Shown here piece after piece: positions 1-64,000 of a stretch of 64,000 bases of DNA. The stretch covers positions 1 to 64,000 of the forward strand of contig JAJZSQ010000003.1 in assembly GCA_021849615.1 (NCBI GenBank), written 5' to 3'. The notes under the pieces are model-generated. The model was not told where the DNA came from. It saw nothing but the letters and a program-made list of their open reading frames with translations, and did not search any database. Position 1 is the first letter of the stretch, and each line of letters begins with the position of its first letter. This DNA comes from Pseudomonadota bacterium (GTDB lineage: Bacteria; Pseudomonadota; Gammaproteobacteria; Steroidobacterales; Steroidobacteraceae). The position numbers and the translations under genes were made by a program.

Positions 1-222
1 GAGCAAGCCATCCGCGACTACCTCGCCGCCACCAATCGCAATCCCAAGCCCTTCTTATGGACCAAGACCGCAGACGAAATCCTCGAGAGCATCAGGCGGT
101 TCTGCATGCGAACGTCTAACTCAAGACTCGTGAGTCTCAGGTACACGAGCGCAACAGCGGAACCAACGAGGGCCCAGCACGCGAGGATGCTCGGTATGTG
201 TCACGACTTGAGGAGTAGATAA
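1..222 (+). pseudogene. IS630-family transposase, C-terminal part only (gene starts before the window)
   Basis: Frame 1 reads EQAIRDYLAATNRNPKPFLWTKTADEILESIRRFCMRTSNS, the typical IS630 transposase C-terminus, then a divergent tail to TAA at 220-222. Whether the full gene is intact upstream cannot be seen. Confidence 0.7.
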
Positions 223-496
223 CAGAATGGGATGGCGCGTGTTGCGGCACATGCCGCGTGTGACGCCGATCGAATGGTCTCAGTGCTTGTCCGCTCAACT
301 GTGACCTCGCGCGGGCGGAGATGGTGATTGAATCAACCTGGCTTTGCTGCCTTCGGCAGGGCTCCCGTTCCCGTCGGACTGACGTGCACGTGTGACGCCC
401 CTGCAGTGTAATGGAGCGTGCGACGCGCACTTCCGGCGTTGCGCAGCGGAGAGTATCAAGCGTAAGCTCGTTCGTGGTTTCCTGGCGAGTGGGCAG

Positions 497-1852
497 ATGG
501 CCGCAGAGACGTACGACGAACAGGACGGGGCGCGTCCGCGAGCGATCATCGCCGCGACCGTCGGTAATGCCCTCGAATTCTACGATTTTTTCATCTACGG
601 GCTCTTTGCCGTACAGATCGGCCGGACATTTTTTCCGGAATCCAATTCCTACGTGAGCCTGATGCTGTCGTTGGCGACATTCGGGGTCGGGTTTCTCACC
701 CGGCCGTTGGGCGCCGTCGTGCTCGGTGCCTACGCCGACAGAGTGGGGCGCCGGCCCGCCATGGTCCTGAGCCTGTCAATGATCGGTATCGCCATGGCGG
801 GGCTGGCGTTCATTCCGTCCTATGCCGCGATCGGCATTGCGGCGCCCGTGCTGGCGGTGACTGCGCGTCTGCTCCAAGGCTTTTCACTGGGCGGAGAGGT
901 CGGCGCGAACAGCGCATTTTTGCTGGAGGCGGCCCGGCCGGACCGTCGAGCGGAGATTGTCTCATGGCAGGGTGTGAGCCAGGCAGTCGCGCTGGTGCTC
1001 GGAAGTCTCGTGGGGACCGTGCTCGCGACGCTCCTCTCGCCCGTGGCGTTCGAGGATTACGGTTGGCGTATCGCTTTTCTGATCGGGGCGGCGATTGTGC
1101 CGTGCGGATACTGGCTGCGCCGGCATCTCACGGAGACGCTGCATGCCCAGGATGCGCAATACGTCCAGGCGGCCGACCCGTCCTCGCCGGCTGCCGTCGA
1201 GCCCCGAGGTCTGGAACTCGCGCGCACGCACTGGAGAGCGATGGCATTCGGCTTGATGGCGATCGCCGCAGGCAGTGTCGGCACCTACATCTTCGTGTAC
1301 ATGGCCACGTACGCGCAGGCGACCTTGCATCTTCCGGCACGCGCCGGATTCCTGGCGAGTCTCGCCGGATACAGCGTGGAGATTCCCTGCATCCTGATCG
1401 GCGGTCGTCTCTCGGATCGCTATGGACGCAAACCGATCAACGTATGGGGAAATCTTGCGTTCCTGCTCGGCATCTATCCGGCATTCGTCTGGGTGGTCGC
1501 AGCGCGATCGGCCACGGCGTTGATTTGGGCCATGGTCATCCTGAATGCCGCATATTCCCTGCGCATGGGTTCGTTCTACGCGGCATTCATCGAGTCGCTG
1601 CCGCCGAGAATCCGCAGCGGTGGCTTCGGAACAGTGTATGCGCTTTCCGTTGCGATCTTCGGTGGCACGACCCAGCTCGTGGTCACGTGGATCATTCACG
1701 TCACGGGCAGTGCGGTCGCCCCCGCTTGGTACCTGATCGGGTTCACCCTGATCGGACAGATTGCGTACATGCTCTATCCGGAGACAGCGCCGGTTCGCCT
1801 GCGCGCGAAGGCGGTGGCCGAGGCCGGAAGCCGCAGTCCAGTCGAATATTGA
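497..1852 (+). CDS. MFS transporter, metabolite:H+ symporter (MHS) type
   Basis: NALEFYDFFIYGLFAVQIGRTFFP and GFLTRPLGAVVLGAYADRVGRRPAMVLS motifs typical of MHS family; ATG 497 preferred over upstream in-frame start at 392. Confidence 0.9.
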   Translation: MAAETYDEQDGARPRAIIAATVGNALEFYDFFIYGLFAVQIGRTFFPESNSYVSLMLSLATFGVGFLTRPLGAVVLGAYADRVGRRPAMVLSLSMIGIAMAGLAFIPSYAAIGIAAPVLAVTARLLQGFSLGGEVGANSAFLLEAARPDRRAEIVSWQGVSQAVALVLGSLVGTVLATLLSPVAFEDYGWRIAFLIGAAIVPCGYWLRRHLTETLHAQDAQYVQAADPSSPAAVEPRGLELARTHWRAMAFGLMAIAAGSVGTYIFVYMATYAQATLHLPARAGFLASLAGYSVEIPCILIGGRLSDRYGRKPINVWGNLAFLLGIYPAFVWVVAARSATALIWAMVILNAAYSLRMGSFYAAFIESLPPRIRSGGFGTVYALSVAIFGGTTQLVVTWIIHVTGSAVAPAWYLIGFTLIGQIAYMLYPETAPVRLRAKAVAEAGSRSPVEY

Positions 1853-1887
1853 AGATGCCGTCATTAAGTTGAAGCAAAGGGGAGCCG

Positions 1888-2760
1888 ATGTGCGACCAAG
1901 ACGACTTCGACGAGATGAATTATGGGCGCTCCGCCACGGTGTCGCGCCGGCAGTTCGGGGCCCTGGTGGCCGGCGCGGGCCTCGTATCGCTGCTGCCGCG
2001 GGAGGTGCACGCTGGGGCGGTCACCGGCGCCTCTGTCGACATCCGCACGCCGGATGGAATCTGCGATGCGTACTTCACTCATCCGAAGACGGGAACTCAT
2101 CCCGGTGTCCTCATGTGGCCCGACATCTTCGGGCTGCGACCGACGTTTCAGGCCATGGCCGACCGGCTGGCCGGCTCGGGCTATGCCGTGCTGGTCGTCA
2201 ATCCGTTCTATCGGATCAAGCGGGGCCCGACCGCACCGCCGCACCCGGACTTCAATGACCCGACGACGCGCAGGGAGCTGATGCAGCTCATGCACTCGTT
2301 GACGCCGGAGAAAGCCGTTACCGATGCGCGCGCCTTCGTGCCCTGGCTCGAGGATCGGGCTGCCGTCAGCAAGACGCGCAAGATGGCGAGCACCGGTTAC
2401 TGCATGGGGGGGCCATTCACCCTGCGGACCGCCGCCGCCTTTCCCGAGCGCATCGGCGCCGGGGCGACCTTTCATGGAGCGGGGCTGGTCACAGATGCGC
2501 CGGATAGTCCGCACCTGCTGATCCCGCACATCAAAGCGCAATACCTCATGGCCATCGCCGCGAGCGACGACGAGAAGCAACCGGAGGCCAAGACCGTCCT
2601 GCGCGAGGCATTCCGCAGAGCGCATCTCGAGGCCGAGATCGAGGTCTACCGCGGCACCCAGCATGGCTGGTGCGTGCCCGATTCACGGGTCTATGACCCT
2701 GTGCAGGCTGAGAAGGCATGGGCCCGAGAGCTCGTGCTGCTGAAGCGGGCCTTGGCGTAG
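1888..2760 (+). CDS. Dienelactone hydrolase family protein, Tat-type N-terminus
   Basis: SRRQFGALVAGAGL Tat-like signal; GYCMGGPFTLR nucleophile elbow; TQHGW C-terminal His region. Confidence 0.88.
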   Translation: MCDQDDFDEMNYGRSATVSRRQFGALVAGAGLVSLLPREVHAGAVTGASVDIRTPDGICDAYFTHPKTGTHPGVLMWPDIFGLRPTFQAMADRLAGSGYAVLVVNPFYRIKRGPTAPPHPDFNDPTTRRELMQLMHSLTPEKAVTDARAFVPWLEDRAAVSKTRKMASTGYCMGGPFTLRTAAAFPERIGAGATFHGAGLVTDAPDSPHLLIPHIKAQYLMAIAASDDEKQPEAKTVLREAFRRAHLEAEIEVYRGTQHGWCVPDSRVYDPVQAEKAWARELVLLKRALA

Positions 2761-2953
2761 CGTCGGCCCGGCCCTCGCGCAGCCGGTGGCCTTCGCCAGG
2801 AATCACCGGTCGCGCGGCGTACAAGACTCGTTCGGGAACGGCCGGCTGTGGTTCTCCGCTGTGCTGCGGCACGCGTCATTCCTGCAGCCGAGGAATTTGG
2901 CACACTGCGCTTCCCCTGCCGCGTATTCGATTCACCAGGAGTTTCGTTTGCAC

Positions 2954-3478
2954 ATGAGACGGACCGCCCCCCTCCTACTGTCGGCCCTGCTGCTGCTCCC
3001 TGCGACCGCCTTCGCACGCTGGCACCACTGGCGCCATGACCGCCGAATGTTCCCGGCGAGCGCCGCGCTACCGAACCCGTCCCGTACGCCTGGTGCGCTC
3101 AATCCTGCGGTGACGCAGCGTGATATCTATTCGACCATCTGCGTGCGCGGCTGGACGCGCACCGTTCGGCCGCCCGAGGCCTATACCGAGCATCTCAAGC
3201 GCGAACAGATTCGCCTGTACGGCTATCGGGACCGGTGGCTGCGAGACTACGAGGAGGATCACCTCGTGCCCCTCGAACTCGGTGGATCGCCGGCCTCGCC
3301 GCGCAATCTCTGGCCCGAGCCGCATCACGTCGCGGGCGGGTGGGGCTCGTACCGCAAGGATCAGCTCGAGAATCGACTGAATCACCTGGTCTGCCGTGGC
3401 CGGATCACGCTTGCGGTGGCGCGGCGCGCGATTGCGCGGAACTGGATCGCTGCCTACCGGCGGTTCATGTATCGCTGA
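2954..3478 (+). CDS. Secreted HNH-endonuclease-like protein
   Basis: Signal peptide MRRTAPLLLSALLLLPATAFA; EEDHLVPLELGG...RNLWPEPHH HNH-like core. In-frame ATG at 2954. Confidence 0.65.
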   Translation: MRRTAPLLLSALLLLPATAFARWHHWRHDRRMFPASAALPNPSRTPGALNPAVTQRDIYSTICVRGWTRTVRPPEAYTEHLKREQIRLYGYRDRWLRDYEEDHLVPLELGGSPASPRNLWPEPHHVAGGWGSYRKDQLENRLNHLVCRGRITLAVARRAIARNWIAAYRRFMYR

Positions 3479-3608
3479 TTACACTGTGCAGCCGTCGATT
3501 GCAGGAGGGGGAGGCTGCGCGGTGGAACACACGCACTGGCGCCCGCGGAACGTGCTCAATGCTGAGCCGCTCAGGACCGCGCACCGGCTTCACTGCTCCG
3601 GAAGGACC

Positions 3609-3652
3609 CCGGTCGCTCGAGCGCCGTTAGGGACAGGACGCTGAGCGACCGG
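3609..3652. terminator. Inverted repeat between convergent genes, probable bidirectional terminator
   Basis: CCGGTCGCTC (3609-3618) and GAGCGACCGG (3643-3652), perfect 10-bp arms between two convergent stop codons; no clear T-tract. Confidence 0.45.
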
Positions 3653-3665
3653 AGGAGCGCTGCGG

Positions 3666-5168
3666 CTATTCTTCCTCGCGGATGGTTCCCGGAACCCCCG
3701 CGGGGAGGGCCGTGCCCTCAACCGTGGCCGACAGACGCTTCATCAGGGGCACGATGGCAATGGCCGCCGCGGCGCCGATGATCGCGACGATGCCAAGCCC
3801 GTAAAACAGATGTGAGTACAGCGGCAGGGTCTGCACCGGGTTAGTCACCTGGCGGGGCACGGCTGCGAATGTCGCGACGAAGCCGCCGAGATATTCCGAA
3901 ATGCCGACGGCGAGGAAATACGATCCCATGATGAAGCCCCGCAATCGAGGCCCTACATAGCGGGACACCATCGCGAGTCCGAGTCCGCTGATGAGCAGCT
4001 CGCCCAATGCCTGCAGGCCGAATCCGCCGATCATCCACCCGAACGCGACTTTGCCCTGAACCGCGAACAGGCTGCTCACGCCATAGGTGAAAAATCCGAT
4101 GCTGAGAATCACGAAGCCGATCGCGAACTTCGTGGCGATGTGCAAGTCGCCGCGGCCACGGCCCAGGTGGTTGTAGAGCCACGCGAGTATGGGGCTCAGG
4201 ACGAAGATCCAGATGGGGTCGAGCGCCTGAACCTGGCCTGCGGGCACGGCGTAATGCAGGCCGAGCAGGTTCAGATGAAGGTCAACGTTGCGCAGTGAGA
4301 ACAGGGTGAGGGAGGTCGACATCTGCTGATAGAAGATGAAAAACAGCATCGTCTCGACGGTCAGGATGATGATGGCCCAAAGCCCTCGGCGTTCCTGCGC
4401 ATCCCCCTTCCAGATGAGCATGGCGAAGATCACGACCAAAGCGATGAACGCGAGCCACACGACCGCCTCGGCCAGGGCGAGATTCTGCACGATCATCGTG
4501 ACCAGACCGATCCCGACCACGGCGGCAGCCACGACCAGTACGGTCTTTTTGAGCGGGAACGGCTCAAAATCAGGCTCTGAGCCCACGGCGGCGAGGTGGC
4601 GGCGCATCACCAGATAATTCAGGATCCCGACGACCAGGCCGGCGGCGCAGACTGCGAACGCGACGTGCCAGCCCACCCAGACCGCGATGAGGGGCGTTGC
4701 AATCTGCGAGAGCGTCGATCCGACGTTCACCGCCATGTAATACATCGTGAAGGCGCTGTCGATCTTGGCCGTGTCGCCTTCGTACAGCTTGGAAATCAGG
4801 TTGGCGGGATTCGCTTTGAAAATGCCGCCACCGACCGCCACGATGCCCAATGCGACGAAGAGCAATCCAGGGTAGGGCACTGCGAGCAGTGCATAGCCAA
4901 TCGCCAGAATGATGGCGCCGAGCAGCGTCGTGCGGCGGCTGCCGAGAACTCGGTCGCCAATCCATCCCCCGATGGCGGGTACCGCGTACGCCATGGCGGC
5001 AAACGCACCGAAGGTGAGATTCGCGCGGTCGTCGCTGTACTTGAGGTTCTGCACCATGAACAGCACCACCACGGCGGTCATGCCGTAGTAGCCGAATCGT
5101 TCCCACATTTCGATCAGGAAGAGGGTGACGAATCCTGCGGTCCGCGAGGCGGCTTTCTTTTGTGTCAT
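3666..5168 (-). CDS. POT/PTR family peptide MFS transporter
   Basis: LFLIEMWERFGYYGMTAVVVLFM, GGWIGDRVLGSRRT and GGGIFKANPANLISKLY are POT family signatures. Confidence 0.92.
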   Translation of the reverse strand: MTQKKAASRTAGFVTLFLIEMWERFGYYGMTAVVVLFMVQNLKYSDDRANLTFGAFAAMAYAVPAIGGWIGDRVLGSRRTTLLGAIILAIGYALLAVPYPGLLFVALGIVAVGGGIFKANPANLISKLYEGDTAKIDSAFTMYYMAVNVGSTLSQIATPLIAVWVGWHVAFAVCAAGLVVGILNYLVMRRHLAAVGSEPDFEPFPLKKTVLVVAAAVVGIGLVTMIVQNLALAEAVVWLAFIALVVIFAMLIWKGDAQERRGLWAIIILTVETMLFFIFYQQMSTSLTLFSLRNVDLHLNLLGLHYAVPAGQVQALDPIWIFVLSPILAWLYNHLGRGRGDLHIATKFAIGFVILSIGFFTYGVSSLFAVQGKVAFGWMIGGFGLQALGELLISGLGLAMVSRYVGPRLRGFIMGSYFLAVGISEYLGGFVATFAAVPRQVTNPVQTLPLYSHLFYGLGIVAIIGAAAAIAIVPLMKRLSATVEGTALPAGVPGTIREEE

Positions 5169-5763
5169 GCGCTGATCCGGATGAAGAGGCAAAGTTTTCA
5201 GTTTATGCGCATACGGGCGTGAGCGCTATCCCTGGGTGTGCCGCATCGATTCCAGTGGTGCCCATGGTCCCGACCCCAAATGTATAGCGTTTGAGCACGT
5301 GGCATGAACGGAGGGTATTCTGGCCGCTCGCAGGAAGACCTACGGGTTGCGGTCTCGCGTTGTCGTCGCGAATTCTGGTGTCCGGGTGAGCGCACAGAAC
5401 GCAGGCGAATCTCGTGGATCGGGAGCGGGGAGTCGGGCTCAAGCGGTATGCAGAGAGAGGTGGGCTTGGTGACGACCCCGAGCGCCTCAAGAGCAGCGGT
5501 TTGCCCGATGGTGATCCCGATTGCAGACCCACCGTGATGCAGATCTCGACGGACACGGGATTGCCCGGTCGGATCGTCGTATGCCTTGAACTCGATAGGG
5601 AGCTCAGTTTGCCTCGAACTGAGGTCCGCAACGAACGCGGGCAATGGCCGCATGGGCCGTGTGCGCGGGGTGCCGGCTTTCCCGATAGCGTAATTGCCGA
5701 TAAACTCGTTCGAGTCCTGATGATGGAAGTGTTTCAGGTACGCAGGATGTCAGGTCTAAAGTC

Positions 5764-6114
5764 ATGAAGGATCTACGTCTCTTCCGGCTCGCGGTCCTGT
5801 TGGTCTCTGCCACGCTCGCGCTGTCCGTGCTGTTCTATCCGAGGCTTCCTAAGTTCATTCCAACGCACTGGAGCGCCACTGGCGTAGTCGACGGGTGGAT
5901 GCCGAAATGGCGTGGGGCGTTCTTTTCTCCCGCCCTGTCGTTGGTGCTTGTGGCCTGCCTGATCGTGTTCGAGCCGATCAGGATTCAGGAAGACGTCGGC
6001 GGTCTGGACCCCCGGCATTACCCGATCGTCGTCGCGGGTGTTGCCGGACTGATTTTCTTCGTCAACCTCTGGGTGCTCCTGGAGGGGCTGGGTTGGTATC
6101 CTGCCTTGCCCTAG
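5764..6114 (+). CDS. DUF1648 (SdpI-like) membrane protein
   Basis: LFYPRLPKFIPTHWSATGVVDGWMPKW matches the DUF1648 pattern; about three predicted TM segments. Confidence 0.7.
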   Translation: MKDLRLFRLAVLLVSATLALSVLFYPRLPKFIPTHWSATGVVDGWMPKWRGAFFSPALSLVLVACLIVFEPIRIQEDVGGLDPRHYPIVVAGVAGLIFFVNLWVLLEGLGWYPALP

Positions 6115-6766
6115 CGATGGAACCTCCCGGGGAGTCATTCGCAGATCGTGCAGAAGTCTCGCCCTCATCACATCACTGAAATCCGGCGGCGAGAACCACC
6201 CTGTTCTGGCCGCGATTCGGCGCTGAGCCCAACATGGATTTTCCAGCGGGCGCGGTGCAGTACTTGCCAGCGGCGCATCATGGAAAATCCCCAGTACGGG
6301 TGTGCTCATGCTCGTGGGAGCGAAGCGAGGGAACTTCAGAGGCTGATAGGCGCAGAACCGACAGACGCCGAGTTCCCTTCGGCTCCGCTTCCGTTCGAGC
6401 ATGACCGGCGTGAGGATGCCGTCCGGCCAGTGCCATTGCCAGCAGGTCGTTCCTGCGCCGACCATCAGGGCACAGTGCGGTCAGTCGGTGGCTGCCAGCC
6501 ACAGGGAGTTCAGACGCGTTCTTCTGGGAGCATCGAACTGGCGCAGTAGGGCCGAACGACAGGTGCGTCGCGCCCGTCGAGGGGCGACGCGCTTCGGATC
6601 CTCCTGCTCTTCATAGCGGGGCATTGCGCCCGGCGTCTCGGTGCCGTGACCGGCCGGCGCGTGTCGCACCGAATCTGCTCAGGGATGGGCGGCGCGAATC
6701 CGCTCCACCGTGTACTCTCGGCTTCAAGGGCACCGCGTGCCGCCCCGTCTGAGCGGAACGAAAGAC

Positions 6767-8194
6767 ATGGTCCGAAGAGAACACAATCGCTGGCTGGCCA
6801 TGGGCATCCTCTGCCTCGGGGCGCTGATGATCGTGCTCGACATCACGATCGTGAACGTCGCTCTGCCTTCGATCCGGGCGGATCTGCATTTCAGTGAAGC
6901 ATCGCTCGCCTGGGTCGTGAATGCGTACATGCTCACCTTCGGTGGGTTCCTGCTGCTCGGCGGGCGGCTCGGTGACCTGTACGGGCATCGCCGCGTATTT
7001 CTGATCGGGCTCGCGGTGTTCACGTTGGCCTCGCTCAGCTGCGGGCTGGCGAGCTCACGCGGCTTTCTGGTAGTGGCCCGTGGCGTGCAGGGTCTCGGCG
7101 GCGCCGTCGTGGATTCGGTTTCGCTCTCGCTCATCATGAACCTGTTCACCGATCTGGCGGATCGGGCCAAGGCGATGGGCGTGTACGGCTTCGTCTGTTC
7201 AGGTGGGGGCTGCATCGGTGCGGTGTTGGGCGGTGTCCTGACCGGCAGCTTCAATTGGCACTGGATTTTCCTGGTCAACGTCCCGCTCGGAGCGATCGTG
7301 TTTGCATTGTGTTGGCACGTTCTGCCGACGCATGCAGGGGAGGCGAGGGGTTCTCGGCATCTCGACGTCGGTGGTGCGGTGACGGTGACGCTCGCCTTGC
7401 TCCTGGCGGTCTACGCCACGATCAATGGCAATAGTGAGGGCTGGACGTCGGCACGCACGCTGGGTGTGTTCGGCATTGCCGCGGTGGTTTTCGCGATGTT
7501 CCTGCGCATCGAGTCGAAGTCGCGTCAACCGCTGGTGCCGCTCAGCCTGTTCCGGCTGCGCAATCTCTCCCTCGCAAGTGTGTCCGCCATGCTTTGGTCG
7601 GCGGCGATGTTCGCCTGGTTCTTCCTCTCGGCGCTGTACATGCAGCGTGTGCTTGGCTTCACGCCTATGCAGATCGGCATCGCCTTCGTTCCGACCAATC
7701 TGGTGATGGCGGCGTTCTCGCTCAGCCTGTCCGCTAGGCTGGTGATGCGCTTCGGCGTGCGGCGCCCGCTCGGCGCGGGGCTCGTCCTCGCGGCCATCGG
7801 CCTCGCACTATTCGCGCGCGCACCGGTTACCGGGACGCTGATCCGCGATGTCCTGCCGGGCATGCTCTTGCTCGGAGTCGGCGGCGGCATCGCCTTCAAT
7901 CCGATGCTGATGGCGGCAATGAGCGAAGTGGCGCATACGGAGTCCGGGCTGGCATCGGGGATCGTGAACACCGCATTTCTGCTCGGCGGCGCGTTGGGGC
8001 TGGCGGTGCTGGCGAGTGTGGCGGCGGCGCGCAGCGGCGGACTGCTCGCCGACGGCGCACCCCACCTGGAAGCACTTGCCGGTGGCTATCAGGCGGCCTT
8101 TGCCACGGGCGCGGTCTTCGCTCTGGTTGCGGCGGTCTGTGGCAGTGTCTGGCTGCGGCGTGTCGCACCGGCGACGTCGTCGGTCTCGGCCTGA
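6767..8194 (+). CDS. DHA2 family MFS multidrug-type transporter (EmrB/QacA-like)
   Basis: MIVLDITIVNVALPSIRADLHFS...WVVNAYMLTFGGFLLLGGRLGDLYGHRRVFLIGL. Confidence 0.92.
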   Translation: MVRREHNRWLAMGILCLGALMIVLDITIVNVALPSIRADLHFSEASLAWVVNAYMLTFGGFLLLGGRLGDLYGHRRVFLIGLAVFTLASLSCGLASSRGFLVVARGVQGLGGAVVDSVSLSLIMNLFTDLADRAKAMGVYGFVCSGGGCIGAVLGGVLTGSFNWHWIFLVNVPLGAIVFALCWHVLPTHAGEARGSRHLDVGGAVTVTLALLLAVYATINGNSEGWTSARTLGVFGIAAVVFAMFLRIESKSRQPLVPLSLFRLRNLSLASVSAMLWSAAMFAWFFLSALYMQRVLGFTPMQIGIAFVPTNLVMAAFSLSLSARLVMRFGVRRPLGAGLVLAAIGLALFARAPVTGTLIRDVLPGMLLLGVGGGIAFNPMLMAAMSEVAHTESGLASGIVNTAFLLGGALGLAVLASVAAARSGGLLADGAPHLEALAGGYQAAFATGAVFALVAAVCGSVWLRRVAPATSSVSA

Positions 8195-8533
8195 ACGGCG
8201 GGTCTCGGGTCTGGAGGGGGTGGGGCGGTCGATCCTTCCAAGGGACCCCGATGATGTCGTGAAAGCGGTTCGCGCGACCCGTGTGGAAGCGCAAAAATAT
8301 TTTGCCTTTCAATCGCTTGGGATCGAATTCCGTGGGCATCTCTTGCCCGCAGCGCCACGATGCCTCAGTCGTGGACAGCACCTGAGGAGCAGTACCGATT
8401 CGTAGCCGGATGCCGATCGCAAAGACTATCGGCGGATGCGCGTGCAGGTCGCCAGCGGGTTAGTCCGTCGACCATCCGCGTTTCGTGGCGGGTCGCGAAG
8501 AGCCCGGTTCAGTGTCTCCGGGCTGGTCGTGGC

Positions 8534-8641
8534 TCAGCGTCCCCGCGACTCACGCTTCTCCCGTTTGGCCGCACGCTTCTCTTCGAGGGTCTTCGCCGGC
8601 TTCTTCTTCGCTTCCTTCTTTTTATCCATGCCTTTGCTCAT
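8534..8641 (-). CDS. 35-aa Lys/Arg-rich small protein
   Basis: Manual translation MSKGMDKKKEAKKKPAKTLEEKRAAKREKRESRGR*; GGAG Shine-Dalgarno-like sequence upstream; absent from the supplied ORF track because of length. Confidence 0.6.
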   Translation of the reverse strand: MSKGMDKKKEAKKKPAKTLEEKRAAKREKRESRGR

Positions 8642-8771
8642 ACGAGTCTCCGGTGTTGAGGGTGGATCGAGTATACGTCGGCGCCGTCGGGCAATTCTAC
8701 GGTGGCCTGAATGGGTCGCGGGGGCGCATCGCGCCTGGTGCGGGTGTGTCGGCGGGAATGATCAGGGTCCG

Positions 8772-10736
8772 TCATCCCAGCATCCGATCGACACTCAGTC
8801 GCTGCGCACCATTCGACGCATCTCCGGGCGGTGCCTGGGGCGCGATGCAGCTGATGACGGTGCCGCCCGTCTTTCCGGCCCGAATGGTCAGCAGTCCCCC
8901 GATGGCGCTCGAGCGGTAGCGCATGGCATTGGTCCCGAATCCCGATCCTTTCGCGCGGTCCCGGTCGATGCCGTGACCGTCATCTTCGATCTCCAGCTTC
9001 ACTGCGGTGGACCGCACCGTCAGGCGCACCGCGATGCGGTGCGCATCGGCGTGCTTCAGTGCATTCTGAATCGCTTCCTGTGCGATGCGGTACAGGTGTG
9101 TCCGGGCTTCGAGCGACAGCCGCAGTTCCGATTCAATGTGGGTACTGGCCTCGATGTGTGTGTCGCCCACGGCGCTCGATCGGGCGAGCTGTGCCAGCGC
9201 TGCGGCCAGATCGCCATTGGAACTCATCAGCGGCGAGAGCCCGTGAGCAATATTGCGCGCATTGTCGAGCGCCGAGCCGATCCGGTCCGAGAGCCGGCCG
9301 AGCTCGGGGAACATCGGCAAGCTATGTTCCTCGAACCTTGCAGCGAGTTCACTCGTCAAGATTGAGGCGACGGTGAGGTCCTGCGCCAGTCCGTCGTGAA
9401 GATCCTGCCCGAAGCGGCGCTGCTCATCGGAAATGGCGGTGACCAGGGCACTCTCGAGCGCCTTGCGTTCGGACACATCGAAGGCGAAGACGAGCCATGC
9501 GGCGCATCCGCCGTACTCCACGCTCTGCGCCCAGATCTCGACGAAGACCGTCGTGCCGTCCCGGGCCCGTTGGCGTAACTCCAAGGGCTGGACGACGTTC
9601 GCGGTCAGCATCGTCGCCAGCGTCAGTTCCTCGTGCGGCATCGCCAGGACCGAGATCGTGGATTGAAGCAGCTCGCCTCGAGCGTAGCCGTACTGGCGTT
9701 CAGCAGCGGAATTCACTGCCAGGAAGCGCAGTGTCTCCCGGTCGTGCACCCAGAGTGGCTGCGGGCAGGCGTCAAACAGCTGTTCGTAGCGCCGCTCCAG
9801 ACGCCGCTGCTCGGCGAGCAGCCAAGCGATGAGCAGCACCGGCACGGTGGTGGCTCCGATGTACGACCAGAGCATCACCAGTCCATCGATTTGATCCATC
9901 CGGCTCAGGATGCCGACGTCAAATGCCATTCCGCATACGGCCGTCGCGGTAAGCACGAGTCCGGCCGCGGCTGCGGGTACGAGCCCGAATCGCAGACACG
10001 TCGTCGCCACCAAAATGGTGCACGCGAGCAGGGCCGGGGCGCGCAGGAAGCGGTAGGCCGGAACCATGCCGGGCGCAAAGAGCATGACGGCGACGAGCGT
10101 GAGCAGCAGCACCAGGAGCAGACTGGCCGCGATCGGCTGCGCTCGCAGCGGCTGAAGGGCTTTCCATCGGGCGGCTACCAGCAGCGGGCCCAGGATCAAT
10201 GCGCCCATGAAGTCGTTCAGCCACCACCGGAGCCCGTCGATCAAGGTCCAGGCGGAGTGGTACATCGGGTCAATGGGGTACCACGCGGCGAACGTTCCAG
10301 CCCCCACCGCGGCGGGGATGAGCGTGCCGATCAGCGCCGCTGCCGCAAACAATGGGATGTCGCGTCCATGCTCGAAAGTGTCGTCAAAGTCGTAGCGTTG
10401 CAGGAGCCAGACAACGGTGAACACGCCCGCCGGCAGGCCCAGCTCGGCGATCATCGCCGGCGCGAGACTGCGGCCGTTGAGCAGGTCCACGAGCACGTTG
10501 GCTGCGTAGACGGGAACGTACTGCACGGGGCCCCAGCGGATCACCGCCGCCAGCGCGACCCCGCTGCCGAGCAGCCAGACCGCGACCCGGCCGCTCCAGC
10601 CCGGCGGTTGGATGCCGTGCGCGCAGATCGCGACGATGGCGACGAATACGATCAGGATGCGCGCGGCGATCCGAAGGGGGCCCGGCTCCCTCGGCGGACC
10701 CTTCGTGCCTGTCATCGCGGCATCGCTGCGCGGCAT
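8772..10736 (-). CDS. MASE1-like membrane sensor, PAS, HisKA_3 sensor histidine kinase
   Basis: Multi-TM N-terminus, PAS-like segment, RRFGQDLHDGLAQDLT H-box (HisKA_3), EAIQNALKHA N-box, DDGHGI and GFGTNAMRYR. Confidence 0.88.
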   Translation of the reverse strand: MPRSDAAMTGTKGPPREPGPLRIAARILIVFVAIVAICAHGIQPPGWSGRVAVWLLGSGVALAAVIRWGPVQYVPVYAANVLVDLLNGRSLAPAMIAELGLPAGVFTVVWLLQRYDFDDTFEHGRDIPLFAAAALIGTLIPAAVGAGTFAAWYPIDPMYHSAWTLIDGLRWWLNDFMGALILGPLLVAARWKALQPLRAQPIAASLLLVLLLTLVAVMLFAPGMVPAYRFLRAPALLACTILVATTCLRFGLVPAAAAGLVLTATAVCGMAFDVGILSRMDQIDGLVMLWSYIGATTVPVLLIAWLLAEQRRLERRYEQLFDACPQPLWVHDRETLRFLAVNSAAERQYGYARGELLQSTISVLAMPHEELTLATMLTANVVQPLELRQRARDGTTVFVEIWAQSVEYGGCAAWLVFAFDVSERKALESALVTAISDEQRRFGQDLHDGLAQDLTVASILTSELAARFEEHSLPMFPELGRLSDRIGSALDNARNIAHGLSPLMSSNGDLAAALAQLARSSAVGDTHIEASTHIESELRLSLEARTHLYRIAQEAIQNALKHADAHRIAVRLTVRSTAVKLEIEDDGHGIDRDRAKGSGFGTNAMRYRSSAIGGLLTIRAGKTGGTVISCIAPQAPPGDASNGAQRLSVDRMLG

Positions 10737-10922
10737 GGCTGTGATTGCGCCCGTGGCTCTGGACGGTGATCGGGGTGTTCAGCCGGCTGCTTCTGACTTG
10801 AAAATCATGGTATCACAGGGGCTCAGCCCCAAGATGCGAGGCCCTTCTCAGGGTGCCGACTCGTCCTCGCTGGCTCACAGCCGATGAGTCCTCAGCCCCC
10901 GCCGTGGGCCGCAGAGGTGAGT

Positions 10923-12044
10923 TCAGCCGAGCAGGCCGACGGTCGGACGGCCGAACAGATAGCCCTGCAGGAAGTCCGCACCCAGTCTCGTGACCATCTC
11001 GGCCTCGGCATGCGTCTCGATGCCTTCGACGATGAGTTGTGCCTGGGTTGCCTTGGCGACGCTGACCAGCAATTCGAAGAGTCGTTGTTTGCGCGTATCG
11101 GAATCGATGTCCCGTGCGATGGTCATGTCCACCTTGACGAACGCGGCACGAAGCTCGGCGAGGACCGACAGAGAGTTGTAGCCGGCGCCGAGGTCATCCA
11201 CCGCGATGCGAAAGCCGGCCTGGGTGAGGAATTCGACGGCATGGCGCCAGTTCATGATCTGCAGCACATCGGCCCGTTCGGTGATCTCGACGACGATGCG
11301 CGAGGCATGGGCGGCGAGCGGCTCGAGCCGGCGGCGCACCTGTTCGAGATCGTTCAGTTCCGCCGGGTGCGAGTTCATGAACAGCAGCGCGTCGGCCGGC
11401 ATGACCGTGAGGACTCGTTCGACGCACCCGGCGACCGCATCCGCGAGCCGCCCGATCATTCCGTGCGCTTCTGCGGCGGAAATCATCGCGAGCGGAGAGT
11501 CGAATCCCGGATGCCTGCTGCGCAGCAGCGCCTCGTAGCCGATCACGCTGTGATCGATCGCGCGTACCAGCGGCTGCAACGCGAGGGTGAACGCGCCAGA
11601 GAGCAGGCATTCCTCGAGTTGGCGGTGCTGCTGATCGAAGCCGTCGCGCAGCGAGCCGATGTAGACCTCGCGCAGCTTGGCGCGGCCCTCGAGAGCGCCC
11701 TCGAGGGCGCTGAGAATGTGCTGCCGGTCGAAGGGCTTGGGTATGACGCGGGCGATCTCGCCGCGGTTGACGGCATCCACCACGACCGGAAGGTCGAGCG
11801 TACCCGACATCAGGAGGCGGACACATTTCGGCTGGATCTCGCGCAGCCGGTTGAGCACGTCGAGCCCGTTGGGTGGCGGAATCTGATAATCGACGATCGC
11901 GGCGTCGTAATCCGCCCCGAGGGTGCGCGTCAGCGCCTCAGTGCCGTCCGCGGCCGTGTCCACTTCGTGACCCAGCCGCAGCAGAATCGAACTGAGGACC
12001 TCGCGCAGACCGGCGTCATCGTCGACCACGAGTATGCGCGGCAT
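10923..12044 (-). CDS. Response regulator with REC and EAL domains
   Basis: MPRILVVDDDAGLREVL, phosphoacceptor region AIVDYQ, IGYEALLRSRHP, VDDLGAGYNSL, IVEGIETHAEAEMVTRLGADFLQGYLFGRP. Confidence 0.92.
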   Translation of the reverse strand: MPRILVVDDDAGLREVLSSILLRLGHEVDTAADGTEALTRTLGADYDAAIVDYQIPPPNGLDVLNRLREIQPKCVRLLMSGTLDLPVVVDAVNRGEIARVIPKPFDRQHILSALEGALEGRAKLREVYIGSLRDGFDQQHRQLEECLLSGAFTLALQPLVRAIDHSVIGYEALLRSRHPGFDSPLAMISAAEAHGMIGRLADAVAGCVERVLTVMPADALLFMNSHPAELNDLEQVRRRLEPLAAHASRIVVEITERADVLQIMNWRHAVEFLTQAGFRIAVDDLGAGYNSLSVLAELRAAFVKVDMTIARDIDSDTRKQRLFELLVSVAKATQAQLIVEGIETHAEAEMVTRLGADFLQGYLFGRPTVGLLG

Positions 12045-12258
12045 GATGCGGCCCCCCTGAGGCGATCAGTGACGCTCATCATGCGCCGCGCCCGCGCGGG
12101 TGTACAGGCACAGCCCATCGGTTCGGCCTCGGGGGGCGCAGCGCTCGGTGCCGTCCGTGCGAGCCGGGAGCGCGGGCGGACCTCAAATCACTTCCGCCCC
12201 GGGGACTCGCGCTCGAGGAGGTGAGGCGAGCGGGGCCTGCGCGGCCGAACGGGCCGGC

Positions 12259-12474
12259 TCAGAGGCGTTTCAGAAGGCCCGCGGCCAGCAGGATGACACC
12301 GGCGCCGAGTACCGTTCCCCCGACCCAGCCGGGCAGGGTCCTTTCGTGGCGCACGCTCGCTTGCACACCCGCGAATTTGAAGACGCGCTGCTGCGAGGCG
12401 TAGTGCGGCGGCCGCAGGATCAGAAACAAGCCCCCGGCTGCGAGAATGAGTCCGGCAACGATCGATACTTTCAC
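12259..12474 (-). CDS. Small two-TM membrane protein
   Basis: MKVSIVAGLILAAGGLFLIL...LPGWVGGTVLGAGVILLAAGLLKRL. Confidence 0.65.
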   Translation of the reverse strand: MKVSIVAGLILAAGGLFLILRPPHYASQQRVFKFAGVQASVRHERTLPGWVGGTVLGAGVILLAAGLLKRL

Positions 12475-12626
12475 GTTTCTACACCGCTTGAGGTGGGCGT
12501 CGAGGGAATTCTAGCATTGATCCGAATTCGCCTGCGTGCGGCGGCTTCCGGTGATGAACGGCTCGGAGAACCCGCACCGGGTGCGCTCAGATGTCCGCAC
12601 GGCACCACCGACGCTCTGCGGAGACA

Positions 12627-13766
12627 CTAGTTGACGACGTCGGTCTGCGCGGGTGCGGCATCACCGGCCTTGATCGCATAGGGCAGTACGTCATCGACGA
12701 GGTGTACCAGGAAGTGGCCGGGCTGTTCTTCGAAGATCATATGGGAAGAGTGGGCGAAGATGACGAGCCGTTTCGATGGGGCATGCAACCGCTTGAACCA
12801 CTGCACAGTGAGCGACGCGGGAGTCGTTTCATCATGGGCGCCGACGAATTCGATGATCGGACAGGCAAAGTCGGTCACGTGGTCGAAGTTGACCTTCAGC
12901 AGCGGACCGAGCAGGTGGTGCAACGAGTAGAGGCTGCCGGCGTCGATGGCCTTCAAGTCACGGCTCGAGTATTCGGGGGACAGCCGCCAGGTGCGCGAAT
13001 CCCACTCGAAGTTGCGACGTCGGAACGTGAGTCCGCCGTAGTACATCTCCCAGCGGCTGCGTACCGAGACTCGCTTCAGCGTCAGGGCAGGGCCGGGATA
13101 GGGTGCGATCGCTTCGAGCTGATGGATCGCCTTGAGGTTGTGATGCGTTTCGGCCTCGCGTAGCGCAAAGTCGTAACCGAGCCGCTCGCCGCGGCGCATG
13201 TTGACGATTTGACCCACGCCGATATAGGCGTAGAACCAGTTCGGATGACGCTCGGCCAGTTCGACTCCGAGCACAGTGCCCCAGGAATGCCCCAGCAGAA
13301 AGATCTTTCGCTTGTGGAAACGCGTGCGCAGATAGCGTACGAGCTGAGCGGCATCGTGGGTCATGCCGGCGATGGTCATGCCCGGTGACTGAGCGGCGCG
13401 CGTATTGGCCGCGAAGGTCTTGCCGGTGCCGCGCTGGTCCCATTCCACCACGGTGAAATAGTCCTCCCAGGGACGCTGGAAGGTCCAGGCCGCCGGCATT
13501 TCCGGAGAACCAGGTCCGCCGTGCAGCACCAGCAGAATCGGATTGCGCAGATCGGTTCCGCGGATCGAAATCCATTGCCGAATCCCGTCGATCGGCACGT
13601 ACAGCTGCTGCTCGATCCCGTGCGGCGAGACGATGTCGTTGCGGGCGGAAATGATCGCCTTGACCTCGGCGAGTGGAATCTGACGGGTCGCGGCCTGCGC
13701 GGTGATCGAGAGTGCGGCGCACACGGCGGTTGACGTGAACACGCGGGTCCATCGGCTGTACGGCAT
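12627..13766 (-). CDS. Secreted alpha/beta hydrolase, proline iminopeptidase-like
   Basis: Signal peptide from ATG 13766; LVLHGGPGSPEM, VVEWDQRGTGKT, LLGHSWGTVLGVELAE. Confidence 0.88.
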   Translation of the reverse strand: MPYSRWTRVFTSTAVCAALSITAQAATRQIPLAEVKAIISARNDIVSPHGIEQQLYVPIDGIRQWISIRGTDLRNPILLVLHGGPGSPEMPAAWTFQRPWEDYFTVVEWDQRGTGKTFAANTRAAQSPGMTIAGMTHDAAQLVRYLRTRFHKRKIFLLGHSWGTVLGVELAERHPNWFYAYIGVGQIVNMRRGERLGYDFALREAETHHNLKAIHQLEAIAPYPGPALTLKRVSVRSRWEMYYGGLTFRRRNFEWDSRTWRLSPEYSSRDLKAIDAGSLYSLHHLLGPLLKVNFDHVTDFACPIIEFVGAHDETTPASLTVQWFKRLHAPSKRLVIFAHSSHMIFEEQPGHFLVHLVDDVLPYAIKAGDAAPAQTDVVN

Positions 13767-14072
13767 GCTGCTCCCCTGGTGAATCGAGCGTTGTGAAGGT
13801 CTGGCTGCTGTAGCGTTCAGCGTCTCTCTGCCGTTCAGAACACGGCCACGCCTCACGAGTTGCATGCCGTGAGCAGGGGGCGCCGAATGTGACCCCGGCC
13901 TGACTCCAGGGTGGTGGTTCTCGTCGTCCGTGCGCGGGGAATCCGCCTCAGGAGACCGCCATCCGGAAGGTGATTCGGTCCCGACACATGTCTCGCCGCC
14001 GCAGCGGCCGGACGGCTGGGTCGTGCGGGACGCCTGCCAATTATTTCAGGCACTTGGCGGTCTGTCTCTTCG

Positions 14073-14088
14073 TGGCACGGGGGTTGCT
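14073..14088 (+). promoter_or_regulatory. Sigma-54 (-24/-12) promoter
   Basis: TGGCACG-GGGG-TTGCT, exact match to the TGGCACG-N4-TTGC(A/T) consensus; GG and GC dinucleotides 12 nt apart; ATG of the Gly-rich gene lies at 14184. Confidence 0.85.
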
Positions 14089-14183
14089 TGAAGAGCGCTG
14101 CAGCCAGGAACCGACTGTGTGCAGTGGTGAGCGGCGGCGCAATGCATCGCGAAGTCAAACCATCCATGTGCGGAGAACCCTCA

Positions 14184-15374
14184 ATGAAGACGAATAAACT
14201 GATTGCCATGGCCATCGCCGTGGCGCTGGCGTCGGCCTCTGGGCTGGCGATGGCGAGTAACGGAGGTGGAGGAGGCGGTCCTCCATCGAAGTCCGTCACG
14301 AAGAACAGCACGGCAACGCAGGGCGGCAACGGCAGCCCGCAAGCGAACCTCGGTTCGTCGGCGAACGTCAGCAGTTATGACCCGACGACGACGACGAATA
14401 TGAACGTGACGAAGACCGTCACCAACGATACGTGGAACACGACAGTTGCGGCGACGTCGAATCTGAACGCGACGGTGTCCGGAAATACGGTTGCCGGCGT
14501 CGGCAATACCGCCTGGAATACCGGCAATGCCAACGGTGCCAGCGGAGCCGCGGGCGGTCGCGGTGGCGCCGGATATGGCGGCCCGAGTGGTGGATCCTCG
14601 GCGAGTATGTCCACCGCCGGAGGCAACGGAGCGAAGGGCGCCGTCGGGGCGCAGGGCGGTTCGGTGACCGCTGGCGACACCACCAACGGAAGCGCCAGCA
14701 ACGGCAGCGCGCATGCCGGTGAAGGTGGAAACGGCGGGGACGTTGGTTTCACCAAGACCGGAGCCGGAGGCGGAGGCGCCGGGATGGGCGGACCGGCGAC
14801 GGGCGGACTCAGTGCCGCAACGAACAATGGCTCGAGCGGCAGCGGATCGGGACGGCCGGGACCCTACAGCAGCTATCCGGGTGGCTCGAGTGCTCAGCCG
14901 AATAACGCGAGCAGCGGCAACGGCGGGGATGCCTCGGCCGGCAGTGGCACCGGTGGCGGCGCGGCCAACACGGTGGCGAGCACGAATACGGCCGGACAAG
15001 GCGGGTCAGGCGGCTCTGCCGCCAATGGCTACGCGGCGAATGGCAGTGCGACGGCATCGCTCGGCAATGCCGGCAGCGGCGGCAGCGGTGGCAACGGCGG
15101 CAGCGGCGGATCCGGTACCGGAGGCACGCAGGCGACGACGACCGGAACCGGTGGCGTCGGCAACGGAGCGGTCGGGGGAGCGGGTGGCGCAGGGGGCATG
15201 GGCGGAAACAATACCGTGACCGCCGGGACATTCGATATGTCCAACAACATCAGCAGCGCCTTCACCAATGGGGCGGGCATCACGGTGGCGAGCCAGAACA
15301 GCGGCATGTCGTCGCTGATTCAGCAGAGCGTCAACGTGCAGGCCAACCTGTCGCTTTCGGCGACCGGTCATTAG
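14184..15374 (+). CDS. Gly/Asn/Ser-rich secreted protein, putative surface fibre (amyloid-like) subunit
   Basis: Signal peptide MKTNKLIAMAIAVALASASGLAMA; low-complexity GGNGGSGGSG body; C-terminal module ISSAFTNGAGITVASQNSGMSSLIQQSVNVQANLSL. The track start at 14088 falls inside the sigma-54 promoter. Confidence 0.8.
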   Translation: MKTNKLIAMAIAVALASASGLAMASNGGGGGGPPSKSVTKNSTATQGGNGSPQANLGSSANVSSYDPTTTTNMNVTKTVTNDTWNTTVAATSNLNATVSGNTVAGVGNTAWNTGNANGASGAAGGRGGAGYGGPSGGSSASMSTAGGNGAKGAVGAQGGSVTAGDTTNGSASNGSAHAGEGGNGGDVGFTKTGAGGGGAGMGGPATGGLSAATNNGSSGSGSGRPGPYSSYPGGSSAQPNNASSGNGGDASAGSGTGGGAANTVASTNTAGQGGSGGSAANGYAANGSATASLGNAGSGGSGGNGGSGGSGTGGTQATTTGTGGVGNGAVGGAGGAGGMGGNNTVTAGTFDMSNNISSAFTNGAGITVASQNSGMSSLIQQSVNVQANLSLSATGH

Positions 15375-15381
15375 CACCGGG

Positions 15382-15425
15382 GAGCGTTCCGGAGCGCGCG
15401 CCTCGGGCGCGCGCTCCGGCCGCTC
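15382..15425 (+). terminator. Very strong hairpin between first and second genes of the fibre operon (attenuator or processing element)
   Basis: CCGGAGCGCGCGC (15389-15401), loop CTCGG, GCGCGCGCTCCGG (15407-15419): 13 perfect bp, plus outer GAGCG/CGCTC arms. Confidence 0.65.
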
Positions 15426-15440
15426 TTTGCGGAGGTTGCC

Positions 15441-15938
15441 ATGAATCACCCCATAGTACCGATCATCATGCTGGCGTCCCTGGGCGCTCTCGGGTGTGCT
15501 GCCGCGCGGGGTGAGACGCCGAAGCCGCCCCCCGTTCCGGCGCCGAAGGTCCAGGCCCGTTCGGCCGTTCAAGGGACTGCACGGCAGACCTCGCCCGTGC
15601 GGACCGCTGCTGCGGTGCGCCCGTCAAAGACGCCAGCGCACGCAAAGCCGGATGCGAAATCCCCTTCGGACTCGGCGGCCCTGCTGAGCGCGGCGGTGAT
15701 CGGGGATGCCCTCCTCGCCAAGGAGCGCGGTGGCACCGATACCCAGCTGAGTCAGAACAATTCCAACGGTGCGGTCAGCGGAAACGTGGCCTCGCAGCTG
15801 ACCACCGGGTCGAACTCGATCAGCAGCAGCGCGTTCTCGAACTCCTCGGGCATTCCGATCGTCATCCAGAATTCCGGCAACAACGTGTTGATTCAGAACT
15901 CGACGATCCTGAACCTGCAGCTGACCGGCCAGAAGTAA
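15441..15938 (+). CDS. Secreted protein sharing C-terminal module with upstream Gly-rich protein; putative minor subunit or nucleator
   Basis: N-terminal signal; C-terminus NSISSSAFSNSSGIPIVIQNSGNNVLIQNSTILNLQLTGQK aligns with the upstream protein's C-terminus. Confidence 0.75.
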   Translation: MNHPIVPIIMLASLGALGCAAARGETPKPPPVPAPKVQARSAVQGTARQTSPVRTAAAVRPSKTPAHAKPDAKSPSDSAALLSAAVIGDALLAKERGGTDTQLSQNNSNGAVSGNVASQLTTGSNSISSSAFSNSSGIPIVIQNSGNNVLIQNSTILNLQLTGQK

Positions 15939-15948
15939 AGGCGCTGTC

Positions 15949-16650
15949 GTGAAAAGGGTTCAGGGGGCGACGCTCCCGATGGCGCTCGGGCTGCTGGCGG
16001 TAAGCGCCGCGCACGCCGAAGGCATGATCCAGGTGAGTGCCGGGGAGTCGTATTCGGTGCCCGTGCACACGTTGCAGCAGATGCGTTATGAATGGGCATT
16101 CCGCCGCACGGTGCATCAGCGATACGACTTCAGTTGTGGTTCGGCGGCGCTCGCGACGCTACTGACCTACCAATACGGGCGCCCGACTACCGAGACCGCC
16201 GTGTTCCGCTCGATGTACGCGGTGGGCAATCAGGCGCAGATCCGTGTCGAGGGCTTCTCGCTGCTCGATATGAAGCGTTATCTGCAGAGTCTGGGCTACG
16301 TGGCTGACGGGGTGCGGGTCCCTCTGAGCACGCTGATCAGGATCGGCATCCCGGCGATCGCCCTGATCACCGATCACGGCTACCGGCACTTCGTCGTCGT
16401 CAAGGGCGCCAGTGCCTATCGGGTGGTGCTCGGGGATCCGGCGCTTGGCCGCCGGGTCATGTCCCGCAAGGCGTTCGCGCGCGTGCGGGTGGGCAATCTG
16501 TTCTTCGTGATCCGCAACGATCTGAATATCGCCCGGTTCAATCTGCCGGCCGACTGGAGATCGGCGACGCCGCCGCCGCTGTTCCTCGGCGTGGATCGGC
16601 ATTCACTGGCCCTTGAATTCCTTGAAATTCCAAACGGGAATCGCTTCTGA
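15949..16650 (+). CDS. C39-family (FapD-like) secreted cysteine peptidase
   Basis: GTG start; signal peptide; YDFSCGSAALATLLTYQYGRP with catalytic Cys, GFSLLDMKRYLQSLGYVADG, GYRHFVVVKG His, GDPALG Asp. Confidence 0.88.
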   Translation: MKRVQGATLPMALGLLAVSAAHAEGMIQVSAGESYSVPVHTLQQMRYEWAFRRTVHQRYDFSCGSAALATLLTYQYGRPTTETAVFRSMYAVGNQAQIRVEGFSLLDMKRYLQSLGYVADGVRVPLSTLIRIGIPAIALITDHGYRHFVVVKGASAYRVVLGDPALGRRVMSRKAFARVRVGNLFFVIRNDLNIARFNLPADWRSATPPPLFLGVDRHSLALEFLEIPNGNRF

Positions 16651-16666
16651 GCGAGTGGAGGCCCGT

Positions 16667-17755
16667 ATGCGCATTCTCAAACCGTTGATCCTGGGGCTGT
16701 GCGTCGGCTCCAGTGCGGCTGCGGTGGCCTCGCCGGTGAGCATTCTGGCCGCGGAACGGGCCGAAGCTTCCTGGGTCGTCGTGCCGGATGCGGAGCTCGC
16801 CCGGCTGCACGGCGGCTTCGACTTTGGTCAAGGCAACCTGGTTGCGTATTTCGCCATCGCACGCACCGTGGAGGTGAACGGCCAGGTGGTGGCCCAGATG
16901 CAGCTGGTGATCTCCAATCTCGGCAATCTCGCCTCCGGTGGCCAGCCGCAGATTTCCGTTACCGGTCCGCTTGCCCAGCTGATCCAGGTGCTCAATTCGG
17001 GACAGGGAGCATCGGCGAGCGGTGCGGCGGGAGTGCCGGTTGACGCCGCCCTGCCGCTCCTCGCCTCGCCGGCGGGAGCCACTCCGGTCGCAAGCTCGGT
17101 TGTCGCTGCCTCGAGTTCCCCGGGCGTGACGAGCGGCTCGGTGAGCTCTCCTGACGTGCAGAGCGGATCGACGGCCCAATTCGGTGGTGCGCTCTCCAGT
17201 GCCGTTGCGGCGGCCAATGGTGCACTGACCGGGGGAGGCGGCGGAACGGCGCCGGCAACCGCTGCGCCCGCCGCCGGAGCCGTCGGTGCGCGCACCGCGC
17301 CGTTGCCGGCCCAGGTGAGTCCGACGGTCCAGGCCGGCCCCGTGGCCTCTGCGAGTCCGCCAGCCTCGGTAGCGCCGGCAACCACTGCGCCCGCCCCCGG
17401 ACCGGCCGGCGCGCGGACTGCGCCGCTGCCGGCGCAGGTGAGTCCGACGGTCCAGGCCGGTCCCGTGGCCTCTGCGAGTCTGCCAGCCCCGGTAGCGCCA
17501 GCCCCAGCCGCGGTGGCGACCGCATCGCCGCCGGTGACGAGTGCGCCCGGCCCCGGCGGGGTGGTGCCCGTCATCGTGATCAGCAATCTCCCGAACGCAA
17601 CCGCCATCACGACGGCGGTGCAGAACGACGTGCAGGCAACCACCGTCCAGACTCAGACCACCATCACCGCGACGCTGGGCAGCCTGCCTGTGGTCAATGC
17701 GATGTCGCTGGCGGCTGCGATCCAGTCGCAGGTGGCCGCCTCGATCGGACACTGA
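16667..17755 (+). CDS. Secreted FapE-like protein with Ala/Pro-rich tandem repeats
   Basis: Signal peptide MRILKPLILGLCVGSSAAAVA; AELARLHGGFDFGQGNLVAYFAIARTVEVNGQVVAQMQLVISNL; C-terminal Gln/Thr-rich NDVQATTVQTQTTITATL; position after the C39 peptidase. Confidence 0.65.
   Translation: MRILKPLILGLCVGSSAAAVASPVSILAAERAEASWVVVPDAELARLHGGFDFGQGNLVAYFAIARTVEVNGQVVAQMQLVISNLGNLASGGQPQISVTGPLAQLIQVLNSGQGASASGAAGVPVDAALPLLASPAGATPVASSVVAASSSPGVTSGSVSSPDVQSGSTAQFGGALSSAVAAANGALTGGGGGTAPATAAPAAGAVGARTAPLPAQVSPTVQAGPVASASPPASVAPATTAPAPGPAGARTAPLPAQVSPTVQAGPVASASLPAPVAPAPAAVATASPPVTSAPGPGGVVPVIVISNLPNATAITTAVQNDVQATTVQTQTTITATLGSLPVVNAMSLAAAIQSQVAASIGH
17264..17509 (+). repeat. Two tandem 123-bp (41-aa) repeats inside the FapE-like gene
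   Basis: APAAGAVGARTAPLPAQVSPTVQAGPVASASPPASVAPATT followed by APAPGPAGARTAPLPAQVSPTVQAGPVASASLPAPVAPAPA; GTGAGTCCGACGGTCCAGGCCGG at 17315 and 17438. Confidence 0.88.
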
Positions 17756-17769
17756 TGCGTCGCGCCCCC

Positions 17770-18819
17770 TCAGAAGGACATCGGCAGACGGATGGTCGCC
17801 TCGAGATCGGGCGAATCGCGTGTGACGCCCACGCCGATCGTTATGTTCATCAGCGTGCGCGGATTGACCCGATAGGTGACGCCAAAGCGCAGCGTACCGA
17901 GCTGCAGGGTGCCGACCCGGGCGAGCGCCAATCCGCTCGCAGGAGTCGTCTGGGTGGTCTGGAAGACGATGCTGTGCTGGTAGCCAATGCTGAAAGACGC
18001 GCGCGCATTGAGCGCAAGACCCATGCCGAGGGTCACGTCGATGATGGCTCCGGGGTGGATGTACCCGTATCCGTGTCCCACATTGCGACTGATGCTGTAC
18101 GTGTAATCGGCACCTCCGAAGAAGACGGCCGGATCGGATGGCAGCAGGAACGTAATGCCGGGTTGAACCGCATTGAACCCGGAGCCCGTGGCGAGCGTGC
18201 TCTGCAGGCCGGTGTTCGGGTCGATCGGCTCCTGGAAGATGCTGGTCCCAGTGTGCGACTTGAACAGCAGCGACCCGATCCACACGATGTTGTTGCCGTG
18301 AAACTCGTTCAACTGCGCGCGCAGCGCCACTTCCGCATCGCCGATATCGCTGCCGGACGCATCAAAATACGAATTCGTGGTGGCTGCAGTGGCCAACGGG
18401 CGGGTCTCCGTGGTGGTGTTTGCAATCACGTACGGCACGCGCACTTCGATTTCAAGACGCCGCAGCAGCCCGTAACGTGCCGTCAGGTTGTAGGTCGTCA
18501 AATTGCTTTCGATGCGCTGAACGTCGATCAGCCCAATGGTCAGCGCAGGCAGGACCGTGTACCCGAGCAGGGCGATCTGATTGTTGGTGGAATGCACGTA
18601 TTGGATAGACGGTTCAAGAACGAGTGTGCCCTGTGGCGTCAATGCCGTTGGTTCGGAGAACACCTGTGCCGCCGGCGCCGGACCCTTCGGGGCCGCTGGC
18701 GCCTGGCCGACCGGAGCCGGCTGGGCAGCCGGTGGAGAATCGGCGGCGAATACATGAGCGCTGTGGGTCAAGGCCGCTGCGAGCAGCGCGCTTGCGGCAA
18801 GAATGTGGGAACGGCGCAT
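17770..18819 (-). CDS. Outer-membrane beta-barrel transporter-like protein (possible FapF functional analogue)
   Basis: Signal peptide; Ala/Pro-rich linker; many amphipathic strands; C-terminal LPMSF ending in Phe; sits directly downstream of the sigma-54 activator. Confidence 0.7.
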   Translation of the reverse strand: MRRSHILAASALLAAALTHSAHVFAADSPPAAQPAPVGQAPAAPKGPAPAAQVFSEPTALTPQGTLVLEPSIQYVHSTNNQIALLGYTVLPALTIGLIDVQRIESNLTTYNLTARYGLLRRLEIEVRVPYVIANTTTETRPLATAATTNSYFDASGSDIGDAEVALRAQLNEFHGNNIVWIGSLLFKSHTGTSIFQEPIDPNTGLQSTLATGSGFNAVQPGITFLLPSDPAVFFGGADYTYSISRNVGHGYGYIHPGAIIDVTLGMGLALNARASFSIGYQHSIVFQTTQTTPASGLALARVGTLQLGTLRFGVTYRVNPRTLMNITIGVGVTRDSPDLEATIRLPMSF

Positions 18820-18852
18820 TGTTCTTTCTCCCATGGCGTGGCGACGGATCGC

Positions 18853-20211
18853 TCAGGAGTCGAGCGCACTGAAACCCCGACGCGGTGACATACCTAGGCG
18901 CTTGAGGATCCGGTAGAGAGTGACCCGCGAGACACCGAGCTCGCGCGCGGTTGCCGCGATGTTGTGGCCGCTGCGGTCGAGTGCTGTCTCGATGAGTTGC
19001 CGTTCAGTCCCCGCACGCGCATCGGCCAGTGAGCCGCTGGCGCAGAGCGCGCCGCGCCGTTCGAGCTGCAGGTCCGCCGGAGTGATGAGCGATCCGTTGC
19101 ACATCACGACGGCATGCTGGACTTTGTTCAGAAGCTCACGGATGTTCCCGGGCCAGCTGTGATGCCGGATCGCAGTGAGCGCCGCTTCGGAGAAGCCGCG
19201 CACGCCGGGCTGTCGGCCGGTGACTTCCCGGCGCAGGAAGTGCTCGGCCAGCAGGACACTGTCCGCGCCGCGTGAGCGCAGCGGCGGGATCTCGACATGC
19301 AGGACATTCAGCCGGTAGAACAGGTCCTCGCGAAACTCTCCGGATCGAACCGCGGCACTGAGGTCCTTGTGCGTTGCGGCGATGACGCGCGCATCGATCC
19401 GCAGCTCGTGAGTCGAACCGACACGAGTCACCGTGGACTCCTGCAGAAAGCGCAGCAGGCTCGCCTGGGCCGCTCGCGGCAGGTCGCCGATCTCGTCGAG
19501 GAAGATCGTGCCATGATGCGCCGCTTCGATCGAGCCGATCTGACGTTCGTGCGCGCCGGTAAAGGAGCCGCGTTCATGTCCGAACAGCAGGCTTTCAATG
19601 AGCGCCTGGGGCAGCGCGCCACAATTGACCGGCACGAACGGACCGGCGGACCGTTCGGATCCGCAGTGCACTGCGCGGGCGGCGAGCTCTTTGCCCACGC
19701 CGCTCTCGCCGGTCAACAGCAATGGCGCGCCGGCTCGCATCACCCGCTCGAGCTGCCGATACAGCGTCTGCATGCCGGGGCTCTCGCCGATCATGCCGTA
19801 CTGGCCGCGGCCGGGCATCGCTGGGGCGAATGCGGCGCGGCGCAGCACCGATTTCCCGTAAGCGTGCCCCAACGAATGCAACAGGCGCGCACCGTCGAGC
19901 GGCAGCGTGTGAAAGTCGAAGAATACCGAGGCGAGCGCACGCGCCGTGCGCGGGTCTTGAGGCGCTTCCTTGGGGATGACGGCCAGCCATTCCATGTCGC
20001 TTGGCGCGCCGACGGTCAAGAAGTCACCCGGGGTGCAGGCGAGCGCTTCGTCGAACACTGCAACCCCAACAGTAGTGTCCAATTCACCACCCGGCTTGCG
20101 GACCTCGGCCAAGGAGGTTGCACGGCGGATCTCCCAGTTCTGGGCGGTGAACAGACTGACGAGATCCAGTGAGGAGCCGTCGCCTTGAAGTACGACAACG
20201 CGCCGAAGCAT
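18853..20211 (-). CDS. Sigma-54-dependent Fis-family activator, VpsR-like N-terminal region
   Basis: LLTGESGVGKELAARAVH Walker A, GSFTGA loop variant, TIFLDEIGDLP Walker B, Fis HTH NIAATARELGVSRVTLYRILKRLGM. Confidence 0.92.
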   Translation of the reverse strand: MLRRVVVLQGDGSSLDLVSLFTAQNWEIRRATSLAEVRKPGGELDTTVGVAVFDEALACTPGDFLTVGAPSDMEWLAVIPKEAPQDPRTARALASVFFDFHTLPLDGARLLHSLGHAYGKSVLRRAAFAPAMPGRGQYGMIGESPGMQTLYRQLERVMRAGAPLLLTGESGVGKELAARAVHCGSERSAGPFVPVNCGALPQALIESLLFGHERGSFTGAHERQIGSIEAAHHGTIFLDEIGDLPRAAQASLLRFLQESTVTRVGSTHELRIDARVIAATHKDLSAAVRSGEFREDLFYRLNVLHVEIPPLRSRGADSVLLAEHFLRREVTGRQPGVRGFSEAALTAIRHHSWPGNIRELLNKVQHAVVMCNGSLITPADLQLERRGALCASGSLADARAGTERQLIETALDRSGHNIAATARELGVSRVTLYRILKRLGMSPRRGFSALDS

Positions 20212-20767
20212 TGGGTGGGCTTCTTATGCTACGTGCATGCCGCGGCACGCTATAGCGGCACGGGTGCGACTCACAGTGGGGGTTGTACGTAGCGCGGTTA
20301 GTGCCTGAGGTTCCGCACCGTGTCTGGTTCCCTCAGTTGCTAAAGTGAAGAACGTGTAAAAAGACTGCGGGAATCAGCGCCGGCCGACCCCAATCGGACT
20401 CGATCGGTGTCGTCAATAAACGCGGGCAGCTCCGAACGCGAGGGGTTTCAGGGTTTTATGTATCAGGTGTGACACAGGGTCAGTTTTGATCCGAGTCACG
20501 CGTGAGCCGGTAAGGATGAAAAAAGGCATCTGCACGCAATTTGAGAATGACTGTCCGCGCGGAAGGTATCGTCAAGAAGCCCGGTGAAAAGGTGTGCAGC
20601 GGACGGGGCGCGACCGACTCAACGCGCAGACTGCGCGGGCGGGACCTCGACCGTTCCGGTGCGCAGAATTTCTGCGTCCTGTTGTGGCCTGGGACGACAT
20701 GAGGACGCAACCGCGAGTGGTTGGGCGAAATGACGTTCGGCGCCGACCTCGGCGTTGCCGCGGACCC

Positions 20768-22069
20768 TCAAGTCGACTTTGCTCGTGACCATTTCTGCCG
20801 TGCATAGACCGGCAGGCCGGCCAGCATCACCAACGTACCCCAGTAGAGCGAGCGTTGTCCGGTTCCGGCTGCTGCCCAGAGGGCGAACACGAATGCCGCG
20901 CACGCCAGCAGCACGTTGCGCTGCCGATGCGGATACTCGCGGCTGCTGAGCACCTCCGCCACCGCGCACAGCATGTACGGGACAAGGGTGAAGAACGTGG
21001 CGATCAGGATGATGATGTCGAAGGTGCCGATGAGTCCCCGGCTGTAGTTCATCGCAATCAGCACGCTGGCGATGAGCCCGGAGAGCACCAGTCCAATCGC
21101 CGGTGTACCGCGGCGGATTTCCCGAGCGAAAACACTCGGGAACAACTGGTCGCGGGCGACAGCCTGCGCGAACTGCCCGGCCATGAGCGTCCAGCCGTTG
21201 AGTGCACCGAAGCACGAAACCGCCGCGGCCGCCGCGATCAGTCCGCCGGCCCAGCCGCCCCAGAGCGCTTGCGCGGCGGCGGCGAACGGCGCATCGGAGC
21301 GGGCGAGCGTCGCGGCAGGAACGATGCCCATCACTGCCGTGGTGCACGCGATGTAAAAGACCGCGGCGATGATCGTGCCGAGCAGGGTGGCTCGGGGAAT
21401 GGTTCGCGCCGGGTCTTTGACGTGATCGGCAGGTACGGTGGCGCATTCCAGACCGACGAACGCCCACATCGTCAGTGCCGCGCAGGCATTGATCGAAGCG
21501 AAGGGGCTGGCAGTGGCCGGTCCTGCCGTGATCAATTTGGGGTCGAAATAGAAACTGCCGACCGCGGCAAGCACCAGCAGCGGGGAGAGTTTGAGGATCA
21601 CCGTGATCAGTTGCAGCCGGCCCGCGGTGCGCACGCCCCAGATGTTCACACCCGTGAGCAGCCACGTCACGAGCAGCGCGGCGCCGGCACCGGCTGCGCG
21701 GTGCGCGGCCAGTGCCGGCGCGAAGGGCACGAGGTAACTGACGAACGCAACGGCAATCGCGGCTACGGATGCGGCGATGCTGATCCAGTACATCCACGCG
21801 ACCAGGAAGCCGGCAAATTCGCCGAGCCCCTCGCGCGTGTAGGCATACGGTCCGCCGGAGCGGGGCATGCGTCGGGCGAGATCGCTGAACATCCACGCCA
21901 GCAGCAGCGCCCCGACGGTGCTGAACCCCCAGCCCCACAGGCTGTAGCGCCCGTATGCGGCGAGCGCCGCCGGCAGCAGGAAGACTCCTGAGCCCACCAT
22001 GTTGCCGACCACCACGGAGGTGGTGGTGGCCAGTCCCAGGCTGCGTCGCGGTTCGCTGCCGGAATGCAT
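20768..22069 (-). CDS. APC family amino acid permease
   Basis: TTSVVVGNMVGSGVFLLPAALAAYG, SGGPYAYTREGLGEFAGFLVAWMYW; ATG 22069. Confidence 0.9.
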   Translation of the reverse strand: MHSGSEPRRSLGLATTTSVVVGNMVGSGVFLLPAALAAYGRYSLWGWGFSTVGALLLAWMFSDLARRMPRSGGPYAYTREGLGEFAGFLVAWMYWISIAASVAAIAVAFVSYLVPFAPALAAHRAAGAGAALLVTWLLTGVNIWGVRTAGRLQLITVILKLSPLLVLAAVGSFYFDPKLITAGPATASPFASINACAALTMWAFVGLECATVPADHVKDPARTIPRATLLGTIIAAVFYIACTTAVMGIVPAATLARSDAPFAAAAQALWGGWAGGLIAAAAAVSCFGALNGWTLMAGQFAQAVARDQLFPSVFAREIRRGTPAIGLVLSGLIASVLIAMNYSRGLIGTFDIIILIATFFTLVPYMLCAVAEVLSSREYPHRQRNVLLACAAFVFALWAAAGTGQRSLYWGTLVMLAGLPVYARQKWSRAKST

Positions 22070-22163
22070 GTCGAGGAGTCCTCCGAAGACGGGACGGAGA
22101 ATTCGAGCACGTACACAGTACCTGATATTCTTCGTGACGAGTATCGTTGCCCTCGAGGTGTCC

Positions 22164-22967
22164 ATGCCGAGCAGCCCGCAACAAGCGCGCATCGCCGTGA
22201 CGCGCTCGGTGAGTCCGGCGATGGCGTGCTGTGAGCTGACGCATCTGCCCCGGACGCCAATCGACATCAGCCTGGCGCGCGAGCAGCACGCCGCCTACGA
22301 ACGGGCGCTCGAGAGCCTCGGGTGTCACCTCGAGCGTCTGCCCGAGGCGCCGGCGCTGGCCGACTCGGTGTTCGTCGAGGACACAGCCATCGTGCTCGAT
22401 GAAATCGCCGTCGTGACGCGGCCAGGCGCGCCGTCCCGGCGCGCCGAGACTGACTCGGTGGCGCGCCTGCTCGGTCGATACCGCCCGATCGCAGAGATAG
22501 CTGCGCCGGCAACGCTCGATGGCGGCGACGTGCTGCGCGTGAACCGCACGCTTTATGTTGGGCGCTCTGGCCGCAGCAACCGTTGCGGCATCGAGGGGCT
22601 CGCGGCGCTGGTGGCGCCGTTCGGCTACCGGGTCGAAGCCATCCCGGTGCACGGCTGTCTGCATCTGAAGAGCGCCGTAACCCTGGTGGCCCCCGAGACG
22701 GTGCTGGTCAATCCCGAGTACATCGCGCCTGAATCCCTTCGCGGCCTCGAGTGGATCGAGGTCGATCCCGCCGAGCCGCTCGGCGCCAATGCGCTGCCGC
22801 TCGGCGACGAGGTGATTTATCCGGCCTCCAAGCCACGCACTGCGGAGCGGCTGCGCCGCCGTGGCGTGCAGGTCCGTGTGGTCGATGTTTCCGAACTGGA
22901 AAAAGCCGAGGGTGCAGTCACCTGCTGCAGTCTGATCTTTGCCGGCGACGGCGCTCGCGAGTCCTGA
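22164..22967 (+). CDS. N(G),N(G)-dimethylarginine dimethylaminohydrolase (DDAH)-like
   Basis: VFVEDTAIVLDE, TLDGGDVLRVNRTLYVGRSGRSN, HGCLHLKSAVTLV, C-terminal Cys region GAVTCCSLIF. Confidence 0.88.
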   Translation: MPSSPQQARIAVTRSVSPAMACCELTHLPRTPIDISLAREQHAAYERALESLGCHLERLPEAPALADSVFVEDTAIVLDEIAVVTRPGAPSRRAETDSVARLLGRYRPIAEIAAPATLDGGDVLRVNRTLYVGRSGRSNRCGIEGLAALVAPFGYRVEAIPVHGCLHLKSAVTLVAPETVLVNPEYIAPESLRGLEWIEVDPAEPLGANALPLGDEVIYPASKPRTAERLRRRGVQVRVVDVSELEKAEGAVTCCSLIFAGDGARES

Positions 22968-22979
22968 GCTGCGTGTGGG

Positions 22980-23678
22980 TCAGCCGCGGCGGCGGGGCGT
23001 GCGGGGACGGCGCCGGGCCGCCGCCCGTGCCGGCGACGTGCTGAGCAGACTCGGGAACGCGCCTTCGCTGAGGGCACTGATCCAGTCTTCGCACAATGCC
23101 ACGGCTTCGGCCGGCTTGAACGTCCGTGGGGTCATGCTGGCTTCGATCCACAGGCCATCGAGCAAGGCCGAGAGTGCGATGGCGGCCGGCCGCAATTTGA
23201 ACGCCGGCGTCCCGTCTGATCCGGACAGTTCCCCGAGCATCGATTCGAGCGCGGTGCGATAGGCGACGTAGGTGCGGTTGTGGACTGCGCGCACACTCGC
23301 GTCATGGGCCGTCATGCTCCAGAACACGAGCCAGGTATTGAACAGTCCCGGTTCGAGCAGTCCCGGGGCGAACGAGGCCTCGAAGAACCGCCGCAGCCGC
23401 TCCCGGGCTGTGGCCTCCCGCTCGCGGGCATGCTGCTCGATGGATTGCAGCAGCGACATGGCGAGCGATTCGTAGGCGGCCGCGACCAGGGCCGAGATGC
23501 TCGGAAAATGATGGGTGATCAGTCCCGGGGACACCCCCGCCTCGGCGCCGATGCGCCGCGCCGACACCCCCGCATGGCCCTGCGCACGCAGGCACGCGAG
23601 GGTTGCTTCAATGAGCGCTTCGCGCCGCACGGTCGGCGGCGCGCGGCGGAATTTCGGCCGGCGAGGCTCTGGGGCCAT
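22980..23678 (-). CDS. TetR family regulator, BetI-like
   Basis: RREALIEATLACLRAQGHAGVSARRIGAEAGVSPGLITHHFPSISALVAAAYES HTH; divergent from the Rieske gene. Confidence 0.85.
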   Translation of the reverse strand: MAPEPRRPKFRRAPPTVRREALIEATLACLRAQGHAGVSARRIGAEAGVSPGLITHHFPSISALVAAAYESLAMSLLQSIEQHAREREATARERLRRFFEASFAPGLLEPGLFNTWLVFWSMTAHDASVRAVHNRTYVAYRTALESMLGELSGSDGTPAFKLRPAAIALSALLDGLWIEASMTPRTFKPAEAVALCEDWISALSEGAFPSLLSTSPARAAARRRPRTPRRRG

Positions 23679-23854
23679 CAGCGAACTCCCTTTACATTGC
23701 ACGATCGATACCCGCGGGTCCGTCCCCGCAGCTCACCCATGATACCCCGCGTGCTGGCTCCGGCAGTGACGTGCGTGCCCCGGACCGCGTCCGCTTGACC
23801 GAGATCAAAATACTGCTGTACAGTCGTTCAATAGTAGGCCATGCGAGTCCGGCC

Positions 23855-25033
23855 GTGAGCGCATCTGCGATCGACATCGTCTCCGCAGTCGACGAGGAGT
23901 CGCTGAGTCTGCCTGCCTGGATCTATCGTGATCCGGAGTTCTTCGCCCTCGAGCAGGAGCGGATATTCCGCACCAGCTGGCAGCTGGTCTGCCACGTCAA
24001 CGACATTCCGCAGCGCGGCGATTTCCACACGTTTGATTTCCTCGGCCAAAGTGTCGTCTCGGTCCGCGGCGATGACGGCGAGATCCGCAGCTTCCACAAC
24101 GTCTGCCGGCATCGCGCCGCGCGCCTGCTCGATGGTCCGAAGGGACATTGCGGACGGCGTATTACGTGCCCGTACCACGCCTGGACTTACGCGACCGATG
24201 GACGTCTCATTGCTCTGCCGCAGCGCGACGCCTTCCAGGGCCTCGACCGGCAGCGACATGGGCTCGTCTCGCTGGAGCAGGAAATCTTCTTCGGATTCGT
24301 GTTCGTCCGGTTCGCGCCCGGCGCGCCGAGCGTGCGCGAGATGGCGGCACCGTACCTGCAGGAGCTCGCCGAATACCGGCTCGAGGAGCTGGTTCCGCAG
24401 GGACGGGTCACCTTGCGCCCGCGTCCCGTGAACTGGAAGAACATCGCCGACAACTACTCCGACGGACTGCACATTCCGGTGGCGCATCCGGGCCTCTCGC
24501 GGCTCTTCGGGGACACCTACGGCATCGAGGCGCAGCCCTGGATCGACAAGATGTGGGGGCACTTGCGCGCGACGCCCTCGAGCAATTGGTCCGAGGCGCG
24601 CTACCAGTCGCTGTTGCCGCCCGTGGCGCATCTGTCCGCGTCGCGCCAGCGGCTGTGGATCTACTTCAAGCTATGGCCCAACGTGGCCTTCGACATTTAT
24701 CCGGACCAGGTCGATTTCATGCAGTTCGTGCCGATTTCCCCCACTGAGACGTTGATCCGAGAGATCGCGTATGTGCATCCCGACGAGCGGCGCCAGATGC
24801 GCGCGGCGCGCTATCTGAACTGGCGGATCAACCGGCAGGTCAATCGCGAGGACACCACGCTCATCGAGCGCGTGCAGGCCGGCATGGCCTCGGACAGCTA
24901 CACCGTCGGACCGCTCGGCGCCAATGAGGTCTGCCTGCGCAGCTTCGCGCGCCGCATGCGCGCGACGCTCCCCGAGGCGCGTGCGCCCCGGGCGCCGCAG
25001 CCGGGTTGGAGTCATCGTCACCATGACCGCTGA
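23855..25033 (+). CDS. Rieske 2Fe-2S ring-hydroxylating-type oxygenase alpha subunit
   Basis: Rieske CRH-x17-CPYH; mononuclear iron motif NWKNIADNYSDGLHIPVAHPG. GTG 23855 preferred because the 23771 start lies upstream of a promoter-like sequence. Confidence 0.88.
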   Translation: MSASAIDIVSAVDEESLSLPAWIYRDPEFFALEQERIFRTSWQLVCHVNDIPQRGDFHTFDFLGQSVVSVRGDDGEIRSFHNVCRHRAARLLDGPKGHCGRRITCPYHAWTYATDGRLIALPQRDAFQGLDRQRHGLVSLEQEIFFGFVFVRFAPGAPSVREMAAPYLQELAEYRLEELVPQGRVTLRPRPVNWKNIADNYSDGLHIPVAHPGLSRLFGDTYGIEAQPWIDKMWGHLRATPSSNWSEARYQSLLPPVAHLSASRQRLWIYFKLWPNVAFDIYPDQVDFMQFVPISPTETLIREIAYVHPDERRQMRAARYLNWRINRQVNREDTTLIERVQAGMASDSYTVGPLGANEVCLRSFARRMRATLPEARAPRAPQPGWSHRHHDR

Positions 25034-26648
25034 GGTCCGCGATGTCGTGGTGGTCGGGGGCGGCCACAATGGGCTGGTGTGCGCAGCTTATCTGGCGCAG
25101 GCCGGACTGAAGGTGACCGTCCTCGAGCGCCGGACGGTGGTCGGGGGCGCGGCGGTCACGGAGGAGTTTCATCCGGGCTTTCGCAACTCGGTGGCGGCGT
25201 ACACCGTGTCGCTGCTCAATCCGAAGGTGATTCGCGACCTCAAGTTGCACGAGCACGGTCTGCGCATCGTCGAGCGCCGGCTGGCCAACTTCCTGCCGAC
25301 TTCGGACGGCCGCTATCTGTGCAGCGGGGCGGGGCGTACCCGGGGCGAAGTTGCCAAATTTTCTGCCGCGGATGCCGAGCGGCTCGAAGGCTACGGCGAG
25401 CGCCTGGAGAGAATCGCGGACGTGCTGCGCGAGCTGGTGCTGCAGACTCCGCCGAATGTGGTGTCGGGGAGTTGGACCGCAGCGATTCCCGAATTGCTCC
25501 GTACGGCGCGGCTCGGTTCGCGTCTCGGGCGACTCGACATGGACTCGCGGCGTGAACTGCTGCGGCTGTTTGCGACCTCCGCCGGCGATTATCTCGATGA
25601 CTGGTTCGAAAGTGATCCGATCAAGGCGCTGTATGGCTTCGACGGCATCGTCGGGCATTACGCCAGTCCGTACAGCGCCGGATCGGCGTACGTGCTGCTG
25701 CACCATTGCTTCGGCGAAGTGAACGGGAAGAAGGGCGCCTGGGGCCATGCGGTGGGCGGCATGGGTGCGATCACCCAGGCGATGGCCAAGTCGGCCGCGG
25801 CCCGCGGCGTCGACATCCGTGTCGGCTGTGGTGTACGTGAAGTGATCGTGGAGCAGGGGCGCGCGGTCGGTGTGGTCACTGCGGACGGACAGACCGTGCG
25901 GGCGGCGGCGGTGGTCTCGAATCTCAATCCCAAGCTCCTCTATCACAGTCTGATCGACCCGGCGGTCCTGCCGAAGCCGTTTCTCGAGCGCATCGGTCAG
26001 TGGCGGTGCGGATCGGGGACCTTCCGCATGAACGTTGCACTGTCGGAGTTGCCGGATTTCACCTGCCTCCCGGGCACAGCCGTCGCCGACCATCACACCG
26101 CGGGCATCATCCTGGCGCCGACGCTCGGCTACATGGAGCAGGCCTACTTCGATGCGCGTACCGGCGGCTGGTCGCGCAAGCCCATCGTCGAGATGGTGAT
26201 CCCCTCGACGCTGGATGATTCGCTCGCCCCGCCCGGAGGGCATGTGGCGAGTCTGTTCTGCCAGCACGTCGCGCCGGAATTGCCCAATGGCGCCTCTTGG
26301 GACGATCACCGCGAGCAGGTTGCCGATCTGATGATCGAGACGGTGAACCAGCATGCCCCGAATTTCAAACGGTCCGTGCTCGGGCGGCAGATCATGAGTC
26401 CTTTGGATCTGGAGCGCACGTTCGGGTTGATCGGCGGGGACATCTTCCACGGCCGACTGCAGCTCGACCAGATGTTCTCCGCCCGCCCGATGCTCGGGTA
26501 TGGAAATTATCGCGGGCCCCTGCGCGGGCTGTACCTGTGCGGATCGGGGACGCATCCCGGAGGCGGTGTCACCGGCGCGCCGGGCCACAACGCCGCCCGG
26601 GAGATCATGAGCGACTTTCGCCGCAGGCGCCTGCGCCGAAGCGGTTGA
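25023..26648 (+). CDS. FAD-dependent oxidoreductase, phytoene desaturase/PYROXD2-like
   Basis: VVVVGGGHNGLVCAAYLAQAGLKVTVLERR dinucleotide-binding fold; C-terminal LYLCGSGTHPGGGVTGAPGHNAA; overlaps the Rieske stop by 11 bp. Confidence 0.9.
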   Translation: MTAEVRDVVVVGGGHNGLVCAAYLAQAGLKVTVLERRTVVGGAAVTEEFHPGFRNSVAAYTVSLLNPKVIRDLKLHEHGLRIVERRLANFLPTSDGRYLCSGAGRTRGEVAKFSAADAERLEGYGERLERIADVLRELVLQTPPNVVSGSWTAAIPELLRTARLGSRLGRLDMDSRRELLRLFATSAGDYLDDWFESDPIKALYGFDGIVGHYASPYSAGSAYVLLHHCFGEVNGKKGAWGHAVGGMGAITQAMAKSAAARGVDIRVGCGVREVIVEQGRAVGVVTADGQTVRAAAVVSNLNPKLLYHSLIDPAVLPKPFLERIGQWRCGSGTFRMNVALSELPDFTCLPGTAVADHHTAGIILAPTLGYMEQAYFDARTGGWSRKPIVEMVIPSTLDDSLAPPGGHVASLFCQHVAPELPNGASWDDHREQVADLMIETVNQHAPNFKRSVLGRQIMSPLDLERTFGLIGGDIFHGRLQLDQMFSARPMLGYGNYRGPLRGLYLCGSGTHPGGGVTGAPGHNAAREIMSDFRRRRLRRSG

Positions 26649-26653
26649 TCCGA

Positions 26654-26677
26654 GGCTCAGCGCTCCGGCGCTGAGCC
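26654..26677. terminator. Hairpin between convergent genes
   Basis: GGCTCAGCGC-TCCG-GCGCTGAGCC, 10 perfect bp, between stops at 26648 and 26692. Confidence 0.65.
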
Positions 26678-26691
26678 CCCGGCGAATTCAA

Positions 26692-28281
26692 TCAGTGCGA
26701 GCCGTTCATGCGCGCCAGCACGACTTTGCGGAACAGTCGGCATTGCGCGCGGCGGATGTGGCTGGCGTAGCCGAGCCGCCCGTTGGCCAACACCTCGACG
26801 TATCGGCCCGTGTGGCCGAAGGCCGGCCACGGGGGCAGCCCCGGCCCGTTGGGATTGCCGGTCCTGGCGAAATTCGTCCAATAGCGCTCGATCAGCCCCG
26901 AGAGCCGCAGGTCTTGCGCGCCGAAGCGGGCGCCGTCGAACCCGTGGGTCGGAAAATCCCCGAACACGTACGGCAGCTCCGTGGAATGGACCGCGAATGC
27001 GTGGCCCGGCAGCGGATGATCGAACTCATACTCATAGACGGGGTGGCGCGCCGCGACGTGCCAGCGGGCCTCCAGCACCGCTGGACACCTGAAGGGGTCA
27101 TCGGCGAGCAACTGGTTGATCGCGCTGCCGTACTTCGGGTCGCGGCGGCCCTGCCCGCCGTGCGCGAATCCGTAGAGAGCGAGCATCTGCGGTGCCAACG
27201 ATCCGGCCGCACTGCGGATGCTCGCGCGTACGACGCTCAGCGGCAGCGGGAAATTCATCTCCCGGGTGGTCGTGCCGAACAGCAGCGGTACGGGCGCCTC
27301 GTGTCCCGAGGCGAAGCTCATGAGCGGCACACGCCGGATCACCCAGCCGTCGACGTCCGGGAGCGGATACTGCCCGGAACCGCGCGGCAGCGCCGAGAGC
27401 TTGGCGAGCAGCGTCCGGGCCGGCATGCGGCGCAATTGGGCGATTCCGGCGGGCCCCGGCTTTGCACCCAAGGCCGCCACGAGGTGCGCCCCGGCGCGCT
27501 CCGCTTGCGCCAGTGGAGCGACCGGCGGGACGAACGGCGTGCCGCTTTCCTCAATCGCCTTCTGGAACAGTCCGCGCGCGCTCAAGGCCATGAGCAGTCC
27601 GGTGTCGGTGCCACCGGCAGACTGACCGAATACCGTGATGTTGTGCGGATCGCCACCGAAGCGCGCAATGTTTGCGCGCACCCAGCGCAGCGCGAGCATC
27701 TGATCCATCAGGCCATAGTCACCGGAGGCGTGGTGTGCAGACTCGCGGCTGAGCGCCGGATCGGCCAGAAATCCGAAGATGCCGAGCCGGTAATCGAGGG
27801 TGACGAGGATGACGCCGTGCTCGACCAGCGTGCCGAAGTTGTACAGCGGCCGTGTGCCGGTGCCACCGATGTTGGCGCCGCCGTGGATCCAGAACATCAC
27901 CGGCAAGGGCCGCTTCAGCGGCCACCGCGGCACGATCACATTCAGGTACAGGCAGTTCTCGCGGCCCGTGGCCGCAGCGCGCTCGTTCCAGGTGCCGAGC
28001 GGGGGTTGCAGGCAGGGCGCGCCGAAGCGCACTGCGATGCGCATGCCCCGCCAGGGCTTCACCGGCACTGGAGGCTTCCAGCGCAGCGGACCGACGGGCG
28101 GTTCGGCATACGGAATGCCGAGAAATTCAGCTCCTCCGCCGGGTCGCGGCCGACCGCGAAGCAGACCGTCTTCGGTGGACACGAGCGGTGCGCGCAAACC
28201 GACCGCAGCGTGACCGGGTGAGGCGCAGAGCACGCCGTAACTCAGGGCAATGGCCGCGAACATGCGCAGCGGACGCCTCAT
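26692..28281 (-). CDS. Type-B carboxylesterase, secreted
   Basis: GIPYAEPPVGPLRWKPP, ENCLYLNVIVP, VFGQSAGGTDTGLLMAL. Confidence 0.92.
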   Translation of the reverse strand: MRRPLRMFAAIALSYGVLCASPGHAAVGLRAPLVSTEDGLLRGRPRPGGGAEFLGIPYAEPPVGPLRWKPPVPVKPWRGMRIAVRFGAPCLQPPLGTWNERAAATGRENCLYLNVIVPRWPLKRPLPVMFWIHGGANIGGTGTRPLYNFGTLVEHGVILVTLDYRLGIFGFLADPALSRESAHHASGDYGLMDQMLALRWVRANIARFGGDPHNITVFGQSAGGTDTGLLMALSARGLFQKAIEESGTPFVPPVAPLAQAERAGAHLVAALGAKPGPAGIAQLRRMPARTLLAKLSALPRGSGQYPLPDVDGWVIRRVPLMSFASGHEAPVPLLFGTTTREMNFPLPLSVVRASIRSAAGSLAPQMLALYGFAHGGQGRRDPKYGSAINQLLADDPFRCPAVLEARWHVAARHPVYEYEFDHPLPGHAFAVHSTELPYVFGDFPTHGFDGARFGAQDLRLSGLIERYWTNFARTGNPNGPGLPPWPAFGHTGRYVEVLANGRLGYASHIRRAQCRLFRKVVLARMNGSH

Positions 28282-28428
28282 GGTGAAATCCGCCTGGAAC
28301 ATGCGGCGCATGCCGCAGCGCGGCACTATAGCATGCGCACCCGTTGAACCCTGGCGGGTCGTATCGGCGCGCGGGTACGCAGTTCCCGCCCGAAACCAGT
28401 CTCGATCAACGTGCGGCGACTGGCGGTC

Positions 28429-29091
28429 TCAAGAGGCTTCCTCGCCGAAGCGGTAACCGATGCCGACACCGAACAACAGCGGGTCGAGCTGCGCGGCCGA
28501 GATTTTCACACCCCGGTATTTCACGTCCGAGCGGATCATGATCCACTTCAGGTCCATATTGAAATACCAGTGCGGCGCCAGGCGATAGTCGAATCCGGCC
28601 TGCGCGGCCGGACCGACGCTCGTCGAGTCGAGCTGCAGCGACCCGACGGTCGGGACGGTGAGGTGCACAGCGGAGATGAGCGTGAGATTGACGCCGAGGC
28701 CGACATAGGGCTGAAAGGCATCTTCGGGCAGAAAATCGTATTTCAACAGCAGCGTCGGCGGAAGATGTTTGAATGTGCCGAGCACGGTCGGACTGCCGAG
28801 CACGCTGTGCTGCAGCGTGACGGTCTGGGACTGTGGGTAGGTGAGCAGCAGTTCACCGGACCAGTGCGGGGTGAAGAAATACTCGACATCGAGATCCGGG
28901 ATCCATTTGCCGTTGATGCGGATCGCATCGGCGGGAATCCCGAGCGGAAGGTAGGCATCGGAGTGATTTTCAGGATCGAGATAGACGGCCCGCACCCGGA
29001 CTTCCCAGTGACCGTCTTGTGCGCTTGAGGGTCTTGCGGCGAGGGTGAGTATCGCCAACGCCGTGGCGGCGATGAGCATGACTCTGCGCAT
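28429..29091 (-). CDS. OmpW family outer-membrane protein
   Basis: Signal peptide; GHWEVRVRAVYLDPENHSD; LDVEYFFTPHWSGELLLT; LLLKYDFLPEDAFQPYVGLGVNLTL; C-terminal YRFGEEAS region. Confidence 0.9.
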   Translation of the reverse strand: MRRVMLIAATALAILTLAARPSSAQDGHWEVRVRAVYLDPENHSDAYLPLGIPADAIRINGKWIPDLDVEYFFTPHWSGELLLTYPQSQTVTLQHSVLGSPTVLGTFKHLPPTLLLKYDFLPEDAFQPYVGLGVNLTLISAVHLTVPTVGSLQLDSTSVGPAAQAGFDYRLAPHWYFNMDLKWIMIRSDVKYRGVKISAAQLDPLLFGVGIGYRFGEEAS

Positions 29092-29292
29092 GAAGACTCC
29101 TCCTGATGATGCCCTGGAGGAATGATGCGTGTGCGTGGATCGTGCCGGAATACGTGCTACTACGTGCCGAACTTCGGGTTGCACGAGCGATTCTGCCGGC
29201 CGACTGCGCAGCGCCGCAGCCGGGTCGCGCAGTCTTGATGTGCCGCGCGGGTCCTTGCGGCTACCTGGGGCTCTGATCCGGACCGACTGCGG

Positions 29293-32238
29293 TCATCCGA
29301 TGCGGTAATCCATGCTGGCGTAGACCGTCTGGCCGGGCGCGCGATAGATCGACGGATCGTAGTGCGATGGCTGTGTGATCGAGACCGGCGGCGCGGTGCC
29401 GAACAGGTTGTCGACGCCGGCGGTCACGGTCAGTCGGTGCGTGAACCGATAATCGAGGTATACGTCCTGATACAGAGTCGTGCCGAGATGATTGCGGGAG
29501 AGACTGGGGTTACTCGGGTCCGGCTCGGAACACAGACCGAGTGCGGTGTAGCTGTACGGTGTGCCGTCGTAGCGGTCGGTGCAGGCTTCGCTCATCGGGC
29601 CGATGGCCGTGACCTGCCAGCCGGCATCCCAGGGGCCGCGCGTCCATTCGAGCATTGCGGTGCCGCCCCAGCTTGGAATACCGCTCGGGGAGCCCGAGCC
29701 CAGTTCGACGCCGGCGAGCTCCTGCACCGTCATGCCATGGCTCGTCGCAGTCGCGATGGTGTAGTGGTGGGTCCAGGCGAGGTCGCTGCGTACGCTGAAT
29801 CGGCCAATTGCCGTCCGCCACGCATACTGCAGTCCGCCGGTCAGCCAGTCGGTGAAGATACTCTGGTCGTTGGTCGCCTGAGTCGAAATGACCAGCAGTT
29901 GCCCGTCTGGTGCGCGGTCGATGCCCGCGCAGGACGATGCACTGCCGAGGTCGTAGCAGTCGAGCAACGTCTGTTGTGCGCTGAGGCGGCCGATCGCGTG
30001 GTTGATCCTGATGCGGTAGTACGCGACGTTCAACGACAACCCCGGCACGGACCGGGGCGTCCATTTGGCGCTGAGCCAGGCGTTCTCGCTGCGTTCGGCC
30101 TGTAAGGCGGGATTGCCGACCTTCAAGTTCTGCACCTGGTTGTTCGTCTGGATGTAGCCGGCGGGGATGCCCGCTGCGGTGCATGCCGCTGCAACGGCTG
30201 GTGCGACCACCCCCGCACCGTAGTTGTTGCAGGGGTCGCTGATCGTGGCGGCGGCGCCGGGCATGGATTGTCCGAGCTCACGCAGATCCGGCGTGCGAAA
30301 TCCCTGTGTCCAACCGGCTTGCAACGTCAGATCGGCGCGGGCATCGAAGGTGAGAGTGGCTTCGGCGACATGGCCGGTGCCCGTATCCGAATAGCGGTAG
30401 ACACGCATGCCGGCACCGAGTGTGAGGGCGTGAACGCCGCCGATGATCGGGACGATGCTCTGGGCCCACAGGGCATTGCCCGTGTAACCGCCGATGTAAG
30501 CCGGGACCTGCAGCATCGGCACGGCGCTGTCGATCCCCTGGCTCGCCGCCGGATCGGGCGTGAAATCTCCGTGCCGCGCCAGATACTGGTAGCCGACGCC
30601 GAGGGCGAGCGGACCGCCCGGCAGGTCAAGAAGCCTGCGCTCAGCGAGCTTTACGTTCAGCGTCTGGAGCGAATTGGCGATCTGATTGTGTTCGGGAAGG
30701 CCAATGAACTGGAGCATTGCCGCGGTCATGCCGCCTGGTCCGCCGAAAAGGTTCAGGGGCGTGCACTGTGGTACCGCAGCGCAGACCGTCGGGCTGGCGA
30801 GTGCGAGGGCGAGATTGTTCAGGTTGATCCGCCCCTGATTCTGGTTGTCGACGCGACTGGACGACCAGAGATACTGAATATGCCAGCGCCAGGGTGAGCG
30901 CTCGCCACGCCCCAGACTGCCGGTGAGCGAGACGGTGGCGCGGTAGGTGTCGGACCGGTCGTGAAACACGACCGGTCCGAGTCCGGTAAATCGTTGCGAC
31001 AGGGTGAGCAGGTTGGCGTTGGCACCGCTCGCGTCGAGTGCCATTGCGAACGGGTTGTACGGCTGGTTCGCGCTGACGGAGATCGGCAGGCCGGAAGTGC
31101 CGAGGGTGATCGTGCTCGGGGCTCCGGACTGGCTCGCGGTGCGCCGGCCGACGAACACGCTCGCATCAGCCCGCACGCCGCCGCCGAGGTCATGGAAGCC
31201 GCTGACGTAAAAGCCCCACTGCTTCAAGGGCATGATCAGATCGTTGTAGGGCAGGGTGTTGAACGCCTGGCTGGCGCTGAACGGCACGTAGCCGCCGCTG
31301 GCAGCAGGTGAGGCCGTCAGGTTACACAGACGCGAGCCGGTGCTCTGCACCGGGCAGAGGCTCGAGTTCGCGTAAGGACCGCTGGTCGGCACAAACGTGA
31401 ATTGTCCATACGGCGTGATGGGGCTCTCGCGGGTGGTGCCGGTGCCTGCCAGGGGTGCGCCGGTGAGCTTGCGTGCCGCGCTCGAGACACCGTTCTGGTC
31501 CGACCAGCTGAGCAGTGCCATCAGCCCTGAGGACGTGTCGCGCCGGCCGAGCGCCAGACTCGCCCAGGTGCGCTGCCCATCCCAGTGGCCGTTGCCGTGC
31601 GACATACCCGTGCCGGCTGAGGTCATGACGCCGTTGAACGAGGGTACGGTGATGATGTTGACCACGCCGGCGATCGCGCCGTCGCCGTACGCGACCGAGC
31701 CGCGGGCCGGATAGACCTCGATCTTCTGGATCAGCGCCACCGGAAAGGTCGACAGATCCGTGTCGCCTTGAAACCCCTGGATCCAGCGTTGCCCATTGAC
31801 GAGGATCACCACCCGCGAGTTGGTCAGATCGAACAGATCTGCGCTCTGTTCCCCGCCGTTGGTGAACTTGCTCGTCTTGCCCGTGCCGAGCCCGTTGGAG
31901 CTGCCGAACAGCGGCATCAGTCGCAGTGCCTGCCCGAGGTTCTCCACGCCGAGGTTGTGCAGTGCCGTGGCCGTGAGCACCTTCACGGGCGCATGTGTCT
32001 GCAGTCCGAGTACCGACGGCTGGCGAGCCTCGATCAGGACCGGGCCGATCTGCGCGGCGGCCGGTCCCTGCTGCGTGGCAGCCGCGGCGTGGTGCGAGAG
32101 AAGCGCGACGCATAGTGCCAGGAGTGATCGACGCCACCTCGCGGGTCTGTGACGCTTCGGGACCGCCCCATGGGCCGGTATGCCCATAGGAGAAGCAGCT
32201 GCAGCGGACGGCACAGCGCCGAGTGGATGGGGCATCAA
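29293..32238 (-). CDS. TonB-dependent receptor
   Basis: Plug domain ENLGQALRLMPLF..NSRVVILVNGQRW..IEVYPARGSVAYGDGAIAGVVNIIT; barrel C-terminus YRAPGQTVYASMDYRIG. Confidence 0.92.
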   Translation of the reverse strand: MMPHPLGAVPSAAAASPMGIPAHGAVPKRHRPARWRRSLLALCVALLSHHAAAATQQGPAAAQIGPVLIEARQPSVLGLQTHAPVKVLTATALHNLGVENLGQALRLMPLFGSSNGLGTGKTSKFTNGGEQSADLFDLTNSRVVILVNGQRWIQGFQGDTDLSTFPVALIQKIEVYPARGSVAYGDGAIAGVVNIITVPSFNGVMTSAGTGMSHGNGHWDGQRTWASLALGRRDTSSGLMALLSWSDQNGVSSAARKLTGAPLAGTGTTRESPITPYGQFTFVPTSGPYANSSLCPVQSTGSRLCNLTASPAASGGYVPFSASQAFNTLPYNDLIMPLKQWGFYVSGFHDLGGGVRADASVFVGRRTASQSGAPSTITLGTSGLPISVSANQPYNPFAMALDASGANANLLTLSQRFTGLGPVVFHDRSDTYRATVSLTGSLGRGERSPWRWHIQYLWSSSRVDNQNQGRINLNNLALALASPTVCAAVPQCTPLNLFGGPGGMTAAMLQFIGLPEHNQIANSLQTLNVKLAERRLLDLPGGPLALGVGYQYLARHGDFTPDPAASQGIDSAVPMLQVPAYIGGYTGNALWAQSIVPIIGGVHALTLGAGMRVYRYSDTGTGHVAEATLTFDARADLTLQAGWTQGFRTPDLRELGQSMPGAAATISDPCNNYGAGVVAPAVAAACTAAGIPAGYIQTNNQVQNLKVGNPALQAERSENAWLSAKWTPRSVPGLSLNVAYYRIRINHAIGRLSAQQTLLDCYDLGSASSCAGIDRAPDGQLLVISTQATNDQSIFTDWLTGGLQYAWRTAIGRFSVRSDLAWTHHYTIATATSHGMTVQELAGVELGSGSPSGIPSWGGTAMLEWTRGPWDAGWQVTAIGPMSEACTDRYDGTPYSYTALGLCSEPDPSNPSLSRNHLGTTLYQDVYLDYRFTHRLTVTAGVDNLFGTAPPVSITQPSHYDPSIYRAPGQTVYASMDYRIG

Positions 32239-32375
32239 ATTCTCCCTGCAAGGCGGACGCTGCGCCGGCGATCAGCAGTGCGCGGCAGCGATTTCTTGGA
32301 GTGCGGGCGAACGAGCCCCGCGCATGCGCCGTAACGGGCATCACTGTGAAGAAGTGTAAAGAGCCACCGGGCTCT

Positions 32376-32393
32376 ACTACCAGGGATCGTAGT
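32376..32393. promoter_or_regulatory. Putative BlaI/MecI-family operator dyad
   Basis: ACTAC-CAGGGATC-GTAGT (perfect 5-bp half-sites, 8-nt spacer; outer T's give TACTAC..GTAGTT) between the divergent TonB receptor and BlaI-like genes. Confidence 0.45.
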
Positions 32394-32465
32394 TGCACGC
32401 CGGGCCGGCAGTGCAACCCGGGCATTGCAGACTGGACGGGAACTTGCGAGGCTTCGGCTGCGGCG

Positions 32466-32897
32466 ATGGGTCGCAGCGGTACGGGGGCCGGGGTACGCGT
32501 GGACGATCGGGTCGAACTGGGGCCACTCGAGCGTCGGGTGCTCGCCGTGCTCTGGGAGCGGGGGCGGGCCGCAACGGTGCGCCATGTGCATGCGTCCTTC
32601 CCGCAACTGGCGTACACGACCCTCATGACGACGCTCGATCGTCTGTACCGCAAGGGGGTGCTGCGCCGCTGCCGGCTCGGGCGGGCCTTCGGATACGAAC
32701 CGCGGTGCACGCGCGATGAATGGCTCGGTCAGAGGATGTCCGGGCAGGTCATCGATCTGCTCGGGGCCTGCCGCGACAGTTCGATGCTGCTCTCCACGCT
32801 GGTGCAGGCCGTCGGCCACGCCGACGCCGAACTGCTCGATGAACTCGAGGCGCTGGTGCACGCCGAGCGGCAGCGGCTGCGGGGAGCGGGCCGATGA
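32466..32897 (+). CDS. BlaI/MecI/CopY family transcriptional repressor
   Basis: LGPLERRVLAVLWERGRAATVRHVHASFPQLAYTTLMTTLDRLYRKGVLRRCRLGRAFGYEP winged helix. Exact start uncertain. Confidence 0.88.
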   Translation: MGRSGTGAGVRVDDRVELGPLERRVLAVLWERGRAATVRHVHASFPQLAYTTLMTTLDRLYRKGVLRRCRLGRAFGYEPRCTRDEWLGQRMSGQVIDLLGACRDSSMLLSTLVQAVGHADAELLDELEALVHAERQRLRGAGR

Positions 32898-33832
32898 GTT
32901 TTCCGACCACCCTCGTGCTGGTGCTCCTGGCGAGCTACGGTTTGTGCAATCTGCTGCTGTCGGTGGCCGTGGGCGCGCTCTGGCGGGCAGGGGGATTTTT
33001 GCCGCTGAAGCGCGCCGATGCGCTGCTCGCCCTGCGGTTGCTGCCGGCGGCGGGCTCGGCGCTTGCGGTGCTCACCGTCGTGCTGCCGGCATTTCTTCTC
33101 TATGAGCCGGCGCACGCCGACGATAAGCCCGGAGCGCTACTGGTGGTGGCGGCGGGACTGGCGTTGCTCGTGATTTTTGACGGAATCCGGCGGGCCGCTC
33201 GGGCCGCCCGGGCCGCTAGCGCCCTGGTGCGCAGCGCCCCGTCGCTGCGGACCGAGGCGTTCGAAGATGGCGCGCAGGTCAGCCTGGTGAACCTGTCCGA
33301 GCCGGTGGTGGCGGTGGTCGGCGGCTGGCGGCAGCGCATCGTGGCGGCGCACTGCGTGGCGGCGGCCTGCGACGGCGAGGAGTTCCGGCAGGTCGTGGCG
33401 CACGAGACGGCGCACATCGATGCCCGGGACAACCTGAAGCTGCTCGCGTTGCTCGCCGTGCCGGACGTGCTTGCCTGGATGCCCGCAGGCCGGGCCTTGA
33501 ATGCCCAGTGGCAGGCGGCCGCCGAGATCGAGGCCGATGAGCGCGCGAGCGGTGCCGATCCGCACAAGCGCGTCGCGCTGGCGTCCGCGCTGATCAAGGT
33601 GGCGCGCCTGGCGATCGCCGGTCCGCGCTCGGCACGCGGCGCGCACGCTGACGGACCCGGCGACGGACTCGAACAGCGGATCAAGCGCCTGCTGGCGCCG
33701 CCTGCGGGCGGTGCCCCGGCGTTCCCCGGCCGGCGCATTGCGACCTCCGCGCTGCTGGTGCCGCTGCTCGCCGTGCCGCTCTACGCCTTCGTCCACCGGG
33801 TCATCGAGTTCCTGGTCGCCTTCGGCCGCTGA
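32894..33832 (+). CDS. M56/BlaR1-type membrane metallopeptidase lacking a C-terminal sensor domain
   Basis: TM helices plus VVAHETAHIDARDNLK (HExxH); ATGA overlap with the BlaI-like gene; ends shortly after the last TM-like segment. Confidence 0.83.
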   Translation: MSFPTTLVLVLLASYGLCNLLLSVAVGALWRAGGFLPLKRADALLALRLLPAAGSALAVLTVVLPAFLLYEPAHADDKPGALLVVAAGLALLVIFDGIRRAARAARAASALVRSAPSLRTEAFEDGAQVSLVNLSEPVVAVVGGWRQRIVAAHCVAAACDGEEFRQVVAHETAHIDARDNLKLLALLAVPDVLAWMPAGRALNAQWQAAAEIEADERASGADPHKRVALASALIKVARLAIAGPRSARGAHADGPGDGLEQRIKRLLAPPAGGAPAFPGRRIATSALLVPLLAVPLYAFVHRVIEFLVAFGR

Positions 33833-33842
33833 GCGGCCGAAG
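33820..33842 (+). terminator. Hairpin whose loop is the stop codon of the M56 peptidase gene
   Basis: CTTCGGCCGC-TGA-GCGGCCGAAG, 10 perfect bp, 3-nt loop = TGA stop. Confidence 0.55.
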
Positions 33843-33970
33843 AGGGCAGCCGGTCATCGGCCTGTCATTTATCGTCAGTACCCTCGCGCAGCGCCAGTTG
33901 TTCCCGCGCACCGCGGCTGCCCCGCCGCAGGCCGGGTGCGGCGGCTCGTTCCTACTGGAGAGACGACACA

Positions 33971-36874
33971 ATGCCAGAGACGAAGATCACGATGCCCCGC
34001 AGCCGAACCGGGCTGCTCGGGGTCCTGCTGGGCCTGAGTCTGCCGGCCCTGGCGGCGGCGGGTGCGGGAAGTCCGCGCGATTTCGTGGCGGCACCGGTGA
34101 CCGTGACGGCGGCCAACCGCGCCCACTACATCGGGGTGCTGCCGACCTGGCGTCGCGTGTCACCGGTGGGTACACTGGTCAGCACGCCGAATTTCCCCAC
34201 CAAGGTGCTGCGCACCGGCGCACACGTGCTGGTGCTCGCCAACGGCTCGACACCCTTTCAGACCGTCACGTGGTACAGCCCGCAGCTGCGCCGCGAGGCA
34301 CGCCTTGCCGCGTTCTCGGCCGCCGCGCCGCACCAGCCTACCGTGCAGGCATTCGGAGGCGGTACGGCCATCGCGGTCGACCCCCGGCATGCCGGCGCGG
34401 GCGGCACCGTCTACAGCACGAACGAGCCGGCGAAAACCCGTGCGGCGCAGGCGCTCGCGGCCGAACGGGCGGAGCGCAATCCGCACCCGGTCGCCACCTC
34501 GGTCATCTCGCATCGGGACCTGTTTCAGGGGCTGGCCGCAGGCGCCCACGGCATCGTGTACGCCACCGGTGGGGCCTCCGACCGGGTGCTGGCGCTGCAG
34601 TTGCATCACGGCGCAGTGCGCGTGGTGCGCGAATATCCGCTGCAGTGGCAGGCGTTTCCGCACACGCAGTATCCGTACACCTACCAGGGCGATCACAGCC
34701 GCAAGCCCTACCTCTTCTATCCGGACTCCGTGGCCGTCGGGCCACACGGTGCGCATCTGTATGTGACCGGCATGCTCGCCAACAGCCTGGCGCGGATCGA
34801 CCTGCGCACCGGCCAGACCCGCTACGTCAACGTGGGGCCGTATCCGTTCGAAGTCGTGCTGGCCGATGGCGGGCGACGCCTCGCGGTGAGCAACTGGGCT
34901 GGAAGCGGCGTGACGATTCTCAGCCGGCGCACCCTGAAGGTGCTCGGTGTGGTGCCGACCGGCCCGAAGGTCGGCCCGCACACCGTGGCCGCCGGGGTGC
35001 ATCCGACCGCCATGGCGGCGGTTCCCGGCGGACCCGAGGTATGGGTCGCCAATGCGAACGATGACCAGATCGTCGAGGTCAATGCCCGCACGCTGCGCGC
35101 CGACCGCGCCATCAACGACGGCCCCTATGCGGGCGCACCGCCCGGCAGCTATCCCGATGCGCTGGCGGTGGGGGGCGGCAGACTGTTCGTCGCCAATGCT
35201 GGCAACGATGACGTTGCGGTGTATGAACTCGCCACCGGTCGGCGGCTCGGGCTCATCCCGACCGGCTGGTATCCGAGCGCACTGAGCATCTCGCACCAGA
35301 CGCTCTACGTGGTCGCCGCGAAGGGGTTCGGGACCGGACCGAACCTGCAGTGGCAGTACATCGGCAACATGATGCACGGTCTGCTGCAGAAAGTGCCTCT
35401 GCAGGGTCTCTCGCGCCACCTCGGGGCGTGGACGCACGCGAGTCTCTCGAACGACGGCTTTCTGCCGGCGCAGCGCGCCGCGCTCGCACAGAGCAATGCG
35501 CATGCGGCGGCGTTCGTGCGCCGCCACATCCACTACGTCGTGTTCATCCTGCGCGAGAACAAGACGTTCGATGAGGATATGGGCGAGTATCGGCCCGCCG
35601 GCGCCTGGGCCAACGCCCATTTCAATCTGTACGGGCCGAAGGAGCTGCCGAACCTGTACCGGCTGGCGTCCCATGACGTGCTGTTTGCCAACTTCATGGC
35701 GGACGGGGAAGTCACTGCGCAGGGACATCAGTGGACGGACGGTGCGTCGGATTCGGACGTGGTGCAGCGGCTCTGGCCCGAGTACTACTCCAACCGTGGC
35801 CTGATCTGGAACGCCGGTCCCGGCGGCACCGGGGCGCTGAGCCCCAAGGCGCGCGCCAGCCACGATGCGCTGGAGTACGCCCACCGGCAGCTCGGCGCGT
35901 TCGCCAATCCCTGGATCAGCTATCCGCAGCGGCTGTATCTGTTCAACAACCTGCTCGCGCATCACGTGTCGTTCGAGGACTTCGGGGAGAACCTCTCGCG
36001 CGCCCGCGACGGGGTGATCCGCCGCGCCATGCTCGCGCATGTCGATGAGACCTACCCGGGGTGGGATCGGATGATCCGCGACACCGAGCGGGTCTCCACC
36101 GCGATCGGCTGGCTCAAGGCGCATCCGGGCAAGGCGTTCCCGCACTTTGTGTTCATCTGGATTCCGGACGATCACACGGCGGGGGCGAGTCCGTGCTACT
36201 ACAGTCCGCCGTATTACGTGGCCGACAACGATCACGCCACGGCGCAGCTGCTGCACTACCTGTCTGGAACGCCCCAGTGGCGGCACATGGCCGTCTTCCT
36301 CACCGAGGATGATGCGCAGAGTGGCGCTGATCATATCAATGCGCACCGGACGCTCGCCCTGGCGATCGGTCCCTGGGTCAAGTCCGGTGACCTCGATACG
36401 CACCCGCTCTCTCAGGTGAACATCGTGCGCACCATCGAGACCGCCTTCGGCCTGCCGCCGATGTCGCAGTGGGATGCCAATGCCCAGGTGCTTTCCGGCA
36501 TCTGGGCGAGTTCGCCCCGCGAGGAGACCGTGCCGGTGCTGCCGATGCAGGTGCCGGTCCAGTTCAATGCCGGCAAGTGCAGCAATGAGCTGCTCCTGCG
36601 CCGCGAGGCGGGTGCGGCGGGGCACGCGTTGAGCACCACGTGGCTGCAGCGCCATACGAACCCGCGCGGACATGGCATCTCGCTCACGGCGAGCGAACGC
36701 TATACGCCGACGTCCATTCTGACCGTGGAAGGACCTGAGCAGATGCGTCAGGAGTGGATCGCGAGCAAGGGCGCACGCAGCTATAGTGCGTTCGAGCGGT
36801 ATCTGCGCGCCTATGCGGCTCGACGCGGCAACACGCTGGCGACCTACGAGGCCAACGACGGCGAAGTTCACTGA
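33971..36874 (+). CDS. Bifunctional YncE-like beta-propeller / alkaline-phosphatase-superfamily phosphoesterase
   Basis: YVTN-type repeats (VAVGPHGAHLYVTGML, EVWVANANDDQIVEVN), then VVFILRENKTFDEDMGEY and FLTEDDAQSGADHINAHRTLALAIGPWVK. Confidence 0.88.
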   Translation: MPETKITMPRSRTGLLGVLLGLSLPALAAAGAGSPRDFVAAPVTVTAANRAHYIGVLPTWRRVSPVGTLVSTPNFPTKVLRTGAHVLVLANGSTPFQTVTWYSPQLRREARLAAFSAAAPHQPTVQAFGGGTAIAVDPRHAGAGGTVYSTNEPAKTRAAQALAAERAERNPHPVATSVISHRDLFQGLAAGAHGIVYATGGASDRVLALQLHHGAVRVVREYPLQWQAFPHTQYPYTYQGDHSRKPYLFYPDSVAVGPHGAHLYVTGMLANSLARIDLRTGQTRYVNVGPYPFEVVLADGGRRLAVSNWAGSGVTILSRRTLKVLGVVPTGPKVGPHTVAAGVHPTAMAAVPGGPEVWVANANDDQIVEVNARTLRADRAINDGPYAGAPPGSYPDALAVGGGRLFVANAGNDDVAVYELATGRRLGLIPTGWYPSALSISHQTLYVVAAKGFGTGPNLQWQYIGNMMHGLLQKVPLQGLSRHLGAWTHASLSNDGFLPAQRAALAQSNAHAAAFVRRHIHYVVFILRENKTFDEDMGEYRPAGAWANAHFNLYGPKELPNLYRLASHDVLFANFMADGEVTAQGHQWTDGASDSDVVQRLWPEYYSNRGLIWNAGPGGTGALSPKARASHDALEYAHRQLGAFANPWISYPQRLYLFNNLLAHHVSFEDFGENLSRARDGVIRRAMLAHVDETYPGWDRMIRDTERVSTAIGWLKAHPGKAFPHFVFIWIPDDHTAGASPCYYSPPYYVADNDHATAQLLHYLSGTPQWRHMAVFLTEDDAQSGADHINAHRTLALAIGPWVKSGDLDTHPLSQVNIVRTIETAFGLPPMSQWDANAQVLSGIWASSPREETVPVLPMQVPVQFNAGKCSNELLLRREAGAAGHALSTTWLQRHTNPRGHGISLTASERYTPTSILTVEGPEQMRQEWIASKGARSYSAFERYLRAYAARRGNTLATYEANDGEVH

Positions 36875-36879
36875 GCCGA

Positions 36880-36910
36880 CCGCACCCCGGGGCACAACCC
36901 CGGGGTGCGG
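36880..36910 (+). terminator. Strong hairpin after phosphoesterase gene
   Basis: CCGCACCCCGGGG-CACAA-CCCCGGGGTGCGG, 13 perfect bp, starts 6 nt after the stop. Confidence 0.7.
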
Positions 36911-37286
36911 CACGCGGCCCTGGGCCGCGGCGGATTGCGCCGCGAAACCCCTCGTCGTACCGCAGCGCCGGGGCACCGGCCGCTCGAGGAGGCCAGGCTG
37001 CCGGGGGGCATCGCCAGGCCCCCGTTGCGCCATCGTGGCGAGGCTCTCCGGACGCCTTGGGCCGGACGAACCGTGATTTTTGCCATGGACGGCGGCGCGC
37101 CCAGGGACGCCGGTGCACACGTTCACAATCGTGTGCAAATGGAATAAAATCTTCCGGTTATGTAAAGACGCCGTTTACGCATCCGGCATAAGAAGAAAGG
37201 CATCGCCATTCCTGCCGCGGGCACCAGGGGTTCACGTACCGACACCACGCGCCGCACACCGTGCGGGGCGATTGATTGATATCGCC

Positions 37287-38387
37287 ATGAGATACATCGA
37301 ATCCAAAGAGCAAAGCGCCGAGTTGCTGCGCCTGACGCTGCCGCTGATGACGCGTCAGAGTGCCGCCTACCATCCGATCAGCTACACCATCTGGTATGAA
37401 CATCTCGCCGGCATCAATCCGCCGCTGAGCACCGCGCTCGCCGCCCGCATCGAGGCGAACGAGCCTCTGAACGACGACGAGGTGTACGGGCTGTACATGC
37501 GCCACGTGTCCGAGCGCGACGCGGCGGTGCTGGATGACCTACAGTCGCGCCTGCAGAACCTGCTCGATGACACCGCGCAGACCTTCAACAGCGCTGGCGA
37601 GGACACCGGACATTTCAGCCGCACCCTGCGCGAGAGCCGCTCGGATCTGACCGAGGAGGTCACGGTCGCGAAGATCCAGCAGGTCATCTCGCGCCTGCTG
37701 AGTGAGGCGCTGCGCATGGAGACCATGACGCAGATCCTCACCGAGAAGCTCGAGGGCCGCACGCAGGAGGTTAAGGCGCTCACGCAGCAGCTGCAGCGAG
37801 CACAGGCCGAGGCAGTGATCGATCCGCTCTGCGGCATCCACAACCGGCGCGGTTTTCTGCGCGAGGCCAAGGCAGTGCTCGAGACGGACAGCGGGCTCGC
37901 CGGCAGCGCCCTCGTGCTTGCCGACGTCGATCACTTCAAACAGATCAACGACACCTTCGGACATGTGCTCGGCGACAAGGTGTTGCGCAGCATCGCCGGG
38001 ATCTTCCGCGACAGCATCAAGGGCCGGGACATCGCGGCGCGCATCGGCGGGGAGGAATTCGCACTCCTACTGCCGCAGACGACGCTCGAGGGGGCGCGCA
38101 CCGTGGCTGAGCAGATCCGCTCGACCATCTCGCGGGGGCGTATCTGCCGCGACCAGAACCGCGAGACCATCGGCACGATCACCGTGTCGCTCGGTGTGGC
38201 CGCGGGAGCACCGGGCGAGTCGCTCGACACGCTGATGTTCCGAGCCGACCAGGCGCTCTATGCGGCCAAGCGTGCCGGTCGCAATCAGGTCTGTGTCGAG
38301 TCGCCCGAAGCGCAGCGGCTCGGGAACGACGAGGCGCACATGGAGCTGCTCGCCAAGACGCTCGGCGAGGGCGGTTCCGCTCCTTAG
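37287..38387 (+). CDS. Diguanylate cyclase (GGDEF), soluble
   Basis: GGEEF signature (RIGGEEFALLLPQT), RADQALYAAKRAGRNQV. Confidence 0.92.
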   Translation: MRYIESKEQSAELLRLTLPLMTRQSAAYHPISYTIWYEHLAGINPPLSTALAARIEANEPLNDDEVYGLYMRHVSERDAAVLDDLQSRLQNLLDDTAQTFNSAGEDTGHFSRTLRESRSDLTEEVTVAKIQQVISRLLSEALRMETMTQILTEKLEGRTQEVKALTQQLQRAQAEAVIDPLCGIHNRRGFLREAKAVLETDSGLAGSALVLADVDHFKQINDTFGHVLGDKVLRSIAGIFRDSIKGRDIAARIGGEEFALLLPQTTLEGARTVAEQIRSTISRGRICRDQNRETIGTITVSLGVAAGAPGESLDTLMFRADQALYAAKRAGRNQVCVESPEAQRLGNDEAHMELLAKTLGEGGSAP

Positions 38388-38597
38388 CACGCGGCCGGCG
38401 CATCCTCCGGGGGGGGACTCTATCGACACCGGTGCGGTGAGCCGCTCGGATCTTGAGAGACGGGGGGGTGTTCCGCGGCTCGAACAGCCCGACGGCGATC
38501 GCAGCCGACGCGAGGCGCTCCGTCGGAAAGGCGGCCGGGTTCGGCGCATACTTGCGCGACGAATCCGGCGGGTTCGCATCCCCGCCGCAGCGGAGGC

Positions 38598-40046
38598 ATG
38601 CCCATGTCCACCCCGGTATCCGGCATGGTCGGGGAAAATAACGCAGACGGTAGCGCGGCCGTGTCCGGCGCAAACGGCCGGTTGGTGAATGAGATCGCAA
38701 CCCGGGTCGGTTCGCTCGGGGTCGAAGTCGCCGACATCGCCGCGCAGCTCGAGGAGCTCACCACGCGGGTCTCGGGTCAGGCCGCGCAGTTCGAGGAACT
38801 GCACCAGTCGACCGAGGCCATGGTCACGGGCAACCGGGATATCGATCGGGCCGCGCGCGAGGCGCAGCAGGCCGCCTCCACGGCCGGCGCGGAGATCGCC
38901 GAGTCGCGCGAACTGCTCGGCAAGGCACTCGAGCACATCGGTGCGCTCACCGGCGCGGTGCGGCGGATCGAGGAACGTCTGGGGTCCTTCGGGGCGGTGT
39001 TGAAGGAGATCACCTCCGTTTCCGCCTCCATCGAGGACATCGCCAGACAGACGCGGCTGTTGTCGCTGAATGCCGGTATCGAAGCGGCGCGCGCCGGGGA
39101 GGCGGGACGGGGCTTCGCGGTGGTGGCTGGCGAGGTGAAGAACCTCGCCGAAGGCACGCGTGCGGCCACCGAGCGAATCACCAGCACTGTACGCTCGCTC
39201 ACCATACAGATTGAGGGGCTGATCGGTGAAAGCGGCGCTGCGGCCCGCCACGCCGGACAGGCCGGTCAGGGGGCCGAGGCCGTGCACGGGGTCGTCAACC
39301 GCGCGCACGGCGCATTCTCCACGGTGCGCCGGGAGATCGATGCCATCGCACGGGCGGCGGCTGCGAATTTGGAGTCGTGCAATGCGACACTGGAGGAACT
39401 CGGCACCTTGGCCGAGGGCGTGCAGCGGTCCTCGGGCAACCTCGCGCAGGCCGATCAGCGGGTCGAGCGGCTGCTCGGGGTGAGCGAGGCGCTGATCGGC
39501 CTGATCGCCGCGAGCGGCGTCGAGACTGCCGATACGCCGATCATCCGGCTCGGCATGGATGCCGCGCAGCGCATCGGCAAGCTCTTCGAGACGGCGATTG
39601 CGCGCGGGGAGATCACCGAGGCGCAGCTGTTCGATGAGCGCTACCGGGAGATCCCCGGCACCAATCCGAAGCAATATCTGACCGACTACGTCGCGTTCAC
39701 CGACCGCGTGCTGCCGGCGCTGCAGGATCCTCTGCAGGGCGCCGACCCGCGTATCATCTTCTGCGTTGCCTGGGCGCGCGGCGGGTATCTGCCAACGCAC
39801 AATCCGCAGTACCACCAGCCGCAGAGCCGCGACCCGGTGTGGAATGCCGCGCACTGCCGCAATCGCCGGATCTTCAAGGACCGGGCCGTGCAGAAGGTGG
39901 CGCGCAGCACCCAACCGTTTCTGCTGCAGACCTATCGGCGCGACATGGGCGGCGGACAGTTCGTGCTGATGAAGGATCTCTCGGCGCCGATCTGGGTCAA
40001 CGGTCGGCACTGGGGCGCCTTTCGCATCGGGTATCGTCAGTCATAG
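38598..40046 (+). CDS. Soluble methyl-accepting chemotaxis-like protein with C-terminal sensory-like domain
   Basis: Signalling hairpin [43 protein letters not shown]; no obvious TM; C-terminal [23 protein letters not shown]. Confidence 0.88.
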
Positions 40047-40190
40047 GCTCGCCGTGCCGCTGCCCGAGGCGGCTCAGAGGCGCTCGAGAAGGTCGACGGC
40101 GAGATTCAGCGAGTCCCAGACGATCCCAACGGCGGTGGGCACGCCCGTTGAGGTGATGTCGACGACGCCGTGCAGCGCGCATCGACCGGC

Positions 40191-40748
40191 TTAGGCGAGC
40201 AGTTCGTGCCGGTGGCGGCGTGCGTACGCGAGCGCAATGCGCTCATCGGTGCGCGCCGCGGCGCGCTCGGCGGCATTGAACTCGTCGGGCGGGATGGCGG
40301 TGACGCGCACGGGCGCGGTGCCGCTCAGGTAGTCGCCAAGCTCGCGGGCCACGGCGGGCGTGGCATCTAGGACGCGGCCCGGATAAAACGGGCCGCGGTC
40401 ATCGACCATCGCGATCGCCACCCGGTCGTTGCGGCGGTTGCGGATGCGCACCCAGGTCCCAAACGGCAGCGTCTTGCTCGCGACGCGCGCAGCGTCAGGA
40501 CCGAAGGGCACCTCGCTCGCCGTCGGCCGTCCCACCGAGTGCAGTCCGTACCAGGAGGCGATGCCCTCGGCCCGAAAGCCGGCGGCCGAGGCAAGTACGC
40601 GATAACACCCATAACCCCTGACGCAGTAGCCGTCGTGCGGGGCTCGAGGCGCAGCCGGCGAGTACGGCGGCGGCGAGGGCACCCCAGAGGATCCTGCGAA
40701 CCGGTGTGCCCCCGCGAGGCGGGCGGCCGCTACCGCCGGTCCGTGCAT
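40191..40748 (-). CDS. RlpA-like septal ring lytic transglycosylase family protein
   Basis: GIASWYGLHSVGRPTASEVPF, KTLPFGTWVRIRNRRNDRVAIAMVDDRGPFYPGRVLDATPAVARELG. Confidence 0.82.
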   Translation of the reverse strand: MHGPAVAAARLAGAHRFAGSSGVPSPPPYSPAAPRAPHDGYCVRGYGCYRVLASAAGFRAEGIASWYGLHSVGRPTASEVPFGPDAARVASKTLPFGTWVRIRNRRNDRVAIAMVDDRGPFYPGRVLDATPAVARELGDYLSGTAPVRVTAIPPDEFNAAERAAARTDERIALAYARRHRHELLA

Positions 40749-40794
40749 CCGCCCGTCGTTGGGAGTGATGCATCGCCGGGCAGCCTCCGCGCTA

Positions 40795-41553
40795 TCAGTG
40801 CACGTACGACCCGGCGTTGACGTCGATCGTGCAGCCGGTTGCGTGATCGGCCAGACCGCTGGCCAGAAAGACCACGATGGGTGCGACGTCGCGCGGCTCG
40901 GTGAGGCGGGTGAGGGCGATGTCCGAGCTGGCGTACGCCTCGCCGTACTGGCGGATGAAGTCCTCGGCCATCTCGGTGCGCGTGAATCCCGGCGCAACGT
41001 TGAACGCGAGCACGCCGGCCTTGCCGTAGCCGCGCGCGATCGAGCGGGTGAGTGCGACCAGACCGGCCTTCGAGGCGGCGTACGCGAGATAGTGCGGCTG
41101 ATCGCCACGGAACGCTGCGCGCGAGCTGATGTTGATGATCCGGCCGCCGCCCTGGGCGCTGAAGTGCTCGACGGCGAGTTTGCTCAAGATGCCTGGGGCG
41201 CGCAGGTTGGTCGCGAGCGTCGCGTCCCAGTCGCCCACCCACTGATCGAGTGGCGCCTCGGGCGCACTCGAGAGGGCGATGCCGGCATTGTTCACCAGCG
41301 TGTGCACGCGGCCGAAGCGCTCGATGACGCGGCTCCAAAGTCCGGCGCACGCTTCGGGCTGCGCGAGGTCGGCCTGGAAGATCTCGGCGTTCGCGCCGAG
41401 TTCGCCCGCCAGCGCCTCGGCCGGTGCGCGCTGGCGATGATAGTGCACGGCCACCAGCGCACCGGCCTCGGCCATCGCGCGCGCGATCGCCGCGCCGATG
41501 CCCCGGCTCGCCCCGCTCACCAGCACCGCCGTGCCGGTCAAATCGATCCGCAT
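40795..41553 (-). CDS. SDR family oxidoreductase (FabG-like)
   Basis: VLVSGASRGIGAAIARAMAEAGA, VNNAGIALSS, YAASKAGLVALTRSIARGYG. Confidence 0.92.
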   Translation of the reverse strand: MRIDLTGTAVLVSGASRGIGAAIARAMAEAGALVAVHYHRQRAPAEALAGELGANAEIFQADLAQPEACAGLWSRVIERFGRVHTLVNNAGIALSSAPEAPLDQWVGDWDATLATNLRAPGILSKLAVEHFSAQGGGRIINISSRAAFRGDQPHYLAYAASKAGLVALTRSIARGYGKAGVLAFNVAPGFTRTEMAEDFIRQYGEAYASSDIALTRLTEPRDVAPIVVFLASGLADHATGCTIDVNAGSYVH

Positions 41554-41644
41554 GCTCCGCTCTCCGGTGAGTCTCGCTGCACGTGAGTCTAGCATCACCC
41601 TGGCCACTGCCCATGCGCGCGAGAGGGCCTGCTAAGATCCCGCG

Positions 41645-44600
41645 ATGAACGCGTGGCAGTTCTGGATCGACCGCGGGGGAACGTTCACCGACGTCATCGG
41701 TCTGGCACCCGACGGACGGCTGCACGTGCGCAAGGTGCTCTCGCGTCAAGTCGAGACGCACGGCGCGCAGGACGCGGGCATCCTCGGGATACGACGCATC
41801 CTCGAGAGCGAGTGCGGACCGCGTGATCGGTTCGAGGGGTGTATCCAGTCGGTCAAGGTTGGTACGACGGTCGCCACCAATGCGCTGCTAGAGCGCCAGG
41901 GCGCCGACGTACTGCTGGTGACGACCGCCGGCCATGCCGATGCGCTCGTCATCGGCTACCAGAACCGTCCGGACATCTTTGCGCGGCACATCGTGCTGCC
42001 GGAGCGGTTGTACTCGCAGGTGATCGAGGCCGAGGAGCGCCTCGATGCGCTTGGCCGCGTGCTGACACCGCTCGAGGAGCCACCTCTGGAGGCGCAACTT
42101 CGGGCCGCCCATGCGCGCGGCGTGCGTTCAGTGGCCATCGTGTTCCTGCACGGATGGCAGCATCCTCGGCACGAGCGTCGGGCCGCAGCACTCGCCCGGC
42201 GCATCGGCTTCGAGGAGGTGTCGGTGTCCCATGAACTTTCCCCGCTGGTGCGATTCGTTGCGCGCGGGGATACCACGGTGCTGAACGCGTACCTCGCGTC
42301 ACCGCTGGGTGCGTATCTGGAGGGTCTCGCCGCGCAGCTGCGTGCGCTCGATCCCGGTGCGCGCCTCGAACTGATGCAGAGCAACGGCGGTCTGGCGGCG
42401 CTCGAGCGCTTCCGGGCACTCGCCAGCGTGCTCTCCGGACCGGCGGGCGGCCTGATCGGCATGGCCTGGATCGGCGCGCATGCCGGCATCGAGCGGCTGA
42501 TCGGCTTCGACATGGGCGGCACCTCCACTGACGTCTCGCTGCTCGATGGGGCGGTGCCGCGGCGGTTCGAACATCTCATCGCCGGCGTGCGGCTGCAGCA
42601 GACCATGCTCGATGTGCACACGATCGCGGCCGGCGGCGGCTCCGTTCTGGCGGTGTGCGATGGGCGGCTCGCCGTCGGCCCGGCCTCGGCCGGATCGGCG
42701 CCGGGGCCGGCCTGTTACGGGCGCGGCGGCCCGCTGACGCTGACGGATGCGCAGGTGCTGCTCGGGCGGCTGCGCCCTGATACGCTGCCGGCGCTCTTCG
42801 GTGCGCAGGGCGATGCGCCGATCGAGCGAGAGCGCGTGGCGCAGGAGTTCAATGCGCTCTGCGCCGCGGTGCCAGGCGGCGCACAGCATTCGGCGGAGGC
42901 GCTCGCGGGCGCGTTTCTCGACGTCGCGGTCGAGTCGATGGCCAATGCCATCCGGGAGGTCTCGACGCGCCAGGGACTCGATGCGGCCGAGTTCACCCTC
43001 TTTTGTTTCGGTGGCGCGGCGGGGCAGCATGCCTGCCGTGTGGCCGCCGCGGCGGGTATGCACCGCGTGCTGGTGCACCCGCTCGCCAGCGTGTTGTCCG
43101 CCTTCGGCATCGGCGTCGCCGACCGTCTGGCGGTGCGCCGCGCCAGCCTGCGGCTGCCGCTCGATCCGGCGGCGCTCGAGGCCGCAGGCGCGCGGCTCGC
43201 GGAGCTCGAGCGGGCCGCGCGCGAGGAACTCTCGCCCTACGGTGCGGCGGCGACTTCGCAGGCCGTGCACCTGCTCGAAGTGCGCGCCGGCGACAGCGAC
43301 ACCACATTCTCGCTGCCGCTCGCAGCTCAGGCGGCCGTGCGCGCGGCGTTCGATGAGGAGCACCTGCGCCGCTTCGGATTTGCGACTGCGGCACTCGAGA
43401 TCATCATCGAGGCGGTGCGCGCCGAAGTGCGCATGCCCTCGCTCGTCCCCGGCACGCTGCGCATGCCCGAGGAGCCGCTCGGGACGGTGCTGCCATCGCG
43501 CGCGCCGGTCTGGTTCGACGGGCAGTGGCGCGAGGTACCGCTAGCGGCGGTCGATGGACCGCAGGACTTCCTCGAGGGGCCCGCGCTCATCGTCGGACGG
43601 CACTCGACCGTCGTGCTCGAGCCGGGATGGCGCGCGCAGCGGCGGGCCGACGGACAGTGGTTGCTCGAGCGCACCGCCGCGGCCGTCGCGGCGCTGCCCG
43701 GCGTGCAGAGCGGCCCCGAGATGCGGCCCGATCCGGCGCGGATCGAGATTTTCAACAACCTCTACATGCACATCGCCGAGCAGATGGGCGAGGTGCTCAG
43801 GGCGACCGCCCAGTCGGTGAACATCAAGGAGCGGCTCGATTACTCCTGCGCGCTGTTCGATGCGCGCGGTGGACTCATCGCCAATGCCCCGCACATGCCG
43901 GTGCATCTGGGTTCGATGGGCGCGAGCGTGCGCTCGGTCATCGAGGCGCGCCGCGGCGCGATGCGCCGCGGCGATGCCTGGTTGCTCAACAGCCCCTATC
44001 ACGGCGGAACGCATCTGCCGGACATGACGGTCGTGACGCCGGTCTTTTTGTCCGCTGGCGATGCGCCGGACTGTTTCGTCGCCTCGCGCGCCCACCACGC
44101 CGACATCGGCGGCAGTACGCCGGGCTCGATGCCGCCGTTCAGCCGCAGCATCGAGGAGGAGGGAGTGCTCTTCGAGTGCTTCCATCTGCTCGAGTCGGGG
44201 CGGCTGCGCGAGAGTGAGCTGCGTGCGGCGCTCGCCGCTGGGCCGTATCCAGCGCGCCGCCCGGATCAGAACGTGGCGGACCTGCGCGCGCAATTGGCGG
44301 CAAATGCCCGCGGCATCGCCGAGATCGAGCGCGCCGTGGCGCGTCACGGATTGACACGGGTGCGCGACTACATGGCGCATGTGCAGGCGAACGCCGCCGA
44401 GTGCATGCGCGAGGCGATCGCACGGCTGCGCTCGGGCTCGTACCGGTACGAACTCGATGACGGCGCGGTGATCGCGGTCGACGTGCGCATCGAGGGCGGC
44501 CGGGCGCACATCGACTTCGCGGGCACCTCCGCGGTACACCCGGGGAATTTCAATGCGCCGCGGGCCGTGTGCCTCGCGGCGGTGGTGTACGTGTTCCGTA

Positions 44601-45250
44601 CGCTGATCGAGCGACCCATCCCGCTCAACGAGGGGTGTCTCGAGCCGCTCACGATCCACATTCCGGCCGGCTCGCTGCTCGACCCGACCTATCCGGCGGC
44701 CGTCGCCGCCGGCAACGTCGAGACATCCCAGTGCATCGTCGATGCGCTCTACGGCGCACTCGGCGTACTCGCCGCCTCCCAGGGGACGATGAACAATCTG
44801 ACCTTCGGCGATGCGCACCTGCAGTACTACGAGACCATTGCCGGGGGCGCCGGCGCCGGAGCGGACTTCGACGGCTGCGATGCCGTTCAGACTCACATGA
44901 CCAACTCCCGGCTGACCGACCCGGAGATCCTCGAGATGCGCTTCCCGGTGCTGCTGCGCGAGTTCGCCATCCGCCGCGGCTCCGGTGGTGCCGGGCGGCA
45001 CCGCGGTGGCGATGGCGTGTTGCGCCGAGTGGAGTTCCGCGCGCCGCTCACCGGCGCGCTGCTCGCCAACCATCGGCGGGTGCGTCCGTTCGGACTGCAG
45101 GGCGGGGCAAGCGGGGCGGCCGGTGCCGGGACGTTGCGCCGGGCCGACGGCTCGCTCGAGGCGATCGGCGCCACGGCGAGCTTCGCGGTCGGGGCGGGCG
45201 ATGTGCTCACCCTCCTCACCCCGGGCGGCGGGGGATTCGGGGCACCGTGA
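41645..45250 (+). CDS. Fused hydantoinase A/B, 5-oxoprolinase-like (ATP-dependent OXP type)
   Basis: [30 protein letters not shown], then the HyuB half [35 protein letters not shown]-type sequence, [35 protein letters not shown]. Confidence 0.92.
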
Positions 45251-45930
45251 ATCTCTGGCCGCTGCTCGCCATCGCGGTGCTGGTGGTCGGCTTCGCCGCC
45301 GGCCTCAATCCGCTGCTCGTCATTCTGGTGACGGCCTTCACGGCCGGACTGGCCGCGGGGATCACCCCACTGCGGGTGCTGGCTGCGCTCGGTCATGCCT
45401 TCAACGCGACGCGCTACGTGTCGCTCATCTGGCTGATCCTGCCGGTGATCGGGCTGCTCGAGCACGAGGGTCTGCGCGAGCGGGCGCGCACCCTGATCGG
45501 CCGGCTGCGCACCGCGACGGCCGGGCGGATCATCCTGGGGTATCTCGCACTGCGCCAGTTCACCGCGGCGCTCGGCCTGACGTCCCTTGGCGGCCCGGCG
45601 CAGATGGTGCGTCCGATCGTCGCGCCGATGGCCGAGGGTGCTGCCGAGAGCCGCTTCGGACGGCTCTCCGAGCGCATGCGTCATCTGGTGCGCGCCTATG
45701 CGGCCAGTGCGGACAACGTCGGAGCGTTTTTCGGTGAGGACATCTTCATCGCCATCTCCTCGATTCTGCTGATCAAGGGCTTTCTCGCCCAGAGCGGTTA
45801 CGACATCGCGCCGTTTCGGCTATCCATGTGGGCGATTCCGACGGCGTTGCTCGCGTTCTTGATTCACGGCGTGCGCCTCTGGCACCTCGATGCGAAGTTG
45901 AAGCGCCTCGCGCGCGGAGAGCCCCCTTGA
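45247..45930 (+). CDS. DUF969 family membrane protein
   Basis: Multi-TM; FNATRYVSLIWLILPVIGLLEHEGLRERA, GPAQMVRPIVAPMAEGAAE, ASADNVGAFFGEDIFIAISSILLIKGFL. GTG start in a GTGA overlap with the upstream stop. Confidence 0.83.
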   Translation: MNLWPLLAIAVLVVGFAAGLNPLLVILVTAFTAGLAAGITPLRVLAALGHAFNATRYVSLIWLILPVIGLLEHEGLRERARTLIGRLRTATAGRIILGYLALRQFTAALGLTSLGGPAQMVRPIVAPMAEGAAESRFGRLSERMRHLVRAYAASADNVGAFFGEDIFIAISSILLIKGFLAQSGYDIAPFRLSMWAIPTALLAFLIHGVRLWHLDAKLKRLARGEPP

Positions 45931-46883
45931 TCGGGCTGCACGACGTCTACGGACTCGCCGGCACGATGTTCGGGGCGTTCGCGCTGCTTAGCGTGCGCGA
46001 CCGCAGCAATCCGCGGCGCTTCGGCAACGGCGCCTTCTGGGCGCTGCTCGCGGTGAGTTTCCTCTTCGGCTCGCAGCTCGGAGATACCGCCAACGGGGTC
46101 CTGGTGGTGGCGCTGATCGCACTCGGCGGCACCGGGGCGCTCGGGCGTGGCTCGACCGAACGACGCAGCGCCGCGGAGCGCGCACAGCGGGCGGCCCGGC
46201 GCGGCAATGCACTGTTGGTTCCGGCGCTGCTGATTCCGCTCATTGCGGTGCTCGGCACCTTCACGCTCGGGCACATCGAGGTCGGTGGCGCACCGCTCGC
46301 CGATCCAGACAACGTGACACTCATCGCGCTCGCCGTCGGCATCCTCGCGGCGCTCCTGGTCGCGCTCTGGCAGGCGAAGGCGCCGCCTGCAGCGGCGCTC
46401 GAGGAGGGCCGGCGGCTCGCCGACATGATCGGCTGGGCGCTGATCCTGCCGCAGTTGCTGGCGGCGCTCGGGGCGGTCTTTGCACTCGCCGGTGTCGGTG
46501 CCACGGTGGGCCACCTTGCCACGACCTGGCTGCCGCTCGGCCACCCGTTTGCGGCGGTGCTCGTGTATTGCGTGGGCATGGCGCTGTTCACCACGGTCAT
46601 GGGCAACGCGTTCGCAGCCTTCCCGGTGATGACTGCGGCGGTCGGAGTGCCGCTGATCGTGCAGCGCTTCGGCGGCGACCCGGCCATCATGGGTGCCATC
46701 GGCATGCTCTCGGGCTTCTGCGGAACGCTGGTGACGCCGATGGCCGCCAACTTCAACATCGTACCGGCGGTGCTGCTCGAGCTGCCGGACCGCAATGCCG
46801 TGATCAAGGTGCAGGTGCCGACGGCGCTCGTGCTGCTCGCCTGCAACGTCATACTGATGTATGGGCTCGTCTACCGCTTCTGA
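45927..46883 (+). CDS. DUF979 family membrane protein
   Basis: Multi-TM; TVMGNAFAAFPVMTAAVGVPLIV, GMLSGFCGTLVTPMAANFNIVPAVLLEL; TTG start overlapping the DUF969 stop (TTGA). Confidence 0.8.
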   Translation: MIGLHDVYGLAGTMFGAFALLSVRDRSNPRRFGNGAFWALLAVSFLFGSQLGDTANGVLVVALIALGGTGALGRGSTERRSAAERAQRAARRGNALLVPALLIPLIAVLGTFTLGHIEVGGAPLADPDNVTLIALAVGILAALLVALWQAKAPPAAALEEGRRLADMIGWALILPQLLAALGAVFALAGVGATVGHLATTWLPLGHPFAAVLVYCVGMALFTTVMGNAFAAFPVMTAAVGVPLIVQRFGGDPAIMGAIGMLSGFCGTLVTPMAANFNIVPAVLLELPDRNAVIKVQVPTALVLLACNVILMYGLVYRF

Positions 46884-46890
46884 GGCTGCC

Positions 46891-47916
46891 ATGAACCGTT
46901 CCCTCACGCTCGGGCTCGATCTGGCCGAGCGCTTCGCGCGCATCGCGCTCGGGCACGTCGGGCGCGAATATCCGCACAAGCCCGACCACGTCCTGACTGA
47001 CGAGACCGACATGCGCAGTCCGCGAGCGCTGCACCCGATTTTCTTCGGCAGCTTCGACTGGCACTCCTGCGTGCACACGCACTGGCTGCTCGCGCGGCTG
47101 GTTCGGCGCTTTCCGGCGCTGGCAGCGGCAGGGCAGATCCGCGCGCTGTTCGATGCGCAGTTCACACCAGCCAAGGTCGCCGCCGAGTGCGCCTACCTGC
47201 AGGCGAGCTCGACCCGGGGCTTCGAGCGGCCGTACGGCTGGGCTTGGCTGTTGATGCTGCAGGGGGAGTTGCTGCGCCACGAGAGTGCCGAGGGGCGCGC
47301 ATGGGCGGCGCGGCTGGCGCCGCTCGCCGCGGCGTTCGTCGCGCGGTTCGAGGCCTTTCTGCCGCTCGCGACCTATCCGATCCGTTCCGGCGCGCACGCC
47401 AACACCGCGTTCGCACTGCTCCTGGCGCGCGACTACGCCGCGGCGGCCGGCGACGGGACGCTCGCCGAGCACTGTGCGCAGCAGGCGCGCCGCTGGTACG
47501 GCGAGGACCGGGGCTGTCAGGCCTGGGAGCCTTCACTCGATGAGTTTCTCTCCCCGGCACTCACCGAGGCGGCGCTGATGGCTGAGGTGCTGGGGCCCGA
47601 GGCGTTCGGCGCGTGGTTCGAGGCGTTTCTACCGGAGGCGGCCGAGGGCAGGCCAGCGACGTTGTTCGCGCCGGCAACCGTCAGCGACCGCACCGACGGG
47701 AAGATCGCGCATCTGGATGGACTGAATCTCGCCCGGGCCTGGTGCTGGCGGCGCATCGTGGCGGCGCTGCCCGGCGGCCATCCGCTGCACCGGAGGGCCG
47801 CCTCGAGCATCGAGGCGCACCTGGCGAGTGCGCTCGGGCAGGTCGCGGGGGACTACATGGGCGAGCATTGGCTGGCGAGCTTCGCGCTGCTCGCGCTCGA
47901 TCCGCGCAGCGGCTGA
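46891..47916 (+). CDS. DUF2891 family protein
   Basis: REYPHKPDHVL, HPIFFGSFDWHSCVHTHWLLARLVRRFP, GWAWLLMLQGEL, YPIRSGAHANTAFAL, GDYMGEHWLASFALLAL. Confidence 0.83.
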   Translation: MNRSLTLGLDLAERFARIALGHVGREYPHKPDHVLTDETDMRSPRALHPIFFGSFDWHSCVHTHWLLARLVRRFPALAAAGQIRALFDAQFTPAKVAAECAYLQASSTRGFERPYGWAWLLMLQGELLRHESAEGRAWAARLAPLAAAFVARFEAFLPLATYPIRSGAHANTAFALLLARDYAAAAGDGTLAEHCAQQARRWYGEDRGCQAWEPSLDEFLSPALTEAALMAEVLGPEAFGAWFEAFLPEAAEGRPATLFAPATVSDRTDGKIAHLDGLNLARAWCWRRIVAALPGGHPLHRRAASSIEAHLASALGQVAGDYMGEHWLASFALLALDPRSG

Positions 47917-47928
47917 TCGGGCTGCGTG

Positions 47929-47980
47929 CTGCACCCGGGCGCTTCCCGTCCGGGTGCAGGATCCGGGTCCGCGGACCCGG
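47929..47980. terminator. Two adjacent hairpins between convergent genes
   Basis: CTGCACCCGG/CCGGGTGCAG (47929-47938/47950-47959) and CCGGGTCC-GC-GGACCCGG (47963-47980). Confidence 0.6.
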
Positions 47981-47985
47981 GGGAC

Positions 47986-48459
47986 TCAACGTTGGCGCGA
48001 ACGGCTCCACAGCGGGAAGCCGCGCGAGTCGCGCAGCATCATGGACTGGTGTCCCTTGCGGATCTCGGCGGCGATGAGAACGGGTTGACCTTCGTACGTG
48101 ACCTGCGATCCGGTCACCTCGATCATCTCATCCGGCGCGAGCTTCAGGTGCTGACGCGCAATGTACCAACTGGGTCCCAGGTGCACCGAGACATTGCCTG
48201 CGGCGGTCTTCAGCAGCAGGTGAATGCCATAGGCGCGGCTGCCACGATAGGCCACTTTCTCGATCGCGATGATGTCCCCGCGGATCGTCTCGACGGTCCG
48301 GGTGTCGTACATCCGCGCACCCATGCCGCCCATGCCGCCCATCTGGCTCATGCCACCCATCTGGCCCATCCGGCCCATGTTCTGCTGCGCCAGCGCAGCC
48401 GAGGGAGCCGCACAGGCCGCACTCATCGCCAGAACACACAACCCAATGATCCGTTTCAT
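47986..48459 (-). CDS. Secreted small protein with Met/Gly-rich N-terminal segment
   Basis: Signal peptide; MGRMGQMGGMSQMGGMGGMGARMYD; then a compact beta-rich domain YDTRTVETIRGDIIAIEKV...EVTGSQVTYEGQPVLIAAEIRKG. Confidence 0.68.
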   Translation of the reverse strand: MKRIIGLCVLAMSAACAAPSAALAQQNMGRMGQMGGMSQMGGMGGMGARMYDTRTVETIRGDIIAIEKVAYRGSRAYGIHLLLKTAAGNVSVHLGPSWYIARQHLKLAPDEMIEVTGSQVTYEGQPVLIAAEIRKGHQSMMLRDSRGFPLWSRSRQR

Positions 48460-48678
48460 GATGGCCGGTCCTCGAGTCACATTACGGTGGACTCTCCTTG
48501 TACGCTTCGTGATCGGGGACTTCGATCCGCACAGCTACCTACTGTACGAGCCGGGAGCGGGCGGCCGTCCCTCGCCTGAGCCTGACGGCGACCCCGCGGA
48601 TTCGACGCACCATTTCGGGGCATGGGCCGGGCGTTCCGCGAGCCGCCAGTTCACGCGACCGATCAATGCCATACTGGT

Positions 48679-49965
48679 ATGCCCACCCCGCGTGAACGCC
48701 TTACCCAGATGATCGAATTCGGACGCGATACGCTGCGCTTCCTGCGAGACAACACCCGCTGGATCGGCGCGGGCTTCCTGCTCATGATGTTTTCCTCCTT
48801 CGGGCAGACGTTCTTCATCGGCATGTCCGGCAAGGCGCTGCGCGAAACGTTCCACCTCTCGGCGGGCGGCTTCGGCGGGCTGTACATGCTCGCCACGCTC
48901 GCCAGCGCGGTGAGCCTGCCGTGGCTCGGGCGAACCCTCGACGTGATGCCGGGCTGGAAGGTGGTGCGCTTCACCCTGCCGGCGCTCGCACTCGCCTGTG
49001 TGCTGATGGTGCTGGCGCCGAACCTCGTGCTGCTCACCGGAGCTCTGTACCTGTTGCGCCTGTTCGGTCAGGGCATGATGACCGAAACGGCCTACACGGA
49101 ATTGGGACGCTGGTTCATCGCCAACCGAGGGCGCGCCATGGCGCTGATCGTACCCGGCCAGCAGGCCGGCATTGCGCTCTTGCCGGTCTTCGTCGTGCTG
49201 GTCGATCGGGCGGGCGGCAGCTGGCGGGCCGCCTGGATCGCCTCCGCCGGGCTGATCGTGCTGGTCGGGCTGCCCTCGATTCTCACCCTGATGCGCATTG
49301 CCCGCGTGCCGCACTCCCAGGAGGTGAAGGCGAGCGCACTGCGTACCGCGCGCAGCTGGACGCGCGCTGAGGTCCTTCGCGACCCGGTGTTCTATCTGCT
49401 GCAGTTCGGCGCGCTCGCCCCGCCGTTCATCGCGACCGTCATCTTTTTCAACCAGGATTACCTGATCGCGCTGCGCGGGTACGACCCGCTGATCTTCGCT
49501 GCGGCCTTCCCGGTGATGTCGGTCACGACCGTCGTGTTCGGCTTGGTCGGCGGACACCTGATCGATCGGTTCGGCGCGGTGCGGCTGCTGCCGTACTTCC
49601 TCGTACCGCTTGCCGTGACGTCGGCGGCCCTCGGGCTGATCGCGCCGGTCTGGGGCGTGTATCTGTCGATGTTTCTGTTCGGCATCAGCAACGGGATCAC
49701 CTCGACGATGCTGGGTGCGCTCTGGCCGGAGATCTACGGCCTTGCGAATCTCGGCGGTATCCGCGCGATGATCGTCTCGGCGATGGTGCTCTCCACGGCG
49801 ATCGGGCCGGGGCTCTCGGGTCTGCTGATCGACCACGGGGTGGGGCTGCCGCGCCAGTTGCTCTGGTTGTCCTGCTGGTGTGTGCTCGCCTGCTTCGTGC
49901 TGGCGTATGCCGCGTGGCGGGTGCGCCAGCGCGAGGCCGGCCCGGCGGCGCTGCGCGCAGCCTGA
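48679..49965 (+). CDS. MFS transporter
   Basis: 12-TM-like profile; GMSGKALRETFHLSAGGFGGLYMLATLASAVSLPWLGRTLD. Confidence 0.85.
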   Translation: MPTPRERLTQMIEFGRDTLRFLRDNTRWIGAGFLLMMFSSFGQTFFIGMSGKALRETFHLSAGGFGGLYMLATLASAVSLPWLGRTLDVMPGWKVVRFTLPALALACVLMVLAPNLVLLTGALYLLRLFGQGMMTETAYTELGRWFIANRGRAMALIVPGQQAGIALLPVFVVLVDRAGGSWRAAWIASAGLIVLVGLPSILTLMRIARVPHSQEVKASALRTARSWTRAEVLRDPVFYLLQFGALAPPFIATVIFFNQDYLIALRGYDPLIFAAAFPVMSVTTVVFGLVGGHLIDRFGAVRLLPYFLVPLAVTSAALGLIAPVWGVYLSMFLFGISNGITSTMLGALWPEIYGLANLGGIRAMIVSAMVLSTAIGPGLSGLLIDHGVGLPRQLLWLSCWCVLACFVLAYAAWRVRQREAGPAALRAA

Positions 49966-50035
49966 GCGGGCGAAGCATCCGGGGTGCGCGAGCGGCTGAA
50001 GCGCTGCTCGGTCGTAAGAGAATCGATCGGCAGCC

Positions 50036-50068
50036 GTGGGGGCGCAGCCGTTGCGGCTGCGCCCCCAC
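50036..50068. terminator. Strong bidirectional hairpin between convergent genes
   Basis: GTGGGGGCGCAGCC-GTTGC-GGCTGCGCCCCCAC, 14 perfect bp. Confidence 0.7.
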
Positions 50069-50074
50069 GAGTGC

Positions 50075-53000
50075 TCAGGCGCCTGCGGCCGGCGGGAGTG
50101 CCGGCGGGGTGTGCAGTGTCACGGCCGACCCGGTCGGCAGCGTGGCGACGCCCGCGGCGTAAGCGGCGCTGTTCCAGGCCTTCACCTGCGTCAGCACCGA
50201 ACCGTCGTAGCGGCTGAGCAGTTGCTCGATCAGCGTGCGGTCGGTGCGGATCAGCCCGAGCAGCTGCGCGCGCGGTTTGGCACCCCAGAGTCCGGCGCTC
50301 ATGCCGTACAGGGTGTCGACCTTGCGGTGCAGGTGCGAGAAGTGCCGCAGGAAGTCCTCCTCCGCCTTGTGCTGGGTATGCGAGTTCCACAGCGTGTTCT
50401 GGTAGGAGGTCAGGGTCTTCTGCAGTGTCTTGCCCTGGGCGAGGAGCGCGGCGTGTCGACGACCCCAGGCCGGATCGGATTTGCCGCGCGCCAGCACGCC
50501 GGCGAGGCTCTTGCGCATGCTCGCCACGTGGTTCAGCAGGCGATTGACTGCCGAGAGCTCCTCACGTGCGGCCAGACCGGCCTGGGTATCCGCACGGGCG
50601 GTGGCGAGCGAGACCGAATAGCGCGGATCAGACTCGACCTTCAGCGTCACCCGCTGCATCGAGGTCCCGGCGTGCACGGTGGCCGTGTACTGGCCGGGCA
50701 GGGCAGCTGGCCCGAATCCACCGCCGTGGCCGGAGCCGAGCGGCGGGTCGAGTTTGGCTGCACCCTTGTAACGCAGGTTCCACACGACGGTGTCGAACCC
50801 AGCCTTGCCCGGTCCGTACAGCGTCGTCACCAGCGTACCGGCGGCATCACGGATCGCGATGCGCACCGGACCGTGATGCGCTGCCTTTTCGGCCGGCGTC
50901 GGCTTCAGTGTTTTGGCGAGGTGGTAGCTGATCATCGCCCCGGTCGGTGCGTTCGGCGCGACATAGCCGCTCGGACCGACACCGTTGGTGTACGAGTGAT
51001 ACAGCTGCACGCCCGCGGAGGCGCTGAACAGATGGAACGGTGCGCGCATCGCCGCGGCGCGGTACTGCTCGAGCGGCCTGAGGTTGTCGAGCACCCAGAT
51101 GCCCCGGCCGTGCGTGGCGAGCAGCAGGCCGCGGTGATCGGGTGCAAAGTTCACGTCCCACACCGACAGGCCGCGCGGCAGGTTGGCATGCAGTGGCTGC
51201 CACTGCGCGCCATCGTCGAACGACACATACAGGCCGGCCGAGATCGTTCCGGCGAACAGCAGCCCGGCGTGATTCGGATCTTCGGTGACCACCTCGACGC
51301 TGCTGTCCGGCAGTCCGCGGGTGATGCGGGTCCAGTGCCTGCCGTAATCGGTCGTGCGGAACACGTACGGGGCATCGTTGCCGATCTCGTGGCCGTCGAA
51401 GGCCGCGTAGGCCGTGCCGGCGGCAAACGGCGAGGGCTCGACGTGGTAGACGCGGGCCCACTGCGGTGCGCCGGGCGGGGTCACCTTGTTCCAGTGCGCG
51501 CCATCGTCACGGCTCACCCACACCCAGCCGTCGTCGGTTCCGACCCAGATGACCTTCGGATCGGTCGGGGCGAGGGCGAGCGACTGAATGGTGTCGTACG
51601 TCTCCGCGCCGCTCATGTCCAGGTCGATCGGACCGCCGCTCGGCTGCTGCTTGGCCTTGATGTTGCGCGTCAGGTCCGGGCTGATGACGCGCCAGTGCCT
51701 GCCGCCGTCGGTGCTGTGGAACACCACGTTTGCGGCGGTGTACACGTTCTTCGGATCGGTCGGCGAGACCGCGACCGGGGTGGTCCAGTCGAAGCGGTAT
51801 TTCTGCGCGTAGGTCGGCTTGCCCGAGAGCAGCAGCCCGGCGAGCACGTCACGCAGGTAGGGATTGATCTCGCGCTTGCGGCCGGTGGCGCGGTTCAGCG
51901 CCGTCGCGAAGCCGTCGTCGGTGGTTGCGTAGATCATCGAGGCGTCGTTCGGAGCCGGCACCACGTACTGGCCGTCGCCGCCGGCGACGTCGAACCAGTC
52001 CTGTGCGCCCGTCACGCCGCCGCGCTCGTAGTCGCTGCTCGCGCCGCACCAGGCGTCATTGTCCTGCAGTCCGCCGCAGACCAGATACGGCCAGGGATGG
52101 GCGGTCGCGCTCGCGGCCACCTGGTAGAACTGCTCGATCGGCAGATTGTCGAGGTGCCGCCAGTGCTTGCCGGCATCGAGCGACAGGTACACCCCGCCGT
52201 CGTTGCCCTGGATGATGCGGTTCGGGTTGGTCGGGTCGATCCAGATGGTGTGGTGATCGACGTGCACGCCCTTGTCGGCGTAGAACACGTGCTTGCCACC
52301 GTCCTTGCTCTCCATCATCTTCATCGACAGCAGGAACAGGCGCCGGGCGTCGTTCGGCATCACCGCGAGCTGCGTGAAGTAGAACGGCCGCACGTCGCTG
52401 TTGTGATTGTCGCTGACTTTCTGCCAGTGGCTGCCGAGGTCATGTGAGACCCACAGAACGCCGCCCTTGGCTTGCAGCACCGCGTACACGGTCTCGGGCT
52501 GACTCGGGGCGAACGCGACCGCGCTGCGCCCGATGCGCCCGCCCGGCAGGCCGTGAGTGAGCTTCGTCCAGTGCACGCCGCCGTCGCTCGAGCGGTACAG
52601 ACCGCCGCTCTTGCCGCCGCTGGTGAGCATCCAGGCGCGCCGCTGCAGCGGCCACATGCCGGCGATCAGTACTTTGGGGTTGCCCGGCTCGAAGGCGATG
52701 GTGCTGCAGCCGGTGTGGTCGTTGAGGTACAGCACCCGCTGCCAGTGCGCGCCGTCATCGGTGCTCATGAACACCCCGCGCTGCGGGCCGCGCTTCCACA
52801 GGTTGCCCTCGGCGCAGGCGAACACGGTGTTGGTGTTCTCGGGGTCCACCGCGATGGCCGCGATCTGGCCGGCGTGGTGCAGGCCCTTGTCGACCCAGGT
52901 CTTGCCGCCGTCGGGGCTGAAGTACACCCCATCGCCGTTCAGCACGTCGTTGCGCGGGTTGGCCTCACCGGTACCGACCCACAGCCAGTTCGGATTGCCG

Positions 53001-53302
53001 CCGGCGAGGGCCATCGAGCCGATCGACTGCGTCGGCTCGTGGTTGAAGATCGCCTTCCAGCTCATGCCGCCGTCCTCGGTCTTCCACACGCCGCCGCCGG
53101 CAGCGCCGACGTAATAGAGTGCGGGATTGCCGGCGACGCCGAGCACGCTGGTGACGCGGCCGCCGGCGACCGCCGGGCCGAGATCGCGGAACTTCAGGCC
53201 GTGAAACGGCCCCGGCTGCTTGGGCACGGCCGGGGTGGCCGCCGCGGCCAACAGACTCGTGCCGAGAAGCGCAGCGGTCGCCAGTGCCAGGATGGGGCGC
53301 AT
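50075..53302 (-). CDS. Secreted BNR/sortilin-type repeat beta-propeller protein (glycosyl-hydrolase-like annotation family)
   Basis: Repeated S/T-x-DGG-x-x-W motifs (STDGGRHWRVIS, SSDGGVHWTKLT, SRDDGAHWNKVT, TTDYGRHWTRIT); signal peptide. Confidence 0.88.
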   Translation of the reverse strand: MRPILALATAALLGTSLLAAAATPAVPKQPGPFHGLKFRDLGPAVAGGRVTSVLGVAGNPALYYVGAAGGGVWKTEDGGMSWKAIFNHEPTQSIGSMALAGGNPNWLWVGTGEANPRNDVLNGDGVYFSPDGGKTWVDKGLHHAGQIAAIAVDPENTNTVFACAEGNLWKRGPQRGVFMSTDDGAHWQRVLYLNDHTGCSTIAFEPGNPKVLIAGMWPLQRRAWMLTSGGKSGGLYRSSDGGVHWTKLTHGLPGGRIGRSAVAFAPSQPETVYAVLQAKGGVLWVSHDLGSHWQKVSDNHNSDVRPFYFTQLAVMPNDARRLFLLSMKMMESKDGGKHVFYADKGVHVDHHTIWIDPTNPNRIIQGNDGGVYLSLDAGKHWRHLDNLPIEQFYQVAASATAHPWPYLVCGGLQDNDAWCGASSDYERGGVTGAQDWFDVAGGDGQYVVPAPNDASMIYATTDDGFATALNRATGRKREINPYLRDVLAGLLLSGKPTYAQKYRFDWTTPVAVSPTDPKNVYTAANVVFHSTDGGRHWRVISPDLTRNIKAKQQPSGGPIDLDMSGAETYDTIQSLALAPTDPKVIWVGTDDGWVWVSRDDGAHWNKVTPPGAPQWARVYHVEPSPFAAGTAYAAFDGHEIGNDAPYVFRTTDYGRHWTRITRGLPDSSVEVVTEDPNHAGLLFAGTISAGLYVSFDDGAQWQPLHANLPRGLSVWDVNFAPDHRGLLLATHGRGIWVLDNLRPLEQYRAAAMRAPFHLFSASAGVQLYHSYTNGVGPSGYVAPNAPTGAMISYHLAKTLKPTPAEKAAHHGPVRIAIRDAAGTLVTTLYGPGKAGFDTVVWNLRYKGAAKLDPPLGSGHGGGFGPAALPGQYTATVHAGTSMQRVTLKVESDPRYSVSLATARADTQAGLAAREELSAVNRLLNHVASMRKSLAGVLARGKSDPAWGRRHAALLAQGKTLQKTLTSYQNTLWNSHTQHKAEEDFLRHFSHLHRKVDTLYGMSAGLWGAKPRAQLLGLIRTDRTLIEQLLSRYDGSVLTQVKAWNSAAYAAGVATLPTGSAVTLHTPPALPPAAGA

Positions 53303-53354
53303 TGCAGATCTCCAATGCCAATGGATCGAAAAAAGGGAGGATTAAGGTAGCGCT

Positions 53355-54689
53355 TTGGCGCAGTCATCGGTCGCTGATTTGGCTCGGTCCGTCGCCTCTC
53401 GGGGCGCCGCGGCGTTGACCGGAGGCCGCGGCGGTACGTTAGGCTGCCGACCGGAGCGAACAGCCGGGGAGACGATCATCGCAGCAGGCCGTGAGAACAG
53501 ACTGACCCCCACGGGTTTCGTGCTCGCCTTCGGCGCGGTCAGCATGCTCGCGGACATGGTGTACGAGGGGGCGCGCGCGATCGTCGGACCGTATCTGGCC
53601 ACCCTCGGGGCCTCGGCGGCACTCGTGGGGTTGATCACCGGCGCAGGGGAAGCCGTGGCGCTGGTGTTGCGTCTGGTCACCGGCCCGCTCGCCGACAAGA
53701 CCCGCCGGTACTGGCGCTGGTCGCTCGCCGGATACCTCACCACGATCATCGCCGTGCCGCTGCTGTCTGCGCCGGTCGATCTGGCGCAGGCCTGTGTGCT
53801 GGTGATCGCCGAGCGATTCGGCAAGGCGGTGCGCACCCCGGCCCGCGACACGATGTTGTCGCACGCGGGCGGAGCGAGCGGCCGGGGCCGGGCATTCGCG
53901 TTGCACGAGATGCTCGATCAGACCGGGGCGCTGCTCGGGCCGCTGATCGCTGCGCTGATGATCGCGTTCGGAAATTTTCGCCTCGCGTTCCGTGTGCTGA
54001 TCATTCCGGGGCTCGGTGCGCTCGCGCTGCTGGCCTGGCTGCGCCGAGCGGTGCCGAACCCGCAGGCCTACGAGGAATCGGCCGCGGCGATTTCCCCGGC
54101 GCGGCGCGATGGTGCCCCGGGGCCGTGCGGACTGCCGGGGCGGTTCTGGCGGTACAGTCTGTTCACGGCGCTCTCGATGCTGGGCTTTTCCACCTTCGGG
54201 GTGATTTCGTATCACCTGGAGGTTCGCCACGTGCTCGCCCCGGAGCTGATCCCGGTGCTCTATGCCGCCGCGATGGCCGCCGCGGCGCTGACGGCGCTGC
54301 TCGCCGGTCACGCCTATGACCGCATCGGCGTGCGCAGCGTGGCACTCGCGCTGCCGCTCACCGCGGCGGTCCCGCTGCTGGCCTTCTCGGTCGCGCCGGT
54401 ACGGGTGTGGTGGGGCGGGGTGCTCTGGGGGGCGGTGGTCGGCCTGCATGGCTCGACCATGCGCGCGGCGGTGGCGGACCTGGCCCCGGCGGCCCGGCGC
54501 GGCCTGGCCTACGGGATCTTCGGGGCGGCCTACGGCGTCGCCTGGCTGTGCGGCGCCACGGTGATCGGCGCGCTGTACGAACACTCGCTGCATGCGGTGG
54601 TACTGCTGGCGGGGATCACGCAGACGCTGGCGCTGGTCGTGTTCCTGCCGTTCCTGCGCCGCGGCGCGGATGGATCCCTCGCGCCGTGA
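53355..54689 (+). CDS. MFS transporter
   Basis: TPTGFVLAFGAVSMLADMVYEGARAIVGPYLATLGASAALVGLITGAGEA; GRAFALHEMLDQTGALLGPLIAA. Start codon uncertain. Confidence 0.85.
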   Translation: MAQSSVADLARSVASRGAAALTGGRGGTLGCRPERTAGETIIAAGRENRLTPTGFVLAFGAVSMLADMVYEGARAIVGPYLATLGASAALVGLITGAGEAVALVLRLVTGPLADKTRRYWRWSLAGYLTTIIAVPLLSAPVDLAQACVLVIAERFGKAVRTPARDTMLSHAGGASGRGRAFALHEMLDQTGALLGPLIAALMIAFGNFRLAFRVLIIPGLGALALLAWLRRAVPNPQAYEESAAAISPARRDGAPGPCGLPGRFWRYSLFTALSMLGFSTFGVISYHLEVRHVLAPELIPVLYAAAMAAAALTALLAGHAYDRIGVRSVALALPLTAAVPLLAFSVAPVRVWWGGVLWGAVVGLHGSTMRAAVADLAPAARRGLAYGIFGAAYGVAWLCGATVIGALYEHSLHAVVLLAGITQTLALVVFLPFLRRGADGSLAP

Positions 54690-54769
54690 CGACCGGGAGG
54701 GCGGGCGATGACGCCGCCGGGCCCAAATGGTAAGTTGCGCGCTTTCATCGGCTTCATTCGAGGCGGATC

Positions 54770-55183
54770 ATGATTACGCTCATCAAGCGATGCGGAGCAC
54801 TCGTGCTGCTGGCTGGCGCCCTCGGCGTGGCGAGCGCGACGACGGTACACGTTCGGTTGAGCGGTGCTGCGGAAGTGCCTGCGGTCAAGAGCGCGGCCAG
54901 CGCCACGGCCGTGATTTCGGTGCTGCCCGATCACGCGGTGCGTGGCGAACTCACCACCCACGGGATCCGTCCCACCATGGTGCACATCCACGAGGGGGCC
55001 GCCGGCACCAATGGACCGATCGTGATCTGGCTGAAGCACACCGGTGCGAACGTGTGGCGCGTCCCGGCCGGGGCGAAGCTCACGCCGGCCCAGTATCGGG
55101 CCTTCCGGGCTGGGGACCTGTACCTCAATGTGCACAGCCATCGCCATCCGGCCGGTGAGCTGCGCGGGCAGATAAGGCCGTAA
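54770..55183 (+). CDS. CHRD domain protein, secreted
   Basis: VHVRLSGAAEVPAVKSAASATAVISV, VHIHEGAAGTNGPIVIWL, LYLNVHSHRHPAGELRGQI. Confidence 0.92.
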   Translation: MITLIKRCGALVLLAGALGVASATTVHVRLSGAAEVPAVKSAASATAVISVLPDHAVRGELTTHGIRPTMVHIHEGAAGTNGPIVIWLKHTGANVWRVPAGAKLTPAQYRAFRAGDLYLNVHSHRHPAGELRGQIRP

Positions 55184-55212
55184 TTCATTGATGTAGAAGA
55201 GTTTTCAGAATC

Positions 55213-55239
55213 ACCCGGCGGGCCACGGGCGCGCCGGGT
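55213..55239 (+). terminator. Hairpin downstream of CHRD gene
   Basis: ACCCGGCG-N11-CGCCGGGT. Confidence 0.4.
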
Positions 55240-55303
55240 ACGCATGTTCATACCTTGCGCCCGGTCACGGCGCGACGAGCAGACCCTGGATTAACTTAAG
55301 TCT

Positions 55304-56542
55304 ATGAATGAGGGCTTGAGCTTCGAGACGCTTCCGGACTCGAAATACGCCGCGCAGCTGCAGCAAGAGACGCGCGCCGCGCCGTTTCCGGAACCGCTCG
55401 AGTCGCAATATCTGCGCAGCGTGCTGCGCAACAACCGCATCGTCGTGCGCGGTGCATGCACGCTCGCGGCCCTGCTCGGTGTCTTGCGCATTGCGCAGAC
55501 GCTGATGCACCACCAGTTTGGGGGGCTGATGAGTGCTCCGGTGGGCGTTGTGCTCGCCAGCAGCGCGTGGCTGCTCTGGCTGGTCTGGAGCTCGAGTTAC
55601 GAGCGCCAGTACCTGCCGGTCGCCAAGGTGCTGGTGCCGTTGCGCAACGTGCTCGGGATGGCACTGGTCGTGCACGCAGCGGCCGCCGGCGCGACCGACG
55701 CGCTGATGGTGGCCCCGCTCGCCCTCATCGGGCCGTTCTTCTTTCTCGGCCTGACGTTCCGCCCCGGACTGCTGGCCGCCGCGCTGGCGCTGGCGAGCGA
55801 GCTGGGCGCGGCCTGGTGGTATCACCTCTCGGTGAGTGCGGCGGTGAGCAGCGCGCTGTTCATGCTCACGACCTTCGTCGCCTGCGCCTTGGGTGCGCTG
55901 GTGCTCGAGCGCCAGAGCCGGCGCGCGTTCCTCGAAAGCCAGCTGATCGGGGAACTCGCCCAGCATGACGTGCTCACCTGGACGAAGAACCGGCGCATGT
56001 TCGATGAGAGTCTGGCGCGTCTGTGGCGCCAGGCGAGCGGCGATGCGCGCCCGATGGCGATCATGCTCATCGACATCGATGACTTCAAAGCCTACAACGA
56101 CCGCTACGGGCATCAGGCCGGGGATGTCGCGTTGCGCCAGGCGGCGCTCGCCATGCAGTGCTGCGTGCGCCGGCCGCTCGATCTCGTGGCGCGCTACGGT
56201 GGAGAGGAATTCGGTGTCATCCTCTTCGATACCGACCGGTCCGGTGCGCAGGCGGCCGCCGAGGCGATGCGCCGCGCGGTGCAGGAGTTGTCGATCGAAC
56301 ACGATTCCTCGCGCTGCTGCGACGTGCTTACGATCAGCGTGGGCGTTGCGGTGGTCGAGCCGACCGCGTGGCGCAAGCCCTATGGCGCGTTGCAGCTGGC
56401 CGACGAGGCGCTGTATCGGGCGAAGTCCAACGGCCGCAACCGGGTCGAACTGATGGACGACGTGGAGCATCGGCTGTTGGTGACGGGTGAGTTCTCCACC
56501 GACATCATCGCGCAGCTGAAGGCCGGCGCCTCGGGCGCCTGA
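55304..56542 (+). CDS. Membrane diguanylate cyclase (GGDEF)
   Basis: Multi-TM N-terminus; DIDDFKAYNDRYGHQAGD; RYGGEEFGVILF. Confidence 0.92.
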   Translation: MNEGLSFETLPDSKYAAQLQQETRAAPFPEPLESQYLRSVLRNNRIVVRGACTLAALLGVLRIAQTLMHHQFGGLMSAPVGVVLASSAWLLWLVWSSSYERQYLPVAKVLVPLRNVLGMALVVHAAAAGATDALMVAPLALIGPFFFLGLTFRPGLLAAALALASELGAAWWYHLSVSAAVSSALFMLTTFVACALGALVLERQSRRAFLESQLIGELAQHDVLTWTKNRRMFDESLARLWRQASGDARPMAIMLIDIDDFKAYNDRYGHQAGDVALRQAALAMQCCVRRPLDLVARYGGEEFGVILFDTDRSGAQAAAEAMRRAVQELSIEHDSSRCCDVLTISVGVAVVEPTAWRKPYGALQLADEALYRAKSNGRNRVELMDDVEHRLLVTGEFSTDIIAQLKAGASGA

Positions 56543-56769
56543 ACGGCAGGCGGCGGCAGCGGCAGGGTGCGCGGCCCCGGGAACTGCGATCCTCGCCGCG
56601 ATGGGATGGGGCCCTTGCAGGTCAGACTCTGCCAGTGGTCCGGAGGGTCTGCGCGGGGCGGGTTTGGCGCAGCGCGGCGGATTGTCGGGGCTGCGGCATT
56701 CCGCACAGCATGCCCGTGGCTTGCGGCGGTAAAATCTGCGCCAGATGAGGGCCTGCAGGCGACCGCAAT

Positions 56770-57939
56770 GTGAGCCAGAACCCGTCCGAGAACACCGCCC
56801 AGGGGGCCGACGTCGAGCGCCTGCGGCTGGTCTACGGCAATTTCACCTTCATGCTGAGCGGGGCGGTGCTGGCCGCAGCCGTGCTGGTCGTGCTGCTCTA
56901 CGAGGTGACCTCACGCACCGAGCTGTTCGGCTGGCTGGCGCTGGTCGTCGCCATTTCGCTACTACGCCATCTTGAGAGCCGAGCCTTTGCGCGCGATCCG
57001 GGCGCGCGGACGCCGCGGGAGTGGATGCAGCGGCTCGATGCGGCGACACTGGTTTCGGGCATGATCTGGGGCCTCGGGGCGCTGCTGTTCCTGCCGCTCG
57101 GGGACGTTGCGCACCAGATGCTCACCGTGCTGGTGTTCACCGGGGTCATCGCCGGGGCGATGACCTCGTACGGGGCGATGTGGCGCTGCTACATGATCTT
57201 CATGATGCCGCTGGCGCTGTCGATGGAATGGCGGCTGCTGACGGACCGGCTGGCGCTGCACTACGCACTGGCGTTCGTGAATATCGTGTACGTCGCCGTG
57301 GTGGCGTATTCGGCCTACAAGACGGACCGGACCATCGGCAAGGTGCTCGACATCACCGCCGAGAACGCGCAGCTCACCCGGGCGCTGCAGTATCAGGCGA
57401 CGCACGATCCGCTCGTCGACCTGGTCAATCACCGCGAATTCAACGTCCGGCTGCGCGAAGTGGCCGCCCGCCAGCACGAACCCTGCGCGCTCGTGTTCAT
57501 CGACCTCGACCGTTTCAAGGAGATCAACGACCTCGGCGGTCACGCCGCCGGCGATGAGGCGCTGCGGCGGGTCAGTGAGATTCTCAAGGCGCACGTGCGC
57601 GCCAGTGACACTGCTGCGCGGCTCGGCGGGGATGAGTTCGCGCTGCTGCTGCCCGGCTGTCCGGGCGAGCGGGCCGAACAGGTGGCTCGCGCGGCCCTCG
57701 CGGCGATCGAGGAGTTCGTGCTGCATTGGGAAGGGGGGCATTATTTTCGGGTCGGAGCGAGCATGGGGGTCGCCTGGGCCGAACCCGGAGCGGCCGATGC
57801 GGCGGCACTGCTGCGCGTCGCCGACGCGGCCTGCTATGCGGCAAAGAATGCCGGGCGCGGCCGCATCGAAGTGCGTCGGGCCACGGCGCGCTATGAACCG
57901 AGCCGTTTCGAACTCGAGGCGCTCGATCCGCTCAACTGA
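56770..57939 (+). CDS. Membrane diguanylate cyclase (GGDEF)
   Basis: GTG start; multi-TM N-terminus; DLDRFKEINDLGGHAAGDEALR; RLGGDEFALLLPG. Confidence 0.92.
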   Translation: MSQNPSENTAQGADVERLRLVYGNFTFMLSGAVLAAAVLVVLLYEVTSRTELFGWLALVVAISLLRHLESRAFARDPGARTPREWMQRLDAATLVSGMIWGLGALLFLPLGDVAHQMLTVLVFTGVIAGAMTSYGAMWRCYMIFMMPLALSMEWRLLTDRLALHYALAFVNIVYVAVVAYSAYKTDRTIGKVLDITAENAQLTRALQYQATHDPLVDLVNHREFNVRLREVAARQHEPCALVFIDLDRFKEINDLGGHAAGDEALRRVSEILKAHVRASDTAARLGGDEFALLLPGCPGERAEQVARAALAAIEEFVLHWEGGHYFRVGASMGVAWAEPGAADAAALLRVADAACYAAKNAGRGRIEVRRATARYEPSRFELEALDPLN

Positions 57940-58009
57940 AGCGCCGGTGAGCGCAGGCGAATCTGCCGAGCGGCAGCGGCCCGGGCTCGGTAAACTCGGG
58001 TGCAGCCGT

Positions 58010-58085
58010 GCCCCCGTAGCTCAGTGGATAGAGCGACCGCCTCCTAAGCGGTAGGTCGCAGGTTCAACTCCTGCCGGGGGCGCCA
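58010..58085 (+). tRNA. tRNA-Arg (anticodon CCT), CCA encoded
   Basis: GCCCCCG acceptor pairs with CGGGGGC; anticodon stem-loop ACCGC-CTCCTAA-GCGGT; T-arm GCAGG-TTCAACT-CCTGC; ends GCCA. Confidence 0.95.
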
Positions 58086-58375
58086 TCGCCCGCCGGCCCG
58101 GTATCCTCGGCCGGGGCATTGCGGGTACGTTCGTAGGCGGCAAATGCCGCCCAAATCACGCACACGATCCACACCGGCAGGAAGATCACGGCGTTGATGA
58201 ACAGCCCGAGCAGGACCGGCACCAGCACGATTACCGCCACGATCAGCATCACCACCGCGCCGGTGAGACTGGCGTAGGCGAGGCCGAAGGGACCGAACAG
58301 GAAGGCGAGGGCCACGGCGAGGCCGAGTGATTTTCCTCGCCTCTCTCGAACGGGGTTGATGGCGGTCTGGCTCAT
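58064..58375 (-). CDS. Small hydrophobic membrane protein
   Basis: MSQTAINPVRERRGKSLGLAVALAFLFGPFGLAYASLTGAVVMLIVAVIVLVPVLLGLFINAVIFLPVWIVCVIWAAFAAYERTRN; stop lies in the T-arm of tRNA-Arg. Confidence 0.72.
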   Translation of the reverse strand: MSQTAINPVRERRGKSLGLAVALAFLFGPFGLAYASLTGAVVMLIVAVIVLVPVLLGLFINAVIFLPVWIVCVIWAAFAAYERTRNAPAEDTGPAGDGAPGRS

Positions 58376-58603
58376 GAGGGGTCTCGCGCAGGTGCACCGG
58401 TGCGCATCACTATACTCCCGCTCACCGTGCAAGCCTCCGGCCCATGCTTCGAACGCCCGCGTCCGAGCGGCGCAGCGGGCGCCCCGCCGGACGGGTGCGT
58501 CGCGCCGACGGCTGCGATCGGTATCACACTTCGGGGCGCTGCGGGCGGCGCGGACGGGGCAGGGCCCTACAATCCGGCCCACCCTCCTTTGCGCGCGCCC
58601 ACC

Positions 58604-59104
58604 GTGTCCAGACCCCTTCCCGACCGCGCCCCCGGCGCCCGTGAGCCGCCCAGTGAGCCCGCCGAGCTCGAGCGGCGCCGCGGGCCGGATCGGCGCACCA
58701 GCGTGCTGCGGGCCCTGGTCTTGGGCAGCATGCGCCCGCGCCGGCAGGGACCGCGCCGCAGCGGTGAGCAGCGTCTCGGGGCGGTCGACTGGCACCATCC
58801 CTGGTGGCTCGCGGTGGCGACGCTCATCGTCGCGCTCTCGTGCGCCGATGCGGCCCTGACGCTGCTGCTGATCAATCAGGGCGCCTACGAAGTCAATCCA
58901 CTGCTCGCGACTCTGGTGCGCGGCAGTGCAGCGGCGTTCATCGCGGTGAAGGTCGGCCTCACCGGCATCGGCATCGTCTGTCTGACGATGCTCGCGCGGC
59001 TGAAGGCCTTCGGACGCTTGCCCGTGCCGCTCATTCTGTACGCGGTACTCGCCGGATACGTCGTACTAATTGTCTACGAGCTGGCGCTGCTCGGCATGCT
59101 GTGA
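58604..59104 (+). CDS. DUF5658-like membrane protein
   Basis: RRRGPDRRTS, DWHHPWWLAVATLIVALSCADAALTLLLINQGAYEVNPLLA; start approximate. Confidence 0.65.
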   Translation: MSRPLPDRAPGAREPPSEPAELERRRGPDRRTSVLRALVLGSMRPRRQGPRRSGEQRLGAVDWHHPWWLAVATLIVALSCADAALTLLLINQGAYEVNPLLATLVRGSAAAFIAVKVGLTGIGIVCLTMLARLKAFGRLPVPLILYAVLAGYVVLIVYELALLGML

Positions 59105-59231
59105 GACCGTGGCGTGTACCGTGCACTCACATCCTGGACCGGCGTTAAGTTTCAGCGTATGACGCAAGATTGCATATTCCTCGCCTGTGGCCTTTCCGTT
59201 ACACTAGCGATTCGCGGTTGCTTCTCCCAGC

Positions 59232-62110
<2,879 letters not shown>

Positions 62111-62114
<4 letters not shown>

Positions 62115-63325
62115 CGACTGAAATCAAAGTCCCGCAACTTCCGGAGTCCGTTTCCGACGCGACGCTCGTCGCCTGGCACAAGAAGCCCGGCGATGCGGTG
62201 CGCCGCGATGAGAACCTCGCCGACCTCGAGACCGACAAGGTGGTGCTCGAAGTGCCCTCGCCGGCCAACGGCGTGCTGCGCGAGCTGAAAGTGGCCGATG
62301 GCACGGTGGTCACGAGCGGGCAGGTGCTCGCGGTGATCGAAGAGGGGGCGGCGGCGGCGAGTGCCGCGCCGGCTCCGGCGCCGGCGGCCAAGAGCACTGC
62401 GGCGGCCGAGACCAAGAGTGCCCCGGCCAAGGAAGACGCGGCAGGCAAAGACAAGCTCAGCCCGTCGGTACGCCGGCTGGTGGAAGAGAATCGTCTCGAT
62501 CCGGGCACGATTCCCTCGAGCGGCCGGGACGGACGGCTCACCAAATCGGACGTGGTCGGCTTCCTCGGCCAGCAGGGCGCTGCGGCGCCCGCCGCGCCGG
62601 CGGTGCCGGCACCGCCGGCGGGCGCACGCACCGAGCACCGCGTGGCGATGACGCGGCTGCGCCAGCGCATCGCGCAGCGCATGGTGGAGGCCCAGTCCAC
62701 CCAGGCGCTGCTCACCTCGTTCAACGAAGTCGACCTCACGGCCGTGCAGAACCTGCGCGCCCGCTACAAAGATCGCTTCGAGAAGGAACTGGGCGTGAAG
62801 CTCGGCTTCATGTCCTTCTTCGTCAAGGCGTGCATCGAGGGGTTGAAGAAGTTCCCGGTGGTCAACGCCTCGGTCGACGGCAATGAGATCGTCTACCACG
62901 AGTTCTACGACATCGGCGTCGCGGTCTCGACCGAGCGCGGCCTAGTGGTGCCGATCGTGCGCGATGCGGACCTGAAGGGCTTCGGGGCGATCGAGAAGGA
63001 GATCGGCGAGTACGCCAAGAAGGCGCGCGCCGGCACGATCGGCATCGACGATCTGACCGGCGGGACCTTCACCATCACCAACGGCGGAGTGTTCGGCTCG
63101 CTGATGTCCACGCCGATCGTGAATGCGCCGCAGAGCGCCATCCTCGGCATGCACAAGATTCAGGAACGGCCGATGGTGGTCGACGGGCAGATCGCGATCC
63201 GCCCGATGATGTACATCGCCATCAGCTATGACCACCGCATCATCGACGGCCGCGAGGCGGTGCAGTTCCTGGTGACCGTCAAGGAGTGCCTGGAGGATCC
63301 GGGCCGCATGCTGTTGGGGATTTGA
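62111..63325 (+). CDS. sucB: 2-oxoglutarate dehydrogenase E2, dihydrolipoyllysine succinyltransferase
   Basis: Lipoyl domain [28 protein letters not shown] binding domain; [20 protein letters not shown] overlap with sucA. Confidence 0.97.
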
Positions 63326-63327
63326 AC

Positions 63328-64000
63328 ATGGCAGATTCATTCGACGTCATCGTCATCGGCGGCGGGCCGGCCGGATATCCGGCGGCGATCCGCGCCGGTC
63401 AGAACAAGCTCTCGGTGGCCTGCATCGACGAATGGCGCAACCGCGACGGCAGCTATGCATTCGGCGGCACTTGCCTCAATGCCGGCTGCATTCCCTCCAA
63501 GGCGCTGCTCGAGTCGAGCGAGCTCTATCACCGTGCGCGCGAGGAATTCGCGGTGCACGGGATCAAGGTGGGCGAGGTTGGCTTCGACGTCGCGCAGATG
63601 CAAAAGCGCAAGGGCGGCATCGTCAAGGCGAGCACCCAGGGCATCATGGCGCTGTTCAAGGCGAGCGGCGTCACCGCGCTGCAGGGCCACGGCAAGCTGT
63701 TGCCCGGTCGGCGTGTGGAGTTCACCGCCGCGGACGGCACCAAGCGCGAACTCAGCGCCAAGCATGTGATCCTCGCCTCCGGCTCCACGCCGGTCGAGCT
63801 CAAAGTGTCGCCCTTCAAGGCGCCGCACATCATCGATTCATGGGGCGCGCTCGATCTGGAGGCGGTGCCGAAGCGCCTCGGGGTCATCGGGGCCGGCGTG
63901 ATCGGACTGGAACTCGGCAGCGTGTGGCGGCGCCTCGGCGCCGAGGTCACGGTGCTCGAGGCGATGCCCGAGTTCCTCGCCATGGCCGATCAGCAGCTCG
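63328..64000 (+). CDS. lpd: Dihydrolipoyl dehydrogenase, N-terminal part (runs off window)
   Basis: [58 protein letters not shown], redox CxxxxC present; no stop before 64000. Confidence 0.95.

Follow-up and report, generated by a model that had tools for sequence, protein, structure and literature searches.

A predicted sigma-54 promoter and linked activator for a divergent Fap-like fibre operon in a Steroidobacteraceae bacterium

The sequence TGGCACG-GGGG-TTGCT, found in a 64-kb stretch of DNA from a Steroidobacteraceae bacterium (hereafter the window), is in our view a working sigma-54 promoter that drives an operon for a Fap-like fibre and is opened by the product of a linked activator gene; we give this reading a probability of about 85%. 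The features concerned are collected in Table 1. A sigma-54 promoter had been assigned to the Gly-rich gene in the original prediction, and this assignment is now supported, as far as sequence comparison can do so, by the presence of RpoN, conservation of the site, the linked activator gene and a candidate upstream dyad.

Table 1. Features of the predicted promoter, the fibre operon and the activator-barrel unit (positions in the window).
Feature	Position	Strand	Evidence or remark
Candidate activator dyad 1, TGATTCGGTCCCGACACA	13971..13988		Centre 93 bp upstream of the -24 element
Second, weaker candidate dyad, TGTCTCGCCGCCGCAGCG, abutting dyad 1	13989..14006		Better matches in loci L037 (14.4) and L038 (20.8)
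IHF-like site, TTTCAGGCACTTG, one mismatch to WATCARNNNNTTR	14044..14056	+	Weak; IHF-like sequence aligned in relatives
Predicted -24/-12 sigma-54 promoter, TGGCACG-GGGG-TTGCT	14073..14088	+	Consensus match, counts, conservation
Predicted transcription start (~14099) and conserved beginning of 5' UTR, TGCAGCCAGGAACC	14099..14112	+	Spacing inference; alignment of relatives
Gly-rich secreted protein, 396 aa, first gene of operon	14184..15374	+	C-terminal motif kept in homologous loci
Small secreted protein, 165 aa	15441..15938	+	Related C-terminal motif, IVIQNSGNNVLIQNS
C39 peptidase, FapD-like	15949..16650	+	PF03412, 2.2e-17; NF058616 C39_FapD, 3e-37
Pro/Ala-rich secreted protein at FapE position	16667..17755	+	Weakly conserved
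Outer-membrane barrel, FapF-like	17770..18834	-	NF058560 FapF, 2e-31; FapF structures
Sigma-54 activator: VpsR domain, AAA+ with GSFTGA, Fis-type HTH	18853..20211	-	PF20161, PF00158, PF02954; alignment
Exact candidate activator dyad, TGTATCAGGTGTGACACA	20459..20476		248 bp upstream of activator ATG

The promoter sequence, TGGCACGGGGGTTGCT, has no mismatch to TGGCACRNNNNTTGCW; it fits TGGCAY-N5-TTGCW with the invariant GG-N10-GC, and no other sequence in the window matches TGGCACRNNNNTTGCW, even with one mismatch allowed (shuffled sequences give 1.15 matches at this setting), so that the exact consensus and correct GG-to-GC spacing claimed at the outset were both confirmed. In the organism's own genome, a 3.19-Mb draft of 218 contigs that is 87% complete, the exact pattern TGGCAC-N5-TTGCW occurs at 11 sites, compared with one for the reversed-pattern control; summed over 15 related genomes, the counts are 103 and 35. 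From the latter we estimate the chance of an exact match at about 0.04 per 64-kb window, and the controls imply that about two-thirds of the exact sites in the 15-genome group, and about nine-tenths in the own genome, are in excess of the control level. RpoN itself is encoded in the own genome (PF04552, E = 8.5e-67). Seven of the other 10 exact sites there lie 31–76 nt ahead of plausible sigma-54 genes, which, by names read off the protein sequences rather than from a family search, encode FlgB, FliL, two PEP-CTERM proteins, two copies of a porin and a lipoprotein.

Two of these exact sites (L003 and L005) stand 48 and ~31–85 nt ahead of genes with PEP-CTERM-like ends (PEPGALAMF...RRRR), which suggests a separate sigma-54 PEP-CTERM regulon in this genome. 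The two porin loci (L004 and L008) share the sigma-54 site and porin gene on near-identical stretches of contig; either the region was duplicated recently or the draft contains redundant strain sequences.

Transcription from the promoter would be expected to begin 12 nt past the GC of the -12 element, at ~14099; this spacing rule gives a predicted distance of 85 nt to the ATG at 14184, the value originally proposed. That ATG is preceded by GGAG, the sequence upstream of it is conserved in relatives, and a signal peptide, MKTNKLIAMAIAVALASASGLAMA, begins there and is likewise kept. The in-frame TTG at 14088, listed as the start in the open reading frame track, shares the promoter's final base and would go untranscribed; it is therefore not the start, as had been suspected. 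The first transcribed bases, TGCAGCCAGGAACC, are kept in four of the five aligned loci when one substitution is allowed and partly in the fifth (G149); they are also present in L045 and absent from other genera. A structured 5' UTR or RNA switch was considered and rejected, as the leader folds no better than shuffled sequences (z = 0.81).

Conservation of the promoter was examined in relatives. Searched with the peptidase, 150 genomes of the family gave 20 with a match, and close orthologues were found in four of them, three belonging to the genus of the window's organism and one (G149) to another genus. Those relatives (G102, G119, G038 and G149) have the gene order of the window, including the convergent activator-barrel unit, and their -24/-12 sites before the Gly-rich gene read TGGCACGAGGGTTGCT twice, TGGCACGGTCCTTGCT and TGGCATAGCGCTTGCT. 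When the upstream regions are aligned, the flanks have diverged, and the conserved blocks are one centred on ACATGT at ~85 bp upstream, one resembling an IHF site, the -24/-12 element and the predicted first bases of the transcript. The IHF-like site is graded as weak because the window has many such matches (23, where 14 are expected).

In this genus, activator and operon are strictly inherited together. Among 14 genomes, four have the operon together with an orthologous activator (661–996 bits) and 10 have neither; these 10 contain only activator paralogues that score at most 280 bits. Outside the genus, G149 has both operon and activator (575 bits). In four loci from other genera of the family (L039–L042), related peptidase and barrel genes are present, and the fetched stretches contain no activator and no sigma-54 site scoring above 14.9.

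A scan of named genomes extended the comparison to 80 homologous loci in the beta- and gammaproteobacteria, the genera including Cupriavidus, Variovorax, Burkholderia, Lysobacter, Luteimonas, Dyella, Massilia, Dechloromonas and Ectothiorhodospira. For 63 loci we scored the best coding-strand site within 300 bp of the first ATG, some gene starts being partial. The mean score was 14.5 for loci with a linked activator and 13.7 for those with none within 10 kb, compared with opposite-strand means of 11.8 and 11.9, respectively; no opposite-strand site reached 14.6. Sites typically lie ~50–120 nt ahead of the first gene of the operon, a placement that recurs in dozens of genera. All 49 complete sequences (48 loci and the window) carry GG-N10-GC, and 46 of them have the C of TGGCA and 46 the A. 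Because the best match in 200–300 bp was picked, part of this GG and GC invariance comes from the method itself; the position and the contrast between strands do not. A presence/absence link between activator and promoter across the 63 loci was rejected, because loci with no activator within 10 kb keep the site and have similar activators elsewhere in the genome. In full fapABCDEF loci, too, a sigma-54 site and a dyad occur together with a similar activator, which suggests one common control scheme.

Upstream of the homologous promoters we found a shared dyad, TGTNNCA-N4-TGNNACA. A matrix trained on 27 dyads of other families, with the window and its relatives excluded, was run over the whole window. 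It placed TGATTCGGTCCCGACACA third in the 64 kb (P = 0.002 within the 200-bp upstream region), the first half of this dyad being imperfect. In several loci two dyads abut, and this generates the ACATGT junction, the strongest conserved upstream block. By this comparison the promoter appears to possess an upstream activator site. The top match of the matrix in the 64 kb is TGTATCAGGTGTGACACA, ahead of the activator gene, and a dyad is kept there in L035 and L036; its position may reflect autoregulation. The 600 bp upstream of the activator gene contain no adequate GG-N10-GC element (the best scores 13.0 of 16.2 and is not conserved), and we therefore claim only a dyad before this gene.

The dyad pattern alone is not enriched across the genome (26 occurrences at up to one mismatch, compared with 44 for the control), so it counts only in context. 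Three more exact dyads in the own genome (C30:5526, C91:1947 and C95:16495) are possibly other targets, or chance matches. Distances from dyad centre to -24 element in the homologous loci (L043–L122 and L153–L169) cluster near 73, 93, 105, 115, 128, 140 and 153 bp. With one value per genus, periods of 10.5 and 11.75 gave phase concentrations of 0.52 and 0.64, respectively, for these distances, related genera not being independent; the phasing looks as if the activator were restricted to one face of the helix.

The system itself is Fap-like rather than a Fap equivalog, because its closest matches are to FapD and FapF but fall under the curated cut-offs. The peptidase scores 128 bits against NF058616 C39_FapD, below the equivalog cut-off of 330, although homology is clear; the barrel scores 109 bits against NF058560 FapF (cut-off 700) and, by sequence, matches the FapF crystal structures 5o67, 5o65 and 5o68 with E ~1e-19. 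When FapB and FapC subunits were sought in Pfam and NCBIfam, the Gly-rich protein had no match and the 165-aa protein none that was meaningful. These two proteins share a related end motif, ITVASQNSGMSSLIQQSV and IVIQNSGNNVLIQNST, conserved at ~40–79% across 40–80 residues in dozens of loci. The same databases held no usable family for the Pro/Ala-rich fourth protein, a putative FapE by virtue of its position alone; its gene more likely starts at the ATG at 16667, which is followed by a signal peptide, than at the listed TTG at 16613, which overlaps the peptidase gene. We infer that the operon makes a secreted, Fap-like (amyloid-like biofilm) fibre.

The activator gene lies 4.8 kb from the operon promoter, in agreement with the sigma-54 activator that had been located about 4 kb away in the same locus. 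Its product has the VpsR domain, AAA+ domain and Fis-type HTH of a BrfA-type activator and is linked to a fap-like operon, the assignment being by domains and linkage. The loop residues are GSFTGA, as compared with GAFTGA in two relatives, and structure matches are to VpsR (7v2b) and FleQ. Because the barrel gene follows 18 bp past the activator gene on the same strand, the pair is probably one transcript, convergent with the fibre operon. At 8772–12044, near the operon, a MASE1-PAS histidine kinase is encoded, as is an EAL-domain response regulator that may be a c-di-GMP phosphodiesterase.

The best characterized counterpart is fapA-E of Pseudomonas fluorescens PF07, which has an RpoN promoter with a start mapped by 5'-RACE and needs the adjacent, reverse-oriented BrfA (PMC9207406); BrfA senses c-di-GMP directly (PMC13101488). 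The window shares with PF07 the -24/-12 promoter before the first fibre gene, the adjacent reverse-oriented Fis-type sigma-54 activator, the C39 peptidase and the FapF-type barrel (PMC9207406). It differs in that its fibre proteins are Gly-rich, without recognized FapB or FapC, its FapD and FapF score under the equivalog cut-offs, and its barrel gene forms a unit with the activator; in PF07, fapF is expressed differently from fapA-E, and in the window, too, the barrel is a separate unit. Resemblance to the putative Fil pilus of Acinetobacter (NCBIfam FilB and FilC) extends to the peptidase (108 bits) and the barrel (39 bits), but these scores are lower than those to FapD and FapF and under both Fil cut-offs. 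The activator resembles VpsR and FleQ, c-di-GMP-responsive members of the superfamily, in its VpsR-type N-terminal domain, AAA+ domain and Fis HTH; unlike them, it has a -24/-12 promoter as its partner and retains the GSFTGA loop. Its best NCBIfam score is to the PEP-CTERM response regulator TIGR02915 (365.3 bits), which does not reach the cut-off of 502.6, and its gene neighbours are those of a Fap-like operon rather than PEP-CTERM genes.

We weighed other explanations of the site. The promoter could be a real sigma-54 promoter on which another activator, of PEP-CTERM or flagellar type, acts, with the linked one serving some other target. Exact sigma-54 sites do precede PEP-CTERM and flagellar genes in the same genome, the linked activator has the likeness to the PEP-CTERM regulator just described, and some homologous operons have no linked activator; nevertheless, in the genus the activator and the operon are strictly inherited as a pair, and a like dyad stands ahead of both the operon and the activator gene, which makes this arrangement unlikely.

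Far less probable is that the -24/-12 match arose by chance and a different promoter drives the operon. About one match per 64 kb is expected when one mismatch is allowed, and about a third of the exact sites over the 15 genomes are at control level, but a chance match would hardly be kept at the right place in homologous loci, and no sigma-70-like promoter was found on the plus strand of the promoter region. Silencing is known in principle for sigma-54 binding sites, and RpoN might accordingly be bound here mainly as a silencing regulator, with basal expression coming from elsewhere. The position, spacing, upstream dyads and linked activator, which together make up a complete promoter, and the positive regulation of fap by RpoN in PF07 (PMC9207406) leave this the least credible of the three.

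For a working promoter opened by the linked activator, we envisage that RNA polymerase–RpoN waits at the -24/-12 element as a closed complex, and that the VpsR-AAA+-Fis activator would bind the tandem dyads upstream. The bound activator would loop the DNA, perhaps with assistance from IHF, and its ATP hydrolysis would open the promoter, in the manner proposed for BrfA at fap of P. fluorescens. Probably the activator also regulates its own abundance, by binding the dyad ahead of its gene. By analogy with BrfA, c-di-GMP may be the signal.

Because control by RpoN and BrfA has been published for fap of P. fluorescens (PMC9207406), the scheme is already known, and the system of the window is a divergent one. 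Judged against the literature searched, the 2024 BrfA paper (Microbiol Res 287:127864) aside, what is new is that the scheme extends to a divergent Fap-like family in the beta- and gammaproteobacteria, along with the predicted enhancer dyad and the activator-barrel unit. We give roughly even odds to a broader view: that an ancient module, comprising a sigma-54 promoter, tandem dyads and a c-di-GMP-sensing activator of the VpsR/BrfA type, governs a superfamily of C39/FapF-secreted fibres in the beta- and gammaproteobacteria, beyond fap of Pseudomonas, with the enhancer recognized across lineages.

With this analysis, what was an unannotated Gly-rich cluster in an uncultured bacterium becomes a regulated fibre system that can be tested. 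The results suggest that RpoN/BrfA-type control is general to Fap-like operons and not a peculiarity of Pseudomonas, and the predicted enhancer motif could help in locating more targets and in examining control by c-di-GMP in cultured genera, for example Variovorax, Massilia or Cupriavidus.
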